Below are positions 1 through 54,691 of a DNA stretch of 54,691 nt, piece by piece. Below the pieces are notes generated by a model. That model did no database searches and was not told where the DNA came from. It worked only from the letters and a program-made list of their open reading frames with translations. Source of the stretch: a bacterium. GTDB lineage: Bacteria; Hydrothermota; UBA3073; JACQXS01; JAGMCI01. Location: contig JASEGA010000014.1 in the NCBI GenBank assembly GCA_030018315.1, positions 1 to 54,691 of the forward strand, written 5' to 3'. The translations under genes were made by a program, and so were the position numbers. The first letter of the stretch is position 1. Each line of letters begins with the position of its first letter.

Positions 1-78
1 AAGAGATGCTGCCTGATATCCTTTGAGTTCTCCTCTCAGAAGTTGTTGCAAGACTCCATACTTTATGAGGTCTCTCAT
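1..78 (-). CDS. Possible transposase, N-terminal fragment cut by window edge
   Basis: An open frame starts with ATG at 78 and runs off the window. It encodes 26 residues beginning MRDLIKYGVLQQLLRGEL and continuing through a GYQAA-type helix. A short basic start followed by a helix-turn-helix resembles the N-terminus of some ISNCY-like transposases, but too little is visible to be sure. A TAATAT box lies a few bases upstream on the minus strand, consistent with the short leaders seen elsewhere in this window. It could also be the start of an unrelated DNA-binding protein. Confidence 0.35.
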   Translation of the reverse strand, partial: MRDLIKYGVLQQLLRGELKGYQAASL

Positions 79-238
79 TGTAATATTAAACTTCTTTTCT
101 TTCGTGGCAACTTTCTATCATTTTAATTTTAGAAGGTTGCTTTTTAAAATCAAAAAAAACATTTCTAAAAATTTAACGTTTTCACGTAATAATTATCTTT
201 AACATTTTAAAATAATAACTACATAATTTTTTATTTAA

Positions 239-267
239 TTGACAATTGTTTAGTTTTAGTTTAAAAT
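239..267 (+). promoter_or_regulatory. Promoter of tldD-mnmE
   Basis: TTGACA at 239-244 and TAAAAT at 262-267 are separated by 17 nt. The start codon is at 283, so transcription would begin about 8 nt before it. No Shine-Dalgarno sequence is present in that leader. Confidence 0.7.
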
Positions 268-282
268 TTCTAACAAGAAATT

Positions 283-1713
283 ATGAAAACTTTTGCAGAG
301 TTAGTAGTTTCTCGTATGCCCCAAGGACTTGATTATGGGAATGTAAGAGTTGTACAGAACAATGAAGAGACTCTAATTGTTAAAAATGGTAAAGTTGATA
401 GTATTGAGATAGCCGAGTCTATAGGATTTGGAGTAATAGTTCTTTTAAATGGCGGATGGGGATTTGCTTCAAGCTCACGTCTTAAAAATGAAGAGGTGGA
501 TAAAGTAATTAAACAAGCAATTGAGATTGCGAAGTCTTCAGGTATAGCTAAGAAAAAAGGTGGGGTAAACCTTGCACCAGCATCTTATGTTGTGGGCACT
601 TTTAAAACTCCTTATAACAAAGACCCTTTTAAAGTAAGTCTTGAATCAAAGGTTTCGCTTCTTCTTGAGTTAGATAAAATTTTAAGAGAATCTAATGATA
701 TTAAGGTAGCAGAGTCAGTTCTAATGTTCAGACGCATTCATAAAATCTTTGCTTCAATCGACCATTCTGTAGTAGAACAGGAGCTTTTAATTTCTGGTGG
801 TGAAATAATATCTACTGCCATAAAAGAGGACGAATTACAGCGCCGTTCTTATGGCAATTTCGGAGCTGCTGGATATGAGTTCATTCATAACTTAGAACTA
901 CTCCAAAATGCTCCAAGAGTGAGAGATGAAGCCTGTGAGCTCCTCAGAGCAAAGCCCTGTCCTTCTGGAAAACAAGATATAATAATTGATGGTGACCAGC
1001 TTGCACTGCAAATCCATGAGTCTATCGGACATGCAGTTGAACTTGATAGGGTACTTGGAACTGAAGCCTCATATGCAGGCACGTCATTTGTTACACTTGA
1101 TAAATTGGGCAAATTTAAATATGGCTCAGAAGTTGTAAACGTAACTGCAGATGCCACTGTCCCTCTTGGACTTGGAACATTTGGTTGGGATGATGAAGGT
1201 ATTCCAGCCCAAGTTACTCCTATAATCCGGGATGGCATTTTCGTAGGCTACCTGAGTTCAAGAGAAACTGCTCCTGTAATTGAACGATTAAGCTCAGGTG
1301 CTATGAGAGCGGCTAACTGGAATCGAATTCCTCTCATCCGAATGACAAATATAAACCTTGACCAAGGAAATTGGAAATTGCCCGATCTTATTGCTGACAC
1401 ATCTCATGGACTTTTCCTTCAGACAAACAAATCGTGGAGTATAGATGATATGAGGGAAAACTTCCAGTTTGGTGTAGAGTTTGCTCGTGAAATAAAAGAT
1501 GGAAAATTAGGCGATGTTGTTAAAGATGTAACTTATACAGGGATAACACCCGAATTCTGGAGCTCATGTGATGCTATATGCAGTAGAGATTTCTGGAAAA
1601 TGTATGGCCTAATGAACTGTGGGAAGGGGGAGCCTGGTCAGACAATGATGGTAGGTCATGGCACTGCACCTGCAAGGTTTAGAAATGTAAGAATAGGAAT
1701 ATTCAAGAGATGA
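283..1713 (+). CDS. tldD: TldD family metalloprotease
   Basis: Zinc metalloprotease of the TldD/PmbA family, which in other bacteria acts with TldE on small peptides such as microcin precursors, CcdA and RiPP leaders. The 476-residue protein has the family HExxxH zinc motif as HESIGHAVE near residue 246, and the length is typical. The TldE/PmbA partner is not in this window. The start is the first ATG after a good promoter, with only a very short leader. mnmE begins 3 nt after the stop, so the two are probably cotranscribed. Confidence 0.93.
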   Translation: MKTFAELVVSRMPQGLDYGNVRVVQNNEETLIVKNGKVDSIEIAESIGFGVIVLLNGGWGFASSSRLKNEEVDKVIKQAIEIAKSSGIAKKKGGVNLAPASYVVGTFKTPYNKDPFKVSLESKVSLLLELDKILRESNDIKVAESVLMFRRIHKIFASIDHSVVEQELLISGGEIISTAIKEDELQRRSYGNFGAAGYEFIHNLELLQNAPRVRDEACELLRAKPCPSGKQDIIIDGDQLALQIHESIGHAVELDRVLGTEASYAGTSFVTLDKLGKFKYGSEVVNVTADATVPLGLGTFGWDDEGIPAQVTPIIRDGIFVGYLSSRETAPVIERLSSGAMRAANWNRIPLIRMTNINLDQGNWKLPDLIADTSHGLFLQTNKSWSIDDMRENFQFGVEFAREIKDGKLGDVVKDVTYTGITPEFWSSCDAICSRDFWKMYGLMNCGKGEPGQTMMVGHGTAPARFRNVRIGIFKR

Positions 1714-1716
1714 GCA

Positions 1717-3060
1717 ATGGATACAATAGCTGCAATAGCTACCCCAATTGGAGAAGGAGGAATTGGAATTGTTAGAGCTTCAGGCCCCGATGCTATAAAG
1801 ATTGCAGACCACATTTTTAAAGGTAAGATAAAACCCCTCTTAGCCAAGACACACACAATTCATTACGGTAAAATAATAGAGCCTGACACAAAAAAAGAAT
1901 TAGACGAAGTATTACTTATGGTGATGAAGAAACCCCATACTTATACTCGTGAGGATATGATAGAAATAAATGCACATGGTGGGATTACTGTATTAAAAAA
2001 TATACTTGACCTCCTTCTCCGAAGTGGTGCTCGGCTAGCAGAACCCGGCGAGTTCACTAAACGCGCATTCCTGAATGGAAGAATTGACCTCGTTCAAGCA
2101 GAGGCAGTTCTTGACATTGTACGCGGCCGTACAGATAAATCAATTGAAGTTGCCCTTTCACAACTTGATGGTAAACTTTCTACACAAATAAAAGAGATTA
2201 AAGATAAATTAATTGAAATAGAAACTGCTCTTGAACTCTCAATAGACTTTCCTGAAGAAAATATAGGAAAACTCAATCCTGAAAAGCTTAAAAGAATTGC
2301 TTACGAAGTGAACTATGAAATCGTCAAACTCATTGAATCTGGCAAATCTGGTAAACTTGTTAGAAACGGAGCAGTCTTTCCAATTGTTGGTAGGACAAAT
2401 GTTGGTAAATCAAGCATTTTTAACGCCCTTCTATCCAAAGATAAAGCAATTGTAACCCCATACCCCGGCACTACAAGAGATACAATAGAAGACTATATTA
2501 CTGTGGATGGCATTCCTATAAAGCTTGTTGATACTGCAGGGTGGAGAGATACCTCAAACCCTATAGAGCAGGAAGGTGTTCTTAGAACAAGGAAAGCAAT
2601 TAACGAAGCATTTGGAATTTTATTCGTATTTGATAAAAGTGATGGAATATTAAAAGAAGATTTTGAACTTCTCACTTATATAAAAGGCAAGAAGATTATA
2701 GGACTTTTAAACAAATGCGACCTTACTCCAGCTAAATATAGCCAAAATTTTGAGTTTCCGCTTATTTCAGTTTCTGCTTTAAGAGGCGACAATATTGATT
2801 TAATTCCTACTGCTATAAGTAAACTTGTCTCACGAGCCAACGAGTCGCCCCTTATAACAAGAGAAAGACACCTTGATATTTTAAGGAGAGCAAATATCAG
2901 AGTTGAAAAAGCACAAAAAGGGATGGACGATAATTTGGCTCATGAGCTCATTTCTTACGAGATAAAAGAGGCTATCAATATCCTATCGGAGATAACAGGC
3001 GAGATTACATCTGAAGATATTTTGAACCGCATATTCTCGGAATTTTGTATAGGAAAATAA
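1717..3060 (+). CDS. mnmE: tRNA uridine-5-carboxymethylaminomethyl GTPase MnmE
   Basis: With MnmG, MnmE makes the cmnm5 modification of wobble uridine in tRNA. The N-terminal folate-binding domain starts [20 protein letters not shown]. The G domain sits inside a helical domain and shows GRTNVGKSS (G1), DTAG (G3) and NKCD (G4). The protein ends with FCIGK, the family CxGK motif that carries the essential cysteine. The length of 447 residues is normal. It lies 3 nt after tldD. mnmG is not in the window. Confidence 0.97.
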
Positions 3061-3122
3061 GGATTAGCAAAAAATTCAATAAGTTGGGTGTTAAAACGGT
3101 AGGTTTTGAGATTTGAGTTTTT

Positions 3123-4214
3123 ATGAAGCTTGCTATTATCCACGATTATTTAAACCAATACGGAGGAGCAGAAAGGGTATTAGAAGCAGCGCACGAAATT
3201 TGGCCAGATGCCCCTGTTTATACTATTCTTTACGAGTTGAAAAAATTACCCCCCCATTTTAAAGAATGGAATATCACACCTACATTTATACAAAAACTAC
3301 CATTCCTATCAACTCATTATGAAAAATACTTTGCACTCTTCCCGACAGCAATTGAGCAAATTGAACTAAAAGATTTTGATGTAGTCCTCTCTATCTCCTC
3401 TGCATGGGCAAAAGGAGTTATAACTACACCGGAAGTGATGCATATTTCGTACATTTTGAATCCAATGAGATTTGCATGGGAAGAATATTACTCAAGAGTT
3501 AAGAGGACAAAGAATAGAATATTTAAGTTGGGAATTAGAGTTTTGATGAATTACATAAGGCTATGGGATGAAGTCTCTACGCAAAGGGTAGACCATATTG
3601 TTACTATTTCAAACACTGTGAAAAAAAGAATTTTAAAATACTACCGCAGAGAGAGTGTAGTAATATATCCACCATGTGATACTACATTTTTTGCACCAGA
3701 CCCCAGTCTTAAAATACAAGATTATTTTTTAGTAGTTGCCAGACTCAAGCATTACAAGTGTGTAGAAATAGCAGTTAAAGCATTTAATAAACTTGGACTC
3801 CCACTTCTTATAATTGGGGATGGTGAAGCACGATGGGAACTCGAAAGACTTGCAAGACCAAATGTGCAATTCCTTGGTACACTTTTTGATTCTGAAGTTA
3901 GAAGTTATTATCAAAGGGCACAAGCACTTGTATTCCCAAGTTTAGAAGATTTTGGAATTGTATCATTAGAAGCACAAGCTTGTGGCACTCCTGTCATTGC
4001 ATTTAGAGCAGGGGGAGCACTTGAAACAGTAATTGAAGGGGAGACGGGGTGTTTCTTTTATCCTCAAACTCCTGAAGCATTGATTGAGGTAGTCAAAAAA
4101 TTTGACCGTTCTAAATTTAATCCCAAAATTCTCCGTACTCAAGCTCTCAAGTTTGACAAAGAAATATTTAAACAAAAGCTGAAAGATTTTATTACACAAA
4201 AGTATAGAGCTTGA
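3123..4214 (+). CDS. GT4-family glycosyltransferase
   Basis: GT-B fold, retaining glycosyltransferase of family GT4, probably acting on a cell-surface glycan; the sugar and acceptor cannot be read from sequence. The N-terminal half begins with IHDYLNQYGGAERVLE, typical of Mannosyl/WbaZ-like GT4 enzymes. The C-terminal donor-binding half carries FPSLEDFGIVSLEAQACG, the E-x7-E element that contacts the nucleotide sugar. 363 residues with no membrane span. Its end overlaps the comEC start by 4 nt (TTGA). No Shine-Dalgarno site is evident before the ATG. Confidence 0.88.
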   Translation: MKLAIIHDYLNQYGGAERVLEAAHEIWPDAPVYTILYELKKLPPHFKEWNITPTFIQKLPFLSTHYEKYFALFPTAIEQIELKDFDVVLSISSAWAKGVITTPEVMHISYILNPMRFAWEEYYSRVKRTKNRIFKLGIRVLMNYIRLWDEVSTQRVDHIVTISNTVKKRILKYYRRESVVIYPPCDTTFFAPDPSLKIQDYFLVVARLKHYKCVEIAVKAFNKLGLPLLIIGDGEARWELERLARPNVQFLGTLFDSEVRSYYQRAQALVFPSLEDFGIVSLEAQACGTPVIAFRAGGALETVIEGETGCFFYPQTPEALIEVVKKFDRSKFNPKILRTQALKFDKEIFKQKLKDFITQKYRA

Positions 4215-6625
4215 GTATGCGGAGACCTGCCCTAAAAACTACACTTACTTTTTGTATTGGAATTCTCATTAGCTATTTTACAAAAATTCAGCTTGTTTGG
4301 ATTAGCTTCATACTACTTGGAAGTTGCATAATTTATCTCATTGTGGGATTAACAGGTGAAAGGAGTAAAATTTTAAACCCGGTTATATTCATCATTGTAG
4401 AGATTTCAGGAATGTTCTCCTATACTCTACACACTACTTTATTTCCTTCCAATCATATTATAAATTATACTAACCCTGAGAAAAAAGTTGCAGTTGTGGG
4501 CAAAATTATAGCCGAGCCTGATTTTAGAATAGAGCAGACTATAATTGAATGCGAAGCGGAAACTTTAATAACACCTGAGTACACCAAAGCGGTGACAGGG
4601 AAGTTACGAATTAATGTGAAATCACCTAATCTGAAGTTCAAATATGGTGACCAAATAGAGGCTTACGGTAGACTTTGGTATCCAGAGTTCACGAGGAACC
4701 CGGACGCTTTTGATTATCGTTCATATCTTAAGAGAAAGAATATCTATGGAACGATGAATATATGGGAATCATGCAATATCAGGGTTATTGGTAAAGATAA
4801 AGGAATGGCAATTATTTCTAATGTTGCTTTACCAATTAAAAGATTCATCCGGAATACAATTGATACTTATTTATCTGATAATCAAGCAGGCTTCCTGAAA
4901 GGAATAACAATAGGACAGAGAGGAATGCTCCCAAAGAGGGTCCAAGAATGCTTCCAAAATACGGGAGCGATACACATCCTTGCAGTATCAGGATTGCATG
5001 TGGGTATTATTGCTACCATAGTATTTTTGTTCCTTAGAGTATTTAGAATCTCATTAATTATTGCACAAATTATTACATTACTGTTTCTGATAATATATGC
5101 ATTTATGTTAGATTTGAGACCACCGATTGTAAGAGCTACTATAATGACTATTATAGGAATGATAGGCTTAACTACAGAGAGAGATACTGATATGCTTAAT
5201 GTAATAGCTTGCGCTGCTCTTTTTATTTTGTTTATAAATCCACAAGCCATCTTTGAAGTGAGCTTCCAACTTTCATTTATTTCTATTATATCTATTATTT
5301 ATTTGATGCCTAAAATATATCCTGTGCTTTTTGGATTTATAAAGCCGGAAAACCATGTAGCAAGATACTTTGCGGGGATATTCGTGGCATCATTAGCTGC
5401 ACAAATTGGGATTATGCCACTTGTAGCGTATTACTTTTATAGAGTACCTATCATCTCAATTATTGCAAATCTTATTGTTATACCACTTGCCGGAGTGTGT
5501 ATTGCTTTGACTTTTATTATGAGTATTATTAATCTTTTACCATTGAAAATTCTTACTGATATATTTACTGGTGTTGCTTGGGGAGCAACTACTTTTACAC
5601 TTAAGACAGTAGAATTATTTAATCAAATCCCGTACGCATATTTCTGGGTGCATAAACCATCGGTGCTTTTTATTGGGTTCTTCTATCTCATACTATTAAG
5701 TGGAATAAATTCACCGGTTTCTAAGATAGCAAGAAAAGTCTTTGTATATAGTTGCATTTTTGGACTTAACACACTTATATGGTCAAGAGTATATAAAATT
5801 AATAATCCAAAAATTGAGGTAACCTATCTTGATGTTGGACACGGTGATTGTGCATTAATTGAGCTACCCAATAACTATAATGTCTTAATTGATGGAGGGC
5901 CGCATCAAAAGGAATTTGACACAGGAGAAGGAATAGTTGCACCATTTTTAAGAGCAAAAGGAATTTCAAATTTAGATATCATTGTGGCCACAAATACGAA
6001 GATTTACAGAATTGGAGGACTTAGATATATAGTTGAAAACTTTAAGATAAAAAAGTTTATAGGACCAAACATATGCTATACATCTTGGGCATGGCTCTGC
6101 TTACTTAAGCTTGTAGATTATAAGGATATCCAGTGTAAACTTATTGCAGGAAATGTTATTGCGAACGGTAGCAAAGCAATCTCAAAGAGGGATACAATTT
6201 TAAGTCATAAGGACTATATAGTTGAAACCATTAATTCAGGGGATGAATCAAATCTCGGGTTGAGAGTTAATTACAAGGATGTATCCTTACTTTTCCCAGG
6301 AGATGTAAAAGAGGGAGAGTACCAAAAATCAACTATACTTATGATCCCAAAACATGGAAATAAGAGATATTCCTCTTCCAAATGGATATCAAGTATAGCA
6401 CCTGAGATTGCAGTAATATCGTGTGGCAGAAATCCATGGGCAGAACCCGATTATGCAGTTATTCTAAGGTATAAAAATTTAGGTGCAAAGGTATTACGTA
6501 CTGATGAAGAAGGAGCTATCATAATAAGAACAGATGGAAGGACAATTGAAACTGAGACAATGAAAAGCCTATCAGAAAAGGAAGGTTTGAAACATAGAGT
6601 TTTGAGATATACTGGGCTACTTTAA
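4211..6625 (+). CDS. comEC: ComEC/Rec2-family DNA-uptake channel with degenerate MBL domain
   Basis: Polytopic membrane protein for passage of single-stranded DNA during transformation. Three regions are visible: N-terminal membrane spans and a soluble OB-like part (residues 1-200), the multi-span Competence domain (about 215-510, with QAGFLKGITIGQRG and ILAVSGLHVGII), and a C-terminal metallo-beta-lactamase-like domain starting TYLDVGHGDCALIELP. The usual metal motif (T)HPHADHIGG reads TNTKIYRIGG at residues 594-603, so the four ligands are N595, K597, Y599 and R600. PKHG is kept. The TTG at 4211 overlaps the previous stop; the ATG at 4217 is an alternative start. It converges with the next gene, overlapping by 9 nt. 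Confidence 0.9.
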   Translation: MSMRRPALKTTLTFCIGILISYFTKIQLVWISFILLGSCIIYLIVGLTGERSKILNPVIFIIVEISGMFSYTLHTTLFPSNHIINYTNPEKKVAVVGKIIAEPDFRIEQTIIECEAETLITPEYTKAVTGKLRINVKSPNLKFKYGDQIEAYGRLWYPEFTRNPDAFDYRSYLKRKNIYGTMNIWESCNIRVIGKDKGMAIISNVALPIKRFIRNTIDTYLSDNQAGFLKGITIGQRGMLPKRVQECFQNTGAIHILAVSGLHVGIIATIVFLFLRVFRISLIIAQIITLLFLIIYAFMLDLRPPIVRATIMTIIGMIGLTTERDTDMLNVIACAALFILFINPQAIFEVSFQLSFISIISIIYLMPKIYPVLFGFIKPENHVARYFAGIFVASLAAQIGIMPLVAYYFYRVPIISIIANLIVIPLAGVCIALTFIMSIINLLPLKILTDIFTGVAWGATTFTLKTVELFNQIPYAYFWVHKPSVLFIGFFYLILLSGINSPVSKIARKVFVYSCIFGLNTLIWSRVYKINNPKIEVTYLDVGHGDCALIELPNNYNVLIDGGPHQKEFDTGEGIVAPFLRAKGISNLDIIVATNTKIYRIGGLRYIVENFKIKKFIGPNICYTSWAWLCLLKLVDYKDIQCKLIAGNVIANGSKAISKRDTILSHKDYIVETINSGDESNLGLRVNYKDVSLLFPGDVKEGEYQKSTILMIPKHGNKRYSSSKWISSIAPEIAVISCGRNPWAEPDYAVILRYKNLGAKVLRTDEEGAIIIRTDGRTIETETMKSLSEKEGLKHRVLRYTGLL

Positions 6626-9600
6626 GAGGATTAACTTCTTAGTTAATCTGTAGTCACCTACTTCAAGCCTATAAAAGTAAACACCACTTGACACCTTTTT
6701 ATTTTGATTATCACGACCATCCCAGACAACAGAGTTAATTAGTTGATTAGTTGATTGGTTAATTGAAAATGTGCGAACTAATCTACCAGATAAGTCGTAA
6801 ATCGTTAATCGTAAATCGCTAATCGTATAATCGTTTCGGTTTTCGTTTAACACCGTACCTGATGGCAGGCAGGAATAACGAATAACAGTTTTCTGTCTGA
6901 ATGGATTTGGTGAATTCTGGAATAGCTTAAAAGAATGGGGAACACAAACAAGCTCAGTTTCTATTCCATACACTGTATCAGGCGGAATAAATCCATATAG
7001 CCCAGTATGCCAACGGTCGTGTTCAGTACATTCCCACTCCAATCTGCTACCTAAGACTGACCAGACATGCATCTCTCCTATAGAATTACCAGTTATTAGC
7101 TCGTTTAAACCGTCAAGGTCTATATCTGCTATTGTAGGAACTGGGTATATCGTGCCCCCACAGGAAAGAGGGAAGCCAAGTGTATAAGAGCCATCAGATT
7201 CAATCGCATAAAGGTGACCTGTGAAGCCGCCAGCTATTAGTTCAACTTCATTATCGCCATCAATATCTCCAATAGTGAGTGAAGGCCCCTCCGGAGTTGT
7301 CTCATCAAGTTGTGGCTGTATAATAGGAAAGCCGGGGCAAAGTGTACCATCATGATTCCACATATAATATCTATTATTCTCTTTTATTGCTATTTCAAGT
7401 TCTATATCAGAGTCAAGATTACCTAAAGAGGGTGATGCCCTTGTGAATCCTGTAATTGGTTGAGGCCATCCTGTACCTCTACTCCCATCAGAATGAAACA
7501 CATATACAGAATCATCTGATGCAGCAATTACAACCTCAAGCCCTGGATAGTTTATGTCTACATCTCCAATTGCAGGTGAAGTTGAAAATTCTGTACTCAC
7601 AGATGCAGAATAAACAGGCCAGCCAGGTAATGGGTCGCCAATAGTATTCCAAGCGTAAACCTTGCCCCTGCCTCCCACTAATATCTCAAGCTCGCCATCT
7701 ACGTTTATATCAGCAACTGAAGGAGATGAGAAAATATAGGGGTCAGCTTGTGCAAAGAAGCCATCAGAATTTAAAAAGCCGCCGCCATTTGAATTAAATA
7801 TATAAACTTTTCCATTAAGGTCAAGGAATATAATTTCAAGCCTGTCATCTTTATCAAGGTCTTGTAAAGTTATGCTCATAATAGTTCCACTACCACCATC
7901 AATCATCACAGGAAAGCCAGTAAGAGAAGTCCCATCTGCACCAAATACATATAGACTTTCATTATCACACCAGGGAACACAAGCTATATCAAGCATACCA
8001 TCCCCATCTATATCTCCCATAGCAGGAGTTGACCAGATTCCTCCAGGTAGTTCTGCAAATAGACCTGTCCCGTTCGGTAATACTGAAGTGCCATCAGCAT
8101 GCCAAGCGTAAATCTTTCCATCATCAGTGGCAGCCACAATCTCTAGCCCAGGATAATCTGGAACAAAGTCACCTACCACAGGTGAAGCATAAAAGAAAGT
8201 GCTTGGTACAGTTTTTGGCCACCCAGCTTTTAACATTGGATTTGATTTGCCAAGTACAAAAGGTGAAAAGTTGCTCTCATTACAATCACTATCCACTGTA
8301 GTAACCCAATAGGAACGAAGTTCATAAGCGCCAAGCGCTTTATCTTCATATACAGGGTTATCTGTTATTAGGTAAGAATTCAAAAGTAGAGAATCTGGTG
8401 CCCGATACACATTATAGCCTCGGACATTGGAGAGAGCACGCCACCCTACGGTTATTCCATGCGGATGAGGAAATGTAAAAAGGCTATCAGGGGGAGGTGG
8501 AAATCTTAGTGAGAATGTATCTACCCATTCCCTTCGTAGTGTATCATTGAGTTCCAGCACAAATTGTGGGTTTTCTATAGGATTATTTACAAGGACTTTA
8601 AAACAATTAGGACAAAATACACTCGCAGCCGCTTCTATGACATTTATTCGTTCTATGCTATCAATTACAGTAAGCTCCGTATTTAGTGACCGCAGTTTAG
8701 CGTATACACATTTAGCAGCTCCATTACCAAAATTATTTAGCCTGAAACTTAAATTCAATGAGTCGCCGGGATATAGTCCATCCTTGTCCGTAGAATGACT
8801 ATAATGAAGTAATTTTGGACTCCGAATCTCTAAGTTAAAAGTATCTATGGAAGAATCTGAAGAATAATATGAAAATATAGAAAAATCAACCGCATTTGAT
8901 AGAAACATTGTATCTATCTGAATCCTATAGTCTTTTGTCTTACTCTCACCAGAAGGTATATTCCCATACCACACTAAAGTATCAAGTAATGAGAGCCCTA
9001 ATGATGAAGGGACAAGATTAGCACAAACAGATTTGGCTTCACCAGACCCGGTGTTCTCAAGAGTGAGTGAGAGGGTGATTAGCTCACCGGCATCAGCTAC
9101 ACCATCACCAGCAATTGACTTAGACTTGTACCTTACGAATGGTTTACTCGGATTCACAACTATATATCCCTTATAGGGTAGAAAATTGGACTTAGTTACC
9201 ACTACACTTAATGAGCCTGCAGACTCAGGTATCAAGCCAAATACTATTTCACCAGCTGCATTGGAAAAACCTCTCGCATAGACTTCACTTTTCTTTGAGA
9301 CACATACCAATGCTCTATCAACAGGATTATTAAATGAATCTTTAATATTTATCTCAATCTCTCCTTCTCCCACATTCACAACTGGTGGAAAACTTACAAT
9401 TAAAGAGGCAGGATTATTGGTACAAAATTTAAGTTCAGGGTCACCAAAAAGGAGATAATCAAAAAGGATGTCGCGATAATTATTATCACTATTATTCACC
9501 CCCTGATAATGAGCCTCATAGAACTTAGATTTTGCATCCGCTAACAACTCACCAAATGAAAAAATGCTATCAGTAAAAAGTGACTGATAGAAATATCTAT

Positions 9601-10708
9601 TAAATTCTAATTCTTGATAGTCCCAACCTACTCTTGTAGCTCCAAGGTAGCCAATAGCACCACCACAAGGATTTAACATAAAATGACGAGATAAACAATT
9701 CCAGTCAATCCAATGAACATAACAGCTGACAACTGTTATAAAGAAAAATGGACTGCTTAAATTATCTATATCAGACATTGTCAGCTTGGTACCGGCTAAC
9801 TGTATCGATTGCCATACAATACCATGCGCCGCAATATACACAAAGCCATAGCCTTTTTCTAATGAGTCTAACAGTGCTTTGCTAGATAGAGTGCCATAAA
9901 GTTGGTATAACGAATCTTTCTTAAAATAATCCGGAAAACTACTTGCAATTTCACGACAGTGCTGAGCACCATCATCACCAGGAGGCTGAGAGTTATGTAA
10001 ATCAGCACCCGCTAAAAGAAGCTTATTAAGATAGCCAGTATCAGGCTCTATCTCATACTTGAGTGTCTTGTTTACTACTATCTCTATATCTAAAGGAGTG
10101 TACCCAGGAAACCTGCCAATACATAAATTACTTGTTAAATCTACACCGTCACTAACCTCACCCCAAACTCCATCCATATCAGCATTCCAATTCCCATTTA
10201 AACAGGAATAATACATATCAGTTGGAATATCATACCAACCCTCATAATAATTTCTACTACGTACATACCTTATTGGGACTTCAGTTACATCGCCACCAAG
10301 TAACACCCATTTAGTACCCCATTCAGAGTATGCATCTTTTAGAAAGTTACGAATCTTATCAGGGATATCACAACCAGAATAATTTGCGGATATCCATTCA
10401 ACAGTACGGATAACACAGTTTACACCTTTTTCTGTCTTCCAAGCACAAAGAGGCTCAAATGATTCTATTAGGCCATCAGTTGTTATAATAATATAATCTA
10501 CTCTCTCACCATACTTAGATGGAAACTCAGTCACAAAATAAGGATGTATTTTAACAATGGATTTCTGGAGGGGCAACCATTGTGGTTGCCCAATGGCATT
10601 CTGAACCATTTCGGAGTGATACTTTAAACTATCATGATGAACAGAGTAAAGCAGTTCAGTGGGTTTCTGAGGGATATAGCTCAGGAAGATAAGAAAAAAT
10701 GAAAGCAT
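6617..10708 (-). CDS. Secreted gingipain-like C25 cysteine protease with VCBS repeats and T9SS-type sorting domain
   Basis: 1363-residue exported protein. The N-terminus is a short signal peptide (MLSFFLIFLSYI). The peptidase C25 domain covers about residues 85-430, with catalytic His295 in YIAAHG and Cys329 in VVSCYVHW. CARDB/FN3-like beta domains follow (430-800), then FG-GAP/VCBS propeller repeats (about 830-1220) with repeated DIDGDG and DVD calcium-like loops. The C-terminal domain (about 1275-1363) has NPFRQKTVIRY, the SGRLVRTF strand and ends GVYFYRLEVGDYRLTKKL, the type A sorting signal of Bacteroidota-like secretion. It probably works at the cell surface or outside. Two stretches are encoded by dispersed DNA repeats: a palindrome at 10571-10591 and word repeats at 6731-6840. 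Confidence 0.9.
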   Translation of the reverse strand: MLSFFLIFLSYIPQKPTELLYSVHHDSLKYHSEMVQNAIGQPQWLPLQKSIVKIHPYFVTEFPSKYGERVDYIIITTDGLIESFEPLCAWKTEKGVNCVIRTVEWISANYSGCDIPDKIRNFLKDAYSEWGTKWVLLGGDVTEVPIRYVRSRNYYEGWYDIPTDMYYSCLNGNWNADMDGVWGEVSDGVDLTSNLCIGRFPGYTPLDIEIVVNKTLKYEIEPDTGYLNKLLLAGADLHNSQPPGDDGAQHCREIASSFPDYFKKDSLYQLYGTLSSKALLDSLEKGYGFVYIAAHGIVWQSIQLAGTKLTMSDIDNLSSPFFFITVVSCYVHWIDWNCLSRHFMLNPCGGAIGYLGATRVGWDYQELEFNRYFYQSLFTDSIFSFGELLADAKSKFYEAHYQGVNNSDNNYRDILFDYLLFGDPELKFCTNNPASLIVSFPPVVNVGEGEIEINIKDSFNNPVDRALVCVSKKSEVYARGFSNAAGEIVFGLIPESAGSLSVVVTKSNFLPYKGYIVVNPSKPFVRYKSKSIAGDGVADAGELITLSLTLENTGSGEAKSVCANLVPSSLGLSLLDTLVWYGNIPSGESKTKDYRIQIDTMFLSNAVDFSIFSYYSSDSSIDTFNLEIRSPKLLHYSHSTDKDGLYPGDSLNLSFRLNNFGNGAAKCVYAKLRSLNTELTVIDSIERINVIEAAASVFCPNCFKVLVNNPIENPQFVLELNDTLRREWVDTFSLRFPPPPDSLFTFPHPHGITVGWRALSNVRGYNVYRAPDSLLLNSYLITDNPVYEDKALGAYELRSYWVTTVDSDCNESNFSPFVLGKSNPMLKAGWPKTVPSTFFYASPVVGDFVPDYPGLEIVAATDDGKIYAWHADGTSVLPNGTGLFAELPGGIWSTPAMGDIDGDGMLDIACVPWCDNESLYVFGADGTSLTGFPVMIDGGSGTIMSITLQDLDKDDRLEIIFLDLNGKVYIFNSNGGGFLNSDGFFAQADPYIFSSPSVADINVDGELEILVGGRGKVYAWNTIGDPLPGWPVYSASVSTEFSTSPAIGDVDINYPGLEVVIAASDDSVYVFHSDGSRGTGWPQPITGFTRASPSLGNLDSDIELEIAIKENNRYYMWNHDGTLCPGFPIIQPQLDETTPEGPSLTIGDIDGDNEVELIAGGFTGHLYAIESDGSYTLGFPLSCGGTIYPVPTIADIDLDGLNELITGNSIGEMHVWSVLGSRLEWECTEHDRWHTGLYGFIPPDTVYGIETELVCVPHSFKLFQNSPNPFRQKTVIRYSCLPSGTVLNENRNDYTISDLRLTIYDLSGRLVRTFSINQSTNQLINSVVWDGRDNQNKKVSSGVYFYRLEVGDYRLTKKLILLK
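6731..6840 (-). repeat. Degenerate short word repeats inside the protease sorting-domain coding region
   Basis: On the plus strand, TTAGTTGAT-type units (6731-6770) are followed by AATCGTAAATCG/TTAATCG-type units of about 7-9 nt (6791-6840). They are translated in frame as SINQSTNQLINS and TISDLRLTIYDLSG. The same style of AT-rich word repeat fills intergenic gaps at 12572, 14651 and 30055. Confidence 0.7.
6858..6873. repeat. CCTGnnGGCAGnCAGG palindromic element, copy 1
   Basis: CCTGATGGCAGGCAGG matches 13 of 16 positions of CCTGGCGGCAGACAGG at 45887-45902. Both copies lie in frame inside genes for exported proteins, here encoding CLPSG just before the sorting domain. Confidence 0.5.
10571..10591. 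repeat. GGGCAACC palindrome inside the protease gene
   Basis: GGGCAACCA-TTG-TGGTTGCCC is a perfect hairpin with 9-bp arms. With its right flank CAATG(G/T)CAT it matches the intergenic copy at 12649-12677. It is translated as AIGQPQWLPLQ between the signal peptide and the protease domain. Confidence 0.75.
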
Positions 10709-10719
10709 TTTAAGATTTT

Positions 10720-10748
10720 ATTATATTGTAATTTAACAAATTGTCCAA
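10720..10748 (-). promoter_or_regulatory. Promoter of the C25 protease gene
   Basis: On the minus strand, TTGGAC (10748-10743) and TATAAT (10725-10720) are separated by 17 nt. Only 11 nt separate the -10 box from the ATG at 10708. Confidence 0.6.
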
Positions 10749-10754
10749 CATTAT

Positions 10755-12539
10755 TTAGGAGAAAAATACTCTAAGCCATATTTCTAAGCTTAGCACTCGC
10801 CAAAAGAAATCGGGTTGCATTCTTTTACCTTTACAAAACCTTTTGAAATTTAGTAATACTCTTTCTGCATCCCAATACGGACGAGACTTGAATTTAGTGG
10901 AACTAAAAAGTGACTCTATTTCATTACTCAATTCTCTTGTCCACCGTGCTTCAGGAGTACCAAAACCTACTTTACGACGCCTATTTAGCACAGATTCTGG
11001 AAGAATATCACGCATAGATTTGCGAAGGAGCCACTTTGACCAGCCATCTCTCATCTTGTAACTTATGGGGAGCGAGAAAACATATTCTACTAACCTGTGG
11101 TCTAAAAAGGGGAGTCTCGCTTCTATACCAAATGCAGATGAGTTCCTGCCAGTCTCTTTAAGGAGAAATACTAAACTGTACTTTGTAACTGCATAATAGG
11201 ATTTAGCCTGTAAACTTGCAGGGAAAAGGTCAAGTAAAATTTGACCCTCTCTACCATCAAATTTGGAGATGAAATCTTTTGATAGAAATTCTTTTGGATT
11301 TTGTTTTCCAAAGAGTCTTTCTTTTATAGCTAAACTTACAAGGTCAAAGCCAAAAATAAACTCTTTAATAAATTTGACCATATTAAATCCCTTAATAAGC
11401 TCAAACAAGAATTGTGGAAAATACGACGTGTAGCCACATAGAAGCTCGTCACCACCAGTGCCGTCAAAAAGTACGTTTATACCGTTCTTATGTGCTAACT
11501 TCATTACTGAAAAATGGTCCCAAGTACTCGCCCCTCTTATAGGCTCATCTTGGTGCCAGATGAGAGACTCAAGCTCACCCCATAATTCGCTACTTTTAGG
11601 GAAGACATAATTGCTTTTAAGACATAATTTCTTGGTCACCGCCTCAATATATTTACGCTCATCAAGATACGGGTCAGAACGACAAGAAGAAAATGTTATA
11701 GGAGACATAAATTTATTAAGCATACCTACTACAGAAGAGGAATCTAAACCACCACTTAATAAAGCACCCGGTTTTACTTCACCAGTTACTCTTAGACGCA
11801 CAGAATCTTCAAAAAGATCAAAGAACCTATGAATCGTAGATTTAGCATTTTTAAGCTCACTATCTACTGCCTCTAACTTCCAGTATTTATTCTTTTTTAA
11901 TTCACCACGCTCAATTACCACATACTCACCAGGCATAAGTTTATTTATGCCAGCAAAGAAAGTCTCATCTGTATGGTCATGTACACCGGTGACTAAAAAA
12001 TCGTAAATGAGAGCATCATTCGGACTATTTGACAAAGACTCATCCTCAAGTAATGCCTTTATCTCAGATGCAAATAAAAGTTTATCCGGACCAACACAGT
12101 AATATAATGGCTTTATACCAAACCTATCTATTGCAAGTAATAGTCTATTGTTATTGCTATCCCACAAAGCAAATGAAAAATTGCCATTGAGCTCTTTTAG
12201 CAATGAAGCTCCCCTTTCTTCATAAAGATGCAAAATTACTTCACCATCAGTTGAAGTGTAAAAATTATGACCCAATTTTACAAGACTTTCCTTAAGTTCA
12301 TTAAAGTTATATATTTCACCATCAAGGATAAGATGAATAGATTTAGTCTCATTATGCAAAGGATACAAATTTTTTCGAAGGTCTATAATAGCAAGCCTGG
12401 CAATACCAAGCACTACTCGGTCATCAAAATAAAAGCCGGTATCATCAGGACCCCTATAGCTTATCAATTTAGTCATATCCTTTACAAGACCAGTTTTGGG
12501 CTTACCAGTCAACCAATAGCCACCACAAATGCCACTCAT
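10755..12539 (-). CDS. asnB: Asparagine synthase (glutamine-hydrolysing) homologue with altered glutaminase site
   Basis: 594-residue two-domain protein. The N-terminal Ntn/GATase II domain (1-210) keeps RGPD and DRFGIKPLYY. The C-terminal synthetase domain keeps the PPi-loop SGGLDSS at 262-268. The usual nucleophile Cys2 is absent: the protein begins MSGICGG, not MCGIxG. The oxyanion-hole Asn of the NGEIYN motif is Asp73 (DGEIYN). Ammonia-dependent amidation or a different amide or lactam-forming role is therefore possible. Such homologues often sit with surface-polysaccharide genes, but none is adjacent. No better start codon would expose a cysteine at position 2. Confidence 0.88.
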   Translation of the reverse strand: MSGICGGYWLTGKPKTGLVKDMTKLISYRGPDDTGFYFDDRVVLGIARLAIIDLRKNLYPLHNETKSIHLILDGEIYNFNELKESLVKLGHNFYTSTDGEVILHLYEERGASLLKELNGNFSFALWDSNNNRLLLAIDRFGIKPLYYCVGPDKLLFASEIKALLEDESLSNSPNDALIYDFLVTGVHDHTDETFFAGINKLMPGEYVVIERGELKKNKYWKLEAVDSELKNAKSTIHRFFDLFEDSVRLRVTGEVKPGALLSGGLDSSSVVGMLNKFMSPITFSSCRSDPYLDERKYIEAVTKKLCLKSNYVFPKSSELWGELESLIWHQDEPIRGASTWDHFSVMKLAHKNGINVLFDGTGGDELLCGYTSYFPQFLFELIKGFNMVKFIKEFIFGFDLVSLAIKERLFGKQNPKEFLSKDFISKFDGREGQILLDLFPASLQAKSYYAVTKYSLVFLLKETGRNSSAFGIEARLPFLDHRLVEYVFSLPISYKMRDGWSKWLLRKSMRDILPESVLNRRRKVGFGTPEARWTRELSNEIESLFSSTKFKSRPYWDAERVLLNFKRFCKGKRMQPDFFWRVLSLEIWLRVFFS

Positions 12540-12571
12540 TGCTTTAGTTTATTATCAGCATCAGGAAATGT

Positions 12572-12624
12572 CAAATCAAATCTGTAATCTGTAATTTGTA
12601 ATCTGTAATCTGTAATTTACAAAT
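12572..12624. repeat. AATCTGTAATCTGTAATTTG word-repeat tract
   Basis: About seven degenerate units of TGTAATC/TGTAATTT. A related tract lies at 14651-14690, so the two unknown genes between them are bracketed by similar repeats. Confidence 0.7.
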
Positions 12625-12648
12625 GGGGACAACACCAGTCATTCTGTA

Positions 12649-12677
12649 GGAGCAACCTTTGAGGTTGCCCAATGTCA
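12649..12677. repeat. GTAGGAGCAACC hairpin element, intergenic copy
   Basis: GCAACCT-TTG-AGGTTGC (12652-12668) sits within GGAGCAACC...GGTTGCCCAATGTCAT. It matches the copy inside the protease gene (10571) and resembles the one inside the propeller gene (44999). Confidence 0.75.
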
Positions 12678-12693
12678 TCATGACTCCACTCCC

Positions 12694-12737
12694 TGTCATT
12701 GTGAGCACGAGCGAAGTGTGGTGGGAAGCAATCTCAT
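12694..12737. repeat. TGTCATT...GAAGCAATCTC dispersed element
   Basis: It begins TGTCATTGTGAG and ends GAAGCAATCTCAT around a variable CAC...GTG core. Related copies are at 29875-29910, 32432-32474, 46531-46560 and 52145-52178. Elements of this general sequence are widespread in unrelated bacterial genomes. Confidence 0.75.
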
Positions 12738-12996
12738 AAACAGGCTCAGGGTAAACTATGCGAAGAATCTAATTAATCAAAGATATTCGCATTATTCGCT
12801 ACTATTTGATACACTCGATTTAATTGTTACTATTGGGTTTTGAACAATGGAAAAAAATTTCATTTTTTGGGATAACGTTAACCCAATAAGGACTTGAAGT
12901 AAAAAATTTAGAAAAATTTAGAATGAAAAAGAAAAATGTAGAAAATATATTATAATATGGATTTAACTTTTAGACTTTTAGACTTTTAGACTCTTT

Positions 12997-13755
12997 ATGA
13001 TTCTTATTAAACCTACGCCTTGGGGTGAGATTACAGGTAAATTATCACTCACACCAGAACAAGCTAAACGAATGTTTAACTTCAATATGAGACCTGATGC
13101 AAGAGGAGTAGTATTATTCAAAATGGGAGGAAAACAAATAATTAGAAATCTTGTCAGATGTACAACAAAAACGAATAAAAAAATAAAAAGGATACAAAGA
13201 ATATTTAGAATATTAGCTAAAATAGCAAATGCACATTTAGACGACCTTATATACCCGGTATGGATGAAAAGTGCAAAGAATAGAAACTGTTTACCAAGTA
13301 ATATATTTATTGGTATGAACATAAAGAAGATATGTAGAATTAAAAGAAGAGGTAGAAGGAAGTGGAAGCACCTTATTATTACTCAAGGAGAAATACCAGC
13401 ACCTAAAATATATACGAGATTCTATCACAGAAATAAAAAATTGAGTGTATACTTACAAAAAGTAGAACAATGCAAAATTGGAATAGCAGTGCTCGATACT
13501 TACAACTTCAAACTATACCATTTTAAAGATTGTGACAACCAAACAAATGAAGACAAAAATTGGGTAAGAATACAGATTGAGGTGCCAGAAATAGTGTCGC
13601 CAATCGTGTTTGCATATTTTAGGAAAGAAGACAGGTTCTCTAATTCAACCTCAATAATACCACCATACGCAGAAAAAGCAGAAGAAGAGATAGCACAATT
13701 TACACCTTATAAGAAAGGGAAAAAGTGGTTGCCAGAAGCTAAATATCATGGCTAA
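12997..13755 (+). CDS. Uncharacterised protein, first of a tandem paralogous pair
   Basis: 252 residues, basic (KRRGRRKWKH), with no signal peptide or membrane span. The N-terminus KLSLTPEQAKRMF plus MRPDARGVVLF is closely matched by the broken gene at 31219-31600. A middle motif LIYPVW...N is shared with the next gene (LIIPVW...N). The second half looks like beta-sandwich sequence. The layout is faintly like DUF6266 proteins of Bacteroidota, which is a recollection and not a match I can verify. It overlaps the next gene by 8 nt, so they form a unit. Function unknown. Confidence 0.7.
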   Translation: MILIKPTPWGEITGKLSLTPEQAKRMFNFNMRPDARGVVLFKMGGKQIIRNLVRCTTKTNKKIKRIQRIFRILAKIANAHLDDLIYPVWMKSAKNRNCLPSNIFIGMNIKKICRIKRRGRRKWKHLIITQGEIPAPKIYTRFYHRNKKLSVYLQKVEQCKIGIAVLDTYNFKLYHFKDCDNQTNEDKNWVRIQIEVPEIVSPIVFAYFRKEDRFSNSTSIIPPYAEKAEEEIAQFTPYKKGKKWLPEAKYHG

Positions 13756-14536
13756 ATATATAGGCTCAGTTGTTATGAATAGAATCAAAATCATCAAAGC
13801 ATATACTAAACCTAAGTCAAGGGGAACAAACGAAGCTGTATTAAAAGTTATCAATGGAGAAATGGAAAAAGAAGAAATATTTGTGCCTCAATTTAATTTG
13901 ACACACGCTGTATTCAGTACACTCGTATACATCACTAAAATAGCAAAAGAGCTACTTATCATCCCGGTATGGAACCCATTAGCTAATAAATTAAGATACT
14001 ACTCAGGATACCACTTATTTATGAAGACTAATGCAGCACGACTGTATCACTCTATACCAGAACCAACCAAACTTTACAGCCACACAAATATGCCTAAACT
14101 TGAGTCCATATATGTTTCAGACGGAGTACTTGAACCTGCACAAATTATAGAAGCCAGTTATTCACAGAAGATGAAACAAATAAATGTTAAATGGAATCCA
14201 ACAACCTACAGAAATGGAACACCGGAAGACAATACATTCATTATAGTAATACACTGGAAAATACCAGAATCAAATGAATGGTATCCAGACCTTAAACCAT
14301 ACCTAACAATTAAATTTTGGGGTGATGCAATTACACCAGTTGCTAAAAGGGAAGACAGCCAAGCTACAGTTTACATCAATGACCCACCACCATCAGTTTA
14401 CATCAATGATTCAACAAACTTTACTATATATTTATTCTTCCATAACAAAAAATACAGCTTCTCAAAATCTTCTGCAACCAAACCGCACAATGTAATTTGC
14501 AATCTGGAATCTAAAGTTTTGATGTTTAATTTTTGA
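13748..14536 (+). CDS. Uncharacterised protein, second of the tandem paralogous pair
   Basis: 262 residues beginning MAKYIGSVVMNRI. It shares with its neighbour the motif LIIPVW...N followed by a C-terminal beta-rich domain (QIIEASYSQKMKQINVKW). A duplicated VYIND block (QATVYINDPPPSVYIND) comes from a 17-bp direct repeat near 14368-14408. The last residues (NVICNLESKVLMFNF) are encoded by AT-rich word repeats of the kind seen in intergenic DNA, so the natural C-terminus may have been extended by a repeat. No signal peptide. Function unknown. Confidence 0.68.
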   Translation: MAKYIGSVVMNRIKIIKAYTKPKSRGTNEAVLKVINGEMEKEEIFVPQFNLTHAVFSTLVYITKIAKELLIIPVWNPLANKLRYYSGYHLFMKTNAARLYHSIPEPTKLYSHTNMPKLESIYVSDGVLEPAQIIEASYSQKMKQINVKWNPTTYRNGTPEDNTFIIVIHWKIPESNEWYPDLKPYLTIKFWGDAITPVAKREDSQATVYINDPPPSVYINDSTNFTIYLFFHNKKYSFSKSSATKPHNVICNLESKVLMFNF

Positions 14537-14570
14537 TTTCTCTACTTTGGACAAGCTACTATCAAACTTA

Positions 14571-14690
14571 ATAACTCAATAAACTCTATGAACTCAATAA
14601 ATCTAACGAACTCAACGAAATTAACGAACCCAACAATATTTAACGAACCTTTAATCTGAAATCTGTAATTTGAAATTTGATTTTTGATGG
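14571..14690. repeat. AACTCAATAAACTC and AATCTGTAATTTG word repeats
   Basis: Degenerate 9-10 nt units of the type ACTCAA(T/C)(A/G)AA (14571-14640) lead into the AATCTG/AATTTG units (14651-14690). No coding potential is apparent. Confidence 0.65.
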
Positions 14691-14732
14691 TGGTTACTAT
14701 GTGGGGTCATTAGACGAAATATTTTGTTTTGC

Positions 14733-14761
14733 TTGACACAAGTTTTAGAATAGTTTATATT
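14733..14761 (+). promoter_or_regulatory. Promoter of the JAB-purM-GGR-UbiA operon
   Basis: TTGACA (14733-14738), a 17-nt spacer, then TATATT (14756-14761). The ATG at 14768 is only 6 nt beyond the -10 box, so the predicted transcription start coincides with the start codon, which implies a leaderless mRNA. Confidence 0.75.
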
Positions 14762-14767
14762 TAATTA

Positions 14768-15289
14768 ATGTCAAAAATAGAAGAAGTCCATGTAAAGGAA
14801 CGAGCATTTTTGGCTATGCTTCTATCCTGCATTGAAGTCTATAGACACGAGACCATCGGTCTTTTACTTGGCTATGAAGGTAAAAATGCATTTATAGTTG
14901 AATATGCTATCCCTTATCAGACTGCAGTAAAAGGCTACTCTTGGGTTGCACCCAAGTCGCAAGCCTCTGAGCGGATGGTAAAAATACTTGAACATATGCC
15001 AATAAATGTAATAGGTGACTTTCACTCCCATACTCAATGGGGTGACTTCAAAGGTAAGCCTATCCCATCAGGTGAAGATATTGCAGATATGGAGTTTAAT
15101 AAAGTGCATATCATTGTGGCTGTCAACGATAAAGAAAAAGAAGAATGCTGGCACCATAGGGAAGATGGTGTTATTGTAGGCAGTATAAGTGACTATGCAG
15201 TGGAGCTTGGTGCTCATATTCTTGTGGATAATTATAAATCAAAACCTGTGCGTTTAATATGCCCGAGTGCAACAGGGTTATCGTATTAA
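14768..15289 (+). CDS. JAB/MPN (JAMM) metalloprotease-like protein
   Basis: 173-residue single-domain protein with the complete JAMM zinc site: Glu28, His86-Ser-His88, Ser101 and Asp104 (FHSH...PSGED). Family members cut isopeptide or peptide bonds, for example removing ubiquitin-like modifiers or processing sulfur carriers. No E1-like or ubiquitin-like gene is adjacent, so the substrate is unknown. It is first in an operon with purM, whose start codon lies 1 nt after this stop. Cytoplasmic. Confidence 0.83.
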   Translation: MSKIEEVHVKERAFLAMLLSCIEVYRHETIGLLLGYEGKNAFIVEYAIPYQTAVKGYSWVAPKSQASERMVKILEHMPINVIGDFHSHTQWGDFKGKPIPSGEDIADMEFNKVHIIVAVNDKEKEECWHHREDGVIVGSISDYAVELGAHILVDNYKSKPVRLICPSATGLSY

Positions 15290-15290
15290 A

Positions 15291-16253
15291 ATGAAATATA
15301 AAGAGGCTGGCGTAGATATTGAATTAGCAGATACTTTCAAGCATTACATTAAAAAATTAAGTAGTAAAATAGGTGGATTTGGTAGCACTTTTGATATTCC
15401 AAAAGGATATAAACATCCAGTCCTTGTTTCCTCAGTAGATAGTGTAGGTACAAAATTAAAAATTGCAATAGAACTTGGGATTCATGATACAGTAGGTGAA
15501 GATATTGTAAACCACTGTGTAAACGATATATTGACACTCGGCGCTACTCCATTGTATTTCATGGATTATATAGGAACAAGCAAGTTAAATATAGAGCAAC
15601 AAAAACAAGTAATTAATGGAGTGGTAAGTGGGTGTAAAAAAAACAATACTTTGCTCGTTGGGGGAGAGACAGCTGAATTACCAGGTTTTTATAATCCTAA
15701 TGAATACGACCTTGTTGGATTTATCACAGGAATAGTAGAAAAAGAGAATCTGATAAATGGTAAAAAGATAGTTCCTGGTGATAAGCTTATAGGATTAGAG
15801 TCAAATGGGCTTCATACAAATGGCTATTCTTTAGTACGTAAGATTATTAATGATAGGAAACTTCCACTTAGCCTTAAAATTAATGAATTAGGATGCACAA
15901 TAGGAGTTGAACTCTTAAAAATTCATCGTTCTTACAAAGATATACTTACCCCTTTCCTTTTGAAGGTGAAAGGTCTCATCCATATAACAGGCGGTGGTTT
16001 TTATGGAAATATACCAAGAGTTCTTCCCCAGGGAGTTGGAGTTAGGATTTATAAAGGCAGTTGGCCCGTGCCTCCTATATTTAAGTTTATTCAAAAGGAA
16101 GGAAAAGTTGATGAGAAAGAAATGTTTCATGTTTTTAATATGGGGATAGGAATGATAGTAGTTATAAAAGATCCTAATGAGCTCTCTGGAATTAAAGAAA
16201 AGACATGGATTATAGGTGAAATTAAAAAAGGGGGTGGAGTAGAAATCAGCTAA
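15291..16253 (+). CDS. purM: Phosphoribosylformylglycinamidine cyclo-ligase (AIR synthetase)
   Basis: Converts FGAM to AIR in purine synthesis, using ATP. It begins MKYKEAGVDIELAD, the family YK(D/E)AGVDI signature. Further PurM blocks are SSVDSVGTKLKIA, NDILTLGATPLYFMDY, GGETAELPGFY and HITGGGFYGNIPR. The start is set at the ATG at 15291; an upstream GTG at 15267 would add eight non-conserved residues overlapping the JAB gene. 320 residues. No other pur genes are nearby. Confidence 0.95.
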   Translation: MKYKEAGVDIELADTFKHYIKKLSSKIGGFGSTFDIPKGYKHPVLVSSVDSVGTKLKIAIELGIHDTVGEDIVNHCVNDILTLGATPLYFMDYIGTSKLNIEQQKQVINGVVSGCKKNNTLLVGGETAELPGFYNPNEYDLVGFITGIVEKENLINGKKIVPGDKLIGLESNGLHTNGYSLVRKIINDRKLPLSLKINELGCTIGVELLKIHRSYKDILTPFLLKVKGLIHITGGGFYGNIPRVLPQGVGVRIYKGSWPVPPIFKFIQKEGKVDEKEMFHVFNMGIGMIVVIKDPNELSGIKEKTWIIGEIKKGGGVEIS

Positions 16254-17396
16254 ATGCTAAATGGTTATGATATAGCAGTTATTGGAGCAGGACCAGCTGG
16301 GTCGATGGCTGCTATTACTGCAGCTAAGGAAGGATGTAAAGTTGTCTTAATTGAGGAACATCCAGATATTGGAATCCCATTTGCTTGTGGTGAGGCAATT
16401 TCAAAAGATTGGTTATTAAAATTTGTTACTCCTAAATCGTCGTGGCTCGCATCTGAGATCAACGGAGTCGTTTTCTATTCACCAAGCTACAGAAGCTTCA
16501 GGGTTACTTATCCAGATGTAGGATATATACTTGAACGCAAGCTGTTCGACCGTGACCTTACTGCTATTGCTGCGGATGCAGGATGTGACGTAAAAGTTAA
16601 TACAAAAGCGATTAGTTTAATAAGTAACGGGATAAAAACTTCTAAAGGTGATATTTTAACAAAAATAATTGTGGGTGCTGATGGTAAAAGGTCAATGATA
16701 GCAAGGTGGGCAGGAATAAATTCAAGATTAGAGCTAAAAGATTTTTGGATAGCTCATGAATACCTGTTAGGTGGTATCAATGTAGACCAAGAATTAGTTG
16801 AAATTATAGTAGGTAAAGAAATAGCTCCCGGAGGCTATGGCTGGGTTTTCCCAAAAGGTAAAGGATTAGCCAATGTAGGATTAGAAGTTGCTCCTATACT
16901 CACAAAGAAGTCGCCCAAACTTTTCCTTAATAAATTTATAGAATGGAGATTCAAAAAATATAGTATTTTAGGAGAATATAGAAGTATAATCCCGTGTAAA
17001 TATTTGAGTAAGCTCGTTAAAGGTAGAGTTTGTATAGTTGGAGATGCAGCCAGATTCGTTGACCCTATTTCTGGTGGAGGAATTGGAAACGCCCTACTCT
17101 CTGGAAAACTTGCAGGTAAAAATTGTGCTATTGCAATTAAAAATGACGACATCACAAAACTCAAGCAATATGAAAGAGAATGGGAAACTGTTGAGGGCAG
17201 TAATTTTAAATTCAAGCTCCGCGTGCGAAATATACTCATGAAACTTAATGACTCAGACCTTGAACTAATTTTTGACTTTGGAGCCAAAAATTTTGGCGGA
17301 AAGACTATAAACAAGATAAATGATCGAGAAATAATTAGAAATATTGTTACATCCAGTCCAGGGCTATTAAAGTTAGGGCTACATTTACTTAAATGA
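16254..17396 (+). CDS. Geranylgeranyl-reductase-family FAD oxidoreductase
   Basis: 380-residue flavoprotein. The Rossmann motif IAVIGAGPAGSMAA lies at residues 8-21, the GEAIS motif near 45, and the second FAD motif GDAARFVDPISGGGIGNA near 265. The family reduces polyprenyl double bonds, including archaeal lipids, chlorophyll phytyl chains and quinone tails. It directly abuts purM and overlaps the next gene, a UbiA-type prenyltransferase, by 4 nt; that pairing supports a prenyl-lipid role. The actual substrate cannot be read from sequence. Confidence 0.85.
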   Translation: MLNGYDIAVIGAGPAGSMAAITAAKEGCKVVLIEEHPDIGIPFACGEAISKDWLLKFVTPKSSWLASEINGVVFYSPSYRSFRVTYPDVGYILERKLFDRDLTAIAADAGCDVKVNTKAISLISNGIKTSKGDILTKIIVGADGKRSMIARWAGINSRLELKDFWIAHEYLLGGINVDQELVEIIVGKEIAPGGYGWVFPKGKGLANVGLEVAPILTKKSPKLFLNKFIEWRFKKYSILGEYRSIIPCKYLSKLVKGRVCIVGDAARFVDPISGGGIGNALLSGKLAGKNCAIAIKNDDITKLKQYEREWETVEGSNFKFKLRVRNILMKLNDSDLELIFDFGAKNFGGKTINKINDREIIRNIVTSSPGLLKLGLHLLK

Positions 17397-18313
17397 TGCA
17401 TTTTTTTGACTACGTATTCCTACTCAGACCAGCACTTTTTGTCCCTGTATGGACTTTTTTTCTTCTTGGATTTTATAGAGGAACTTCATTTTTTGACGGC
17501 CCAGAGATTCATCAAATTCTAAAGCCATTTACACTTGCTTTTGTTTTATACACTCTTCTAATGGGTGGGGTTTATATCTTAAATCAAATTATAGATATTG
17601 AATCAGATAGAATAAACAAGAAACTTTATCTATTATCAGAAGGGTACATACCAGTTAAACAAGCATGGATATGGATGATGTCGCTTTTTGCAGCTGCTCT
17701 TACTCTTTCAATTCCATTCACTACCCAGTTTAAAATTATTCTACTTTTATCACTGTTAATTGGTATTTTATATTCTGTCCCACCTTTTAAATTCAAAGGC
17801 AGGCCAATACTTGACCTATTATCAAATTCTTTTGGCTACGGAACGCTTGCTTTCTCACTTGGCTGGCTGGTAGGGAATCCATTTTCTAAGGAAACGCTTA
17901 TATTTTCTTTACCCTACTTTTTTGCTGTTGGTGCTGTCTTTCTAAATACTACAATCCCTGATATTGAAGGAGACAGGAAGACAAACGAACTAACTACTGG
18001 AGTATTGTTAGGAGAGAGAAGAATATATTGGCTAAGTACAGTGTTTCTTTTTATATCGCTCGGATTCGCAATTTGTCTGAAAGACTGGCTATGTGTAATT
18101 GCATGCTGCTGCTCAATTCCACTCTTTATATTAGCACTTATAAAACATAATTTAAAAACTTGTTTTATCTCAATAAGGATTGGAGCACCAATTCTTGTAA
18201 TACTTATAGGTATTAAATTCATATGGTTTATACCACTTCTTATAATACTCTTCTTAGCTATAAGAATTTATTATAAATACCGGTTTAATATAATATATCC
18301 TAAAATTGTGTGA
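17393..18313 (+). CDS. UbiA-family prenyltransferase
   Basis: 306-residue integral membrane protein with about eight spans. The two Asp-rich motifs of UbiA enzymes are present: NQIIDIESDR (near residue 64) and DIEGDRKTNELTTGVLLG (near 187). Such enzymes transfer a polyprenyl chain to an aromatic or glyceryl acceptor. Possible products include a quinone precursor or an archaeal-type digeranylgeranylglyceryl lipid. It overlaps the flavoprotein gene upstream and the TPR gene downstream, so it is tightly cotranscribed. Confidence 0.87.
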   Translation: MMHFFDYVFLLRPALFVPVWTFFLLGFYRGTSFFDGPEIHQILKPFTLAFVLYTLLMGGVYILNQIIDIESDRINKKLYLLSEGYIPVKQAWIWMMSLFAAALTLSIPFTTQFKIILLLSLLIGILYSVPPFKFKGRPILDLLSNSFGYGTLAFSLGWLVGNPFSKETLIFSLPYFFAVGAVFLNTTIPDIEGDRKTNELTTGVLLGERRIYWLSTVFLFISLGFAICLKDWLCVIACCCSIPLFILALIKHNLKTCFISIRIGAPILVILIGIKFIWFIPLLIILFLAIRIYYKYRFNIIYPKIV

Positions 18314-19275
18314 TAATCTTAACGCTTTTTATTAATTTGCAGCAAGTTGATTCTCTTCTCTTACGTGGAATACAATACTCTTATGAAGAAAATTATGCAA
18401 AAGCAGAGGAGGAGTTTTTTAAAGTAATAAAACTTAACTCAAAAAATCCGGCTCCTTATTTCTTGCTTTCTTCACTATACGGCTTATATATGGTTGATTT
18501 CTCCACTGATATCCTGGAACAAAAATTTTATGCCTATACCGATACAGCAATCTCATTAGCAGATTATCAAATAAAATCAAATAATTATCCAAGTCTATCT
18601 TGGCTATGGTTAGGTGGTAGCTATGGGATTCGTGGAGTTTACGAGTTTATGAACGGAAATAAAATTTCAGGGATTAGAAATGGTCTAAAAAGCATTAATG
18701 GATTTTCAAAAGCCATTGAGATTGATTCCTCTCTCTTTGATGCATATATTGGAGTGAGTGGATATAATTATTTCAAGTATCGTCTACTTTCATTTGTCCC
18801 TTGGGTAAAAGATTCTCGTTGGGAGCATGAAATTAAAATGGCTTGTGATAAAGGTAAGTATTTTAGGATTGCTGCACTTGCATGTTACTCTTCGCTTCTT
18901 ATTGAAGAGAAAAAGTATAATGAAGCATGTAGAATTGCAGACAGCCTTATATATAAATTCCCTAACTCAAGAACATTTAGGTGGCTAAGAGTAAAGAGTT
19001 ATTGTGGATTGAAGGATTGGGCTAAAGCAAGGGATGAATATGAAAAATTGCTTGAACTAACTGTAAGAATGCAGCCTGAAAATTTTTATAATATTGGATG
19101 CTGTCGAATTGGACTTGCTCACACATACCTTATGCTTGGGGATAATAAAGGATGTCAAACTCAATGTGATGAAATTTTTAAATTACCTGATACCCCAAGA
19201 ATCAAAAAGCTCAAAATAGAAGCACGAAAGATTGTAAAAAACTTGACAAATTTAAATCGTTATAGTATTAAATGA
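18310..19275 (+). CDS. TPR-repeat protein
   Basis: 321 residues, starting with a GTG that overlaps the previous stop (GTGTGA). A weak hydrophobic N-terminus (MIILTLFINL) may be a short signal or anchor. TPR-like helices are seen around residues 14-60 (YSYEENYAKAEEEFFKVIKLN) and 205-290 (ALACYSSLLIEEKKYNEA, DWAKARDEYEKLLEL). Probably a scaffold or partner-binding protein; partner unknown. Translationally coupled to the UbiA gene. Confidence 0.75.
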   Translation: MIILTLFINLQQVDSLLLRGIQYSYEENYAKAEEEFFKVIKLNSKNPAPYFLLSSLYGLYMVDFSTDILEQKFYAYTDTAISLADYQIKSNNYPSLSWLWLGGSYGIRGVYEFMNGNKISGIRNGLKSINGFSKAIEIDSSLFDAYIGVSGYNYFKYRLLSFVPWVKDSRWEHEIKMACDKGKYFRIAALACYSSLLIEEKKYNEACRIADSLIYKFPNSRTFRWLRVKSYCGLKDWAKARDEYEKLLELTVRMQPENFYNIGCCRIGLAHTYLMLGDNKGCQTQCDEIFKLPDTPRIKKLKIEARKIVKNLTNLNRYSIK

Positions 19276-19296
19276 AAGTTAAAAAAGGAGGTACCG

Positions 19297-19500
19297 ATGC
19301 GGTGGTCTATAGTGATTACTTGCGTAGCAGCATTGTCTCTTTTATTGGGGATAATAGTAAAAGTAGTCAATCTCTTTGCCACTCCTCATCCAACTAATTT
19401 ACTCTTTTACTTTCATCCTGATGCATATTTAAGATTTGCAAGTCTATTGCTATTATTTGCTATTTCAATAGCCTGCATTTCAAAATTTAGTAAGGGATAA
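19297..19500 (+). CDS. Small two-span membrane protein
   Basis: 67 residues with two hydrophobic segments (about 3-26 and 44-63). It is preceded by an excellent Shine-Dalgarno site, AAAGGAGG, about five bases before the ATG, which argues that it is a real gene despite its size. It ends the plus-strand operon and its last 21 nt overlap the 3' end of folC on the other strand. No family recognised. Confidence 0.65.
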   Translation: MRWSIVITCVAALSLLLGIIVKVVNLFATPHPTNLLFYFHPDAYLRFASLLLLFAISIACISKFSKG

Positions 19501-20730
19501 TAGCTCACCTACAAGATACATAGAACCTGAGACTAAGATTAAATCGGTAGGGGATGCCTTTTCTTTTGCTAATTTAAGGGCAGTTATTGGATTTTTTGTA
19601 ATGTGAGCTTTAACACCTTCTTTCCTAAAAATTTCGAGAAGTTCATAAGGATCTGATGAGCGTGGCGAATGTATAGGAGTTACAAGTGCATGGTCAACGA
19701 TTGGAGCAAGCACATGGATTATCCCTTCTTTATCCTTATCTTTTAATACACCAAATACAAGAATTAATCGCCTAAAATTAAATAACTCGGTAATAGACCT
19801 TCGTAATACCCATGCTGATGCTACATTATGGGCTCCATCAAATACAACCCATGGATTCTTATCTACAATCTCTAATCTACCAGGAGATTTGACTTCTGAT
19901 AATCCTTCTTTTATAATAGAATTAGAAACATTGCAAACTTGAGCTACACAGATTGCAGTGAGTGCGTTTACTACTTGATGCCTGCCTAAAAGGGGAATGA
20001 AATACTCATCATCTTTTATTCTAAATCTTGAGCCATTCACACTACATTCTATATCCTCACAAAATATGTCTTCACCAACTACCCATAGTTTTATCCCCAT
20101 AGATTTACACATTTCCTTGATTAGTCCCAAAATCTCGGGGTCCTGTGGACTTGACACAACCTTACCGTTTTTTCTCATTATTCCACATTTTTCATTAGCT
20201 ATTGCTCTTAATGTATCACCAAGAATGTCTGTATGGTCAAAACTTATCGGTGTCAAAACTGAGACTTCAGGTTCTAAAACATTTGTAGCATCAAGCCTGC
20301 CACCAAGGCCAACTTCAAAAATTGAGAACTCCGTTTTCTCTCTTACAAAATAGAGAAATGCAAGTGATGTTAGAATTTCAAATGTGGAGCGCTCATCGGT
20401 TATCCAAGGTTTTATTTCTTGGATTAGTTTAACAAAATCGTGCTCAGGAATAGGGTTATCATTTACTTTTATTCTTTCACAGATGTTTACAAGATGCGGA
20501 GAAGTGAAAGCCCCTGTTTTACCAAGTTTTCTAAATATTGAAGATAGAATTTGAACTGTAGATCCTTTGCCTTTAGTGCCTGCTATTAGAAACGGCTTCT
20601 TAATTTGGGAATGCGGTGCTTTAATTTTATCAAGAAATTCTCGAAATGAAGAGAGGTCAAACTTGTAATGCTTACCACGTTCCCAATCTTTAAATTTATA
20701 AATAAATTCTAATGCATTTTTAAAATCCAT
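19480..20730 (-). CDS. folC: Folylpolyglutamate synthase / dihydrofolate synthase
   Basis: ATP-dependent ligase adding glutamate to folates, in the Mur ligase superfamily. 416 residues. P-loop GTKGKGST at about 48-55, GAFTSPHLVNICERI, the Mg-binding/carbamylated-lysine region, and the C-terminal FDGAHN motif. Last gene of the long minus-strand operon, 47 nt after the radical SAM gene, and converging with a plus-strand gene. Confidence 0.94.
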   Translation of the reverse strand: MDFKNALEFIYKFKDWERGKHYKFDLSSFREFLDKIKAPHSQIKKPFLIAGTKGKGSTVQILSSIFRKLGKTGAFTSPHLVNICERIKVNDNPIPEHDFVKLIQEIKPWITDERSTFEILTSLAFLYFVREKTEFSIFEVGLGGRLDATNVLEPEVSVLTPISFDHTDILGDTLRAIANEKCGIMRKNGKVVSSPQDPEILGLIKEMCKSMGIKLWVVGEDIFCEDIECSVNGSRFRIKDDEYFIPLLGRHQVVNALTAICVAQVCNVSNSIIKEGLSEVKSPGRLEIVDKNPWVVFDGAHNVASAWVLRRSITELFNFRRLILVFGVLKDKDKEGIIHVLAPIVDHALVTPIHSPRSSDPYELLEIFRKEGVKAHITKNPITALKLAKEKASPTDLILVSGSMYLVGELLSLTKF

Positions 20731-20777
20731 ATTTCAAAAAATTGTGCTAAGTATGATTTCCACTATTACTTCTGCTT

Positions 20778-21695
20778 CTATTTTAAGCTGTAATATTTTG
20801 TACCGGTGTAATCTTTGCATTTGATTTTTGGTCTTAAATCTATCAGATACTTTATAACCTCATTCTTATGAATTCCTAATAGGGTTGCAATATCAGTCTG
20901 GGTAACGGGTCGGCGTCTGATTAGGTCAAGTATAGCTTTTTTAGTGGCTGTTTTATGTATATTTTGTTTCTTGTACCTAAATTCAGGAATAACTTCACAT
21001 CTATCACCTAAAATCTCTTTTATTTCTTGTAATTTTGAAACTTCTAAAGGCTTAGCAAAATCTTCTGAAGGTGGCCTCACTACAGTATTAAGTTGCACTT
21101 TATCAGGGTTTATACAAGCTATTTTATTTTTAAGTTTAGTTATTTCTGATATATTATCATTTAGACCACGAACAAGCATTATTTCAAGCCATATTTTGCC
21201 CTGAAACTCTTGCCTAAACTTTTCTATTCCATGTATTATTTTCTCAATCTTAAGTCCTGAACTTGGTCGATTCACAACCTCAAAGGTTTTCTGAGTGGCA
21301 GCATCAAGTGATGGTATCACAATGTCTGCAATCTTGATATCCTTACGCACTGAGCTTCTATATAGTAACGTCCCATTTGTGAGTAAGGCAACTGGAATTT
21401 TGGTCATAGACTTAATTTCACTTATGAGGCTGCCAATCGTTAAATTCAACGTAGGTTCACCAGATCCTGAGATGGTTATATAATCAACTTTTTCAGTAAG
21501 GATGCAAAGCTTATTTTTAAGCTCCCTAACAACTTTAGCCCTTTTTATCCATTCATGCCGTTGTGTAGTGAGACAAGTTGTACGCCCAAGTTGGCAGTAT
21601 ACGCAATCAAGTGTACATGTTTTGTATGGAACTATGTCTATCCCTAGCGATAATCCGAGTCTCCTTGAACAGACTGGCCCGTAAATCTGACTCAT
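20778..21695 (-). CDS. Radical SAM protein with C-terminal winged-helix domain
   Basis: 305 residues. The cluster motif CTLDCVYC (C-x3-C-x2-C) lies at about 28-35, after SRRLGLSLGIDIVPYKT, a layout typical of COG0731-like radical SAM enzymes (the group that includes the wyosine synthase relatives). The AdoMet-binding region has ISGSGEPTLN. The last 60 residues form a helix-turn-helix (VTQTDIATLLGIHKNEVIKY). Start codon only 1 nt from the end of truA. Substrate unknown; a tRNA-modification role fits the neighbour but is inference. Confidence 0.82.
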   Translation of the reverse strand: MSQIYGPVCSRRLGLSLGIDIVPYKTCTLDCVYCQLGRTTCLTTQRHEWIKRAKVVRELKNKLCILTEKVDYITISGSGEPTLNLTIGSLISEIKSMTKIPVALLTNGTLLYRSSVRKDIKIADIVIPSLDAATQKTFEVVNRPSSGLKIEKIIHGIEKFRQEFQGKIWLEIMLVRGLNDNISEITKLKNKIACINPDKVQLNTVVRPPSEDFAKPLEVSKLQEIKEILGDRCEVIPEFRYKKQNIHKTATKKAILDLIRRRPVTQTDIATLLGIHKNEVIKYLIDLRPKIKCKDYTGTKYYSLK

Positions 21696-21696
21696 T

Positions 21697-22404
21697 TCAA
21701 TATTTAACTTCCTTTAGATAAAGTCCATGAGGTGGAGCACAAAGCCACTTTTTGCCCTTTAATTCAAGTGCATCTTTAATATCTCTAATTTCGATTTTAT
21801 TTCTCCCAAGTTCTGTAAGCGTTCCTATAATCATCCTAACCATCTTATGCAGAAATCTATTTGCTTCAATTTCAAAAATGACTTCATCTCCATTTTGAAC
21901 AAGCTCAAACTTTTTCACATCACACTCTCCATGGTCTCTAAAAGAGAATAAATCAAATTGATGTAACCCTATGAATAATTGGAGTGCTCCTTTTATCTTC
22001 TCTATATCAAGTGGGAAAGTATACTCCCATATTCTTGCTCGTTGTATTGGTGATTTACCAAGCAATATTTTGTATAGATATACTTTTGAACTTGCCCCTC
22101 TCCTTGCGTTAAATTCTAATGGTACAGGGATTACATTTTTTACATAAATATCTCTTGGTAAATCAAACAATGCATTTTTAATCTTTGTAATTGGTAATGA
22201 ACTCTTGGTTTTAAAATTTGCAACTTGACAAATAGCATGAACTCCAGCATCTGTTCTGGCAGCACCTATAAGTTTGATTTTTTCATGAAGTACATTCTGT
22301 AACAAATTCTCAATCTCACTTCTCACAGTCCGTTTCTTTGGCTGGATTTCCCAGCCAAAGAAATTGGTACCATCGTATTCAAGCTCAATTTTGATGTTTT
22401 GCAT
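21697..22404 (-). CDS. truA: tRNA pseudouridine(38-40) synthase
   Basis: 235 residues. The catalytic motif GAARTDAGVHA carries the nucleophilic Asp near residue 52. N-terminal IELEYDGTNFFGWEIQ and C-terminal FLHKMVRMIIGTL are family signatures. Isomerises U38-40 in the anticodon arm. Its start overlaps the upstream EcfT-like gene by 20 nt. Confidence 0.96.
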   Translation of the reverse strand: MQNIKIELEYDGTNFFGWEIQPKKRTVRSEIENLLQNVLHEKIKLIGAARTDAGVHAICQVANFKTKSSLPITKIKNALFDLPRDIYVKNVIPVPLEFNARRGASSKVYLYKILLGKSPIQRARIWEYTFPLDIEKIKGALQLFIGLHQFDLFSFRDHGECDVKKFELVQNGDEVIFEIEANRFLHKMVRMIIGTLTELGRNKIEIRDIKDALELKGKKWLCAPPHGLYLKEVKY

Positions 22405-22927
22405 TTAACGAGTTTGTAAAATTTTTAGTTCTTTCTATAGCATAGTTCAAAATAGAAACCGGTGATTTGTAGCGAAGGCTACCATCTTTAATTAATTTGA
22501 TAAACTGTAAAGTGATAAGAACAATCTCACCCAATTTTAGCTTTCTTTTTGTAATCCAATCCAAAGATTTAGCAATTTCAATAGCTGAAGTAGAGCTAAT
22601 AAAAATAAGTGAGTATCCTACAGCTAACGAAACTCTAATTCCCAAAATAATTCCATTATATAAGCCTTCGTATGTCATTCCTTTAGTTATTATTCTACCT
22701 GGTGTAAACAATAGCTGTAATCCACAAGTAACAATGATAAGCGGAATAAATACAACTGCTCGCAGGATAAGCTCCCTTTTGTTACGAAGCAAAGTAAACC
22801 CTACAAGGATAGGAATTGCAAGAATAACAAACTCTGCTAACTTTTTAGCTATCACACAACCAATAAGTCCAAGTAGAATAAAAATAAGCTTTATTCTCGG
22901 ATCTAATTGGGTTATTAGCTTATTCAT
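22385..22927 (-). CDS. EcfT/CbiQ-like transmembrane protein, short form
   Basis: 180 residues with about four or five spans. The N-terminus MNKLITQLDPRIKLIFIL is the classic EcfT start (xxLDPRxKL), where EcfT couples ATPases to a vitamin-binding S component. It is clearly shorter than usual (about 250-270) and the C-terminal cytoplasmic helices with Ala-Arg motifs are not evident. No EcfA ATPase or S component lies nearby. It overlaps rpsA by 4 nt and truA by 20 nt. Confidence 0.7.
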   Translation of the reverse strand: MNKLITQLDPRIKLIFILLGLIGCVIAKKLAEFVILAIPILVGFTLLRNKRELILRAVVFIPLIIVTCGLQLLFTPGRIITKGMTYEGLYNGIILGIRVSLAVGYSLIFISSTSAIEIAKSLDWITKRKLKLGEIVLITLQFIKLIKDGSLRYKSPVSILNYAIERTKNFTNSLNAKHQN

Positions 22928-24546
22928 TTGTTTCCTTTTAGATATTCTTTGTATTCTTCCTCTTCTTGGGTTTTGAGTAATTCTTTTTCTGAAAGAATTA
23001 CTCTCCTTCGCTCCTCATCTACTTCCAATACTTTAAGGTTGAGCTCTTCTCCAATTTTATATGTATCTTTTGTCTTTTTAAGTTTCGATTTTGTGAGATG
23101 AGAAAACGGAACAAACCCCTCTACCTTAGCTTTTTTAACATTAAATTTTACTACAACCCCCTTATCTGCAATAATTTCTTTTATCTTCCCCTTTACAGGT
23201 TCATTTATAGACTCTTTAAGAATGATTAGTGGATCCTTTTCCATCTGCTTTAATCCAAGTGCAATGCGCTGGTTTTCTGAATCAACTGCTAAGACCTTAC
23301 ATTTAATCTTTTGTCTCCTTTTTAACACATCACTTGGATGTTCTATGTGTTCTGTCCAATCTAAATCCTTTACATGCAATAACCCCTCAATTCCATCTTT
23401 AAGCTCAATAAAGGCACCAAAATTAGAGAATGATTTTACTGTTCCTGTAACTATGGAACCCTCTGGGTAATTTTCTTTCACTTTTTCCCATGGGTTTGGT
23501 TGAGTCTGTCGTAAACCAAGTGAGATTTTCTCCTGTGCCTTATCAATATTCAGAACCACTACATGCACAGTATCTCCCACTGCAACTATATCAGCTGGGG
23601 AGCGAATTCGCTGAGTCCACGACATTTCTGAGATATGGATAAGCCCCTCAATTCCGGGTTCAAGTTCAACAAATGCGCCATACTCTGTAAGTGAAGTAAT
23701 TTTCCCTTTCACTTTGGAACCTATTGGATACCGTTCTTCAACACCGTCCCATGGATACGGGGTGAGTTGTTTTATTCCGAGAGCTAATCGTTGATTCTCT
23801 CTATCCACATTAATCACTTTAACATCCACTTTATCTCCAACTTGCAAAACTTCAGATGGGTGTGTTATCCTACCCCATGATAAATCGCTAATATGTACAA
23901 GCCCATCAACACCACCGATATCTACAAATACTCCAAAAGCAGTTATATTTTTTACTACTCCTTTTAATACACTGCCCTCTTCTACTTTATTCCAAAATTC
24001 CTCTCTCTTCTTCATCAGCTCTTTTTCTAAAATAATCTTCCTCGACAAGACTATATTACCTTTTGACTTATCAAGTTTAACTACTCTAAACTTTACAGTT
24101 TCACCAACAAATTTATCCATATCTTTTACTTCTTCTATATCTAATTGAGACCCCGGTATAAACCCTTCTACTCCACCGAGATCGGCGATACAGCCTCCTT
24201 TTACTGCTTTTATAATTTTACCTTCAATTGCTATCCCGTTTTTATAACTCTCTTCTATGCGTTCCCATACTCTTAAGGAATCGGCTTTCTTTTTTGACAG
24301 TATTACAAATCCTTCATCTCCTTCAATTCCTTCTACTAAAACCTCAAACTTATCTCCTACTTTGAGCTCAGCTGGATTATCGAATTCTGACAGTGGAATT
24401 AGTCCTTCTGATTTCAGTCCTATGTCTACAATTGCCTCCCTTGCAGATAATCGTACCAGTTCACCCTCCACTATTTCTCCCTCTTTTACTTTCAAGAGTG
24501 TCTTATCAATTAATTGGAATATTTCATCTTTCTCTTTTTTACCCAT
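22924..24546 (-). CDS. rpsA: 30S ribosomal protein S1
   Basis: 540 residues with six S1 (OB-fold) repeats starting near 17, 100, 187, 272, 358 and 444; repeats 3-5 are the most canonical (for example GVFVDIGGVDGLVHISDLSW). S1 recruits mRNA to the small subunit. The ATG has a strong Shine-Dalgarno site (AGGAGG, four bases away). Adjacent to ispH as in many bacteria. Confidence 0.96.
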   Translation of the reverse strand: MGKKEKDEIFQLIDKTLLKVKEGEIVEGELVRLSAREAIVDIGLKSEGLIPLSEFDNPAELKVGDKFEVLVEGIEGDEGFVILSKKKADSLRVWERIEESYKNGIAIEGKIIKAVKGGCIADLGGVEGFIPGSQLDIEEVKDMDKFVGETVKFRVVKLDKSKGNIVLSRKIILEKELMKKREEFWNKVEEGSVLKGVVKNITAFGVFVDIGGVDGLVHISDLSWGRITHPSEVLQVGDKVDVKVINVDRENQRLALGIKQLTPYPWDGVEERYPIGSKVKGKITSLTEYGAFVELEPGIEGLIHISEMSWTQRIRSPADIVAVGDTVHVVVLNIDKAQEKISLGLRQTQPNPWEKVKENYPEGSIVTGTVKSFSNFGAFIELKDGIEGLLHVKDLDWTEHIEHPSDVLKRRQKIKCKVLAVDSENQRIALGLKQMEKDPLIILKESINEPVKGKIKEIIADKGVVVKFNVKKAKVEGFVPFSHLTKSKLKKTKDTYKIGEELNLKVLEVDEERRRVILSEKELLKTQEEEEYKEYLKGNK

Positions 24547-24554
24547 AATACCTC

Positions 24555-25400
24555 CTATATTTGCTTTATAGCTTTTATAACCTCATCTATTATCCAGTCT
24601 GGGGTAGATGCACCAGCTGTTACCCCCACAGTTGACTTATGATTAAACCATATTTTGTTAATTTCTTCTTTTGTCTCTATATGGTAAGTATCACATCCTT
24701 GTGCTCTTGAAAATTCAGCCAGTCTTGTTGTATTAGCTGAATTCTTACCACCTACAACTATCATTATATCCACCTTTTTTGCAAGCTCCAATGTATCTTT
24801 CTGCCGCATAATTACAGCCTCACAGATTGTATTATATACTCGCATCTCTTTAGCTTTTGGTAAAAGTTGCATTACAGTTTCCATAAAACTCTGTAGGTGA
24901 AGAGTTGTCTGGGCAACGATTCCAAGTTTTTCAAATTTTGGCAACTTATCTATTGACTCTAAATAGTTTATGACTTTAGCCCGTCCACCCGTATGTCCAA
25001 CAATCCCTTGCACTTCAGGATGCTCACGTTCACCAATCACAATGACTTCGTATCCTTTATCGCAAAGTGCTTTTGCGTAATCTTGGGCATGTTTAACAAA
25101 TGGACAAGTTGCATCCACTACATCGAATCCAAGTCTTACAGCTGTCCTTATTACTTCTATAGATACCCCATGAGACCTTATAATTAGTTTTCCGGGTGGC
25201 ACATTATCAAATGATTTAATTGGATGTATTCCGTAACTCTCAAGCTGCTTAACTACTTGAGGATTATGAATTATAGGACCGTAAGTATAAACTGGCACTT
25301 TAGCTTCTTTTATAGTTTGGTTAGCTATATCTATAGAACGCCTAACTCCAAAACAAAAACCAGAACTAGGTGCATGTAGCACTTTCATAAAGCTCCTCAA
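24555..25400 (-). CDS. ispH: 4-hydroxy-3-methylbut-2-enyl diphosphate reductase
   Basis: Final enzyme of the MEP isoprenoid pathway, a 4Fe-4S protein. 281 residues. Cluster cysteines are visible in SGFCFGVRR (near 13), DATCPFVKHAQ (near 97) and NTICEA (near 192); SHGVS is present, and the C-terminus has GVTAGASTPDWII. It overlaps plsC upstream by 35 nt and is followed 8 nt later by rpsA. Confidence 0.96.
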   Translation of the reverse strand: MRSFMKVLHAPSSGFCFGVRRSIDIANQTIKEAKVPVYTYGPIIHNPQVVKQLESYGIHPIKSFDNVPPGKLIIRSHGVSIEVIRTAVRLGFDVVDATCPFVKHAQDYAKALCDKGYEVIVIGEREHPEVQGIVGHTGGRAKVINYLESIDKLPKFEKLGIVAQTTLHLQSFMETVMQLLPKAKEMRVYNTICEAVIMRQKDTLELAKKVDIMIVVGGKNSANTTRLAEFSRAQGCDTYHIETKEEINKIWFNHKSTVGVTAGASTPDWIIDEVIKAIKQI

Positions 25401-25992
25401 TTCTATGTTCTACTTCTTGCGTCATAAGTTCACGTGCTTCTTTTCCCTGCTTAATGCCGGATATGGATTCACTTGTAATTGGTAATCCAAACTTAACATA
25501 GGCTCTACTTTTACGAATAAATTGTTTAATAAGCGGTGTATTTGTCCCCTTTACAAGAGTAGGAACTATAGGAACACCGCACTTTAAAGCAAACCACCCA
25601 ACTCCAGGATTAAATCTTAGAAAACTACCTACCTTACTCCTTGTCCCTTCAGGAAAAAACATCACTGCTATTCCTTTATTCAGCAATCCTTGTGTGTAGT
25701 TGAGCACATTTTTACTCGGTCGCTTAGTATTCACTTTATAAGCATTAAATCCTTTAATAAACCAAGCAAAGAATTTATTAGTAGTAAAAAGTTCCTGTTT
25801 AGCAAAAAAATAACACTCACGAAACCAAACAGCTGTCCCAACTAATGGGGGGTCAAAGTTTGATAGATGATTAGGGGCAATGATGACACCACCATCTTTT
25901 GGAATATTTTCACGTCCATCAACTCTAAATCCAAATAAAAAACGCCAGACCCAGTAAATGACTCTTGTCCCTATACGATACCTCAATTTCAT
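25366..25992 (-). CDS. plsC: 1-acyl-sn-glycerol-3-phosphate acyltransferase
   Basis: 208 residues. NHLSNFDPP is the catalytic NHx4D motif (near residue 41) and FPEGTRS the phosphate-binding motif (near 116). Makes phosphatidate from lysophosphatidate at the inner membrane. It overlaps cmk by 4 nt upstream and ispH by 35 nt downstream, part of the conserved cmk-plsC-ispH-rpsA order. Confidence 0.94.
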   Translation of the reverse strand: MKLRYRIGTRVIYWVWRFLFGFRVDGRENIPKDGGVIIAPNHLSNFDPPLVGTAVWFRECYFFAKQELFTTNKFFAWFIKGFNAYKVNTKRPSKNVLNYTQGLLNKGIAVMFFPEGTRSKVGSFLRFNPGVGWFALKCGVPIVPTLVKGTNTPLIKQFIRKSRAYVKFGLPITSESISGIKQGKEARELMTQEVEHRIEELYESATCT

Positions 25993-26642
25993 CCTAAATT
26001 GCGTTCTTTTATCATCTCTATTACTTTTTCTACCTCTTCCTTAATAGATAAATTTGTTGTATCAATAACCACTGCGTCCACAGGAACCTTTAATGGGGAA
26101 TGTTTTCTTGACTTATCTTGTTCGTCTCTTATTTTTAAATCTTCAATTATACTCTTTAAATCTTTATCAATTCCAAATTTGAAAAGCTCCCTTTTCCTTC
26201 TTAACGCTCTAATCCAAAGCTCGGCATCCATGTAAATTTTTAAGTCTGCATCCGGAAATACAACTGTCCCAATATCCCTGCCTTCACATACAACATTTTG
26301 AGTGTTAGCAAGTTTACGTTGCAATTTTACCATATTTTCTCTTACCCCTTTATAAGTTGAACAAAGGGAGGCAAGCTTACCAATTTCCTCATCTCTTATA
26401 GCATTGGTTATATCGTCGCCATCTAAAAATATCTTACCCCCCCTAAAATTAATGTTAAGATTAGCCGACAGACGCTCAACTTCACTTTTGTTGTTTGGGT
26501 CTATTTTATCCCTTTTTACTGCAATTGCAAGTGCTCTGTATGTAGCTCCTGAATCAATATACTTATAACCTAATTTTTCTGCTACAAACCTTGCAGTTGT
26601 AGATTTGCCTGAACCTGCAGGTCCATCAATTGCTACTATCAT
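25989..26642 (-). CDS. cmk: Cytidylate kinase
   Basis: Phosphorylates CMP and dCMP. The P-loop GPAGSGKST follows directly after MIVAID. The start is set at the ATG at 26642, since that gives the family N-terminus; a further-upstream ATG at 26678 would add 12 residues overlapping thiL. 217 residues. Other motifs: DSGATYRALA, CEGRDIGTVVFPDADLKIY, RDEQDKSRKHSPL. Confidence 0.95.
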   Translation of the reverse strand: MIVAIDGPAGSGKSTTARFVAEKLGYKYIDSGATYRALAIAVKRDKIDPNNKSEVERLSANLNINFRGGKIFLDGDDITNAIRDEEIGKLASLCSTYKGVRENMVKLQRKLANTQNVVCEGRDIGTVVFPDADLKIYMDAELWIRALRRKRELFKFGIDKDLKSIIEDLKIRDEQDKSRKHSPLKVPVDAVVIDTTNLSIKEEVEKVIEMIKERNLG

Positions 26643-26658
26643 AAATTTTCTACCTATT

Positions 26659-27579
26659 TCATTCCTTAAAATGGTCAAATCCTTTTACGGGTATCTCATT
26701 ACCGTTCTCATCTATAATTTTGCATTTTGCATTTTGCATTTCACATTCTATTATCTCTCCTATCTCTGTAAATTCAACTTCTTTCTTAGCTTTTCCAATA
26801 TAGTTCTTTGATATTGTAAACAAGAGCTCAAAATCCTCGCCCCCATTTAATGCAAGACTTTCAGGTGTCATATGAAATTTCTCTGCTATCTTTTTTATTT
26901 CTTTACTTATAGGAATTTCACTTCGCCATATTCTTGCAGAGACTTTTGACTCCTCAAGTATATGAAAAAGGTCAGTTGAAAGCCCATCCGATATATCTAT
27001 CATTGAATTTGCATACCTTGCAATTTTTATTCCCTCTTTTACTCTTGGTAATGGGTTAAGGTGCTTTTTTATCAATTTATTTTCTTTCTTATAGCCTCTT
27101 TTCAAGCATAAAAGACCTGCATAAGAGCTGCCAAGTTCTCCTGTTATACAGATAACATCATCAACTTTAGCCCCACTTCTTCTAACAAAATGAGAAGTTC
27201 CACCAATTACAGTAACACTCACAAATATAGTATCCGATTTAGTAATATCTCCTCCTATTATTTCTACTTCGTAAGTTGAAGCAATAGCTCTAACCCCATC
27301 GTAAAAATTATCTACCCAGTCAATGTCACCATTTTTGATTCCAATTGATACAAGTGCATATTTAGGAACTCCACCACAAGCTGCAATATCGGATATTGAG
27401 GCTGCAAGTGCCTTATACCCCATATCATACGGTGTAAAATAATCGCCAAAATGTTCACCCATTGCAAAGGAATCCACAGAAACAATTGGAATATTAGGAA
27501 CTTTAAACTCCACAGCATCATCCCCAATCCTAGGGAGTAGCTCTCTTAACCTCTTTATTATCGCTAATTCAGTAGCCAT
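26659..27579 (-). CDS. thiL: Thiamine-monophosphate kinase
   Basis: ATP-dependent TMP to TPP conversion, PurM/ThiL fold. 306 residues. RIGDDAV near 17, VDSFAMGEHF near 34 (Asp metal ligand), DIAACGGVPKYALVSIG near 63, IDISDGLSTDL near 194 and NGGEDFELLF near 243. The C-terminus contains CEMQNAKCKI, encoded by tandem TGCATTT heptamers (26720-26741, plus strand), an apparent repeat insertion tolerated in a loop. Confidence 0.94.
   Translation of the reverse strand: MATELAIIKRLRELLPRIGDDAVEFKVPNIPIVSVDSFAMGEHFGDYFTPYDMGYKALAASISDIAACGGVPKYALVSIGIKNGDIDWVDNFYDGVRAIASTYEVEIIGGDITKSDTIFVSVTVIGGTSHFVRRSGAKVDDVICITGELGSSYAGLLCLKRGYKKENKLIKKHLNPLPRVKEGIKIARYANSMIDISDGLSTDLFHILEESKVSARIWRSEIPISKEIKKIAEKFHMTPESLALNGGEDFELLFTISKNYIGKAKKEVEFTEIGEIIECEMQNAKCKIIDENGNEIPVKGFDHFKE
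26716..26748. repeat. TTTGCAT heptamer repeats inside thiL
   Basis: Three near-perfect TTTGCAT units followed by TTCACATT. Translated on the minus strand as CEMQNAKCKI. The words resemble those in the gap at 30055-30124. Confidence 0.7.
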
Positions 27580-27582
27580 TTT

Positions 27583-28413
27583 TTAATGGTATGAGTGCTC
27601 ATTGTCAGGAAACTTGCCACTCTTTACCTCATCAATGTATTTCTTAATTGCTTTCTCTATGATAGATGTCAGGTTTGCATACCTTTTAACATATTTCGGT
27701 AGGAATGCAGGAAATAATCCAAGCATATCGTGTACAACAAGGATTTGACCGTCGCACCCCTGTCCTGCTCCAATCCCATAAATTGGAACTGAAACCGCTT
27801 TCTTAAGTTTAGCAACCACACTTTCTGGAACACACTCTACAATTATACAAAATACACCCGCAGTCTCCAATGCTTTAGCATCATCAATTAGTTTATGCAC
27901 ATCTTCATCTGTTTTACCCCAAACTTTATAGCCACCAAACTTTTTAATACTTTGTGGTGTAAATCCTATATGCCCCATCACAGGTATACCGATATCTACT
28001 ATTGATTTTACTCTCTTTACTATTAATCCTGCACCCTCAAGTTTTACACCATCTACATTTGCATCAGCTACAAATCTACCTGCATTTTTAATTGCTAAAG
28101 AATTAGACGGCTGATATGACATATAAGGCATATCTGCTATCACCATAGCCCTCTTCACTCCTCTTCTCACTGCTTTGCATGCAATCAGTAACTCGTCCAT
28201 TCCTACAGAAAGAGTAGACTCATGCCCAAGTACTGTCATAGCAAGACTATCACCAACAAGTATTACATCAATCCCTACACTATCCTCAATAAGGGCAGTC
28301 GGATAGTCGTATGCAGTAAGTAATACCGCCTTAGCACCCTTTTCTTTAAGTTCTTTTAGAACTTGTGGAGTTACCTTTTCCGGTCTAAACATATTTGGCT
28401 TATTCGCTGTCAT
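27583..28413 (-). CDS. panB: 3-methyl-2-oxobutanoate hydroxymethyltransferase
   Basis: First committed step of pantothenate synthesis: adds a hydroxymethyl group from methylene-THF to ketoisovalerate. 276 residues. VGDSLAMTVLGHEST, DMPYMSYQPS, VKLEGA, MGHIGFTPQS and the catalytic-Glu region IIVECVPESV are all present. The first ATG is used, though MFRPEKVT eight residues in is a possible start. panC is not in the window. Confidence 0.95.
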   Translation of the reverse strand: MTANKPNMFRPEKVTPQVLKELKEKGAKAVLLTAYDYPTALIEDSVGIDVILVGDSLAMTVLGHESTLSVGMDELLIACKAVRRGVKRAMVIADMPYMSYQPSNSLAIKNAGRFVADANVDGVKLEGAGLIVKRVKSIVDIGIPVMGHIGFTPQSIKKFGGYKVWGKTDEDVHKLIDDAKALETAGVFCIIVECVPESVVAKLKKAVSVPIYGIGAGQGCDGQILVVHDMLGLFPAFLPKYVKRYANLTSIIEKAIKKYIDEVKSGKFPDNEHSYH

Positions 28414-28435
28414 TTGGCATATTCGGTTTTAGAAG

Positions 28436-28708
28436 CTATTTTTGATCTGTAGTTTTATTTTGTTTTCTAACATATGTGAGTTTTAAGTTACTGATTATAG
28501 TTTCAAGTAATTCTTCCTCTTCTTTTGTAAGATTACCTTTTGTCTTTTCTTTGAGTATGTCAATAGAATCAATTGTATATTTAGCAAGTTCAAGGTTTGG
28601 CTCAACCTTATCCGTAATAGGATTTTTGACAATTCCAAGGTGTTGCGATGCTATAGTTGCAAGAAAAAGGACAAGCGATGCAAAAGAAGCTTCAGGCACT
28701 TTTTCCAT
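28436..28708 (-). CDS. DUF1844 family protein
   Basis: 90 residues. The pattern FASLVLFLATIASQHLGI, then NLELAKYTIDSIDILKEKTKGNLT, then a helical EEEELLETIISNLKLTYV is the DUF1844 signature. Function unknown in the family. It lies between alr and panB with a 1-nt overlap upstream. Confidence 0.8.
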   Translation of the reverse strand: MEKVPEASFASLVLFLATIASQHLGIVKNPITDKVEPNLELAKYTIDSIDILKEKTKGNLTKEEEELLETIISNLKLTYVRKQNKTTDQK

Positions 28709-29862
28709 TATAGCTCCTCTTCTCCAAGTAATGACCTAATTTTACACGGTTTTCCATTACTTATATAAAGCCTTGGCACCCTCTGGCAGATAGCAGTGGT
28801 TATCTCATAATTTATAGTTTCTGCAAGAGATGCAACATCATCTACGGTTATCTCTGTATCTCCGTCTTTTCCCATAAGAGTTACTTTATCACCTATCTCT
28901 ACCTCAGGTATATTAGTTACATCAACCATAGTTAAATCCATACACACTCTTCCCACTATTTTTGCAATTTTACCTCTTATGATAACACTTCCATTATTTG
29001 ATAATCGTCTCGGATACCCATCCCCATAGCCAACCCAAAGTGTAGCAATTTTTTCTCTCTTCTTTGTGACATATGTCCTTCCGTAAGATATAGGGGTTCC
29101 AGGCGGGACCCATTTCACTTGGCACACCCTTGTGTAAAGGCTGAGAATGGGTTCTACTTTAACTTCCTTTAGACACTCATCTGATGGATATAATCCATAA
29201 AGTAAGAGCCCCGGTCTTATCATATTAAAGTAAGAATCAGAAAAGTTGAGAATAGCAGCTGTTGACGCAGTATGAACTAATGGGATACTGACTCCTTTTT
29301 TAGTTAATTCAGAAATTACTGTTCTGAACCTCTTTATTTGCTCATAAGTAAATTCCCTGTCTCGCTTTTCTGGCTCAGAAAAATGAGTAAATATGCCATT
29401 GAGTTCAATATTCTTAAGTTCAAGTAATAGTGAAACAAAGGCTACAGCATCTTCACACTGAATTCCTGTTCTTCCCATACCAGTATCGATTTCAATGTGG
29501 ACTTTGACTTTTTTATTTGCTTTTGTTGCTTCTTTAGCAAGTTCTCTTGCAAAATGATAATAAGTAATAGTTGGAATGAACCCTTCAGATACAATTTTTG
29601 GTATATTACTTACTGAAGTAGGTGAAAGTATCATTATAGGTAAACCAACAGCTTTTAGATCACAAGCCTCATCAATTGAGGCAACACCAAGCATATCAAT
29701 ACCCTCATCTTTCAATACCCTTGATACCTCCCTCGCTCCATGTCCGTAAGCGTCAGCCTTGACAACAGCTAAAATCTTTACTCCATGAACTTTCTTCTTT
29801 AAAGCTCTCACATTACTCCTAAGCTTATCCAAATCTACAACTGCCCAAATCCTATCATCCAT
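28708..29862 (-). CDS. alr: Alanine racemase
   Basis: PLP enzyme supplying D-alanine for peptidoglycan. 384 residues. The PLP lysine lies in AVVKADAYGHG (Lys34 area) and the second-base tyrosine in PISYGRTY. RPGLLLYGLYP and GRVCMDLTMVDVT are family blocks. First gene of the twelve-gene minus-strand operon. The leader contains a repeat element (29875-29910). Confidence 0.95.
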   Translation of the reverse strand: MDDRIWAVVDLDKLRSNVRALKKKVHGVKILAVVKADAYGHGAREVSRVLKDEGIDMLGVASIDEACDLKAVGLPIMILSPTSVSNIPKIVSEGFIPTITYYHFARELAKEATKANKKVKVHIEIDTGMGRTGIQCEDAVAFVSLLLELKNIELNGIFTHFSEPEKRDREFTYEQIKRFRTVISELTKKGVSIPLVHTASTAAILNFSDSYFNMIRPGLLLYGLYPSDECLKEVKVEPILSLYTRVCQVKWVPPGTPISYGRTYVTKKREKIATLWVGYGDGYPRRLSNNGSVIIRGKIAKIVGRVCMDLTMVDVTNIPEVEIGDKVTLMGKDGDTEITVDDVASLAETINYEITTAICQRVPRLYISNGKPCKIRSLLGEEEL

Positions 29863-29874
29863 AGTCCACTACGC

Positions 29875-29910
29875 CATTGCAAGCCCGCCACCGGAGGGGA
29901 AAGCAATATC
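29875..29910. repeat. CATTGCnAG...GAAAGCAAT dispersed element in the alr leader
   Basis: CATTGCAAGCCCGCC...GGAGGGGAAAGCAATATC has the same frame as the TGTCATT...GAAGCAATCTC family with a different GC-rich core. Confidence 0.6.
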
Positions 29911-30054
29911 TTCCTCTAATTGATACTTCAATCTGAATACCATTTTTAGAAATACTTATTAATTACATAAACAATATCACACTTTATTAAAATTGCAAGA
30001 ACTTTTTGTATTTGTGCACGGACTTAACGGATTTAACAGACTCAACAGCATTTT

Positions 30055-30124
30055 GGCATTTGAGCTTTGAAATTTGGAATTTGAAATTTGGATTCCATTT
30101 GGCATTTTGGTATTTTGGACTTTT
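30055..30124. repeat. GCATTTGGAATTTGAAATTTGG word-repeat tract
   Basis: Degenerate 7-8 nt units (GAAATTTG, GGAATTTG, GGCATTTTG). Similar words occur inside thiL (26716-26748). Confidence 0.65.
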
Positions 30125-30186
30125 AAGCATTTTCATTATTCATTCTTTTTTCGACATTAGTCATTTCTGTCATTCACCATTCACTC

Positions 30187-30942
30187 TTATATTAACTCAT
30201 TTGGAATACCATTAGGAGTAAAAGCAGTGAGTGGCTTAAGGCTCGCCTTCCTAAGCCTCTTTACTACATGTGGATATAGAAAAACATACTCTTCCTCAAT
30301 TTTCAGCGATTTATGTATTTTCGTAAGTGTTGATTGTAGTTTTCTAACATTCTCTTTTAAGCTGAACGACATCATTACTGCTGGGTTGCACCTTATTCCA
30401 GATTCAGTTAAGTTCTTGAGAGCTTCAAGTTGTAAGTCAAACGCTTCAGGGATAGCGCCTGTTAGTATTGAGAACTCTTCATTATTAGTCCCCTTTAAAG
30501 AGACACGTACATGTAAATTCTTAAATTGCTTTAGGTTATTAGCAAAGTCTCTATCAATTAGAGTTCCATTCGTCTCAAGTATGAACAAATATTCTGTAGC
30601 CTCTATTAACTCAAGCAGCCTCAATAGGTGCTCTTTTGAAATAGTTGGCTCATTTCCACTTATTCTTAAAAGCCTATAGTTATGCTTCCTTGCACAAGAT
30701 GTAAGCTTATAAAATACCTCTTCAGGAGTATAAAATCTGCCAATCTGATCAGGTTTATCTCTTGGCACATCACTCCAGCAAAATACACACCTAAGACTAC
30801 AACCACAGCAGTCACCAGTTGATATTCCACCATACCATCTTCCAGGTCTTGGTATTCTGTAGTATTTTCTTGAATTACCCCTAACTACAAGAGGCTCAAT
30901 TAACTTCGCCCTCTCAATAGGGTCATATAACTTTCTTTGCAT
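30187..30942 (-). CDS. Radical SAM domain protein
   Basis: 251 residues. CSLRCVFCWS (C-x3-C-x2-C) lies at about 48-57 within GGISTGDCCGCSLRCVFC. ISGNEPTISKEHL is the AdoMet-binding GxE-type region and LETNGTLID the next strand. No C-terminal SPASM cysteines. It sits alone on the minus strand behind a strong promoter. Reaction unknown; the compact form is similar to activase-type or archaeal-like stand-alone radical SAM proteins. Confidence 0.8.
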   Translation of the reverse strand: MQRKLYDPIERAKLIEPLVVRGNSRKYYRIPRPGRWYGGISTGDCCGCSLRCVFCWSDVPRDKPDQIGRFYTPEEVFYKLTSCARKHNYRLLRISGNEPTISKEHLLRLLELIEATEYLFILETNGTLIDRDFANNLKQFKNLHVRVSLKGTNNEEFSILTGAIPEAFDLQLEALKNLTESGIRCNPAVMMSFSLKENVRKLQSTLTKIHKSLKIEEEYVFLYPHVVKRLRKASLKPLTAFTPNGIPNELI

Positions 30943-30995
30943 TATAATCTCACAATTTTCATTTATTAATATACTATCCCAATCTTTATTAATTT

Positions 30996-31025
30996 ATTAT
31001 ACCGCATTCTTATCACCTATGTCAA
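30996..31025 (-). promoter_or_regulatory. Promoter of the radical SAM gene at 30942
   Basis: TTGACA (31025-31020) and TATAAT (31001-30996), both perfect consensus, are 18 nt apart. The leader would be about 45 nt, longer than at other promoters here. Confidence 0.75.
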
Positions 31026-31075
31026 GCTACAGGAAGAATTGGAGTTCCCACATTTTTTGGTTTTTCTCTAAATAT

Positions 31076-31142
31076 GGAGCGCAACAATTCTGCCGCTGTT
31101 CGCAGAATCCTGTGGACATGCAAAAACATAGTTTTTGCACAG
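31076..31142. repeat. TGCA-type double-hairpin element, diverged copy
   Basis: GGAG is followed by a hairpin ATTCTGC/GCAGAAT (31087-31108) and then TGCAAAAAC-ATA-GTTTTTGCA (31119-31139), a perfect 9-bp hairpin with a 3-nt loop. The arrangement matches the element at 48573-48622. Confidence 0.65.
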
Positions 31143-31218
31143 AATTTATTACAGCTTCTCTATTTCAGCTGATGTACTTGGTGAGTAGATAACTTTTCCA
31201 CAGGATACTGCGTATGAG

Positions 31219-31600
31219 TTAATACCGCTTATTGAGGATAAATAAGTAGGTAATAGTGGAGTGGTCGTATTTTATTAAGGCGTTTAGTTTAGCATCTTTT
31301 ATTGTAACTTTACCATCACATCTTAAGTAACATAAGGTTTTGGTGTCAAGGACCCCAATTCCTACTTCATCAGCCACATAGTTTTGATAATACTTTAAAC
31401 TTCAGCTTAGTCATTTGCCATAACTTAGTATTTATATGACGCTGGGGCATTAAACTCCTTATGTATACACTATCACCACGTCTCTGCAAGACTACGCCTT
31501 TAGCACCTGCCTTCATATCGTAGCCAAACATGAGCTTGGCTTGCTCACGTGTTAAAGAGAGTTTGCAAATTATTTCTATTGGAAAATCAACCCGCATCAT
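31219..31600 (-). pseudogene. Degraded third copy of the unknown paralogue family
   Basis: Positions 31600-31370 encode 76 residues (EIICKLSLTREQAKLMFGYD, then KAGAKGVVL) aligning with the first 70 residues of the gene at 12997. After a TGA stop, a shifted frame from 31365 to 31219 encodes 48 residues starting VGIGVLDTKTLCYLRCD, matching IGIAVLDTYNFKLYHFKDCD of the intact copy. The middle of the protein is missing. A deletion plus frameshift of a former full gene explains both pieces. Confidence 0.75.
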
Positions 31601-31601
31601 A

Positions 31602-31629
31602 TTTTGTAAAGCGAATTATTCAACAAAGC
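31602..31629 (+). repeat. Upstream promoter-cassette repeat, rsmD copy
   Basis: TTTGTAAAGCGAATTATT(C)AACAAAGC is repeated with one mismatch at 32502-32529. The AACAAAGC end lies 8 nt before CTTGAC. The motif ATTCAACAAAGC also precedes the promoter at 54621-54649. Confidence 0.75.
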
Positions 31630-31638
31630 TCTTTTTAC

Positions 31639-31668
31639 TTGACTATACCTATTGTAATAGCTCATAAT
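31639..31668 (+). promoter_or_regulatory. Promoter of rsmD
   Basis: TTGACT (31639-31644) and CATAAT (31663-31668), 18 nt apart. The ATG at 31675 is 6 nt beyond the -10 box, so the mRNA would be leaderless. Confidence 0.65.
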
Positions 31669-31674
31669 ATTAGT

Positions 31675-32166
31675 ATGAGAATAACTGGCGGTGAAGTGGG
31701 GGGGAGGCGAATAAAAGTGCCAAGAGGGATACGACCTACACAAGACAAAGTGAGGACTGCCATTTTTAATATACTTGGTGATAGGATAAAAGATGTAAAA
31801 TTTGTTGACTTATTCGCAGGTAGTGGGTCAGTAGGGATTGAAGCTATATCAAGAGGGGCAAGTGAAGTAATCTTTGTTGAGAAGTCAAGAAAAGTTGTTT
31901 CTGTACTTAATGAGAACTTGAAATCTTTAGGCTATATGGAGAAGTCAAAAGTAATAAATGGCGATGCTCTCAAAGTCAAGCTTAAAACTCCTGATATTAT
32001 CTTTGCTGACCCGCCTTACGACATGGGCTTTGCTAAAAAAGTGATAGATTTATGGCTTATCTCTAAAAGGCTATTAATTTTAGAGCACTCAAAGCATGAA
32101 AAAGTGGATTTAGGAACTCATTATACATTTGGAGATACAGTGATAACTTTAATTGTAGGAGGTTAA
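31675..32166 (+). CDS. rsmD: 16S rRNA (guanine966-N2)-methyltransferase
   Basis: 163 residues beginning MRITGGEVGGRRIKVPRG. SAM-binding motif FVDLFAGSGSVGIEAISRGA and catalytic ADPPYD (N/DPPY). Methylates G966 of 16S rRNA. The start is set at the ATG just after the promoter; the open frame extends upstream to 31549 but that part overlaps the pseudogene and lacks conservation. Confidence 0.92.
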   Translation: MRITGGEVGGRRIKVPRGIRPTQDKVRTAIFNILGDRIKDVKFVDLFAGSGSVGIEAISRGASEVIFVEKSRKVVSVLNENLKSLGYMEKSKVINGDALKVKLKTPDIIFADPPYDMGFAKKVIDLWLISKRLLILEHSKHEKVDLGTHYTFGDTVITLIVGG

Positions 32167-32177
32167 GCATTTCTAAA

Positions 32178-32342
32178 ATGGAGAACAAGAACTACATTAT
32201 CGCAAAAACACCAAGGGATGAAATCACGAAAATTGACAGGAGAGTGGTGCTCGCAATGGCAGACTGTCCAATAATTCAAAGATTACTACGTTTAAAGGTT
32301 CAGTATTTAGTATCCGTTCTTCTTGCTAAAAATATTTTTTAA
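32178..32342 (+). CDS. Small hypothetical frame of 54 residues
   Basis: ATG-initiated, MENKNYIIAKTPRDEITKID..., ending VLLAKNIF. It follows rsmD by 11 nt and could be an operon-end small protein. No Shine-Dalgarno site or family is recognised, so it may be chance. Confidence 0.25.
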   Translation: MENKNYIIAKTPRDEITKIDRRVVLAMADCPIIQRLLRLKVQYLVSVLLAKNIF

Positions 32343-32431
32343 AATAGATTTGTTTTTCTTGACTTGTTGAATAAATATTTTTGGCGCATTTGATTTTCAA
32401 CCTCTGACTTGGTTTTAGACAATTTTGACCT

Positions 32432-32474
32432 TGTCATTCTGACCCTGAGCGTAACGAAGGGGAAGAATCTCATA
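32432..32474. repeat. TGTCATTCTGA...GAAGAATCTCAT dispersed element
   Basis: Same family as 12694-12737, with core CCTGAGCGTAACGAAGG. Confidence 0.7.
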
Positions 32475-32501
32475 AATCGGTGTCAATCAAGGTGTTGCAA
32501 G

Positions 32502-32529
32502 TTTTGTAAAGCGAATTATTTAACAAAGC
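32502..32529 (+). repeat. Upstream promoter-cassette repeat, ribE copy
   Basis: Second copy of the 28-nt repeat at 31602-31629, exactly 900 bp downstream, again 8 nt before CTTGAC. Confidence 0.75.
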
Positions 32530-32538
32530 AAGTTTTTC

Positions 32539-32566
32539 TTGACTTTTATTTAGTTAATTATATAAT
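32539..32566 (+). promoter_or_regulatory. Promoter of the ribE-ribBA-ribH operon
   Basis: TTGACT (32539-32544) and TATAAT (32561-32566), 16 nt apart. The GTG start is 9 nt beyond the -10 box, leaving a leader of about 2-3 nt and no room for a riboswitch. Confidence 0.75.
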
Positions 32567-32575
32567 AATTAAATT

Positions 32576-33172
32576 GTGTTTACTGGATTAATAGAAGATG
32601 TAGGCAATGTTGTCAGTATAATGGGTGCTGGTAGAGGTAAAACATTCAGAATACGTTCTTACTCCATTAATTTAGCAGTAGGTGATAGTATTGCAGTTAA
32701 TGGTGTCTGTCTCACAGTCTGTAAAATAACTGGTAAGGATTTTGAAGTCTATGTGAGCCCAGAGACACTATTGGAAACCAATTTATTAGGACTTACCAGT
32801 GGAAGTAAAGTAAATTTAGAGCGTGCGTTATGTATTACTGATAGATTAGGTGGTCACATAGTTCAAGGTCATGTAGATGGTGTCTGTACTGTAGTGGGTC
32901 GTAAGGTATTTGGTAAAACAATCTTTTCTACTACACTCTTATCTATATCTCCACCTAAGGAACTCTTTCATTACATTGTCAATAAAGGTAGTATAGCTAT
33001 AGATGGTGTAAGTTTAACAGTAAGAGAGATTAAAGACAATAGTTTCTCTGTAGCACTTGTCCCTTACACATTGAAGAATACAACTCTCGGTAACTTGAAG
33101 GTGGGTGATAAAGTTAACTTAGAAGTAGATATAATAGCCAAATATTTAAGATGGCAGAATTTAGTTCAGTAG
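32576..33172 (+). CDS. ribE: Riboflavin synthase alpha chain
   Basis: Dismutates two lumazines to riboflavin. 198 residues in two lumazine-binding repeats, each with the VNGVCLTV / IDGVSLTV pattern; MFTGLIEDVG at the start and GHIVQGHVDG in the middle. GTG start codon set by the promoter. It overlaps ribBA by 22 nt. Confidence 0.95.
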   Translation: MFTGLIEDVGNVVSIMGAGRGKTFRIRSYSINLAVGDSIAVNGVCLTVCKITGKDFEVYVSPETLLETNLLGLTSGSKVNLERALCITDRLGGHIVQGHVDGVCTVVGRKVFGKTIFSTTLLSISPPKELFHYIVNKGSIAIDGVSLTVREIKDNSFSVALVPYTLKNTTLGNLKVGDKVNLEVDIIAKYLRWQNLVQ

Positions 33173-34362
33173 AAGAAGTAATTGAGGATATAAAGAACGG
33201 TCGTGTAGTAATCTGTGTAGATGACGAGAACCGTGAAAATGAGGGTGATTTCATTTGTGCAGCAGAGAAAGTTACTCCTGATATAATAAACTTTATGGCT
33301 ACCCATGGCCGAGGTATAATATGCTTACCAAGTATTCCAAATAGGTTACATGAACTTGGTTTAGATTTGATGGTAGATGATAACACTGCACTACATGGCA
33401 CCTTATTTACTGTGTCAATAGATGCTAAGGAAGGGACCACAACAGGGACTTCAGCTTTAGATAGAGCTACCACGATAAAGAAATTTGTAGACCCTAAAGC
33501 CTCTGCGTCCGATTTTGCTCGCCCAGGTCATGTATTTCCTTTAAAGGCTCAACCTGAGGGTGTTTTAAGGAGAGCAGGCCATACAGAGGCGGCTGTAGAT
33601 TTAGCTCGTCTCTCCGGTCTTTATCCAGCTGGTGTGTTATGTGAAATTTTAGACACTAATGGCGATATGGCACGCTTACCAAAGTTAATTGAAATTGCAA
33701 AAAAGTTTAACTTGCACATTGTAACAGTGGCGTCTTTAATCGATTATCGACGTAAACGTGAGAAACTTGTAAGAAGGATAGCTACTTCTTCTTTTCCAAC
33801 TTCATATGGTGACTTTACTCTACATCTATACGAAAGTATATTAACAAATGAGCACCATATTGCGTTAGTTAAAGGTGAAGTTACAGGTAAGTCAAATGTT
33901 CTTGTCCGTGTTCATTCTCAATGTTTAACAGGTGATATATTCAGTTCCTTAAGGTGTGACTGTGGTGAGCAGTTACGGAAATCGCTGAAGTTAATTCAAA
34001 AAGAAGATTGTGGTGTATTTCTTTATATGCGGCAAGAAGGTAGGGGGATTGGATTAGCTCATAAGATAATGGCTTATGAACTTCAAGATAAAGGATTAGA
34101 TACAGTAGATGCAAATGCAGCACTCGGCTTCCCACCCGATTTAAGAGATTACGGAATAGGAGCTCAAATTCTTGTTGACCTCGGCCTATCAAGTATCCGG
34201 ATTTTAACTAATAATCCAAAGAAAATAGTTGGACTTGATGGCTATGGGTTAAAGATAACCGAACGCATTCCTATTGAGATTCCAGCAACTGATCTTAATC
34301 GCAAATACTTAGAGGTAAAGCGAAAAAAACTTGGTCATATTTTAAAACTGGAGGACAAATGA
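33151..34362 (+). CDS. ribBA: Bifunctional DHBP synthase / GTP cyclohydrolase II
   Basis: 403 residues. The N-terminal DHBP synthase domain (1-200) has DDENRENEGDFI and RPGHVFPL...RRAGHTEA. The C-terminal GTP cyclohydrolase II domain has the zinc cysteines in CLTGDIFSSLRCDCGEQ and MRQEGRGIGL. Supplies both riboflavin precursors. ribD, needed for the middle steps, is not in this cluster. Confidence 0.96.
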   Translation: MAEFSSVEEVIEDIKNGRVVICVDDENRENEGDFICAAEKVTPDIINFMATHGRGIICLPSIPNRLHELGLDLMVDDNTALHGTLFTVSIDAKEGTTTGTSALDRATTIKKFVDPKASASDFARPGHVFPLKAQPEGVLRRAGHTEAAVDLARLSGLYPAGVLCEILDTNGDMARLPKLIEIAKKFNLHIVTVASLIDYRRKREKLVRRIATSSFPTSYGDFTLHLYESILTNEHHIALVKGEVTGKSNVLVRVHSQCLTGDIFSSLRCDCGEQLRKSLKLIQKEDCGVFLYMRQEGRGIGLAHKIMAYELQDKGLDTVDANAALGFPPDLRDYGIGAQILVDLGLSSIRILTNNPKKIVGLDGYGLKITERIPIEIPATDLNRKYLEVKRKKLGHILKLEDK

Positions 34363-34856
34363 AAATTTACGAAGGCCATCTTTCTGGTGAAGGTAAAAAT
34401 TTTGGTATTATAGTATCAAGATTTAATAGCTTTGTAACCGATAGATTACTTGAAGGTGCAATTGACTGTTTGACTCGTCATAATACCGACCCAGATGCAA
34501 TAGAAGTTTTTAAAGTTCCAGGTGCATTTGAGATTCCGCAGACTTTAAGTATTCTTGTTCGTAATAATAGATTTGATGCCATTATCTGCTTAGCTGCAAT
34601 AATAAGGGGTGAGACCCCTCACTTTGACTTCCTTGCACGTGATGTTTCGAGAGGTATAGCAAATATATCTATTGAATCTGGTATTCCAGTAGGTTTCGGT
34701 ATAATAACGGCAGATACCAATGAGCAAGCAATTGATAGGGCGGGTGGTAAACGTGGTAACAAAGGCTTCTATGCTGCACTTTCAGTAATTGAGCAATTAG
34801 GACTTATTCAAAAAATACATGAAAAATCGAAGAAAGGCAAGAGAACTCGCCCTTGA
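34359..34856 (+). CDS. ribH: 6,7-dimethyl-8-ribityllumazine synthase
   Basis: 165 residues. VSRFNSFVTDRLLEGA, VPGAFEIPQ, ETPHFDFLARD (catalytic His) and GNKGFYAALSVIEQ are family blocks. Starts within the ribBA stop (ATGA overlap) and overlaps nusB by 38 nt. Confidence 0.96.
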   Translation: MKIYEGHLSGEGKNFGIIVSRFNSFVTDRLLEGAIDCLTRHNTDPDAIEVFKVPGAFEIPQTLSILVRNNRFDAIICLAAIIRGETPHFDFLARDVSRGIANISIESGIPVGFGIITADTNEQAIDRAGGKRGNKGFYAALSVIEQLGLIQKIHEKSKKGKRTRP

Positions 34857-35253
34857 AGCTCTTTACAGACACGAAATCGCACACGAAGCTCCTGAAGATA
34901 TTTTAACTGATATTTTTTCTCGTACGCATGTACCTTCTTCAATAAAAAAATTTGCCCATGATATAGTACTTGAGACGACAAGTAGAATATGTGAACTTGA
35001 CCAAATTATCAGCAGTGTCGCCAAAAACTGGAGACTTGATAGAATTGCCATTATAGAAAAAAATATATTAAGAGCCGCAATATGTGAGCTTTTATATTTT
35101 ACAGATATACCACCAAAAGCATCTATAAATGAAGCAATAGAACTTGCAAAAAAATATTCTACTGCTGAGTCAGGTAAATTTGTCAATGGTATACTTGATA
35201 GAGTTATGAAAAATGTTATACGGAATAATAAGCGATATTCACTCAAATCTTGA
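34819..35253 (+). CDS. nusB: Transcription antitermination protein NusB
   Basis: 144 residues, all-helical. RRKARELALEALYR at the start and INEAIELAKKYSTAESGKFVNGILD near the end are diagnostic. Acts with NusE and boxA RNA in rRNA antitermination. The ribH-nusB order is common in bacteria. It overlaps both neighbours (38 and 41 nt). Confidence 0.94.
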   Translation: MKNRRKARELALEALYRHEIAHEAPEDILTDIFSRTHVPSSIKKFAHDIVLETTSRICELDQIISSVAKNWRLDRIAIIEKNILRAAICELLYFTDIPPKASINEAIELAKKYSTAESGKFVNGILDRVMKNVIRNNKRYSLKS

Positions 35254-35938
35254 AGCTCTATTAGTAGTTTCAAAGGAGCTAAAACGTAGGCAAATAAGGC
35301 ATATAATCTGCTTAGGTGATATAGTTGGCTATGGTGCAAATCCAAATGAGTGCTGCGAAGTAATTGATGAACTCACAGACTTCGTCATTCTTGGCAATCA
35401 TGATGCTGGCTCAATTGGGCTTACTGACTTATCTTATTTTAATGAGGGAGCTAAATCTGCTTGTATTTGGACAAGTAAAGTTCTAACCCAAAAAAATAGG
35501 GAGTGGCTTAAAAGTTTACCTATTACACTTAAAAATGAAGGTGACCTTATAGTTCATTCAGCTCCATCAAACCCTAAAGCTTGGAACTACATACTTTCAG
35601 AAGAGGATGCAGTTTACGAATTTAGCACTTTTGAAGAAAACATATGTTTTGTAGGTCATTCTCATGTCCCAATTACTTTTGTTAAAGAAGATTCTCAATA
35701 TAGGACAATTCAAGATTATAGATTTAAACTTGTCCCTTCTTATCGGTATATAATAAATCCTGGTGGTGTCGGTCAACCAAGAGATGACGACCCACGTGCC
35801 TCATTTGCTATTTATGATAAAGACAAAAATGAGATCGAAATCATAAAGGTTCCTTACGATATAAAGAGTGCACAACAAAAAATAATCGCTGCAGGGCTTC
35901 CGAAGTGGCTGGCAGTCCGACTTGCATTGGGAAGATGA
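35213..35938 (+). CDS. Calcineurin-like metallophosphoesterase
   Basis: 241 residues. Metal-binding motifs ISDIHSN, LGDIVGYGANP, LGNHDAG, VHSAPS and GHSHVP are complete, as in YfcE/MJ0936-type phosphodiesterases. The 41-nt overlap with nusB must be real because the first metal motif starts at residue 7. Substrate unknown. Confidence 0.88.
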   Translation: MLYGIISDIHSNLEALLVVSKELKRRQIRHIICLGDIVGYGANPNECCEVIDELTDFVILGNHDAGSIGLTDLSYFNEGAKSACIWTSKVLTQKNREWLKSLPITLKNEGDLIVHSAPSNPKAWNYILSEEDAVYEFSTFEENICFVGHSHVPITFVKEDSQYRTIQDYRFKLVPSYRYIINPGGVGQPRDDDPRASFAIYDKDKNEIEIIKVPYDIKSAQQKIIAAGLPKWLAVRLALGR

Positions 35939-35959
35939 AAGTTTTAATAATATAAAGGG

Positions 35960-36802
35960 ATGAGGAGATATTGGGCGTTCTTATTTGTTTTTATTCCTCT
36001 TAGTCTTTATGCACAAAAAGAGACTATGCGATGGTTTCATACTGGTAAGATAAATGTTTTAGTTGCGGTAATAATATTTTGTGGTCTCCTTTTATATTTC
36101 ATTTTTTCAGCTAAGAAAGGTAAGGCTCTTTTTATTCGTAAAATTACAGGACTTGAAATTCTTGATGAAGCTGTTGGGCGTGCTACTGAGATGGGTAAAC
36201 CTGTGCTTTATGTGCCAGGACTTACAGGGATGACTGATGTAGCTACAATTGCTTCAATGAATATACTTGGACAAGTAGCACGTAAGGCTGCAGAGTATGA
36301 TACTCCTTTAATTGTACCTAACTATGACCCTATAGTGATGACAGTGGCGCAGGAGATGGTTAAGGAAGCTTACCTTTCAAAAGGTAGACCCGATGCCTAT
36401 AAGAAAGAAAGTATATTCTTTTTAACAGATGCCCAGTTTGCTTACGCAGCTGGTGTAGGTGGTATAATGATGCGCGATAAGCCAGCAACTAATCTTTTCA
36501 TGGGCATGTTCTTTGCTGAATCTTTAATTTTAGCTGAGACAGGGAGTATGACAGGTGCAGTTCAAATAGCTGGAACAGATGCAGTTGACCAGCTGCCATT
36601 TTTTGTCACTGCCTGTGATTATACGATTATGGGTGAAGAGTTATACGCAGCTTCGGCTTATTTATCAAGGGAGCCGTTATTGGTGGGTAGTATTAAAGGA
36701 CAGGATTGGACCAAAGTTTTAATTTTAGGATTTATTATAGTAGGTCTCATATTCTCTTTACTGGGCAGTAATTTTATTATAAATTTATTTAATATCCCAT
36801 AG
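35960..36802 (+). CDS. Uncharacterised membrane protein (DUF6754-like), module gene 1
   Basis: 280 residues: signal-like N-terminus ending SLYAQ, one span at about 30-52, a large soluble domain (60-250) and a C-terminal span (252-275). The domain is very regular: GKPVLYVPGLTGMTDVATIAS, TPLIVPNYDP, FLTDAQFAYAAGVGGIMM, AETGSMTGAVQIAGTDAVDQLPFFV and DYTIMGEELYAASAYLS. I recall such proteins under DUF6754, with no known function. Gene 2 starts 1 nt after it. A weak promoter (TTGCAT, then TAATAA) lies 9 nt before the ATG. Confidence 0.72.
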   Translation: MRRYWAFLFVFIPLSLYAQKETMRWFHTGKINVLVAVIIFCGLLLYFIFSAKKGKALFIRKITGLEILDEAVGRATEMGKPVLYVPGLTGMTDVATIASMNILGQVARKAAEYDTPLIVPNYDPIVMTVAQEMVKEAYLSKGRPDAYKKESIFFLTDAQFAYAAGVGGIMMRDKPATNLFMGMFFAESLILAETGSMTGAVQIAGTDAVDQLPFFVTACDYTIMGEELYAASAYLSREPLLVGSIKGQDWTKVLILGFIIVGLIFSLLGSNFIINLFNIP

Positions 36803-36803
36803 G

Positions 36804-37421
36804 ATGCGTAGACGTGTTCCATTAACAATATGTCTCATTGGCGGAATTGGGATGATGATTCAGTTCTTTATCCCGCATCCTGCATCACAAAAGTTATATG
36901 AAGAAGTTATTCGTTGGGTTATAATAATTGGTGCATTTTCTCTTGTACTTGGGATCCAGTCTCTTTTTTCAGTTCATTATGATAAGATACAGCACCACCG
37001 CCCTGGGTGGGGCTATTCTATTGTAACTCTCACTTCAATGGCTATAGTTGCAATTATAGGACTATTTTGGGGAGTAGGTGAGGATTCATTATTTATGCAA
37101 ATTTATAGACACATAATGGTACCTCTACAGGCAACTATGTTTTCATTACTTGCTTTCTTTATGGCATCAGCTTCATTTCGTGCATTTAAGGCAAGAACAA
37201 TACCAGCTACTCTTTTACTTATAACTGCCCTTATTGTTATGTTTGGTCGTGTTCCAATAGGGGCTATTGTATTTCCAAGACTACCAGATATTGTTGAGTG
37301 GATTCTTGTTTATCCTAATATGGCAGCACAGCGTGGCATTTTATTAGGTGTAGGGTTAGGGATGATGGCTACTTCACTTAAGATAATGCTCGGGATAGAA
37401 CGCGGATGGTTGGGTGGCTAA
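36804..37421 (+). CDS. Uncharacterised polytopic membrane protein, module gene 2
   Basis: 205 residues with about six spans and little soluble sequence. The C-terminal NMAAQRGILLGVGLGMMATSLKIMLGIERGW looks conserved and functional. It follows gene 1 by 1 nt. The RAYT element begins 6 nt after the stop codon. Function unknown. Confidence 0.68.
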   Translation: MRRRVPLTICLIGGIGMMIQFFIPHPASQKLYEEVIRWVIIIGAFSLVLGIQSLFSVHYDKIQHHRPGWGYSIVTLTSMAIVAIIGLFWGVGEDSLFMQIYRHIMVPLQATMFSLLAFFMASASFRAFKARTIPATLLLITALIVMFGRVPIGAIVFPRLPDIVEWILVYPNMAAQRGILLGVGLGMMATSLKIMLGIERGWLGG

Positions 37422-37447
37422 ATAATGGTGTCAAGTCTGATTTTTTC

Positions 37448-37475
37448 TTGACAGCAGAATTTTTTGTGATAAAAT
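37448..37475 (+). promoter_or_regulatory. Promoter of the RAYT transposase
   Basis: TTGACA (37448-37453) and TAAAAT (37470-37475), 16 nt apart, inside the element and 9 nt before the ATG. Confidence 0.65.
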
Positions 37476-37484
37476 ATACGAACA

Positions 37485-38174
37485 ATGGGGAGACCTTTAC
37501 GTATTGCGGTTGAGGGATTGCCTTATCATGTGGTTAACCGAGGGAATGGGCGTCAAGCTGTCTTTTTAGATGATGAGGATTTTGAAAAATATGTGGAGCT
37601 TTTAAGAAGATATAAAAAGGAATATTGCTTTGAGCTTTATCACTGGGTTCTTATGAATAATCATTTCCATCTGCTTTTAGAAACAACTAATAAGGGCTCA
37701 GTGTCAAAAATTATGCAAGGAATTACTTTAGCTCATACGAGGTATTTTAATCATAAGTATAAAAGTGTTGGACATGTTTGGCAAGGAAGGTTTAAGAGTC
37801 CAATTATTGAGAAGGATAGTTATCTACTGGAATGTGCCAGATATGTTGAACTTAATCCAGTAAGAGTGGGATTAGTCAAAGACCCTGGCGACTACAAGTA
37901 TAGTAGCTACCGATTTTATAGCTTAGGGGAAACAGATGGTTTAACAGATGAAGACCCACTTTATAAAACATTTGGTAAAGATTCAGACACCAGACACGAA
38001 AGGTATTGTGAATTTGTGAATGAAGGTCTCCGTGACGAGGTTCTATCAAAGATTCGTGGCTCACTATCACGAGGCGATGTTCTTGGCACAACAGATTTTG
38101 TTGAAAAATTTAGAGATAAACTAGGTCTCCCATTGAAGAGGAGACCCCGTGGTCGTCCAAGAAAACAAAAATGA
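37485..38174 (+). CDS. REP-associated tyrosine (Y1/HUH) transposase
   Basis: 229 residues. It begins MGRPLRIAVEGLPYHVVNRG, typical of RAYT proteins. The HUH motif is His60-Phe-His62 in MNNHFHLLLE. A candidate catalytic tyrosine is Tyr113 or Tyr120 in DSYLLECARYVELNP. The C-terminus is basic (KRRPRGRPRKQK). RAYTs are single-copy domesticated IS200/IS605 relatives that process REP hairpins. The stop codon lies inside the right REP-like end. Confidence 0.9.
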   Translation: MGRPLRIAVEGLPYHVVNRGNGRQAVFLDDEDFEKYVELLRRYKKEYCFELYHWVLMNNHFHLLLETTNKGSVSKIMQGITLAHTRYFNHKYKSVGHVWQGRFKSPIIEKDSYLLECARYVELNPVRVGLVKDPGDYKYSSYRFYSLGETDGLTDEDPLYKTFGKDSDTRHERYCEFVNEGLRDEVLSKIRGSLSRGDVLGTTDFVEKFRDKLGLPLKRRPRGRPRKQK

Positions 38175-38321
38175 GACCTGACACCAATTGCCCACCAATT
38201 GCCACCCATATTTGACTTCTTGAGAATTTAGAGCTAAAATTAAAATGAAGAAATAAAATATTGTGGTTGATAGAAAAAATATAGGAGTCAAGGAGAGAGG
38301 CAGAACCATAAATATGGGCTC

Positions 38322-38353
38322 TGTCCCTCACACTTAATGTCCCTCACACTTAG
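38322..38353. repeat. Tandem direct repeat TGTCCCTCACACTTA x2
   Basis: Two copies of TGTCCCTCACACTTA (38322-38336, 38339-38353) just downstream of the RAYT unit, preceded by GGGCTC. It has the look of mobile-element end sequence. Confidence 0.55.
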
Positions 38354-38423
38354 GATGACCAGAGAGATGGAATAAAAATAGTTGACTTCTCATGAAATTG
38401 GATGTAATATATAAAATAAGATT

Positions 38424-39252
38424 ATGTATAAAAAGTCTCAACATAAGTCTATAAAATATAAGAACTTAGGGAGAACTGACACCATTATCTTGAGATTTGT
38501 TATTGGATTACTATTAACAGGCATAATTTTGAGTGCAAGTTGCCGAAAAAAAGGTAATCAGTTCTAATGGAGAATACGGCACATGGGAGATACAACTAAT
38601 TGGTACCACGGGTTTTTTGAATGGGGTCGATTTTATTGACGAAAATAATGGTTGGGCAGTAGGAAGTCTTGGGACGATTCTTTATACGACTGATGGAGGC
38701 TCAAGTTGGCTATATCAGTCAAGTGAAGCAAGTACCTGCCTTAACGATGTTGATTTTGTGGACACTGTTACTGGTTGGGTTGTAGGACGTGAAGGAACCA
38801 TCTTATATACTGAAGATGGAGGACTAAATTGGAAGGCTCAAGAAAGTGGTACCGAACTTAGTTTAATTAATGTTTGCTTTGTTGACAAAAATAACGGTTG
38901 GGTAATTGGAGGAGCTTCTGACCCTTGCCTTTCAGTTGGTGTAATTCTTCATACCAATAATGGTGGTCAGAATTGGCAATCTCAGGTGAGTGGAACAGAA
39001 GAATCTCTTGAAAGTATAGTCTTTACCAATCGGTATAACGGCTGGATAGTTGGCAGTAAAATGACTGGTGGAAGTGATTATCATCGTCTCACAATTTTAC
39101 ATACAGTTAATAGTGGAGCATATTGGAATATGCAAGAAGTTGATGTTGGGACAATATGGACTTGTTTGACGGATGTTGACTTTGTTACCGCATCCCACGG
39201 CTATGCAGTAGGATATTCTCCATTTATTATTCTTCACTACCACGAGCCATAA
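38424..39252 (+). pseudogene. Frameshifted lipoprotein with Ycf48/BNR-type propeller repeats
   Basis: ATG at 38424 opens MYKKSQHKSIKYKNLGRTD followed by a hydrophobic stretch and the lipobox LSASC, then CRKKGNQF and a stop. The mature domain is in another frame from about 38540 and encodes five Ycf48-like units (VDFIDENNGWAVGSLGTILYTTDGG and similar). The frames meet at a run of seven A (38545-38552 area); losing one A would join them as CRKKVISSNG. GTG at 38533 would otherwise start a signal-less protein. It may be a sequencing error, a slippage switch or a decayed gene. The intact product would be a lipid-anchored propeller. Confidence 0.72.
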
Positions 39253-39312
39253 AAGGGGGTCAAAATGAAAAGTTAATTCCAGTAAAAGAAAATAATAGTG
39301 TCTAAAAATAAT

Positions 39313-39333
39313 GGTGTCAAGTCTGATTTTTTT
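39313..39333 (+). repeat. Solo REP-like RAYT end
   Basis: AATAATGGTGTCAAGTCTG and the following T run at 39308-39333 repeat the left end of the RAYT unit (37421-37446) almost perfectly. Confidence 0.75.
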
Positions 39334-39341
39334 CTTAAAAG

Positions 39342-39509
39342 ATTTACAATGCGGCTGGTAGGTTAGTGGAGACACTGGTTAATGGAGAGACTGAGCCTGG
39401 CTATTATAGAGTGAAGTGGGATGCCAAAGGCTTTCCGGCTGGCATCTATTTTGCAAAGTTTGTATCAGGTAATTATACAAAGATACAGAAACTCATTCTG
39501 ATGCGCTAA
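39342..39509 (+). pseudogene. Orphan T9SS-type C-terminal sorting domain fragment
   Basis: 55 codons plus stop encode IYNAAGRLVETLVNGETE, then a VKWDAKGFPAGIYFAKF segment, ending KIQKLILMR. This is the C-terminal half of a type A sorting domain, as in the protease at 6617-10708, but with no start codon and no upstream protein. The REP-like sequence lies 8 nt upstream, as if it had replaced the missing part. Confidence 0.75.
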
Positions 39510-39607
39510 ATTTTAATTGTTACAGGAAAGCCTATCCACAGGTAATGAGACTTTTTAAAAATCATGGCACGAGATTTGACAGTGCCACTGGTTAGGTGGA
39601 GGCTAAA

Positions 39608-40450
39608 TTGGGTATTTTAAATAAGTTAATGTTATTGGAACGTAAGTATATATTCATTATAGTAGCTTTATGTGTGATAATTCCTCTCCTTATTTATTTA
39701 GGCCTACCAATAGGTGTAACTAAGCCAGCTCTTGACTTATACAATGAAGTTGACTGTATTTCACCAGATGGTGACCCACTCCTTATTTCTTTTGACTTTG
39801 ACCCATCTACTCAGCCTGAGCTTTATCCTATGGGCTTAGCTATACTTCGTCATTGTTTTGCTAAGAATATAAGGGTTATACTTATGTCGTTATATGTTCA
39901 GGGTGCAGGTTTAGCTGCTATGGCAATTGAAGATGTAAGGAAAGAGTTTACAGATAAAAAATCAGGTGTTGATTACACTTTTTTAGGTTATCAACCTGGT
40001 GCAAGTATGGTAGTCTTGGGAATAGGTGAGGACATCCATAAGATATTTCCACGTGATTACTATGGTGTAGATATTGATTCACTTCCAATGATGCAAACAG
40101 TTAAGAACTACAATGATATTCCATTTGTTGTATTCCTTACAGGAGCCGGTACCCCATGGATTGTCTATGCAAATACCAGGTATCACCAAAAGGTAGGTGG
40201 TGGTGTCACTGCTGTAATGGCATCAAGTTTCTACCCATATCTTCAGACTGGTCAGCTTACAGGGATGCTTGGCGGTTTGAAAGGGGCAGCTGAATACGAG
40301 GAGCTTTTAGCGCGTAATAATCTATCAAATGCACGCCGTATAGCTACAATTGGGATGGATGCACAGTCCATAGTTCATATAATGATGATTGTATTCATTA
40401 TATTTGGTAATGTAGCATATTTCATAGTTAGGAAAGGTAGGCGGAAATGA
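39608..40450 (+). CDS. Uncharacterised membrane-anchored protein, module gene 3
   Basis: 280 residues: an N-terminal span (about 15-35), a soluble alpha/beta domain (45-245) and a C-terminal span. Notable blocks: DPLLISFDFDPSTQPELYP, GLAILRHCFAKNIRVILMSL, GYQPGASMVVLGIGEDI, FLTGAGTPWIVYANTR and GGGVTAVMASSFYPYLQTGQ. The TTG start at 39608 follows a strong GGTGGAGG Shine-Dalgarno site by five bases and is preferred over GTG at 39596. It overlaps gene 4 by 4 nt. Its alpha/beta domain and flanking spans echo gene 1. Function unknown. Confidence 0.7.
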   Translation: MGILNKLMLLERKYIFIIVALCVIIPLLIYLGLPIGVTKPALDLYNEVDCISPDGDPLLISFDFDPSTQPELYPMGLAILRHCFAKNIRVILMSLYVQGAGLAAMAIEDVRKEFTDKKSGVDYTFLGYQPGASMVVLGIGEDIHKIFPRDYYGVDIDSLPMMQTVKNYNDIPFVVFLTGAGTPWIVYANTRYHQKVGGGVTAVMASSFYPYLQTGQLTGMLGGLKGAAEYEELLARNNLSNARRIATIGMDAQSIVHIMMIVFIIFGNVAYFIVRKGRRK

Positions 40451-41061
40451 GTCATAATCCATGGGTGTGGATAGCGGCACTTCTTACATTTTGTATCTTT
40501 TCTTTCTTATACAAAGATAACCCATTTTATAAATTTGCAGAGCATATTTTTATAGGTGTATCATTAGGTTATTTAATTGCTATAGTATGGCATTTAGTGG
40601 TGATACCACGTATTTGGGACCCGCTACAAAAAGGAATTTATATAACAATAATTCCAATGTGTTTGGGTGTATTAATGTTTTCAAGATTTTCACGTCGCTG
40701 GGCTTGGCTTTCACGGTGGCCGATTGCATTTGTTTTAGGTACTGGTAGTGGAATAGCACTACCACTTGTAATGCAAACTTATATATTTAGACAACTTCAA
40801 GGCACAATGGTAATTTCAACGACAAATTTGTGGCTCACTATTAGCGCTGTAATTATAATTATTGGAGTGATTTCTACACTACTGTATTTCTATTTTTCCG
40901 TAGAACATAAAGGTCCTTTGGGAGCAGTAGCAAATGTAGGCATGTGGTTTATAATGATTGCTTTTGGTGCTTCATTTGGATACACGGTGATGGCACGTGT
41001 TTCCCTCTTAATTGGTAGACTACAATTTTTGATGTACGATTGGTTAGGTGTAATAAAGTGA
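40447..41061 (+). CDS. Uncharacterised polytopic membrane protein, module gene 4
   Basis: 204 residues with about six spans. N-terminal PWVWIAALLTFCIFSFLYKDN, then EHIFIGVSLGYLIAIVWH, and a C-terminal NVGMWFIMIAFGASFGYTVMARVSLLIGR. Translationally coupled to gene 3 (ATGA overlap). Together with genes 1-3 it looks like a membrane complex of two large-domain and two small polytopic subunits. Confidence 0.68.
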   Translation: MSHNPWVWIAALLTFCIFSFLYKDNPFYKFAEHIFIGVSLGYLIAIVWHLVVIPRIWDPLQKGIYITIIPMCLGVLMFSRFSRRWAWLSRWPIAFVLGTGSGIALPLVMQTYIFRQLQGTMVISTTNLWLTISAVIIIIGVISTLLYFYFSVEHKGPLGAVANVGMWFIMIAFGASFGYTVMARVSLLIGRLQFLMYDWLGVIK

Positions 41062-41100
41062 ATTTGTTTTATAGCCCCCTGTAATCACAATAAATAATAT

Positions 41101-41137
41101 GGAGTGCAACAACGGTGTTGTTGCAAATTATAATAAT
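41101..41137. repeat. TGCA hairpin element, half copy
   Basis: GGAG, then TGCAACAAC-GGT-GTTGTTGCA (41105-41125), a perfect 9-bp hairpin identical in its arms to the first hairpin at 48577-48597. An AATTA/TAATT hairpin follows instead of the second TGCA hairpin. Confidence 0.75.
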
Positions 41138-41141
41138 TGTA

Positions 41142-41170
41142 TTGACAAATAGTAAGGTAGAAAGTATAAT
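41142..41170 (+). promoter_or_regulatory. Promoter of the UvrD-like helicase gene
   Basis: TTGACA (41142-41147) and TATAAT (41165-41170), both consensus, 17 nt apart; the ATG is 7 nt beyond the -10 box, so the mRNA is predicted leaderless. Confidence 0.78.
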
Positions 41171-41177
41171 AAAATAA

Positions 41178-44105
41178 ATGCAGCTTACAGAGAGAGATAT
41201 TTTATCCGGTCTGAACCCAAAGCAGTTAGAAGCTGTGACCTTTGGTGAGGGCCCCTTACTTATCATAGCAGGAGCCGGCACAGGTAAGACAAAGGTAATC
41301 ACTCATCGTATTGCGTGGCTAATTGTGAGTAAGCGTGCTAGACCTGAGGAGATATTAGGACTCACTTTTACCGATAAGGCGGCAGATGAGATGGAAGAGC
41401 GTGTCGATGTCTTAGTCCCGTATGGCTACATTCCCGTCCAAATAAGTACATTCCATTCATTTGGACAGCGTATTTTAAGGGAGTATGCTTTTGAACTCGG
41501 AATATCGCCTAACTTTAAAGTACTCACAACTCCGGAGCTACTTGTTTTTTTAAAAGAACATCTTTGGGAGCTCCCACTTGAGCATTTTCGGCCACTCTCA
41601 TATCCGACAAAATACTTGGAGTCGCTACTTGCTGTGATATCACGTGCTAAAGATGAGGATGTAACTTCAGAAGAATACTTTAACTATGCAACTGATAGGG
41701 TAGCTAAATCAAATTCTGCTGAAGATAAGGATGAAGCCATTAAGCAACTTGAGGTTGCTAAATGTTACCAGAAATATGAGGAGCTACTTACCACTGCTGG
41801 TTATCTTGATATTCCAAGTTTGATAACTTTACCTCTTAAACTTTTAAGAACCAGTCCCAGTAGCCTTAAGAAGTTACAAGCTCGTTTTAAATATATCTTA
41901 GTAGACGAATTCCAGGACACTAATTATGCACAGTTTCAATTACTACAGCTTTTAGCTGCCCCTCATCGTAATATCACAGTAGTGGGTGATGATGACCAAT
42001 CAATTTACAAGTTTCGTGGTGCATGTCTAGCAAACATTTTATCATTCCGTGATATCTACCCTGATGCTTATGAGATTGTCCTTACACAGAATTACCGTAG
42101 TACACAGTCAATTCTTTCTACTGCACATCGTTTAATTTCTTTTAATAACCCAAATAGATTAGAAATAATATCAAAAGTTGATAAATCAATTGTAGGAATA
42201 AAACCAATTGGGACAAAAGTTTCTTATTTTCATTATGATACTATCTCAAACGAAGCCGATTCAGTAGCAGGTATAATAGAAGATAAAGTAAAGCATGGCT
42301 TCAAATATAGTGATTTTGCTATCCTTGTACGTACAAACCAAACAGCAATCCCATTCTTGGCTTCACTGAATCTACATGGTATTCCATATCGGTTTTCTGG
42401 TAATCAAGGTCTTTATGATAGGGAGGAGATAAAGATTCTCATTTCACTACTTAATGTATTAAGTAATGTAGGAGATGACCAATCTATTTATCATCTTTTA
42501 ATCTCTCCTGTGTATAACTTGAATCCAATAGAACTTTCCAAGTGCTTTGGGGTAGCTCGTCGTAATAACAGGTCTTTATATGAAGGATTAACTGACTTAA
42601 TAGATAAATCTAAGCAACGCAGTAGGGGAGAGGCTGGAGTTCCATATAATAGTGAAATAGATATATCTACAGCGAGTAAGTCTATAATTGAAATGTTTCT
42701 TAAGGAGATTGCACACCTCAGTCATTTAGCTACTACTCAATCTACTGGTAAAGTGCTTTACGAGTTTCTAACTAATAGCAGTTGGTTTAAATCTCTTGTC
42801 TCTAATCCTTCAATAGAGAATGAGATTACGATAAAGAATATAGCGCATTTTTTACGTATTATAGAGAATGTGGGTAGTCTCATTCGGACAGATAGAGTTC
42901 CTTTTGTAGCTGCACACATTGAGAGTTTACGTGACCTCGGTGATAACCCTCCTGTAGCAGAGGCTGATTTTGATATTGATGCAGTTAATGTAATGACAGT
43001 CCATAAGGCGAAAGGACTTGAATTCAGAGTTGTATTCCTAACTTCACTTGTTTCAGATATCTTTCCGCACCGCGAAATGCCAAAGCTTGCAGAGCTACCT
43101 CTTGTTTTAGTGAAGGAACAAATTCCAGATATACCAGATTCTGAGGTTCATGAGCAAGAAGAGAGACGTCTTTTTTATGTTGGGATGACTCGGGCAAAGG
43201 ATGAGCTAATTTTGACTTCATCTCGTGATTATGGAGGTAGACGTGCTAAACGGGTTTCACAATTTGTTATAGAAGCTATGGATTTACAGAAGACTGAAAT
43301 TGTAGCTGAGAAGGAAATGGATTTAGAGAAGATAGCTCATTTTGGTAGAGTTACTGAACCTAAATTAGAAAAGATAGATAGAGCTGCCATTCTTGAGTTA
43401 TCAAGCACAGGCATAGATGATTGGCTTACATGCCCTCGTAAGTATTGGTATATTCATTACTTAAAGGTGCCTACCCCTAAGCATCACACAATAGTATATG
43501 GGGTTGCTGTTCATAAGGCGATTGAGTTCTACTTAAGTTCAAAAAAATTAGGTAAGCAAACTACTCCACATGAAGTTATCCGTGTATTTAAAGATTCATG
43601 GGTAAGTGAAGGGTTTGTTTCAAGAAAGCATGAGGAAGATAGATTTAAGAAAGGTGAGGAAGTAATAAGCAAGTTTTTTATTGAAGAAGAGAAAAATGGT
43701 GTTATTCCCACATTTGTTGAAGAAGAATTCTCTTTTTTACTTGATGATGTACGGGTCATAGGGAAATGGGATAGGGTAAATGATGATGTAATTATAGATT
43801 ATAAGACAGGCGATGTATTTACTAAATCAAAGGCTAATAAAAGGGCACGTGACAGTGTCCAGCTACCAATTTATGGGCTTGCATATTTGGAGCGGTTTGG
43901 TAAGCTACCAAGTAGAATAGAGTTACATTTTGTTGATACCGGAGTAGTAGGTGAATTAAAGAATGTTTCTGAAAAGATAAAAAAGGTAAAGCAGATTATT
44001 AATGATGTAGCCCATAGGATAAGGGCACGCGACTTTTTGCCTAATCCTACTTATCGGGCATGTGAGTTTTGCACCTGTCGAATGCTATGCTCTTATATTC
44101 CATAA
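41178..44105 (+). CDS. UvrD/PcrA-type helicase fused to a PD-(D/E)XK Fe-S nuclease
   Basis: 975 residues. SF1A motifs: Q motif NPKQLEAV, Walker A GAGTGKT (about 32-38), VDEFQDTN, GDDDQSIYKFRGA, QNYRSTQSIL, VMTVHKAKGLEF and RRLFYVGMTRAKDEL. The C-terminal 220 residues are a RecB/Cas4-like nuclease: TCPRKYWY, GVAVHKAIEFYL, VIIDYKTGD (catalytic D-x-K) and a closing CEFCTCRMLC. One upstream and three closing cysteines suit a 4Fe-4S cluster, as in AddB and Cas4. Likely DNA repair by end resection. Confidence 0.9.
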   Translation: MQLTERDILSGLNPKQLEAVTFGEGPLLIIAGAGTGKTKVITHRIAWLIVSKRARPEEILGLTFTDKAADEMEERVDVLVPYGYIPVQISTFHSFGQRILREYAFELGISPNFKVLTTPELLVFLKEHLWELPLEHFRPLSYPTKYLESLLAVISRAKDEDVTSEEYFNYATDRVAKSNSAEDKDEAIKQLEVAKCYQKYEELLTTAGYLDIPSLITLPLKLLRTSPSSLKKLQARFKYILVDEFQDTNYAQFQLLQLLAAPHRNITVVGDDDQSIYKFRGACLANILSFRDIYPDAYEIVLTQNYRSTQSILSTAHRLISFNNPNRLEIISKVDKSIVGIKPIGTKVSYFHYDTISNEADSVAGIIEDKVKHGFKYSDFAILVRTNQTAIPFLASLNLHGIPYRFSGNQGLYDREEIKILISLLNVLSNVGDDQSIYHLLISPVYNLNPIELSKCFGVARRNNRSLYEGLTDLIDKSKQRSRGEAGVPYNSEIDISTASKSIIEMFLKEIAHLSHLATTQSTGKVLYEFLTNSSWFKSLVSNPSIENEITIKNIAHFLRIIENVGSLIRTDRVPFVAAHIESLRDLGDNPPVAEADFDIDAVNVMTVHKAKGLEFRVVFLTSLVSDIFPHREMPKLAELPLVLVKEQIPDIPDSEVHEQEERRLFYVGMTRAKDELILTSSRDYGGRRAKRVSQFVIEAMDLQKTEIVAEKEMDLEKIAHFGRVTEPKLEKIDRAAILELSSTGIDDWLTCPRKYWYIHYLKVPTPKHHTIVYGVAVHKAIEFYLSSKKLGKQTTPHEVIRVFKDSWVSEGFVSRKHEEDRFKKGEEVISKFFIEEEKNGVIPTFVEEEFSFLLDDVRVIGKWDRVNDDVIIDYKTGDVFTKSKANKRARDSVQLPIYGLAYLERFGKLPSRIELHFVDTGVVGELKNVSEKIKKVKQIINDVAHRIRARDFLPNPTYRACEFCTCRMLCSYIP

Positions 44106-45595
44106 TTTTCGTACTCTACATCCACAATCCAGATTTATGGACATACTTTGGTGATTTTAGGTTTGTAAATTCAATTATTTGTGACAATAGGTTTGTTTAT
44201 GTAGCAAGTGACTATGGAATAACAAGATTTGATAAATTAACTTCATCGTGGACGCCACCTAAAAGTAGGACTCCGTTTCCTAATAATGTTAAGTTAATTG
44301 CACAGGACCCCTTCACTAATGAGATATGGTTTGTCATCCCTGAAGCTTTGGGCAGATACAACACAATTTTTGAAGATTACAGGCTTATAGAGTTTCCAGA
44401 AGGCTATACTACACCATGTTCTATTGCAATTTCAAAAGATTATGTATATTTATCCGCCTCAGGCGGATTGCATCAGTATTTAAGACTTGATAAGCTAACA
44501 AAATCGTGGACTAATATAGAATCTTTACCACAAGAATTAGAGTGGTTCCCTGAGGTATCACCATATCAATATCCGTGGCTCGCTCCTTACTATGTATTAG
44601 ATAAATTTTTAAGCAGATACGATATGACATGCGCTGCTACTGATGGACGATGGGTTTGGGTTGGTACAGCTGGGGATGGGCTTTATAAATATGATGCTAC
44701 AACTTACATGCCAGAACACTATTTATTAGGAGTTCCGGCTCGCAACTTGACAAGTCTATGGGGAGATGGAGAGGATATTTGGATTGGTACAGAGCAAGGC
44801 GTGATAAGATACAACCATATTACCAATTTGTACACTTATTACTCTCCATCCGTCCCGGACTTATGCATAAGTGCGGGATTGCCTACAAATGTGACTTCAA
44901 TTATCGGTAATGATAAAAGTGTATGGGTAGGCACTTTAGCTGGACTTTATCAATTTGATAAACATTCCGGTAATTGGCATGCTTTCACAAAATTTGGTGT
45001 AGGAGCAATTCATGAATTGCCCCTACCAAAAGTGACTTCCTTAACATTGAATAAAGAAACTATCTGGATAGGTACAGAAGATGGGTTGTCAAAGTTTGAA
45101 AATGGTGTTATTAAAGAAATATTTAAGGGGCTACCTGTAAATGACATTAAATTAGATTCACACGATTCTCTATGGATTGCTACTTCAAAAGGTGTATTTT
45201 GTAAAAGTGGAAGTAGCTGGAGTCAATTTGACGACCCAGATAAAATCATGCCACACGGTGTATATAAGATTTTATTTCATGACAATGTTATCTATTTTGG
45301 CTCAAAGCAAGGCATTTTAGTTTATGAAAATGGGGTGTGGCAAAGGTTCACTTATCCAGTATATCTCCCTGGTGAACAGATTTTGTCAATGGTAGCCGAC
45401 TCTGTTAATGGTATTTCAGAACTTTGGATAGGTACTGATTCAGGTGTTGCGGTATGGGACAAGAGTCATAACTTATGGGAAAGATACACACAAGAGAATT
45501 CTCCTATAAAAGGAGAAGTTTACTCCATATTTTTAGGGCACGAGTATATATATTTTGGGACTGGTGTTGGGCTAGTAGGGCTAAAGAAAGAATGA
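44087..45595 (+). CDS. Exported beta-propeller protein (two-component-regulator-propeller-like repeats)
   Basis: 502 residues. Begins MLLYSIIFVLYIHNPD, a short signal peptide; ATG at 44087 is chosen because upstream codons overlap the helicase end. Repeats of the form VWVGTAGDGLYKYD, IWIGTEQGVIRYN, VWVGTLAGLYQFD and IWIGTEDGLSKFE mark a Reg_prop-like propeller. No C-terminal sorting domain is visible. Three palindromic elements are translated within it (44452-44468, 44853-44878, 44999-45026). tRNA-Leu ends 3 nt after the stop, on the opposite strand. Role unknown. Confidence 0.78.
   Translation: MLLYSIIFVLYIHNPDLWTYFGDFRFVNSIICDNRFVYVASDYGITRFDKLTSSWTPPKSRTPFPNNVKLIAQDPFTNEIWFVIPEALGRYNTIFEDYRLIEFPEGYTTPCSIAISKDYVYLSASGGLHQYLRLDKLTKSWTNIESLPQELEWFPEVSPYQYPWLAPYYVLDKFLSRYDMTCAATDGRWVWVGTAGDGLYKYDATTYMPEHYLLGVPARNLTSLWGDGEDIWIGTEQGVIRYNHITNLYTYYSPSVPDLCISAGLPTNVTSIIGNDKSVWVGTLAGLYQFDKHSGNWHAFTKFGVGAIHELPLPKVTSLTLNKETIWIGTEDGLSKFENGVIKEIFKGLPVNDIKLDSHDSLWIATSKGVFCKSGSSWSQFDDPDKIMPHGVYKILFHDNVIYFGSKQGILVYENGVWQRFTYPVYLPGEQILSMVADSVNGISELWIGTDSGVAVWDKSHNLWERYTQENSPIKGEVYSIFLGHEYIYFGTGVGLVGLKKE
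44452..44468. repeat. ATCCGCCT-C-AGGCGGAT palindrome inside the propeller gene
   Basis: Perfect 8-bp arms with a 1-nt centre, translated as YLSASGGL. The sequence type is a common dispersed palindrome. Confidence 0.7.
44853..44878. repeat. 26-bp near-perfect palindrome inside the propeller gene
   Basis: TCCCGGACTTATG is followed by its complement with one mismatched pair (CATAAGTGCGGGA). Translated as VPDLCISAGLP. Confidence 0.65.
44999..45026. repeat. GTAGGAGCAATTC inverted repeat inside the propeller gene
   Basis: GTAGGAGCAATTC-AT-GAATTGCCCCTAC, 13-bp arms with one mismatch, translated as VGAIHELPLP. Related to the elements at 10571 and 12649. Confidence 0.75.
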
Positions 45596-45597
45596 AC

Positions 45598-45681
45598 TGC
45601 CGAAGGTGGGATTTGAACCCACACTCCCTTATGGGAATGGCGCCCTGAACGCCACGTGTCTACCAATTACACCACTTCGGC
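45598..45681 (-). tRNA. tRNA-Leu (anticodon CAG)
   Basis: 84-nt class II tRNA. Acceptor GCCGAAG pairs with CTTCGGC; D arm GTG...CAC; anticodon stem TGGCG/CGCCA with loop TTCAGGG, giving anticodon CAG (codon CUG). The long variable arm has TCCC/GGGA. T arm GTGGG-TTCAAAT-CCCAC. Discriminator A; the CCA end is not encoded. Confidence 0.97.
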
Positions 45682-45690
45682 TTTTAATAT

Positions 45691-45720
45691 ATTATAATCT
45701 AAAAGATACATGTTTGTCAA
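45691..45720 (-). promoter_or_regulatory. tRNA-Leu promoter, overlapping the SpoIID-like gene start
   Basis: On the minus strand, TTGACA (45720-45715) and TATAAT (45696-45691) are 18 nt apart, about 10 nt before the tRNA. The centre ATTATAAT also reads as TATAAT (45693-45698) on the plus strand, 11 nt before the ATG at 45710. Confidence 0.7.
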
Positions 45721-46858
45721 CTTTAATTTTGCATTTTTAATTTTATTGATTGGTTGTGCTCCAGTGTATAAAATACCAGTTGAAAGACATAAAATACCGA
45801 GTAAAAAACAAAGAATTCCATTAATTAGAGTAGCTCTCGGTGAACAGAGTAATATTGAGATTAGAGGGAGTAAACTTTTTATCTTGCCTGGCGGCAGACA
45901 GGTAAAGTCTGACAAAAAAGTATCAGGTGGTCTCTATTTCAAGGCGATGATAGTTAGTCAGGATAGCGACTCTGTATTTATTGATGCGACCCCAATAATT
46001 GGATTAGATTGGCCAGTCAAGATTACATCAAATAATGATGCAATAGAATTTAATAGTAGAACTTACAGAGGCGAGTTTACCATATATAAAAAGGGTAATA
46101 AGTTTCTTGTAGTAAATAAACTTAACATTGAGGATTACTTGAGGAGCGTAGTCCCTTGTGAGCTATGGACTAATAATTTAGAAGCCCTTAAAGCACAAGC
46201 AGTAGCTAGCCGTACCTATGCACTTTACTCTATTAAAGATACTGAAGAATACGATTTAGAAGCAACTGTTCAAGATCAAGTGTATAAGGGAAGGAATAGT
46301 GAAAATGAGGTTGCTACTCGGGCTGTAAATGAAACATATGGTATTGTGTGTACTTATAATGGTGAAATTATTCAATCAAATTATTCATCTACCTGTGGTG
46401 GTAGGACTGCTGATGGTGGATTACCATACTTAACAAGTATCTCGTGTCCATTCTGTGAAAATTCACCTCATTACAAATGGGAAGTCAGTTATCCAGAATC
46501 TAAGTTTTTAGAACTAATTACACCATCCTCTGTCATTCTGAGCAAAGCGAAGAATGTCATAAAGAGTGTAAGAGTTAAGAAACGGGACTCTTCCGGGAGG
46601 GTAGAACTCTTAGAAATTATCACTGATAAAGGAAACTACACTATAAAAGGAAGAGATGTAAGGACTATTCTTGGACTGAAGAGTACATTTCTTGATGTAA
46701 ATCTTAAGGGTAATAAGATAGTAATAAATGGTAGAGGTCAGGGTCATGGTATCGGGATGTGTCAATGGGGTATCTTAGGGATGGCAAACAAAGGATTTGG
46801 ATATGAGAGTATGCTTAGGTATTATTATAAAGATGTAGAAATTAAAAAAATTTACTAA
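45710..46858 (+). CDS. SpoIID/LytB-domain lipoprotein
   Basis: 382 residues. Lipoprotein signal with lipobox LIGC (Cys16). SpoIID core: EDYLRSVVPCELW, LKAQAVASRTYALY, NYSSTCGGRTADG, SCPFC and the C-terminal GRGQGHGIGMCQWG. The family cleaves denuded glycan strands of peptidoglycan or enhances amidases. The start overlaps the tRNA promoter. Two dispersed repeats are translated: LPGGRQ (45887-45902) and SSVILSKAKNVIKSV (46531-46560). The latter falls between core motifs. Confidence 0.88.
   Translation: MFVNFNFAFLILLIGCAPVYKIPVERHKIPSKKQRIPLIRVALGEQSNIEIRGSKLFILPGGRQVKSDKKVSGGLYFKAMIVSQDSDSVFIDATPIIGLDWPVKITSNNDAIEFNSRTYRGEFTIYKKGNKFLVVNKLNIEDYLRSVVPCELWTNNLEALKAQAVASRTYALYSIKDTEEYDLEATVQDQVYKGRNSENEVATRAVNETYGIVCTYNGEIIQSNYSSTCGGRTADGGLPYLTSISCPFCENSPHYKWEVSYPESKFLELITPSSVILSKAKNVIKSVRVKKRDSSGRVELLEIITDKGNYTIKGRDVRTILGLKSTFLDVNLKGNKIVINGRGQGHGIGMCQWGILGMANKGFGYESMLRYYYKDVEIKKIY
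45887..45902. repeat. CCTGnnGGCAGnCAGG palindromic element, copy 2
   Basis: CCTGGCGGCAGACAGG, extended by a TTG/TAA pairing outside. Matches copy 1 at 6858-6873. Confidence 0.5.
46531..46560. repeat. TGTCATTCTGAG...GAAGAATGTCAT element inside the SpoIID-like gene
   Basis: A short-core copy of the TGTCATT family, in frame, encoding VILSKAKNVI. Confidence 0.75.
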
Positions 46859-46860
46859 TA

Positions 46861-48567
46861 ATGCACATTATCTTGTTCTTTTTACTCACTATTGAAGGGT
46901 TTAAAGTAAAACATATAGAGTTTTATGGTAATCGTAGCTTTTCGGATAAGAAGTTGAAAGAAATTGTACATACTCGTGAAGGGAAACTTTACGACGAATT
47001 TCAATCTGCTTTAGACGAGAAGCGGCTTGTTAGTTTTTACAGAAATAGGGGCTTTAAAGAGGCAAAAGTGACTGAGTGGAAAAAAAATATAATCAACTTT
47101 GAAAAAAGGTTAATAGAATGTAAAGTATATATTGAAGAAGGACAGCGTAGTTACATAAGTGGGATTAAATTTGAAGGTAATAGGACAATTTTAGAAGCTC
47201 AGTTAAGTGACATTGTTAAGTTGAAATCAGGTGACCCATTAGATGAGGAACGTATTTTTATCGCAAAATATGCGTTAACTTCCCTATACGCTGATATAGG
47301 ATATGCTTACACAGAAGTAGAACATAAACTTATTCCTATTTCTACATATGAAGATACAGTTTGTTTTCAAATTAATGAACATAAGGAAGTTAGATTTGGT
47401 AATATAAGAATAATTGGTAATAAAGGGGTCAGAGATGAAATAATTATGCGAGAAATTATTTTTGAAAAAGGAGCACTTTATTCACCCAAGAAATTATATG
47501 AATCTCAAGTCCGTATTTATGGAACTGACCTTTTTGAATCTGTTAAGTTTGAACTTCAAGGAATAGAAGCTAATAGAGATACAATTGATGTTATATTTTG
47601 GGTAAAAGAAAAGTTGCCTAAATGGACAGCATTTGGTGTAGGTTATGGGTCTCCTAATCGGACATGGTTAAATATAGGGTGGGGACATGACAATTTGTGG
47701 GGTAATGGGCAAAGATTGGAAGCGCAATCTAAATACGAGCTTGATCCATTTGAATTAAACAAGTTACAAAAATTAGATGTTAACATTGCATATCTTGAAC
47801 CTTATTTCTTAAATACTTCTGTTAAAGCACAACTTAAGCCTTTTTATAAATTTTACAAGGTAGGTAAAAACACAAGTTATGAGCTTAGCTATATGGGAAT
47901 AGAGGGCAGATTAGGTAAGTATATTGGTAAATTTTGTCAATCATTTATTAGTTACAATTATGAAATTGTGCGTGAAGAGGGAAGTGTTCCAAAAGAGGCA
48001 AGGGGCGAAATTGTAAACTCAGTCCTGTTTTCTGTAGCATGGGATACACGTGATAATATATTTTATCCAATGAATGGTTATATAAGTGCCTTTTCGTATG
48101 AGTACGCAGGTAGAGTGTTAGGTGGAGCCTATAAGTTTAGCAAGTTTACATACGATTTCTCACTTTATAGTCAATTTTTGAAGTCAGTAATAGGAACAAG
48201 ACTGAAATTTGGTGGTATAGTGGGTGAGACACCACTTGAGCGTAGATTTATTTTGGGTGGTGCAAATACAGTAAGAGGATATACAGATATGTTATATACA
48301 CCTGAGTGGAAAAATTGGATAGGAGTGGCTAATTTGGAGCTTAGAATACCGACATTTAAAAAATTTGAGCTTGCATATTTTATAGATGTAGGTAATGTGT
48401 GGACAAAGAAGGAAGATATAAGAATACAGGGACTAAAGATAGGTGCAGGATTTGGAGTGAGGTATCATACCCCAATAGGACCTGTAAGAATTGATTATGG
48501 ACATAAGATTGTGGAAGCAAAACAAGATAAAGGTAGATTATACTTAGCTATTGGATATATGTTTTAA
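46861..48567 (+). CDS. BamA/TamA-family outer-membrane assembly protein
   Basis: 568 residues. A short signal-like N-terminus (MHIILFFLLTIEG), three POTRA domains (about 15-90, 92-165, 168-245) with patterns such as IKFEGNRTILEAQL and IRIIGNKGVRDEIIMREI, then a 16-strand-type barrel (about 255-568). The lid-loop motif ILGGANTVRGY and the final strands GVRYHTPIGPVRIDYGHKI are diagnostic. With three POTRAs and a TamB next to it, a TamA-like role is likely. Confidence 0.88.
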   Translation: MHIILFFLLTIEGFKVKHIEFYGNRSFSDKKLKEIVHTREGKLYDEFQSALDEKRLVSFYRNRGFKEAKVTEWKKNIINFEKRLIECKVYIEEGQRSYISGIKFEGNRTILEAQLSDIVKLKSGDPLDEERIFIAKYALTSLYADIGYAYTEVEHKLIPISTYEDTVCFQINEHKEVRFGNIRIIGNKGVRDEIIMREIIFEKGALYSPKKLYESQVRIYGTDLFESVKFELQGIEANRDTIDVIFWVKEKLPKWTAFGVGYGSPNRTWLNIGWGHDNLWGNGQRLEAQSKYELDPFELNKLQKLDVNIAYLEPYFLNTSVKAQLKPFYKFYKVGKNTSYELSYMGIEGRLGKYIGKFCQSFISYNYEIVREEGSVPKEARGEIVNSVLFSVAWDTRDNIFYPMNGYISAFSYEYAGRVLGGAYKFSKFTYDFSLYSQFLKSVIGTRLKFGGIVGETPLERRFILGGANTVRGYTDMLYTPEWKNWIGVANLELRIPTFKKFELAYFIDVGNVWTKKEDIRIQGLKIGAGFGVRYHTPIGPVRIDYGHKIVEAKQDKGRLYLAIGYMF

Positions 48568-48572
48568 TTTTT

Positions 48573-48622
48573 GGAGTGCAACAACGATGTTGTTGCATGC
48601 AAAATCACCGATTTTGCACTCC
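48573..48622. repeat. TGCA double-hairpin element, complete copy
   Basis: GGAG/CTCC close a junction holding two adjacent perfect hairpins, TGCAACAAC-GAT-GTTGTTGCA (48577-48597) and TGCAAAATC-ACC-GATTTTGCA (48598-48618). Exactly 50 nt with no unpaired linker. It separates the TamA-like and TamB genes. Confidence 0.85.
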
Positions 48623-48651
48623 ATATTAAAAATTACAGCTGGATTTGGGAT

Positions 48652-51600
48652 ATGAGACTTGTAATAAAGATTGTTATCTTACCTATACTGATAGGTGTTT
48701 TCTTTATCCTTGTAAAGAAAGGCTTCATCTTCGAGCGTATAAGACATACAATTATACGCAAATCTTATTATAAGGTGGAAATTGAAAAAATAGATGGCAA
48801 TATATTTACTTGCATTAATTTAAAAGGGGTTAGATATGGGGAAGTTTTTGATGTACCAAATATTTCAATATCCTATACACCGTGGTCTATTATTAGAAGG
48901 AAAATAAAAAGGATTGATATACAGGCACCAATTTTGAAACTCACTGCTACAGGAGAGGGCGGTAGTATTGGTTTGCCTTTTAATATAGACTGCTTTACTT
49001 TAAAAGATGGTAAAGTATTAAATGTTCCATATATCAAAACTATTGAATCTTTTACAGTTGAGGGCTCATTGAAAAAAAGTAAAATAAACCAAATCATACG
49101 TATCACAGATGGTGGAGGTAATTTTGAGGTTCACAATAAAGTAGTTCAGATAAAAAAGATTGAGAGTGTTGTTTCTCTCTCTGATAGTATTGTTTCAATA
49201 GATACCTTTTCAATAAGGACTAAGGATTCAGAAATTAGATTATATGGAAGGAGTATTGCAGAGTCTATAGATATTAGGGCTTTTATTACAAAACTTGATG
49301 TAGAAGAAATTGCTGAAGAGGTAAAAGGAGAAGTGACTGCAGAGCTTCATATAATGAAGGATAAAAATGGCGTCATAGTGAGAGGTAATGTTTACCTTAA
49401 AAAAGGAAAATATAAGGAAAGATTTATTGGAGAACTTGAAACTGATTTAACTATGGTAAATAAAGAATTGGAGATGAAAATAAGAACGTGGAGTATAGGT
49501 GAAACAAGGGTAAATGGTAATATTTACATTGACTTTAAAACAGCTCCATTCTCCTATACTGCTGTACTCAACGGTGAAGACATTGATTTAGTAAAACTGT
49601 ATCCTACTTTAGCTGGGTTACCAGCCAGCTTGGATGGTGAAGTAAAGATTCAAGGTAAAGGTGAAGAATTTTGGTCTAATGTTAGATTATATGGCACTAT
49701 AAGAGATACAAAATTAGAATCAATTGAAACACAATTTAGGCGCACTAAAACAGGAATTGAAATTATTTCACTTAAAGGAATACAAGCTGGTGGTAAAATT
49801 ATAGCTAATGGAAATATTGGACAGGACAGTGTTAGGGTTTCACTTTCAGGTAAAGGAATAGAGGTGGCGATATTTTTGCCCAAAATGGTAGGAAAATCAA
49901 ATTTTGATTTCATAGTAGAAGGGTTAATCAAAAATCCTGGTATATTTGGCACATTTTACATAAAAGATTTTGAGACCGGCATAATAAAGAGTGATTATTT
50001 ATCAGGTAATTTGAGACTTACAAACTTGATTTACCCTGAAGGGGAGGTAGAACTTGATATTGTAAATTTAAATTTATATAAAAATAAATTTGAGACCTGT
50101 AAAGCAACATTTACTGCAACCAAAAGATATGCAAATTATGAGATTGTAGCTCATGGTGAATCCATGGATTTCAAGCTTAAAGGGGATGGAGAAAAAGAAA
50201 AGTTTGTAATTCGTAATTTATCATTTTATTCACCAAAACTGCAAGTTTCAAATTTAGGTAATATTGAGCTTAAATTTAGTCCTAGAGAGACCTACATTGA
50301 AGATTGTGATTTGTTAATAAATGACTCTTTAGTTCAAATAAAGGGGGTAGTAGCAAAAGATAAACTTGACCTTGTAATGGGGGGTAAAAATTTAAATCTT
50401 AACAGTATCTCGGATACTTTAAGTGGAACTGCCAATTTTACCTGTAATATCACCGGAATACCTCAAAACCCTATAATTAATTTAGCTTCTGAGATAACTA
50501 ATTTTTCATATAAAACTATACAAGCTGATAGAGTCATACTATCAGCACTATACCAAGACAAATCCCTTCACATAGAAAAAGGAGAATTTATAAAAGGAGA
50601 AGAGAAAGCTAAAATTTCAGGTATTATCCCAATTACATTCCCAATTCAATTTTTAGATAAACCTATGGATATAGATTTAACATTATCAAAATTTGGTGAA
50701 GAGCTCTTCTATCCGTATCGTAATTTTGCAGAATTAAAAGAAGGTGAAACAAATGGGAAGCTAAAAATTAAAGGAACACTCAAACACCCAGATTTATACG
50801 GAAAATTAAATATGGCGGGTAAAGCTATAGATGCGAGATTCATTGGGACTACACTGGACTTGCCGAGAGCAGAATTGGAGTTTGAAAAAGATAAGATAAA
50901 TATAAGCTCATTTAATGCCAAGACTCCAAATGGGTTCCTTAATCTAAAAGGTAATATCTTACTTCCAGACCAATTAGACCTTAAAGTAAAGGCGCAAAAT
51001 ATTACAATAAAATCTATTGAAGATGTAGATGCAGATGTGACAGCAGATTTTGATATAAATGGGACTGTTAGAAATCCTATACTGCAAGGTAATGTTAAAA
51101 TAGAAGAGGCTGTTGTTACTATGCCATTTGAAAAACCGAAAACAGTTAATTTACAGTATCCAATAGATTATGACTTGACAATAAGTTTTCCCGGTAAATT
51201 ATGGATTAGAAATGCTGAAGCTGATGCAGAAGTTAGTGGTGAAGTTAAAGTTAGAAAAAAAGGAAACGAGTTCTTCCTATCAGGAGATATGGCAGTTAAA
51301 GAAGGTTATTACTATTACCTTGAAAGACCATTTAAGATTGAAAAAGGTGAAATTAAGTTCATAAATTCACCTGAACTTAATCCAAAACTGGAGTTAGCTT
51401 CGTCAACTACAGTTAATTATACAATATTAAAAGATACAATTTCAGTTGATACTTCATGTATAGTAAAACTTAATGTAGGCGGCACTTTACGGGAGCCAAA
51501 ATTTGATATCTCAGCCATACCACCAATGCCGCTCCAGGACATAATGAGTTTATTATCTCTTAATATGACACTGGATGACTTCTTAAAATTAGGAAAGACT

Positions 51601-51924
51601 GAATACCCACAAACTGTCGGTCTTAAGGCGGTATCTTACTACCTATTACGAAAAACTGACTTTTTAAACGATTTAAAGTCTCAAATAGGGGTAGACGCCC
51701 TAAGACTGGAGACAGAATTATTTGGAAAGGAAAGAAAAGCAAGATTTAATGTTGGTAAATATGTCTCAAGAGACCTCTATGTGAGTTGGGTACAAGATAT
51801 ATTTTCTACTTCAAAGTATGAACTAAAAGCAGAGTATAGCCCATGGAAATATGGAGCATTGATAGGGAGGAGGACAGAAGAGGGTGAATTCAAGACAGGG
51901 GTTGAGTTCAAATTCAGATACTAG
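48652..51924 (+). CDS. tamB: TamB-like translocation and assembly module protein
   Basis: 1090 residues. N-terminal anchor MRLVIKIVILPILIGVFFIL, then a very long beta-rich AsmA/TamB body that would bridge the periplasm as a groove for lipids or OM proteins. The C-terminal DUF490 region includes GYYYYLERPFKIEKGEIKF, LREPKFDISAIPPMPLQDIMSLL and ends as a strand-rich tail. The start is set at the ATG at 48652; the frame runs back to a TTG at 48571, but that stretch is the hairpin element. Partner of the BamA/TamA-like gene upstream. Confidence 0.88.
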   Translation: MRLVIKIVILPILIGVFFILVKKGFIFERIRHTIIRKSYYKVEIEKIDGNIFTCINLKGVRYGEVFDVPNISISYTPWSIIRRKIKRIDIQAPILKLTATGEGGSIGLPFNIDCFTLKDGKVLNVPYIKTIESFTVEGSLKKSKINQIIRITDGGGNFEVHNKVVQIKKIESVVSLSDSIVSIDTFSIRTKDSEIRLYGRSIAESIDIRAFITKLDVEEIAEEVKGEVTAELHIMKDKNGVIVRGNVYLKKGKYKERFIGELETDLTMVNKELEMKIRTWSIGETRVNGNIYIDFKTAPFSYTAVLNGEDIDLVKLYPTLAGLPASLDGEVKIQGKGEEFWSNVRLYGTIRDTKLESIETQFRRTKTGIEIISLKGIQAGGKIIANGNIGQDSVRVSLSGKGIEVAIFLPKMVGKSNFDFIVEGLIKNPGIFGTFYIKDFETGIIKSDYLSGNLRLTNLIYPEGEVELDIVNLNLYKNKFETCKATFTATKRYANYEIVAHGESMDFKLKGDGEKEKFVIRNLSFYSPKLQVSNLGNIELKFSPRETYIEDCDLLINDSLVQIKGVVAKDKLDLVMGGKNLNLNSISDTLSGTANFTCNITGIPQNPIINLASEITNFSYKTIQADRVILSALYQDKSLHIEKGEFIKGEEKAKISGIIPITFPIQFLDKPMDIDLTLSKFGEELFYPYRNFAELKEGETNGKLKIKGTLKHPDLYGKLNMAGKAIDARFIGTTLDLPRAELEFEKDKINISSFNAKTPNGFLNLKGNILLPDQLDLKVKAQNITIKSIEDVDADVTADFDINGTVRNPILQGNVKIEEAVVTMPFEKPKTVNLQYPIDYDLTISFPGKLWIRNAEADAEVSGEVKVRKKGNEFFLSGDMAVKEGYYYYLERPFKIEKGEIKFINSPELNPKLELASSTTVNYTILKDTISVDTSCIVKLNVGGTLREPKFDISAIPPMPLQDIMSLLSLNMTLDDFLKLGKTEYPQTVGLKAVSYYLLRKTDFLNDLKSQIGVDALRLETELFGKERKARFNVGKYVSRDLYVSWVQDIFSTSKYELKAEYSPWKYGALIGRRTEEGEFKTGVEFKFRY

Positions 51925-52144
51925 TAAATGCCCTTTGTTAAATCTTATGTAAAAATTGTGCCTATTTACTTACTCTGTCTCAACCCCGTTTCCATTCAGA
52001 ACGAGGTCAATTATGCTTAACTTCATAAGTTATAATGAGTTAGACATAATTTTACACACACTTTTAATAAAGCTCGTTGTTGAGTGGGGTAGTTTTGGGT
52101 CTCCTGACACAGATTTTTCGTCTCAAATGTAGGGATTCCTCTAT

Positions 52145-52178
52145 TGTCATTGCGAGGAGCAAAGCGACGAAGCAATCT
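52145..52178. repeat. TGTCATTGCGAG...GAAGCAATCT element at the 3' end of the exosortase gene
   Basis: A copy of the TGTCATT family. Read on the minus strand it encodes KIASSLCSSQ and then the TGA stop of the exosortase gene. Confidence 0.8.
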
Positions 52179-53226
52179 TGTCTCTAAATATTCTCTTTTT
52201 ATACAACAAAATAATCCACAGAGCGAATGGAATTACTGCCATAATGAGGTCAATAGTGTTCAGGATTGGAGTTGGTATACTTAAGTGACGAGAAAATGCA
52301 TAGCTGAACGGGATGACTATTCTGATGAAGTGCAATATGAAAAGTATGAATAACCCTATAAAAACTACCTTCAATCTTTCTATTCTTTTAAGGCCATGTA
52401 CTGCTAAAACCAATGCCATAAAAGGTACTATGTTAAATGCTATTGATTGTACTCCATGCATTGTTACTTCTTCCCCCCTGTAGCTAAAGATTATTTCTTT
52501 AGGAAGATTTAGTGCATGGTCAAGTCTGAGACCTGCACTACTTATCTTAAATCCTATTAGCCTGAGAAAACTGCCACTTATTTGGACTAAGAACCTTATA
52601 TAATACTTAAGTGCCATAAACCAGACAAATAGGGTAATTGAAGAATAAAACAAGAATTTACCTATAAATAGGAAAATACCTTCCCTAATCTTCTTCTTTG
52701 TAATGTAGTTTATCCACCATATCCACATAGCTATTCCAAAGATAATAAAGAATGCCGGCCATAGGTAGTGGTGTACAATATCAAATGCTTTTGGTCCAAT
52801 CAGCTGCGCCCATGCTAATAGACCAAGCCGAATAATATTCACTGCATAAAGGATAGTAGTCCCTAATATAAGACCTATTCCTTTATTTCTAAGAGTAGTT
52901 GGGTATGCCAGAACACTTGCAAAATATACTACAAGACAAAGTAGATTTGTACATACAGGCCCTATATTTAGAGAGGTTCCGGTATATGTTACAATATTTT
53001 CACTTACCTTAGCATCTATTCTAACCAATTGTAACACTGACCCAAAAGCTCTTGCAGTTGTGGCTGCATAGAACATTAGAGCACGGCTATCCCCATACAA
53101 GCAGTATAAGTAGTAGAGTGGGACTAAAATAATAAAAAAAAGGAGACAAAATTTAAATGTCTCCTTCTCTTTTAATATTTTCTCTTTGATACGGAGTGTA
53201 ATATTATGTAAAGGATGAGCAAGCAT
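52147..53226 (-). CDS. Exosortase/archaeosortase-family protein with a duplicated, non-catalytic second lobe
   Basis: 359-residue polytopic membrane protein. The first lobe (about 22-178) has the transpeptidase-like triad of exosortases: Cys92 in GPVCTNLLC, Arg133 in NIIRL and His152/153 in HHYLWP. The second lobe (about 182-345) repeats the pattern 168 residues later: Y249-x-G251 for Y81-x-G83, Gln260 for Cys92 and Arg302 for Arg133. It thus appears to be a degenerate internal duplication lacking the nucleophile. Exosortases cut and process C-terminal PEP-CTERM-like tails. The upstream gene encodes a protein with such a tail. The last ten residues come from a dispersed repeat. Confidence 0.82.
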   Translation of the reverse strand: MLAHPLHNITLRIKEKILKEKETFKFCLLFFIILVPLYYLYCLYGDSRALMFYAATTARAFGSVLQLVRIDAKVSENIVTYTGTSLNIGPVCTNLLCLVVYFASVLAYPTTLRNKGIGLILGTTILYAVNIIRLGLLAWAQLIGPKAFDIVHHYLWPAFFIIFGIAMWIWWINYITKKKIREGIFLFIGKFLFYSSITLFVWFMALKYYIRFLVQISGSFLRLIGFKISSAGLRLDHALNLPKEIIFSYRGEEVTMHGVQSIAFNIVPFMALVLAVHGLKRIERLKVVFIGLFILFILHFIRIVIPFSYAFSRHLSIPTPILNTIDLIMAVIPFALWIILLYKKRIFRDKIASSLCSSQ

Positions 53227-53564
53227 AATTGGTGTCAGTAGGCTATCCCTATATTTTTATTCTTAGGAATATATATAATACAGCGCATCTCGTTTCCTAA
53301 AATATATCTTTTAACCTTTTATATGTGCGTTTATTACGCTTTATAGCTCTACCCACTACAATTAATTAGTTAAAATATAGGTCAAAATATTGAAATTGGC
53401 AAGTAATTTTTTGCTTTTAGGATACTCCTATAGACTTGTTTGCTCCAGAGTTTATCCACAAGTGACGAAGTAGTATTTACTTGGGAGTGTAAGTCAATAA
53501 GTAGAGTTTTATTACATAAGAAAAATTTATTTCAGATTGCCAAATGGTTACTGTTACTTCTACA
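53227..53564. other. 338-bp gap between surface protein and exosortase genes
   Basis: AT-rich. It holds an inverted repeat TTAGGAA...TTCCTAA (about 53263-53300), a small GCGT/ACGC hairpin near 53330, a single TTATCCACA word near 53452 and GGTGTCAG near 53231, like the RAYT ends. No convincing gene or consensus promoter is seen. Confidence 0.5.
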
Positions 53565-54596
53565 TTATGCTAATGCCTTTCTCTTCCTTAAGTAGATTAT
53601 AGTCACGAAGCAAATTAAAACTACAAATAAGATAAATGCTGGAGCATGAGGAAAGAATGGAACAAGAGCACTCGTAAATGCGACAGAATCGTATGCAGTT
53701 GTTCTAATAGAGTCGCCATTTAGGTAATATACATAGGCTACATGAGCATAACTGCTCGCTACACCATGAAATACATGCACACTGTCATCTGAGTTAGCAC
53801 TGTCAACTGGTGTACCTGCCCTATTTAACTTAAAGAAATAGTCTGACTTACCTTGTGTATCATTAGTAAAGCGCCTGCAAGCCACTTTTACACTATCAGG
53901 CTTTGACCAAATAAGTGTCATCCCCTTAGGATTGCCACAAAGAGTATATAGCTTCTCTTCAGTTGGGTTATAACTTGTATCACCTAAGGCGTCTCCATTT
54001 CTAAATCTCACTTTGTAACCATATTGAGTATTTTCGTTTAACCCACTATCAGTATAAGTGTAAACACCAGTTAGCCAGCCACTTGAAGTCCCACCTCCTC
54101 CATCTGTAATACACTGAAACTGTGAGCCTGTAGAGTCAGCAGTGCTATTAGGTGGCTCTGTCACTGATAGAGTTATTTTAGCAGAGTCGTTTGCGGTTTG
54201 GGTGAATTCGGCATCTGTTGGTGGACCAATAAGGGTGTAACAAGTGTCTTTGTTTGACCAGCTAGTGTCTACATTAGCACTACACGCAGCAGCTACCCAG
54301 ATGAACTGAGTATTTTCTGTTAATTCTGAGAACTTTGCCTTTGTCACTGTATCTACTGTCACATTTGCACCTACTGAGTCTACTTTTGTAGTTGAGTCTT
54401 TCTTGAATATAAAAAAATGTGTCTCATTATCTGAGTTGTCTGTCCATGAGCATCGTATCGTAGCAGTATCCAATGCAGTCATACTAAAGTTTGTAGGCGC
54501 TGCTGGAGCTCCACGTGTCTTAGCAAAAACACTATCCACTTTAACGCCTATAGTGGCTATCATAGCTACTATAACTCCAAAAATACTCTTTCCCAT
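53565..54596 (-). CDS. Exported fibronectin-III-like protein with C-terminal exosortase-type sorting tail
   Basis: 343 residues. Begins MGKSIFGVIVAMIATIG, a signal peptide. The ATG at 54596 is chosen because a strong GGAGG site lies four bases upstream and the ATG at 54614 falls at the predicted transcription start. Three FN3-like beta domains follow (about 25-120, 120-215, 215-305), with repeated LTENTQF/LNENTQY turns. The tail is tripartite: FFPHAP, a hydrophobic span of about 16 residues and a basic end RKRKALA. That matches the logic of PEP-CTERM signals with an unfamiliar motif. Probably the substrate of the adjacent exosortase. Confidence 0.8.
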   Translation of the reverse strand: MGKSIFGVIVAMIATIGVKVDSVFAKTRGAPAAPTNFSMTALDTATIRCSWTDNSDNETHFFIFKKDSTTKVDSVGANVTVDTVTKAKFSELTENTQFIWVAAACSANVDTSWSNKDTCYTLIGPPTDAEFTQTANDSAKITLSVTEPPNSTADSTGSQFQCITDGGGGTSSGWLTGVYTYTDSGLNENTQYGYKVRFRNGDALGDTSYNPTEEKLYTLCGNPKGMTLIWSKPDSVKVACRRFTNDTQGKSDYFFKLNRAGTPVDSANSDDSVHVFHGVASSYAHVAYVYYLNGDSIRTTAYDSVAFTSALVPFFPHAPAFILFVVLICFVTIIYLRKRKALA

Positions 54597-54620
54597 CTTA
54601 CCTCCTTTTTTCATATTTTA

Positions 54621-54649
54621 ATAATATACTTTGTTAAAAAATTTGTCAA
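54621..54649 (-). promoter_or_regulatory. Promoter of the FN3-like gene with upstream AACAAAGC cassette
   Basis: TTGACA (54649-54644) and TATTAT (54626-54621) are 17 nt apart. ATTCAACAAAGC lies 7 nt upstream of CTTGACA, as at rsmD and ribE. The leader is about 18 nt and includes a Shine-Dalgarno site. Confidence 0.7.
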
Positions 54650-54657
54650 GTTTTTTT

Positions 54658-54685
54658 GCTTTGTTGAATAAATATTTTTGGCACC
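54658..54685. repeat. GCTTTGTTGAATAAATATTTTTGGC dispersed sequence
   Basis: TTGTTGAATAAATATTTTTGGC is identical to 32365-32386. Its inverted start, TTATTCAACAAAGC, is the cassette found before rsmD and ribE. Confidence 0.7.
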
Positions 54686-54691
54686 TTTGAT

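What the first reader, a model, noticed from the sequence alone, without database searches (positions are those of the whole stretch)
52147..53226. Two-lobed exosortase with a dead second half
Seen directly: motifs of the catalytic lobe (Y81-x-G83, Cys92, Arg133) recur at a near-constant offset of 168-169 residues (Y249-x-G251, Gln260, Arg302), with similar hydrophobic spacing between. The second lobe lacks the cysteine. Known: exosortases are single-lobed with a Cys-Arg-His site. Inference: an internal duplication has produced a pseudo-dimeric enzyme in which the inactive lobe may bind the substrate tail or regulate the active lobe.
Basis: partly seen in the sequence, partly recalled or inferred. 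Interest (0 to 1): 0.75.

Follow-up and report, generated by a model that had tools for sequence, protein, structure and literature searches.

The report
Exosortase fused to its dead paralog
A bacterial membrane enzyme thought to sort surface proteins carries a second, catalytically dead copy of itself; in most other bacteria this dead copy is a separate neighbouring gene, which suggests that small exosortases may work as a pair of one live and one dead subunit.

Summary
The ORF (359 aa, minus strand, a WOR-3 genome) is real and two-lobed. Residues 23-178 are an exosortase/archaeosortase with intact Cys92, Arg133 and His152. Residues about 181-345 match no Pfam or NCBIfam model directly. They do belong to a family of four-helix membrane proteins normally encoded as a separate ORF right after a short exosortase (46 pairs located in fetched loci). 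That family includes NCBIfam's 'exosortase H-associated membrane protein' (NF041730). Profile-profile comparison shows the family is homologous to the exosortase lobe along its whole length (E about 1e-9; shuffled and reversed controls far weaker). The second lobe is therefore a degenerate exosortase paralog. The duplication is ancient and the fusion secondary: the lobe was not copied within this gene. And the residues cited for the second lobe (Tyr249, Gly251, Gln260, Arg302) are not conserved in its family; Trp202, Tyr209, Asn265, His299, Pro333 and Trp337 are. Fused forms occur in 3 of 635 genomes searched, in two phyla. The gene lies downstream of an FN3 protein with a unique C-terminal sorting-type tail. 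No usable structure was obtained, so how the dead lobe acts is inferred.

The parts
52147..53226 (-). Two-lobed exosortase gene, 359 codons plus stop
52693..53160 (-). Catalytic exosortase lobe, residues 23-178, four predicted membrane helices
   Evidence: TIGR04178 38.4 bits, cut-off 23; invariant Cys, Arg and His; hydropathy
52951..52953 (-). Cys92, predicted nucleophile (50/50 sequences)
52828..52830 (-). Arg133, catalytic Arg (50/50 sequences)
52771..52773 (-).
52681..52698 (-). Junction between lobes, residues 177-182 (KKIREG within KKKIREG); no Met or internal stop
52192..52686 (-). Dead second lobe, residues 181-345, four predicted membrane helices; member of the XrtH-associated partner superfamily
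   Evidence: partner ORFs found by profile; hhalign to the exosortase family; hydropathy
52447..52449 (-). Gln260, aligned with Cys92; variable in the partner family
52432..52434 (-). Asn265, conserved in 39/47 partner sequences (N-x-x-P motif)
52330..52332 (-). His299, conserved in 37/47; aligned with Asn130 of the catalytic lobe
52600..52602 (-). Tyr209, conserved in 46/47 partner sequences
53565..54614 (-). Probable dedicated substrate: protein with FN3 domain and a C-terminal motif-helix-basic tail. The start is more likely the second ATG at 54596, preceded by GGAGGT, giving a signal peptide MGKSIFGVIVAMIATIGVKVDSVFA
   Evidence: fn3 E 4.4e-9; Heimdall-CTERM 18.6 bits, below the 24 cut-off; tail found nowhere else in the genome; start codon and signal peptide read from the sequence
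53568..53657 (-). Sorting-signal-like tail FFPHAPAFILFVVLICFVTIIYLRKRKALA

Best explanation
The gene encodes a short (XrtH/ArtB-like) exosortase fused at its C-terminus to its usual partner, a four-helix membrane protein that is itself an ancient, catalytically dead paralog of exosortase. Shown by sequence: the live lobe, the homology of the second lobe, its membership in the family of adjacent partner ORFs, the lack of a catalytic site, and recurrent fusion. Inferred: the two lobes insert in parallel (each four helices, N-in/C-in) and pack as a pseudo-two-fold heterodimer with both periplasmic faces on the same side. The live lobe uses Cys92, Arg133 and His152 to cut, and perhaps transfer, the C-terminal signal of the FN3 protein encoded just upstream. 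The dead lobe stabilises the enzyme and probably forms one wall of the cleft that receives the substrate's transmembrane tail, with Asn265, His299 and Tyr209 as likely contact or packing residues.
For: Live lobe: TIGR04178 above cut-off; C92, R133 and H152 each 50/50. Second lobe equals partner: a profile from the two fused WOR-3 proteins finds separate ORFs next to exosortases in other genomes, e.g. E 1.6e-15 for G204 and 1.3e-11 for G387; 46 adjacent pairs, mostly overlapping or within a few bases. Part of the family is NCBIfam XrtH_assoc (9 of 15 members). Lobe homology: hhalign probability 96.4-96.7%, E 1.2e-9 to 3.6e-10, 150-168 colinear columns; 91.9% with the fused proteins left out; controls far lower. 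A partner-only profile hits exosortases at E 2e-9 while the best reversed decoy is 1.3. Co-divergence of the two families: Mantel r 0.83, 0 of 5000 permutations. Recurrent fusion: window, G129 and G565 in another phylum. Topology: four helices per lobe with positive cytoplasmic loops. Dedicated substrate: one exosortase and one such tail in the genome.
Against: No usable structure: full-length pLDDT 47, pTM 0.33; second lobe alone pLDDT 71 but pTM 0.35. NF041730 itself does not hit the window lobe; the link is through the wider family. Co-divergence may partly reflect species history. Nothing here tests binding, activity or substrate.
Confidence: 0.8

Rival explanations
1. Recent tandem duplication inside this gene followed by loss of the active site.
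For: The two halves of the same ORF align, and R302 falls on R133.
Against: The second lobe is closer to separate partner ORFs of many phyla (up to 30% identity; 28-29%) than to its own first lobe (18% over 146 columns), and the lobe families are related even without the fused proteins.
Confidence: 0.04
2. The second half is an unrelated four-helix accessory protein, and its resemblance to exosortase is membrane-protein composition.
For: Identity is only 15-18%; no structure confirms the fold.
Against: Shuffles that keep local composition reach score 21 against 47.5; reversed profiles 11.7; unrelated membrane ORFs of the same loci score at most 16; the alignment is colinear over 150 columns with matching helix order and loop charges.
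Confidence: 0.07
3. The second lobe is not dead but uses other residues (Asn265, His299, Tyr209) for a reaction of its own, such as attaching the cleaved protein to its acceptor.
For: These polar residues in or near membrane helices are conserved in 37-46 of 47 sequences.
Against: No nucleophile is conserved at the position equivalent to Cys92. H299 is replaced in 10 of 47 and N265 in 8 of 47, more than expected for catalytic residues; G129 lacks the usual N and H.
Confidence: 0.08
4. The fusion is an assembly or sequencing artefact of two overlapping genes.
For: In many genomes the two ORFs overlap or lie a few bases apart, so one indel could join them; the window comes from a fragmented assembly.
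Against: The junction reads smoothly without a Met; the same architecture occurs in G129 and in G565, a genome with a single-contig assembly.
Confidence: 0.03

Closest known systems
Exosortase H / archaeosortase B / exosortase X (TIGR04177, TIGR04144, NF046081)
   Same: First lobe aligns over the full length of each model with Cys, Arg and His in place
   Different: Scores 65-69 bits against cut-offs of 86, 150 and 170; carries a second fused lobe
Exosortase H-associated membrane protein (NCBIfam NF041730)
   Same: Partner ORFs of this family's superfamily match the second lobe and sit beside exosortases
   Different: Model does not hit the window lobe directly; usually a separate gene; not described in NCBIfam's name line as an exosortase paralog
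Exosortase F system-associated membrane protein (TIGR04127)
   Same: Also a small membrane protein encoded next to a short exosortase
   Different: No detectable relation to the second lobe in a single-sequence test
Exosortases fused to other domains, e.g. exosortase E/protease (TIGR04162) and XrtA/XrtD with EpsI-like domains (the latter from general knowledge)
   Same: Exosortase with an extra C-terminal part
   Different: Those extra parts are unrelated to exosortase; here the extra part is a dead homolog

Membership tests
Exosortase/archaeosortase superfamily (TIGR04178) | Signature model above its curated cut-off | tested here: met
   38.4 bits, cut-off 23, residues 87-172
Exosortase/archaeosortase superfamily (TIGR04178) | Cys, Arg and His catalytic residues in the live lobe | tested here: met
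   C92, R133, H152, each 50/50 in the family alignment
Exosortase/archaeosortase superfamily (TIGR04178) | A cognate C-terminal sorting-signal protein in the genome | tested here: inconclusive
   FN3 protein with motif-helix-basic tail upstream; its tail matches no known CTERM model above cut-off
Exosortase/archaeosortase superfamily (TIGR04178) | Cleavage or transfer activity | not testable with these tools
   needs experiment
Exosortase H (TIGR04177) | Model above cut-off and IPTL-CTERM substrates | tested here: not met
   65.7 bits (69.2 for the lobe alone), cut-off 86; tail is not IPTL-type
Archaeosortase B (TIGR04144) and exosortase X (NF046081) | Models above cut-off | tested here: not met
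   65.5 and 65.7 bits against 150 and 170
XrtH_assoc (NF041730) | Model above cut-off on the second lobe | tested here: not met
   No hit at E up to 10 in the own genome or at E up to 1 by hmmscan
Wider partner superfamily that includes XrtH_assoc | Profile relation to partner ORFs adjacent to short exosortases | tested here: met
   a window-clade profile reaches all 50 partner ORFs at E up to 10, most of them strongly, including L021, whose genome place is the one over the NF041730 cut-off
Degenerate exosortase paralog (pseudoenzyme) | Homology to exosortase with loss of catalytic residues | tested here: met
   hhalign E about 1e-9 over 150-168 columns; Cys and His positions not kept; Arg only in the window
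Degenerate exosortase paralog (pseudoenzyme) | Same three-dimensional fold | tested here: inconclusive
   Models too poor: pTM 0.33 and 0.35; helix count and order agree

The most novel reading that the evidence does not exclude
Short exosortases in general act as obligate heterodimers of a live and a dead paralogous subunit: the 'exosortase H-associated membrane protein' and its relatives are pseudo-exosortases, and the fused proteins are single-chain versions of that complex.
Probability: 0.5. Interest if true: 0.75.

Novelty: new variant of a known kind. Interest (0 to 1): 0.6.

Why it matters
No solved structure in the Protein Data Bank copy matches either lobe family by sequence, and the role of the XrtH-associated membrane protein is not stated by its NCBIfam name. 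Recognising that protein as a dead exosortase paralog, with three natural fusions to the live enzyme, turns an unexplained neighbour gene into a testable subunit. It also offers single-chain constructs with fixed 1:1 stoichiometry, which could make structural work on this enzyme family easier.

Tried and rejected
Both judged too poor for superposition or fold search, so neither was done. (2) More sequences for a deeper alignment from viral contigs: three scans found no relative and two alignments were too diverse to scan with. (3) Plasmid and phage collections: no match. (4) The single genome-contig scan returned only the G129 contig. (5) The XrtF-associated protein as a second example of a dead lobe: no relation in a single-sequence test. 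(6) L071 and L072 looked fused in the table but are two ORFs with a stop between; L079 (300 aa) runs into a stretch of N and is not evidence of fusion. (7) Whether the window and G129 fusions share one origin: the best tree separates them, but the test does not reject a single clade (p-AU 0.075). (8) Papers: searches for XrtH, exosortase H/IPTLxxWG and exosortase with WOR-3 gave nothing relevant; the library lacks most subscription papers.

Full report
Observation. The ORF at 52147-53226 lies on the minus strand and encodes 359 aa; read on the plus strand the stretch is full of stops. The window is contig C14 of a 1.95-Mb genome (96.5% complete); a relative in the same phylum is titled candidate division WOR-3, and the window carries Omp85/TamB-like genes that suggest a two-membrane cell (reading of the ORFs, not tested by a family search).

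First lobe. Residues 23-178 match many exosortase and archaeosortase models; the superfamily signature TIGR04178 is passed (38.4 bits, cut-off 23), while XrtH, ArtB and XrtX fall short of their own cut-offs. Across 50 relatives Cys92, Arg133 and His152 are invariant.

Second lobe. It matches nothing directly in Pfam or NCBIfam. The phylum holds one other two-lobed protein, in G129 (307 aa). A profile of these two, run on 390 genomes, found short exosortases whose immediate downstream ORF matches the second-lobe half of the profile. Extraction of the ORFs gave 46 adjacent same-strand pairs; gaps between exosortase stop and first possible partner start run from -113 to +100 bases, most of them negative. 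Of 15 second-lobe and partner sequences, 9 match NCBIfam NF041730, exosortase H-associated membrane protein; the window lobe itself does not. A profile from the window-side clade alone recovers the more distant partners, including L021, whose genome place passes the NF041730 cut-off.

Homology of the lobes. hhalign between exosortase and partner families: probability 93.0%, 146 columns with 16 sequences a side; 91.9% with the fused proteins removed; 96.7% and E 3.6e-10 with the tool's alignments; 96.4% and E 1.2e-9 with 50 and 47 sequences. These are E-values for single comparisons, so controls matter more: column shuffles in blocks of 10 or 20 reach 21.0 against 47.5, reversed profiles 11.7, and unrelated membrane ORFs of the same loci at most 16.4. 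A partner-only HMM hits exosortase ORFs at E 2e-9 while the best reversed decoy stands at 1.3; the reverse search, exosortase profile to partners, is weak (best E 0.0021, with decoys at 0.15). The alignment puts C92 on Q260, R133 on R302 and N130 on H299.

What is conserved. In the second-lobe family the strongly conserved positions are W202 (45/47), Y209 (46), L272 (46), P333 (45), W337 (44), G291 (41), N265 (39), H299 (37) and P268 (36). Y249 (3), G251 (4), Q260 and R302 (1, the window itself) are not. The family as a whole therefore has no exosortase-type active site, and the Arg match in the window is best read as chance.

Fusion and history. Long match tables were cut, so a few more could have been missed. 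In a careful tree of 43 concatenated pairs the window groups with the split pair of G410 (96/89), away from G129, but a single clade of the two WOR-3 fusions is not rejected (p-AU 0.075; G129 is a long branch). The two lobe families diverge together (Mantel r 0.83, no permutation of 5000 above 0.27); species history contributes to this and was not removed.

Surroundings. Directly upstream on the same strand is a protein with an FN3 domain and a tail FFPHAP, hydrophobic helix, RKRK. Its start is probably the second ATG (54596), preceded by GGAGGT, which gives a standard signal peptide (sequence). The tail falls below the cut-off of its best CTERM model (18.6 against 24 bits) and occurs once in the genome, as does the exosortase. 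This looks like a one enzyme, one substrate pair; that the FN3 protein is the substrate is inference from position and tail.

Mechanism. Each lobe has four hydrophobic helices with positive loops at the same places: net charges +3, +2, +3, +3, +4 on the predicted cytoplasmic side against +1, 0, +3, +1 outside. An even helix number puts both lobes in the same orientation, so the simplest model is a parallel pseudo-dimer with one active site on the outer face of the membrane. That the dead lobe stabilises the live one and helps hold the substrate helix is inferred from obligate neighbourhood, co-divergence and recurrent fusion; no structure or experiment supports the details.

Limits. The genomes are mostly unnamed. 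The literature search was confined to an open-access library and found no paper on XrtH, so whether the paralogy has been noted elsewhere is unknown.

Noticed in passing
L005:1459-1716 (-), G129 contig C55: A stray second-lobe-like ORF (85 aa, 45 bits to the partner profile) beside a protein with a PGF-CTERM-like tail; its first helix appears in another frame, so it is frameshifted or a fragment, and no live lobe was seen next to it.
   Followed up: partly
L109:929-2146 (+), genome G565: A third fused live-plus-dead exosortase, in another phylum, in a genome that also carries split pairs and a protein with an IPTL-CTERM tail.
   Followed up: partly
52152-52177: GCGAGGAGCAAAGCGACGAAGCAATC, which resembles a repeat known from other bacterial genomes (from memory), overlaps the 3' end of the gene and encodes its last residues; it occurs once in the window, the rest of the genome was not searched.
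   Followed up: partly
54596-54649: A sigma-70-like promoter (TTGACA-17-TATTAT, 11 of 12) ends 7 bases before the annotated ATG of the FN3 protein; with the second ATG and its GGAGGT the spacing makes better sense. The number of such sites in the region is no more than chance.
   Followed up: partly
L020:828-1577 (-) and L024:1904-2650 (+), genome G371: Some partner proteins end in a SEC-C metal-binding motif, absent from the window lobe.
   Followed up: no
L018:1241-2227 (-), genome G285: An exosortase with a long insert between its first helix and the catalytic part (328 aa), still followed by a separate partner.
   Followed up: no
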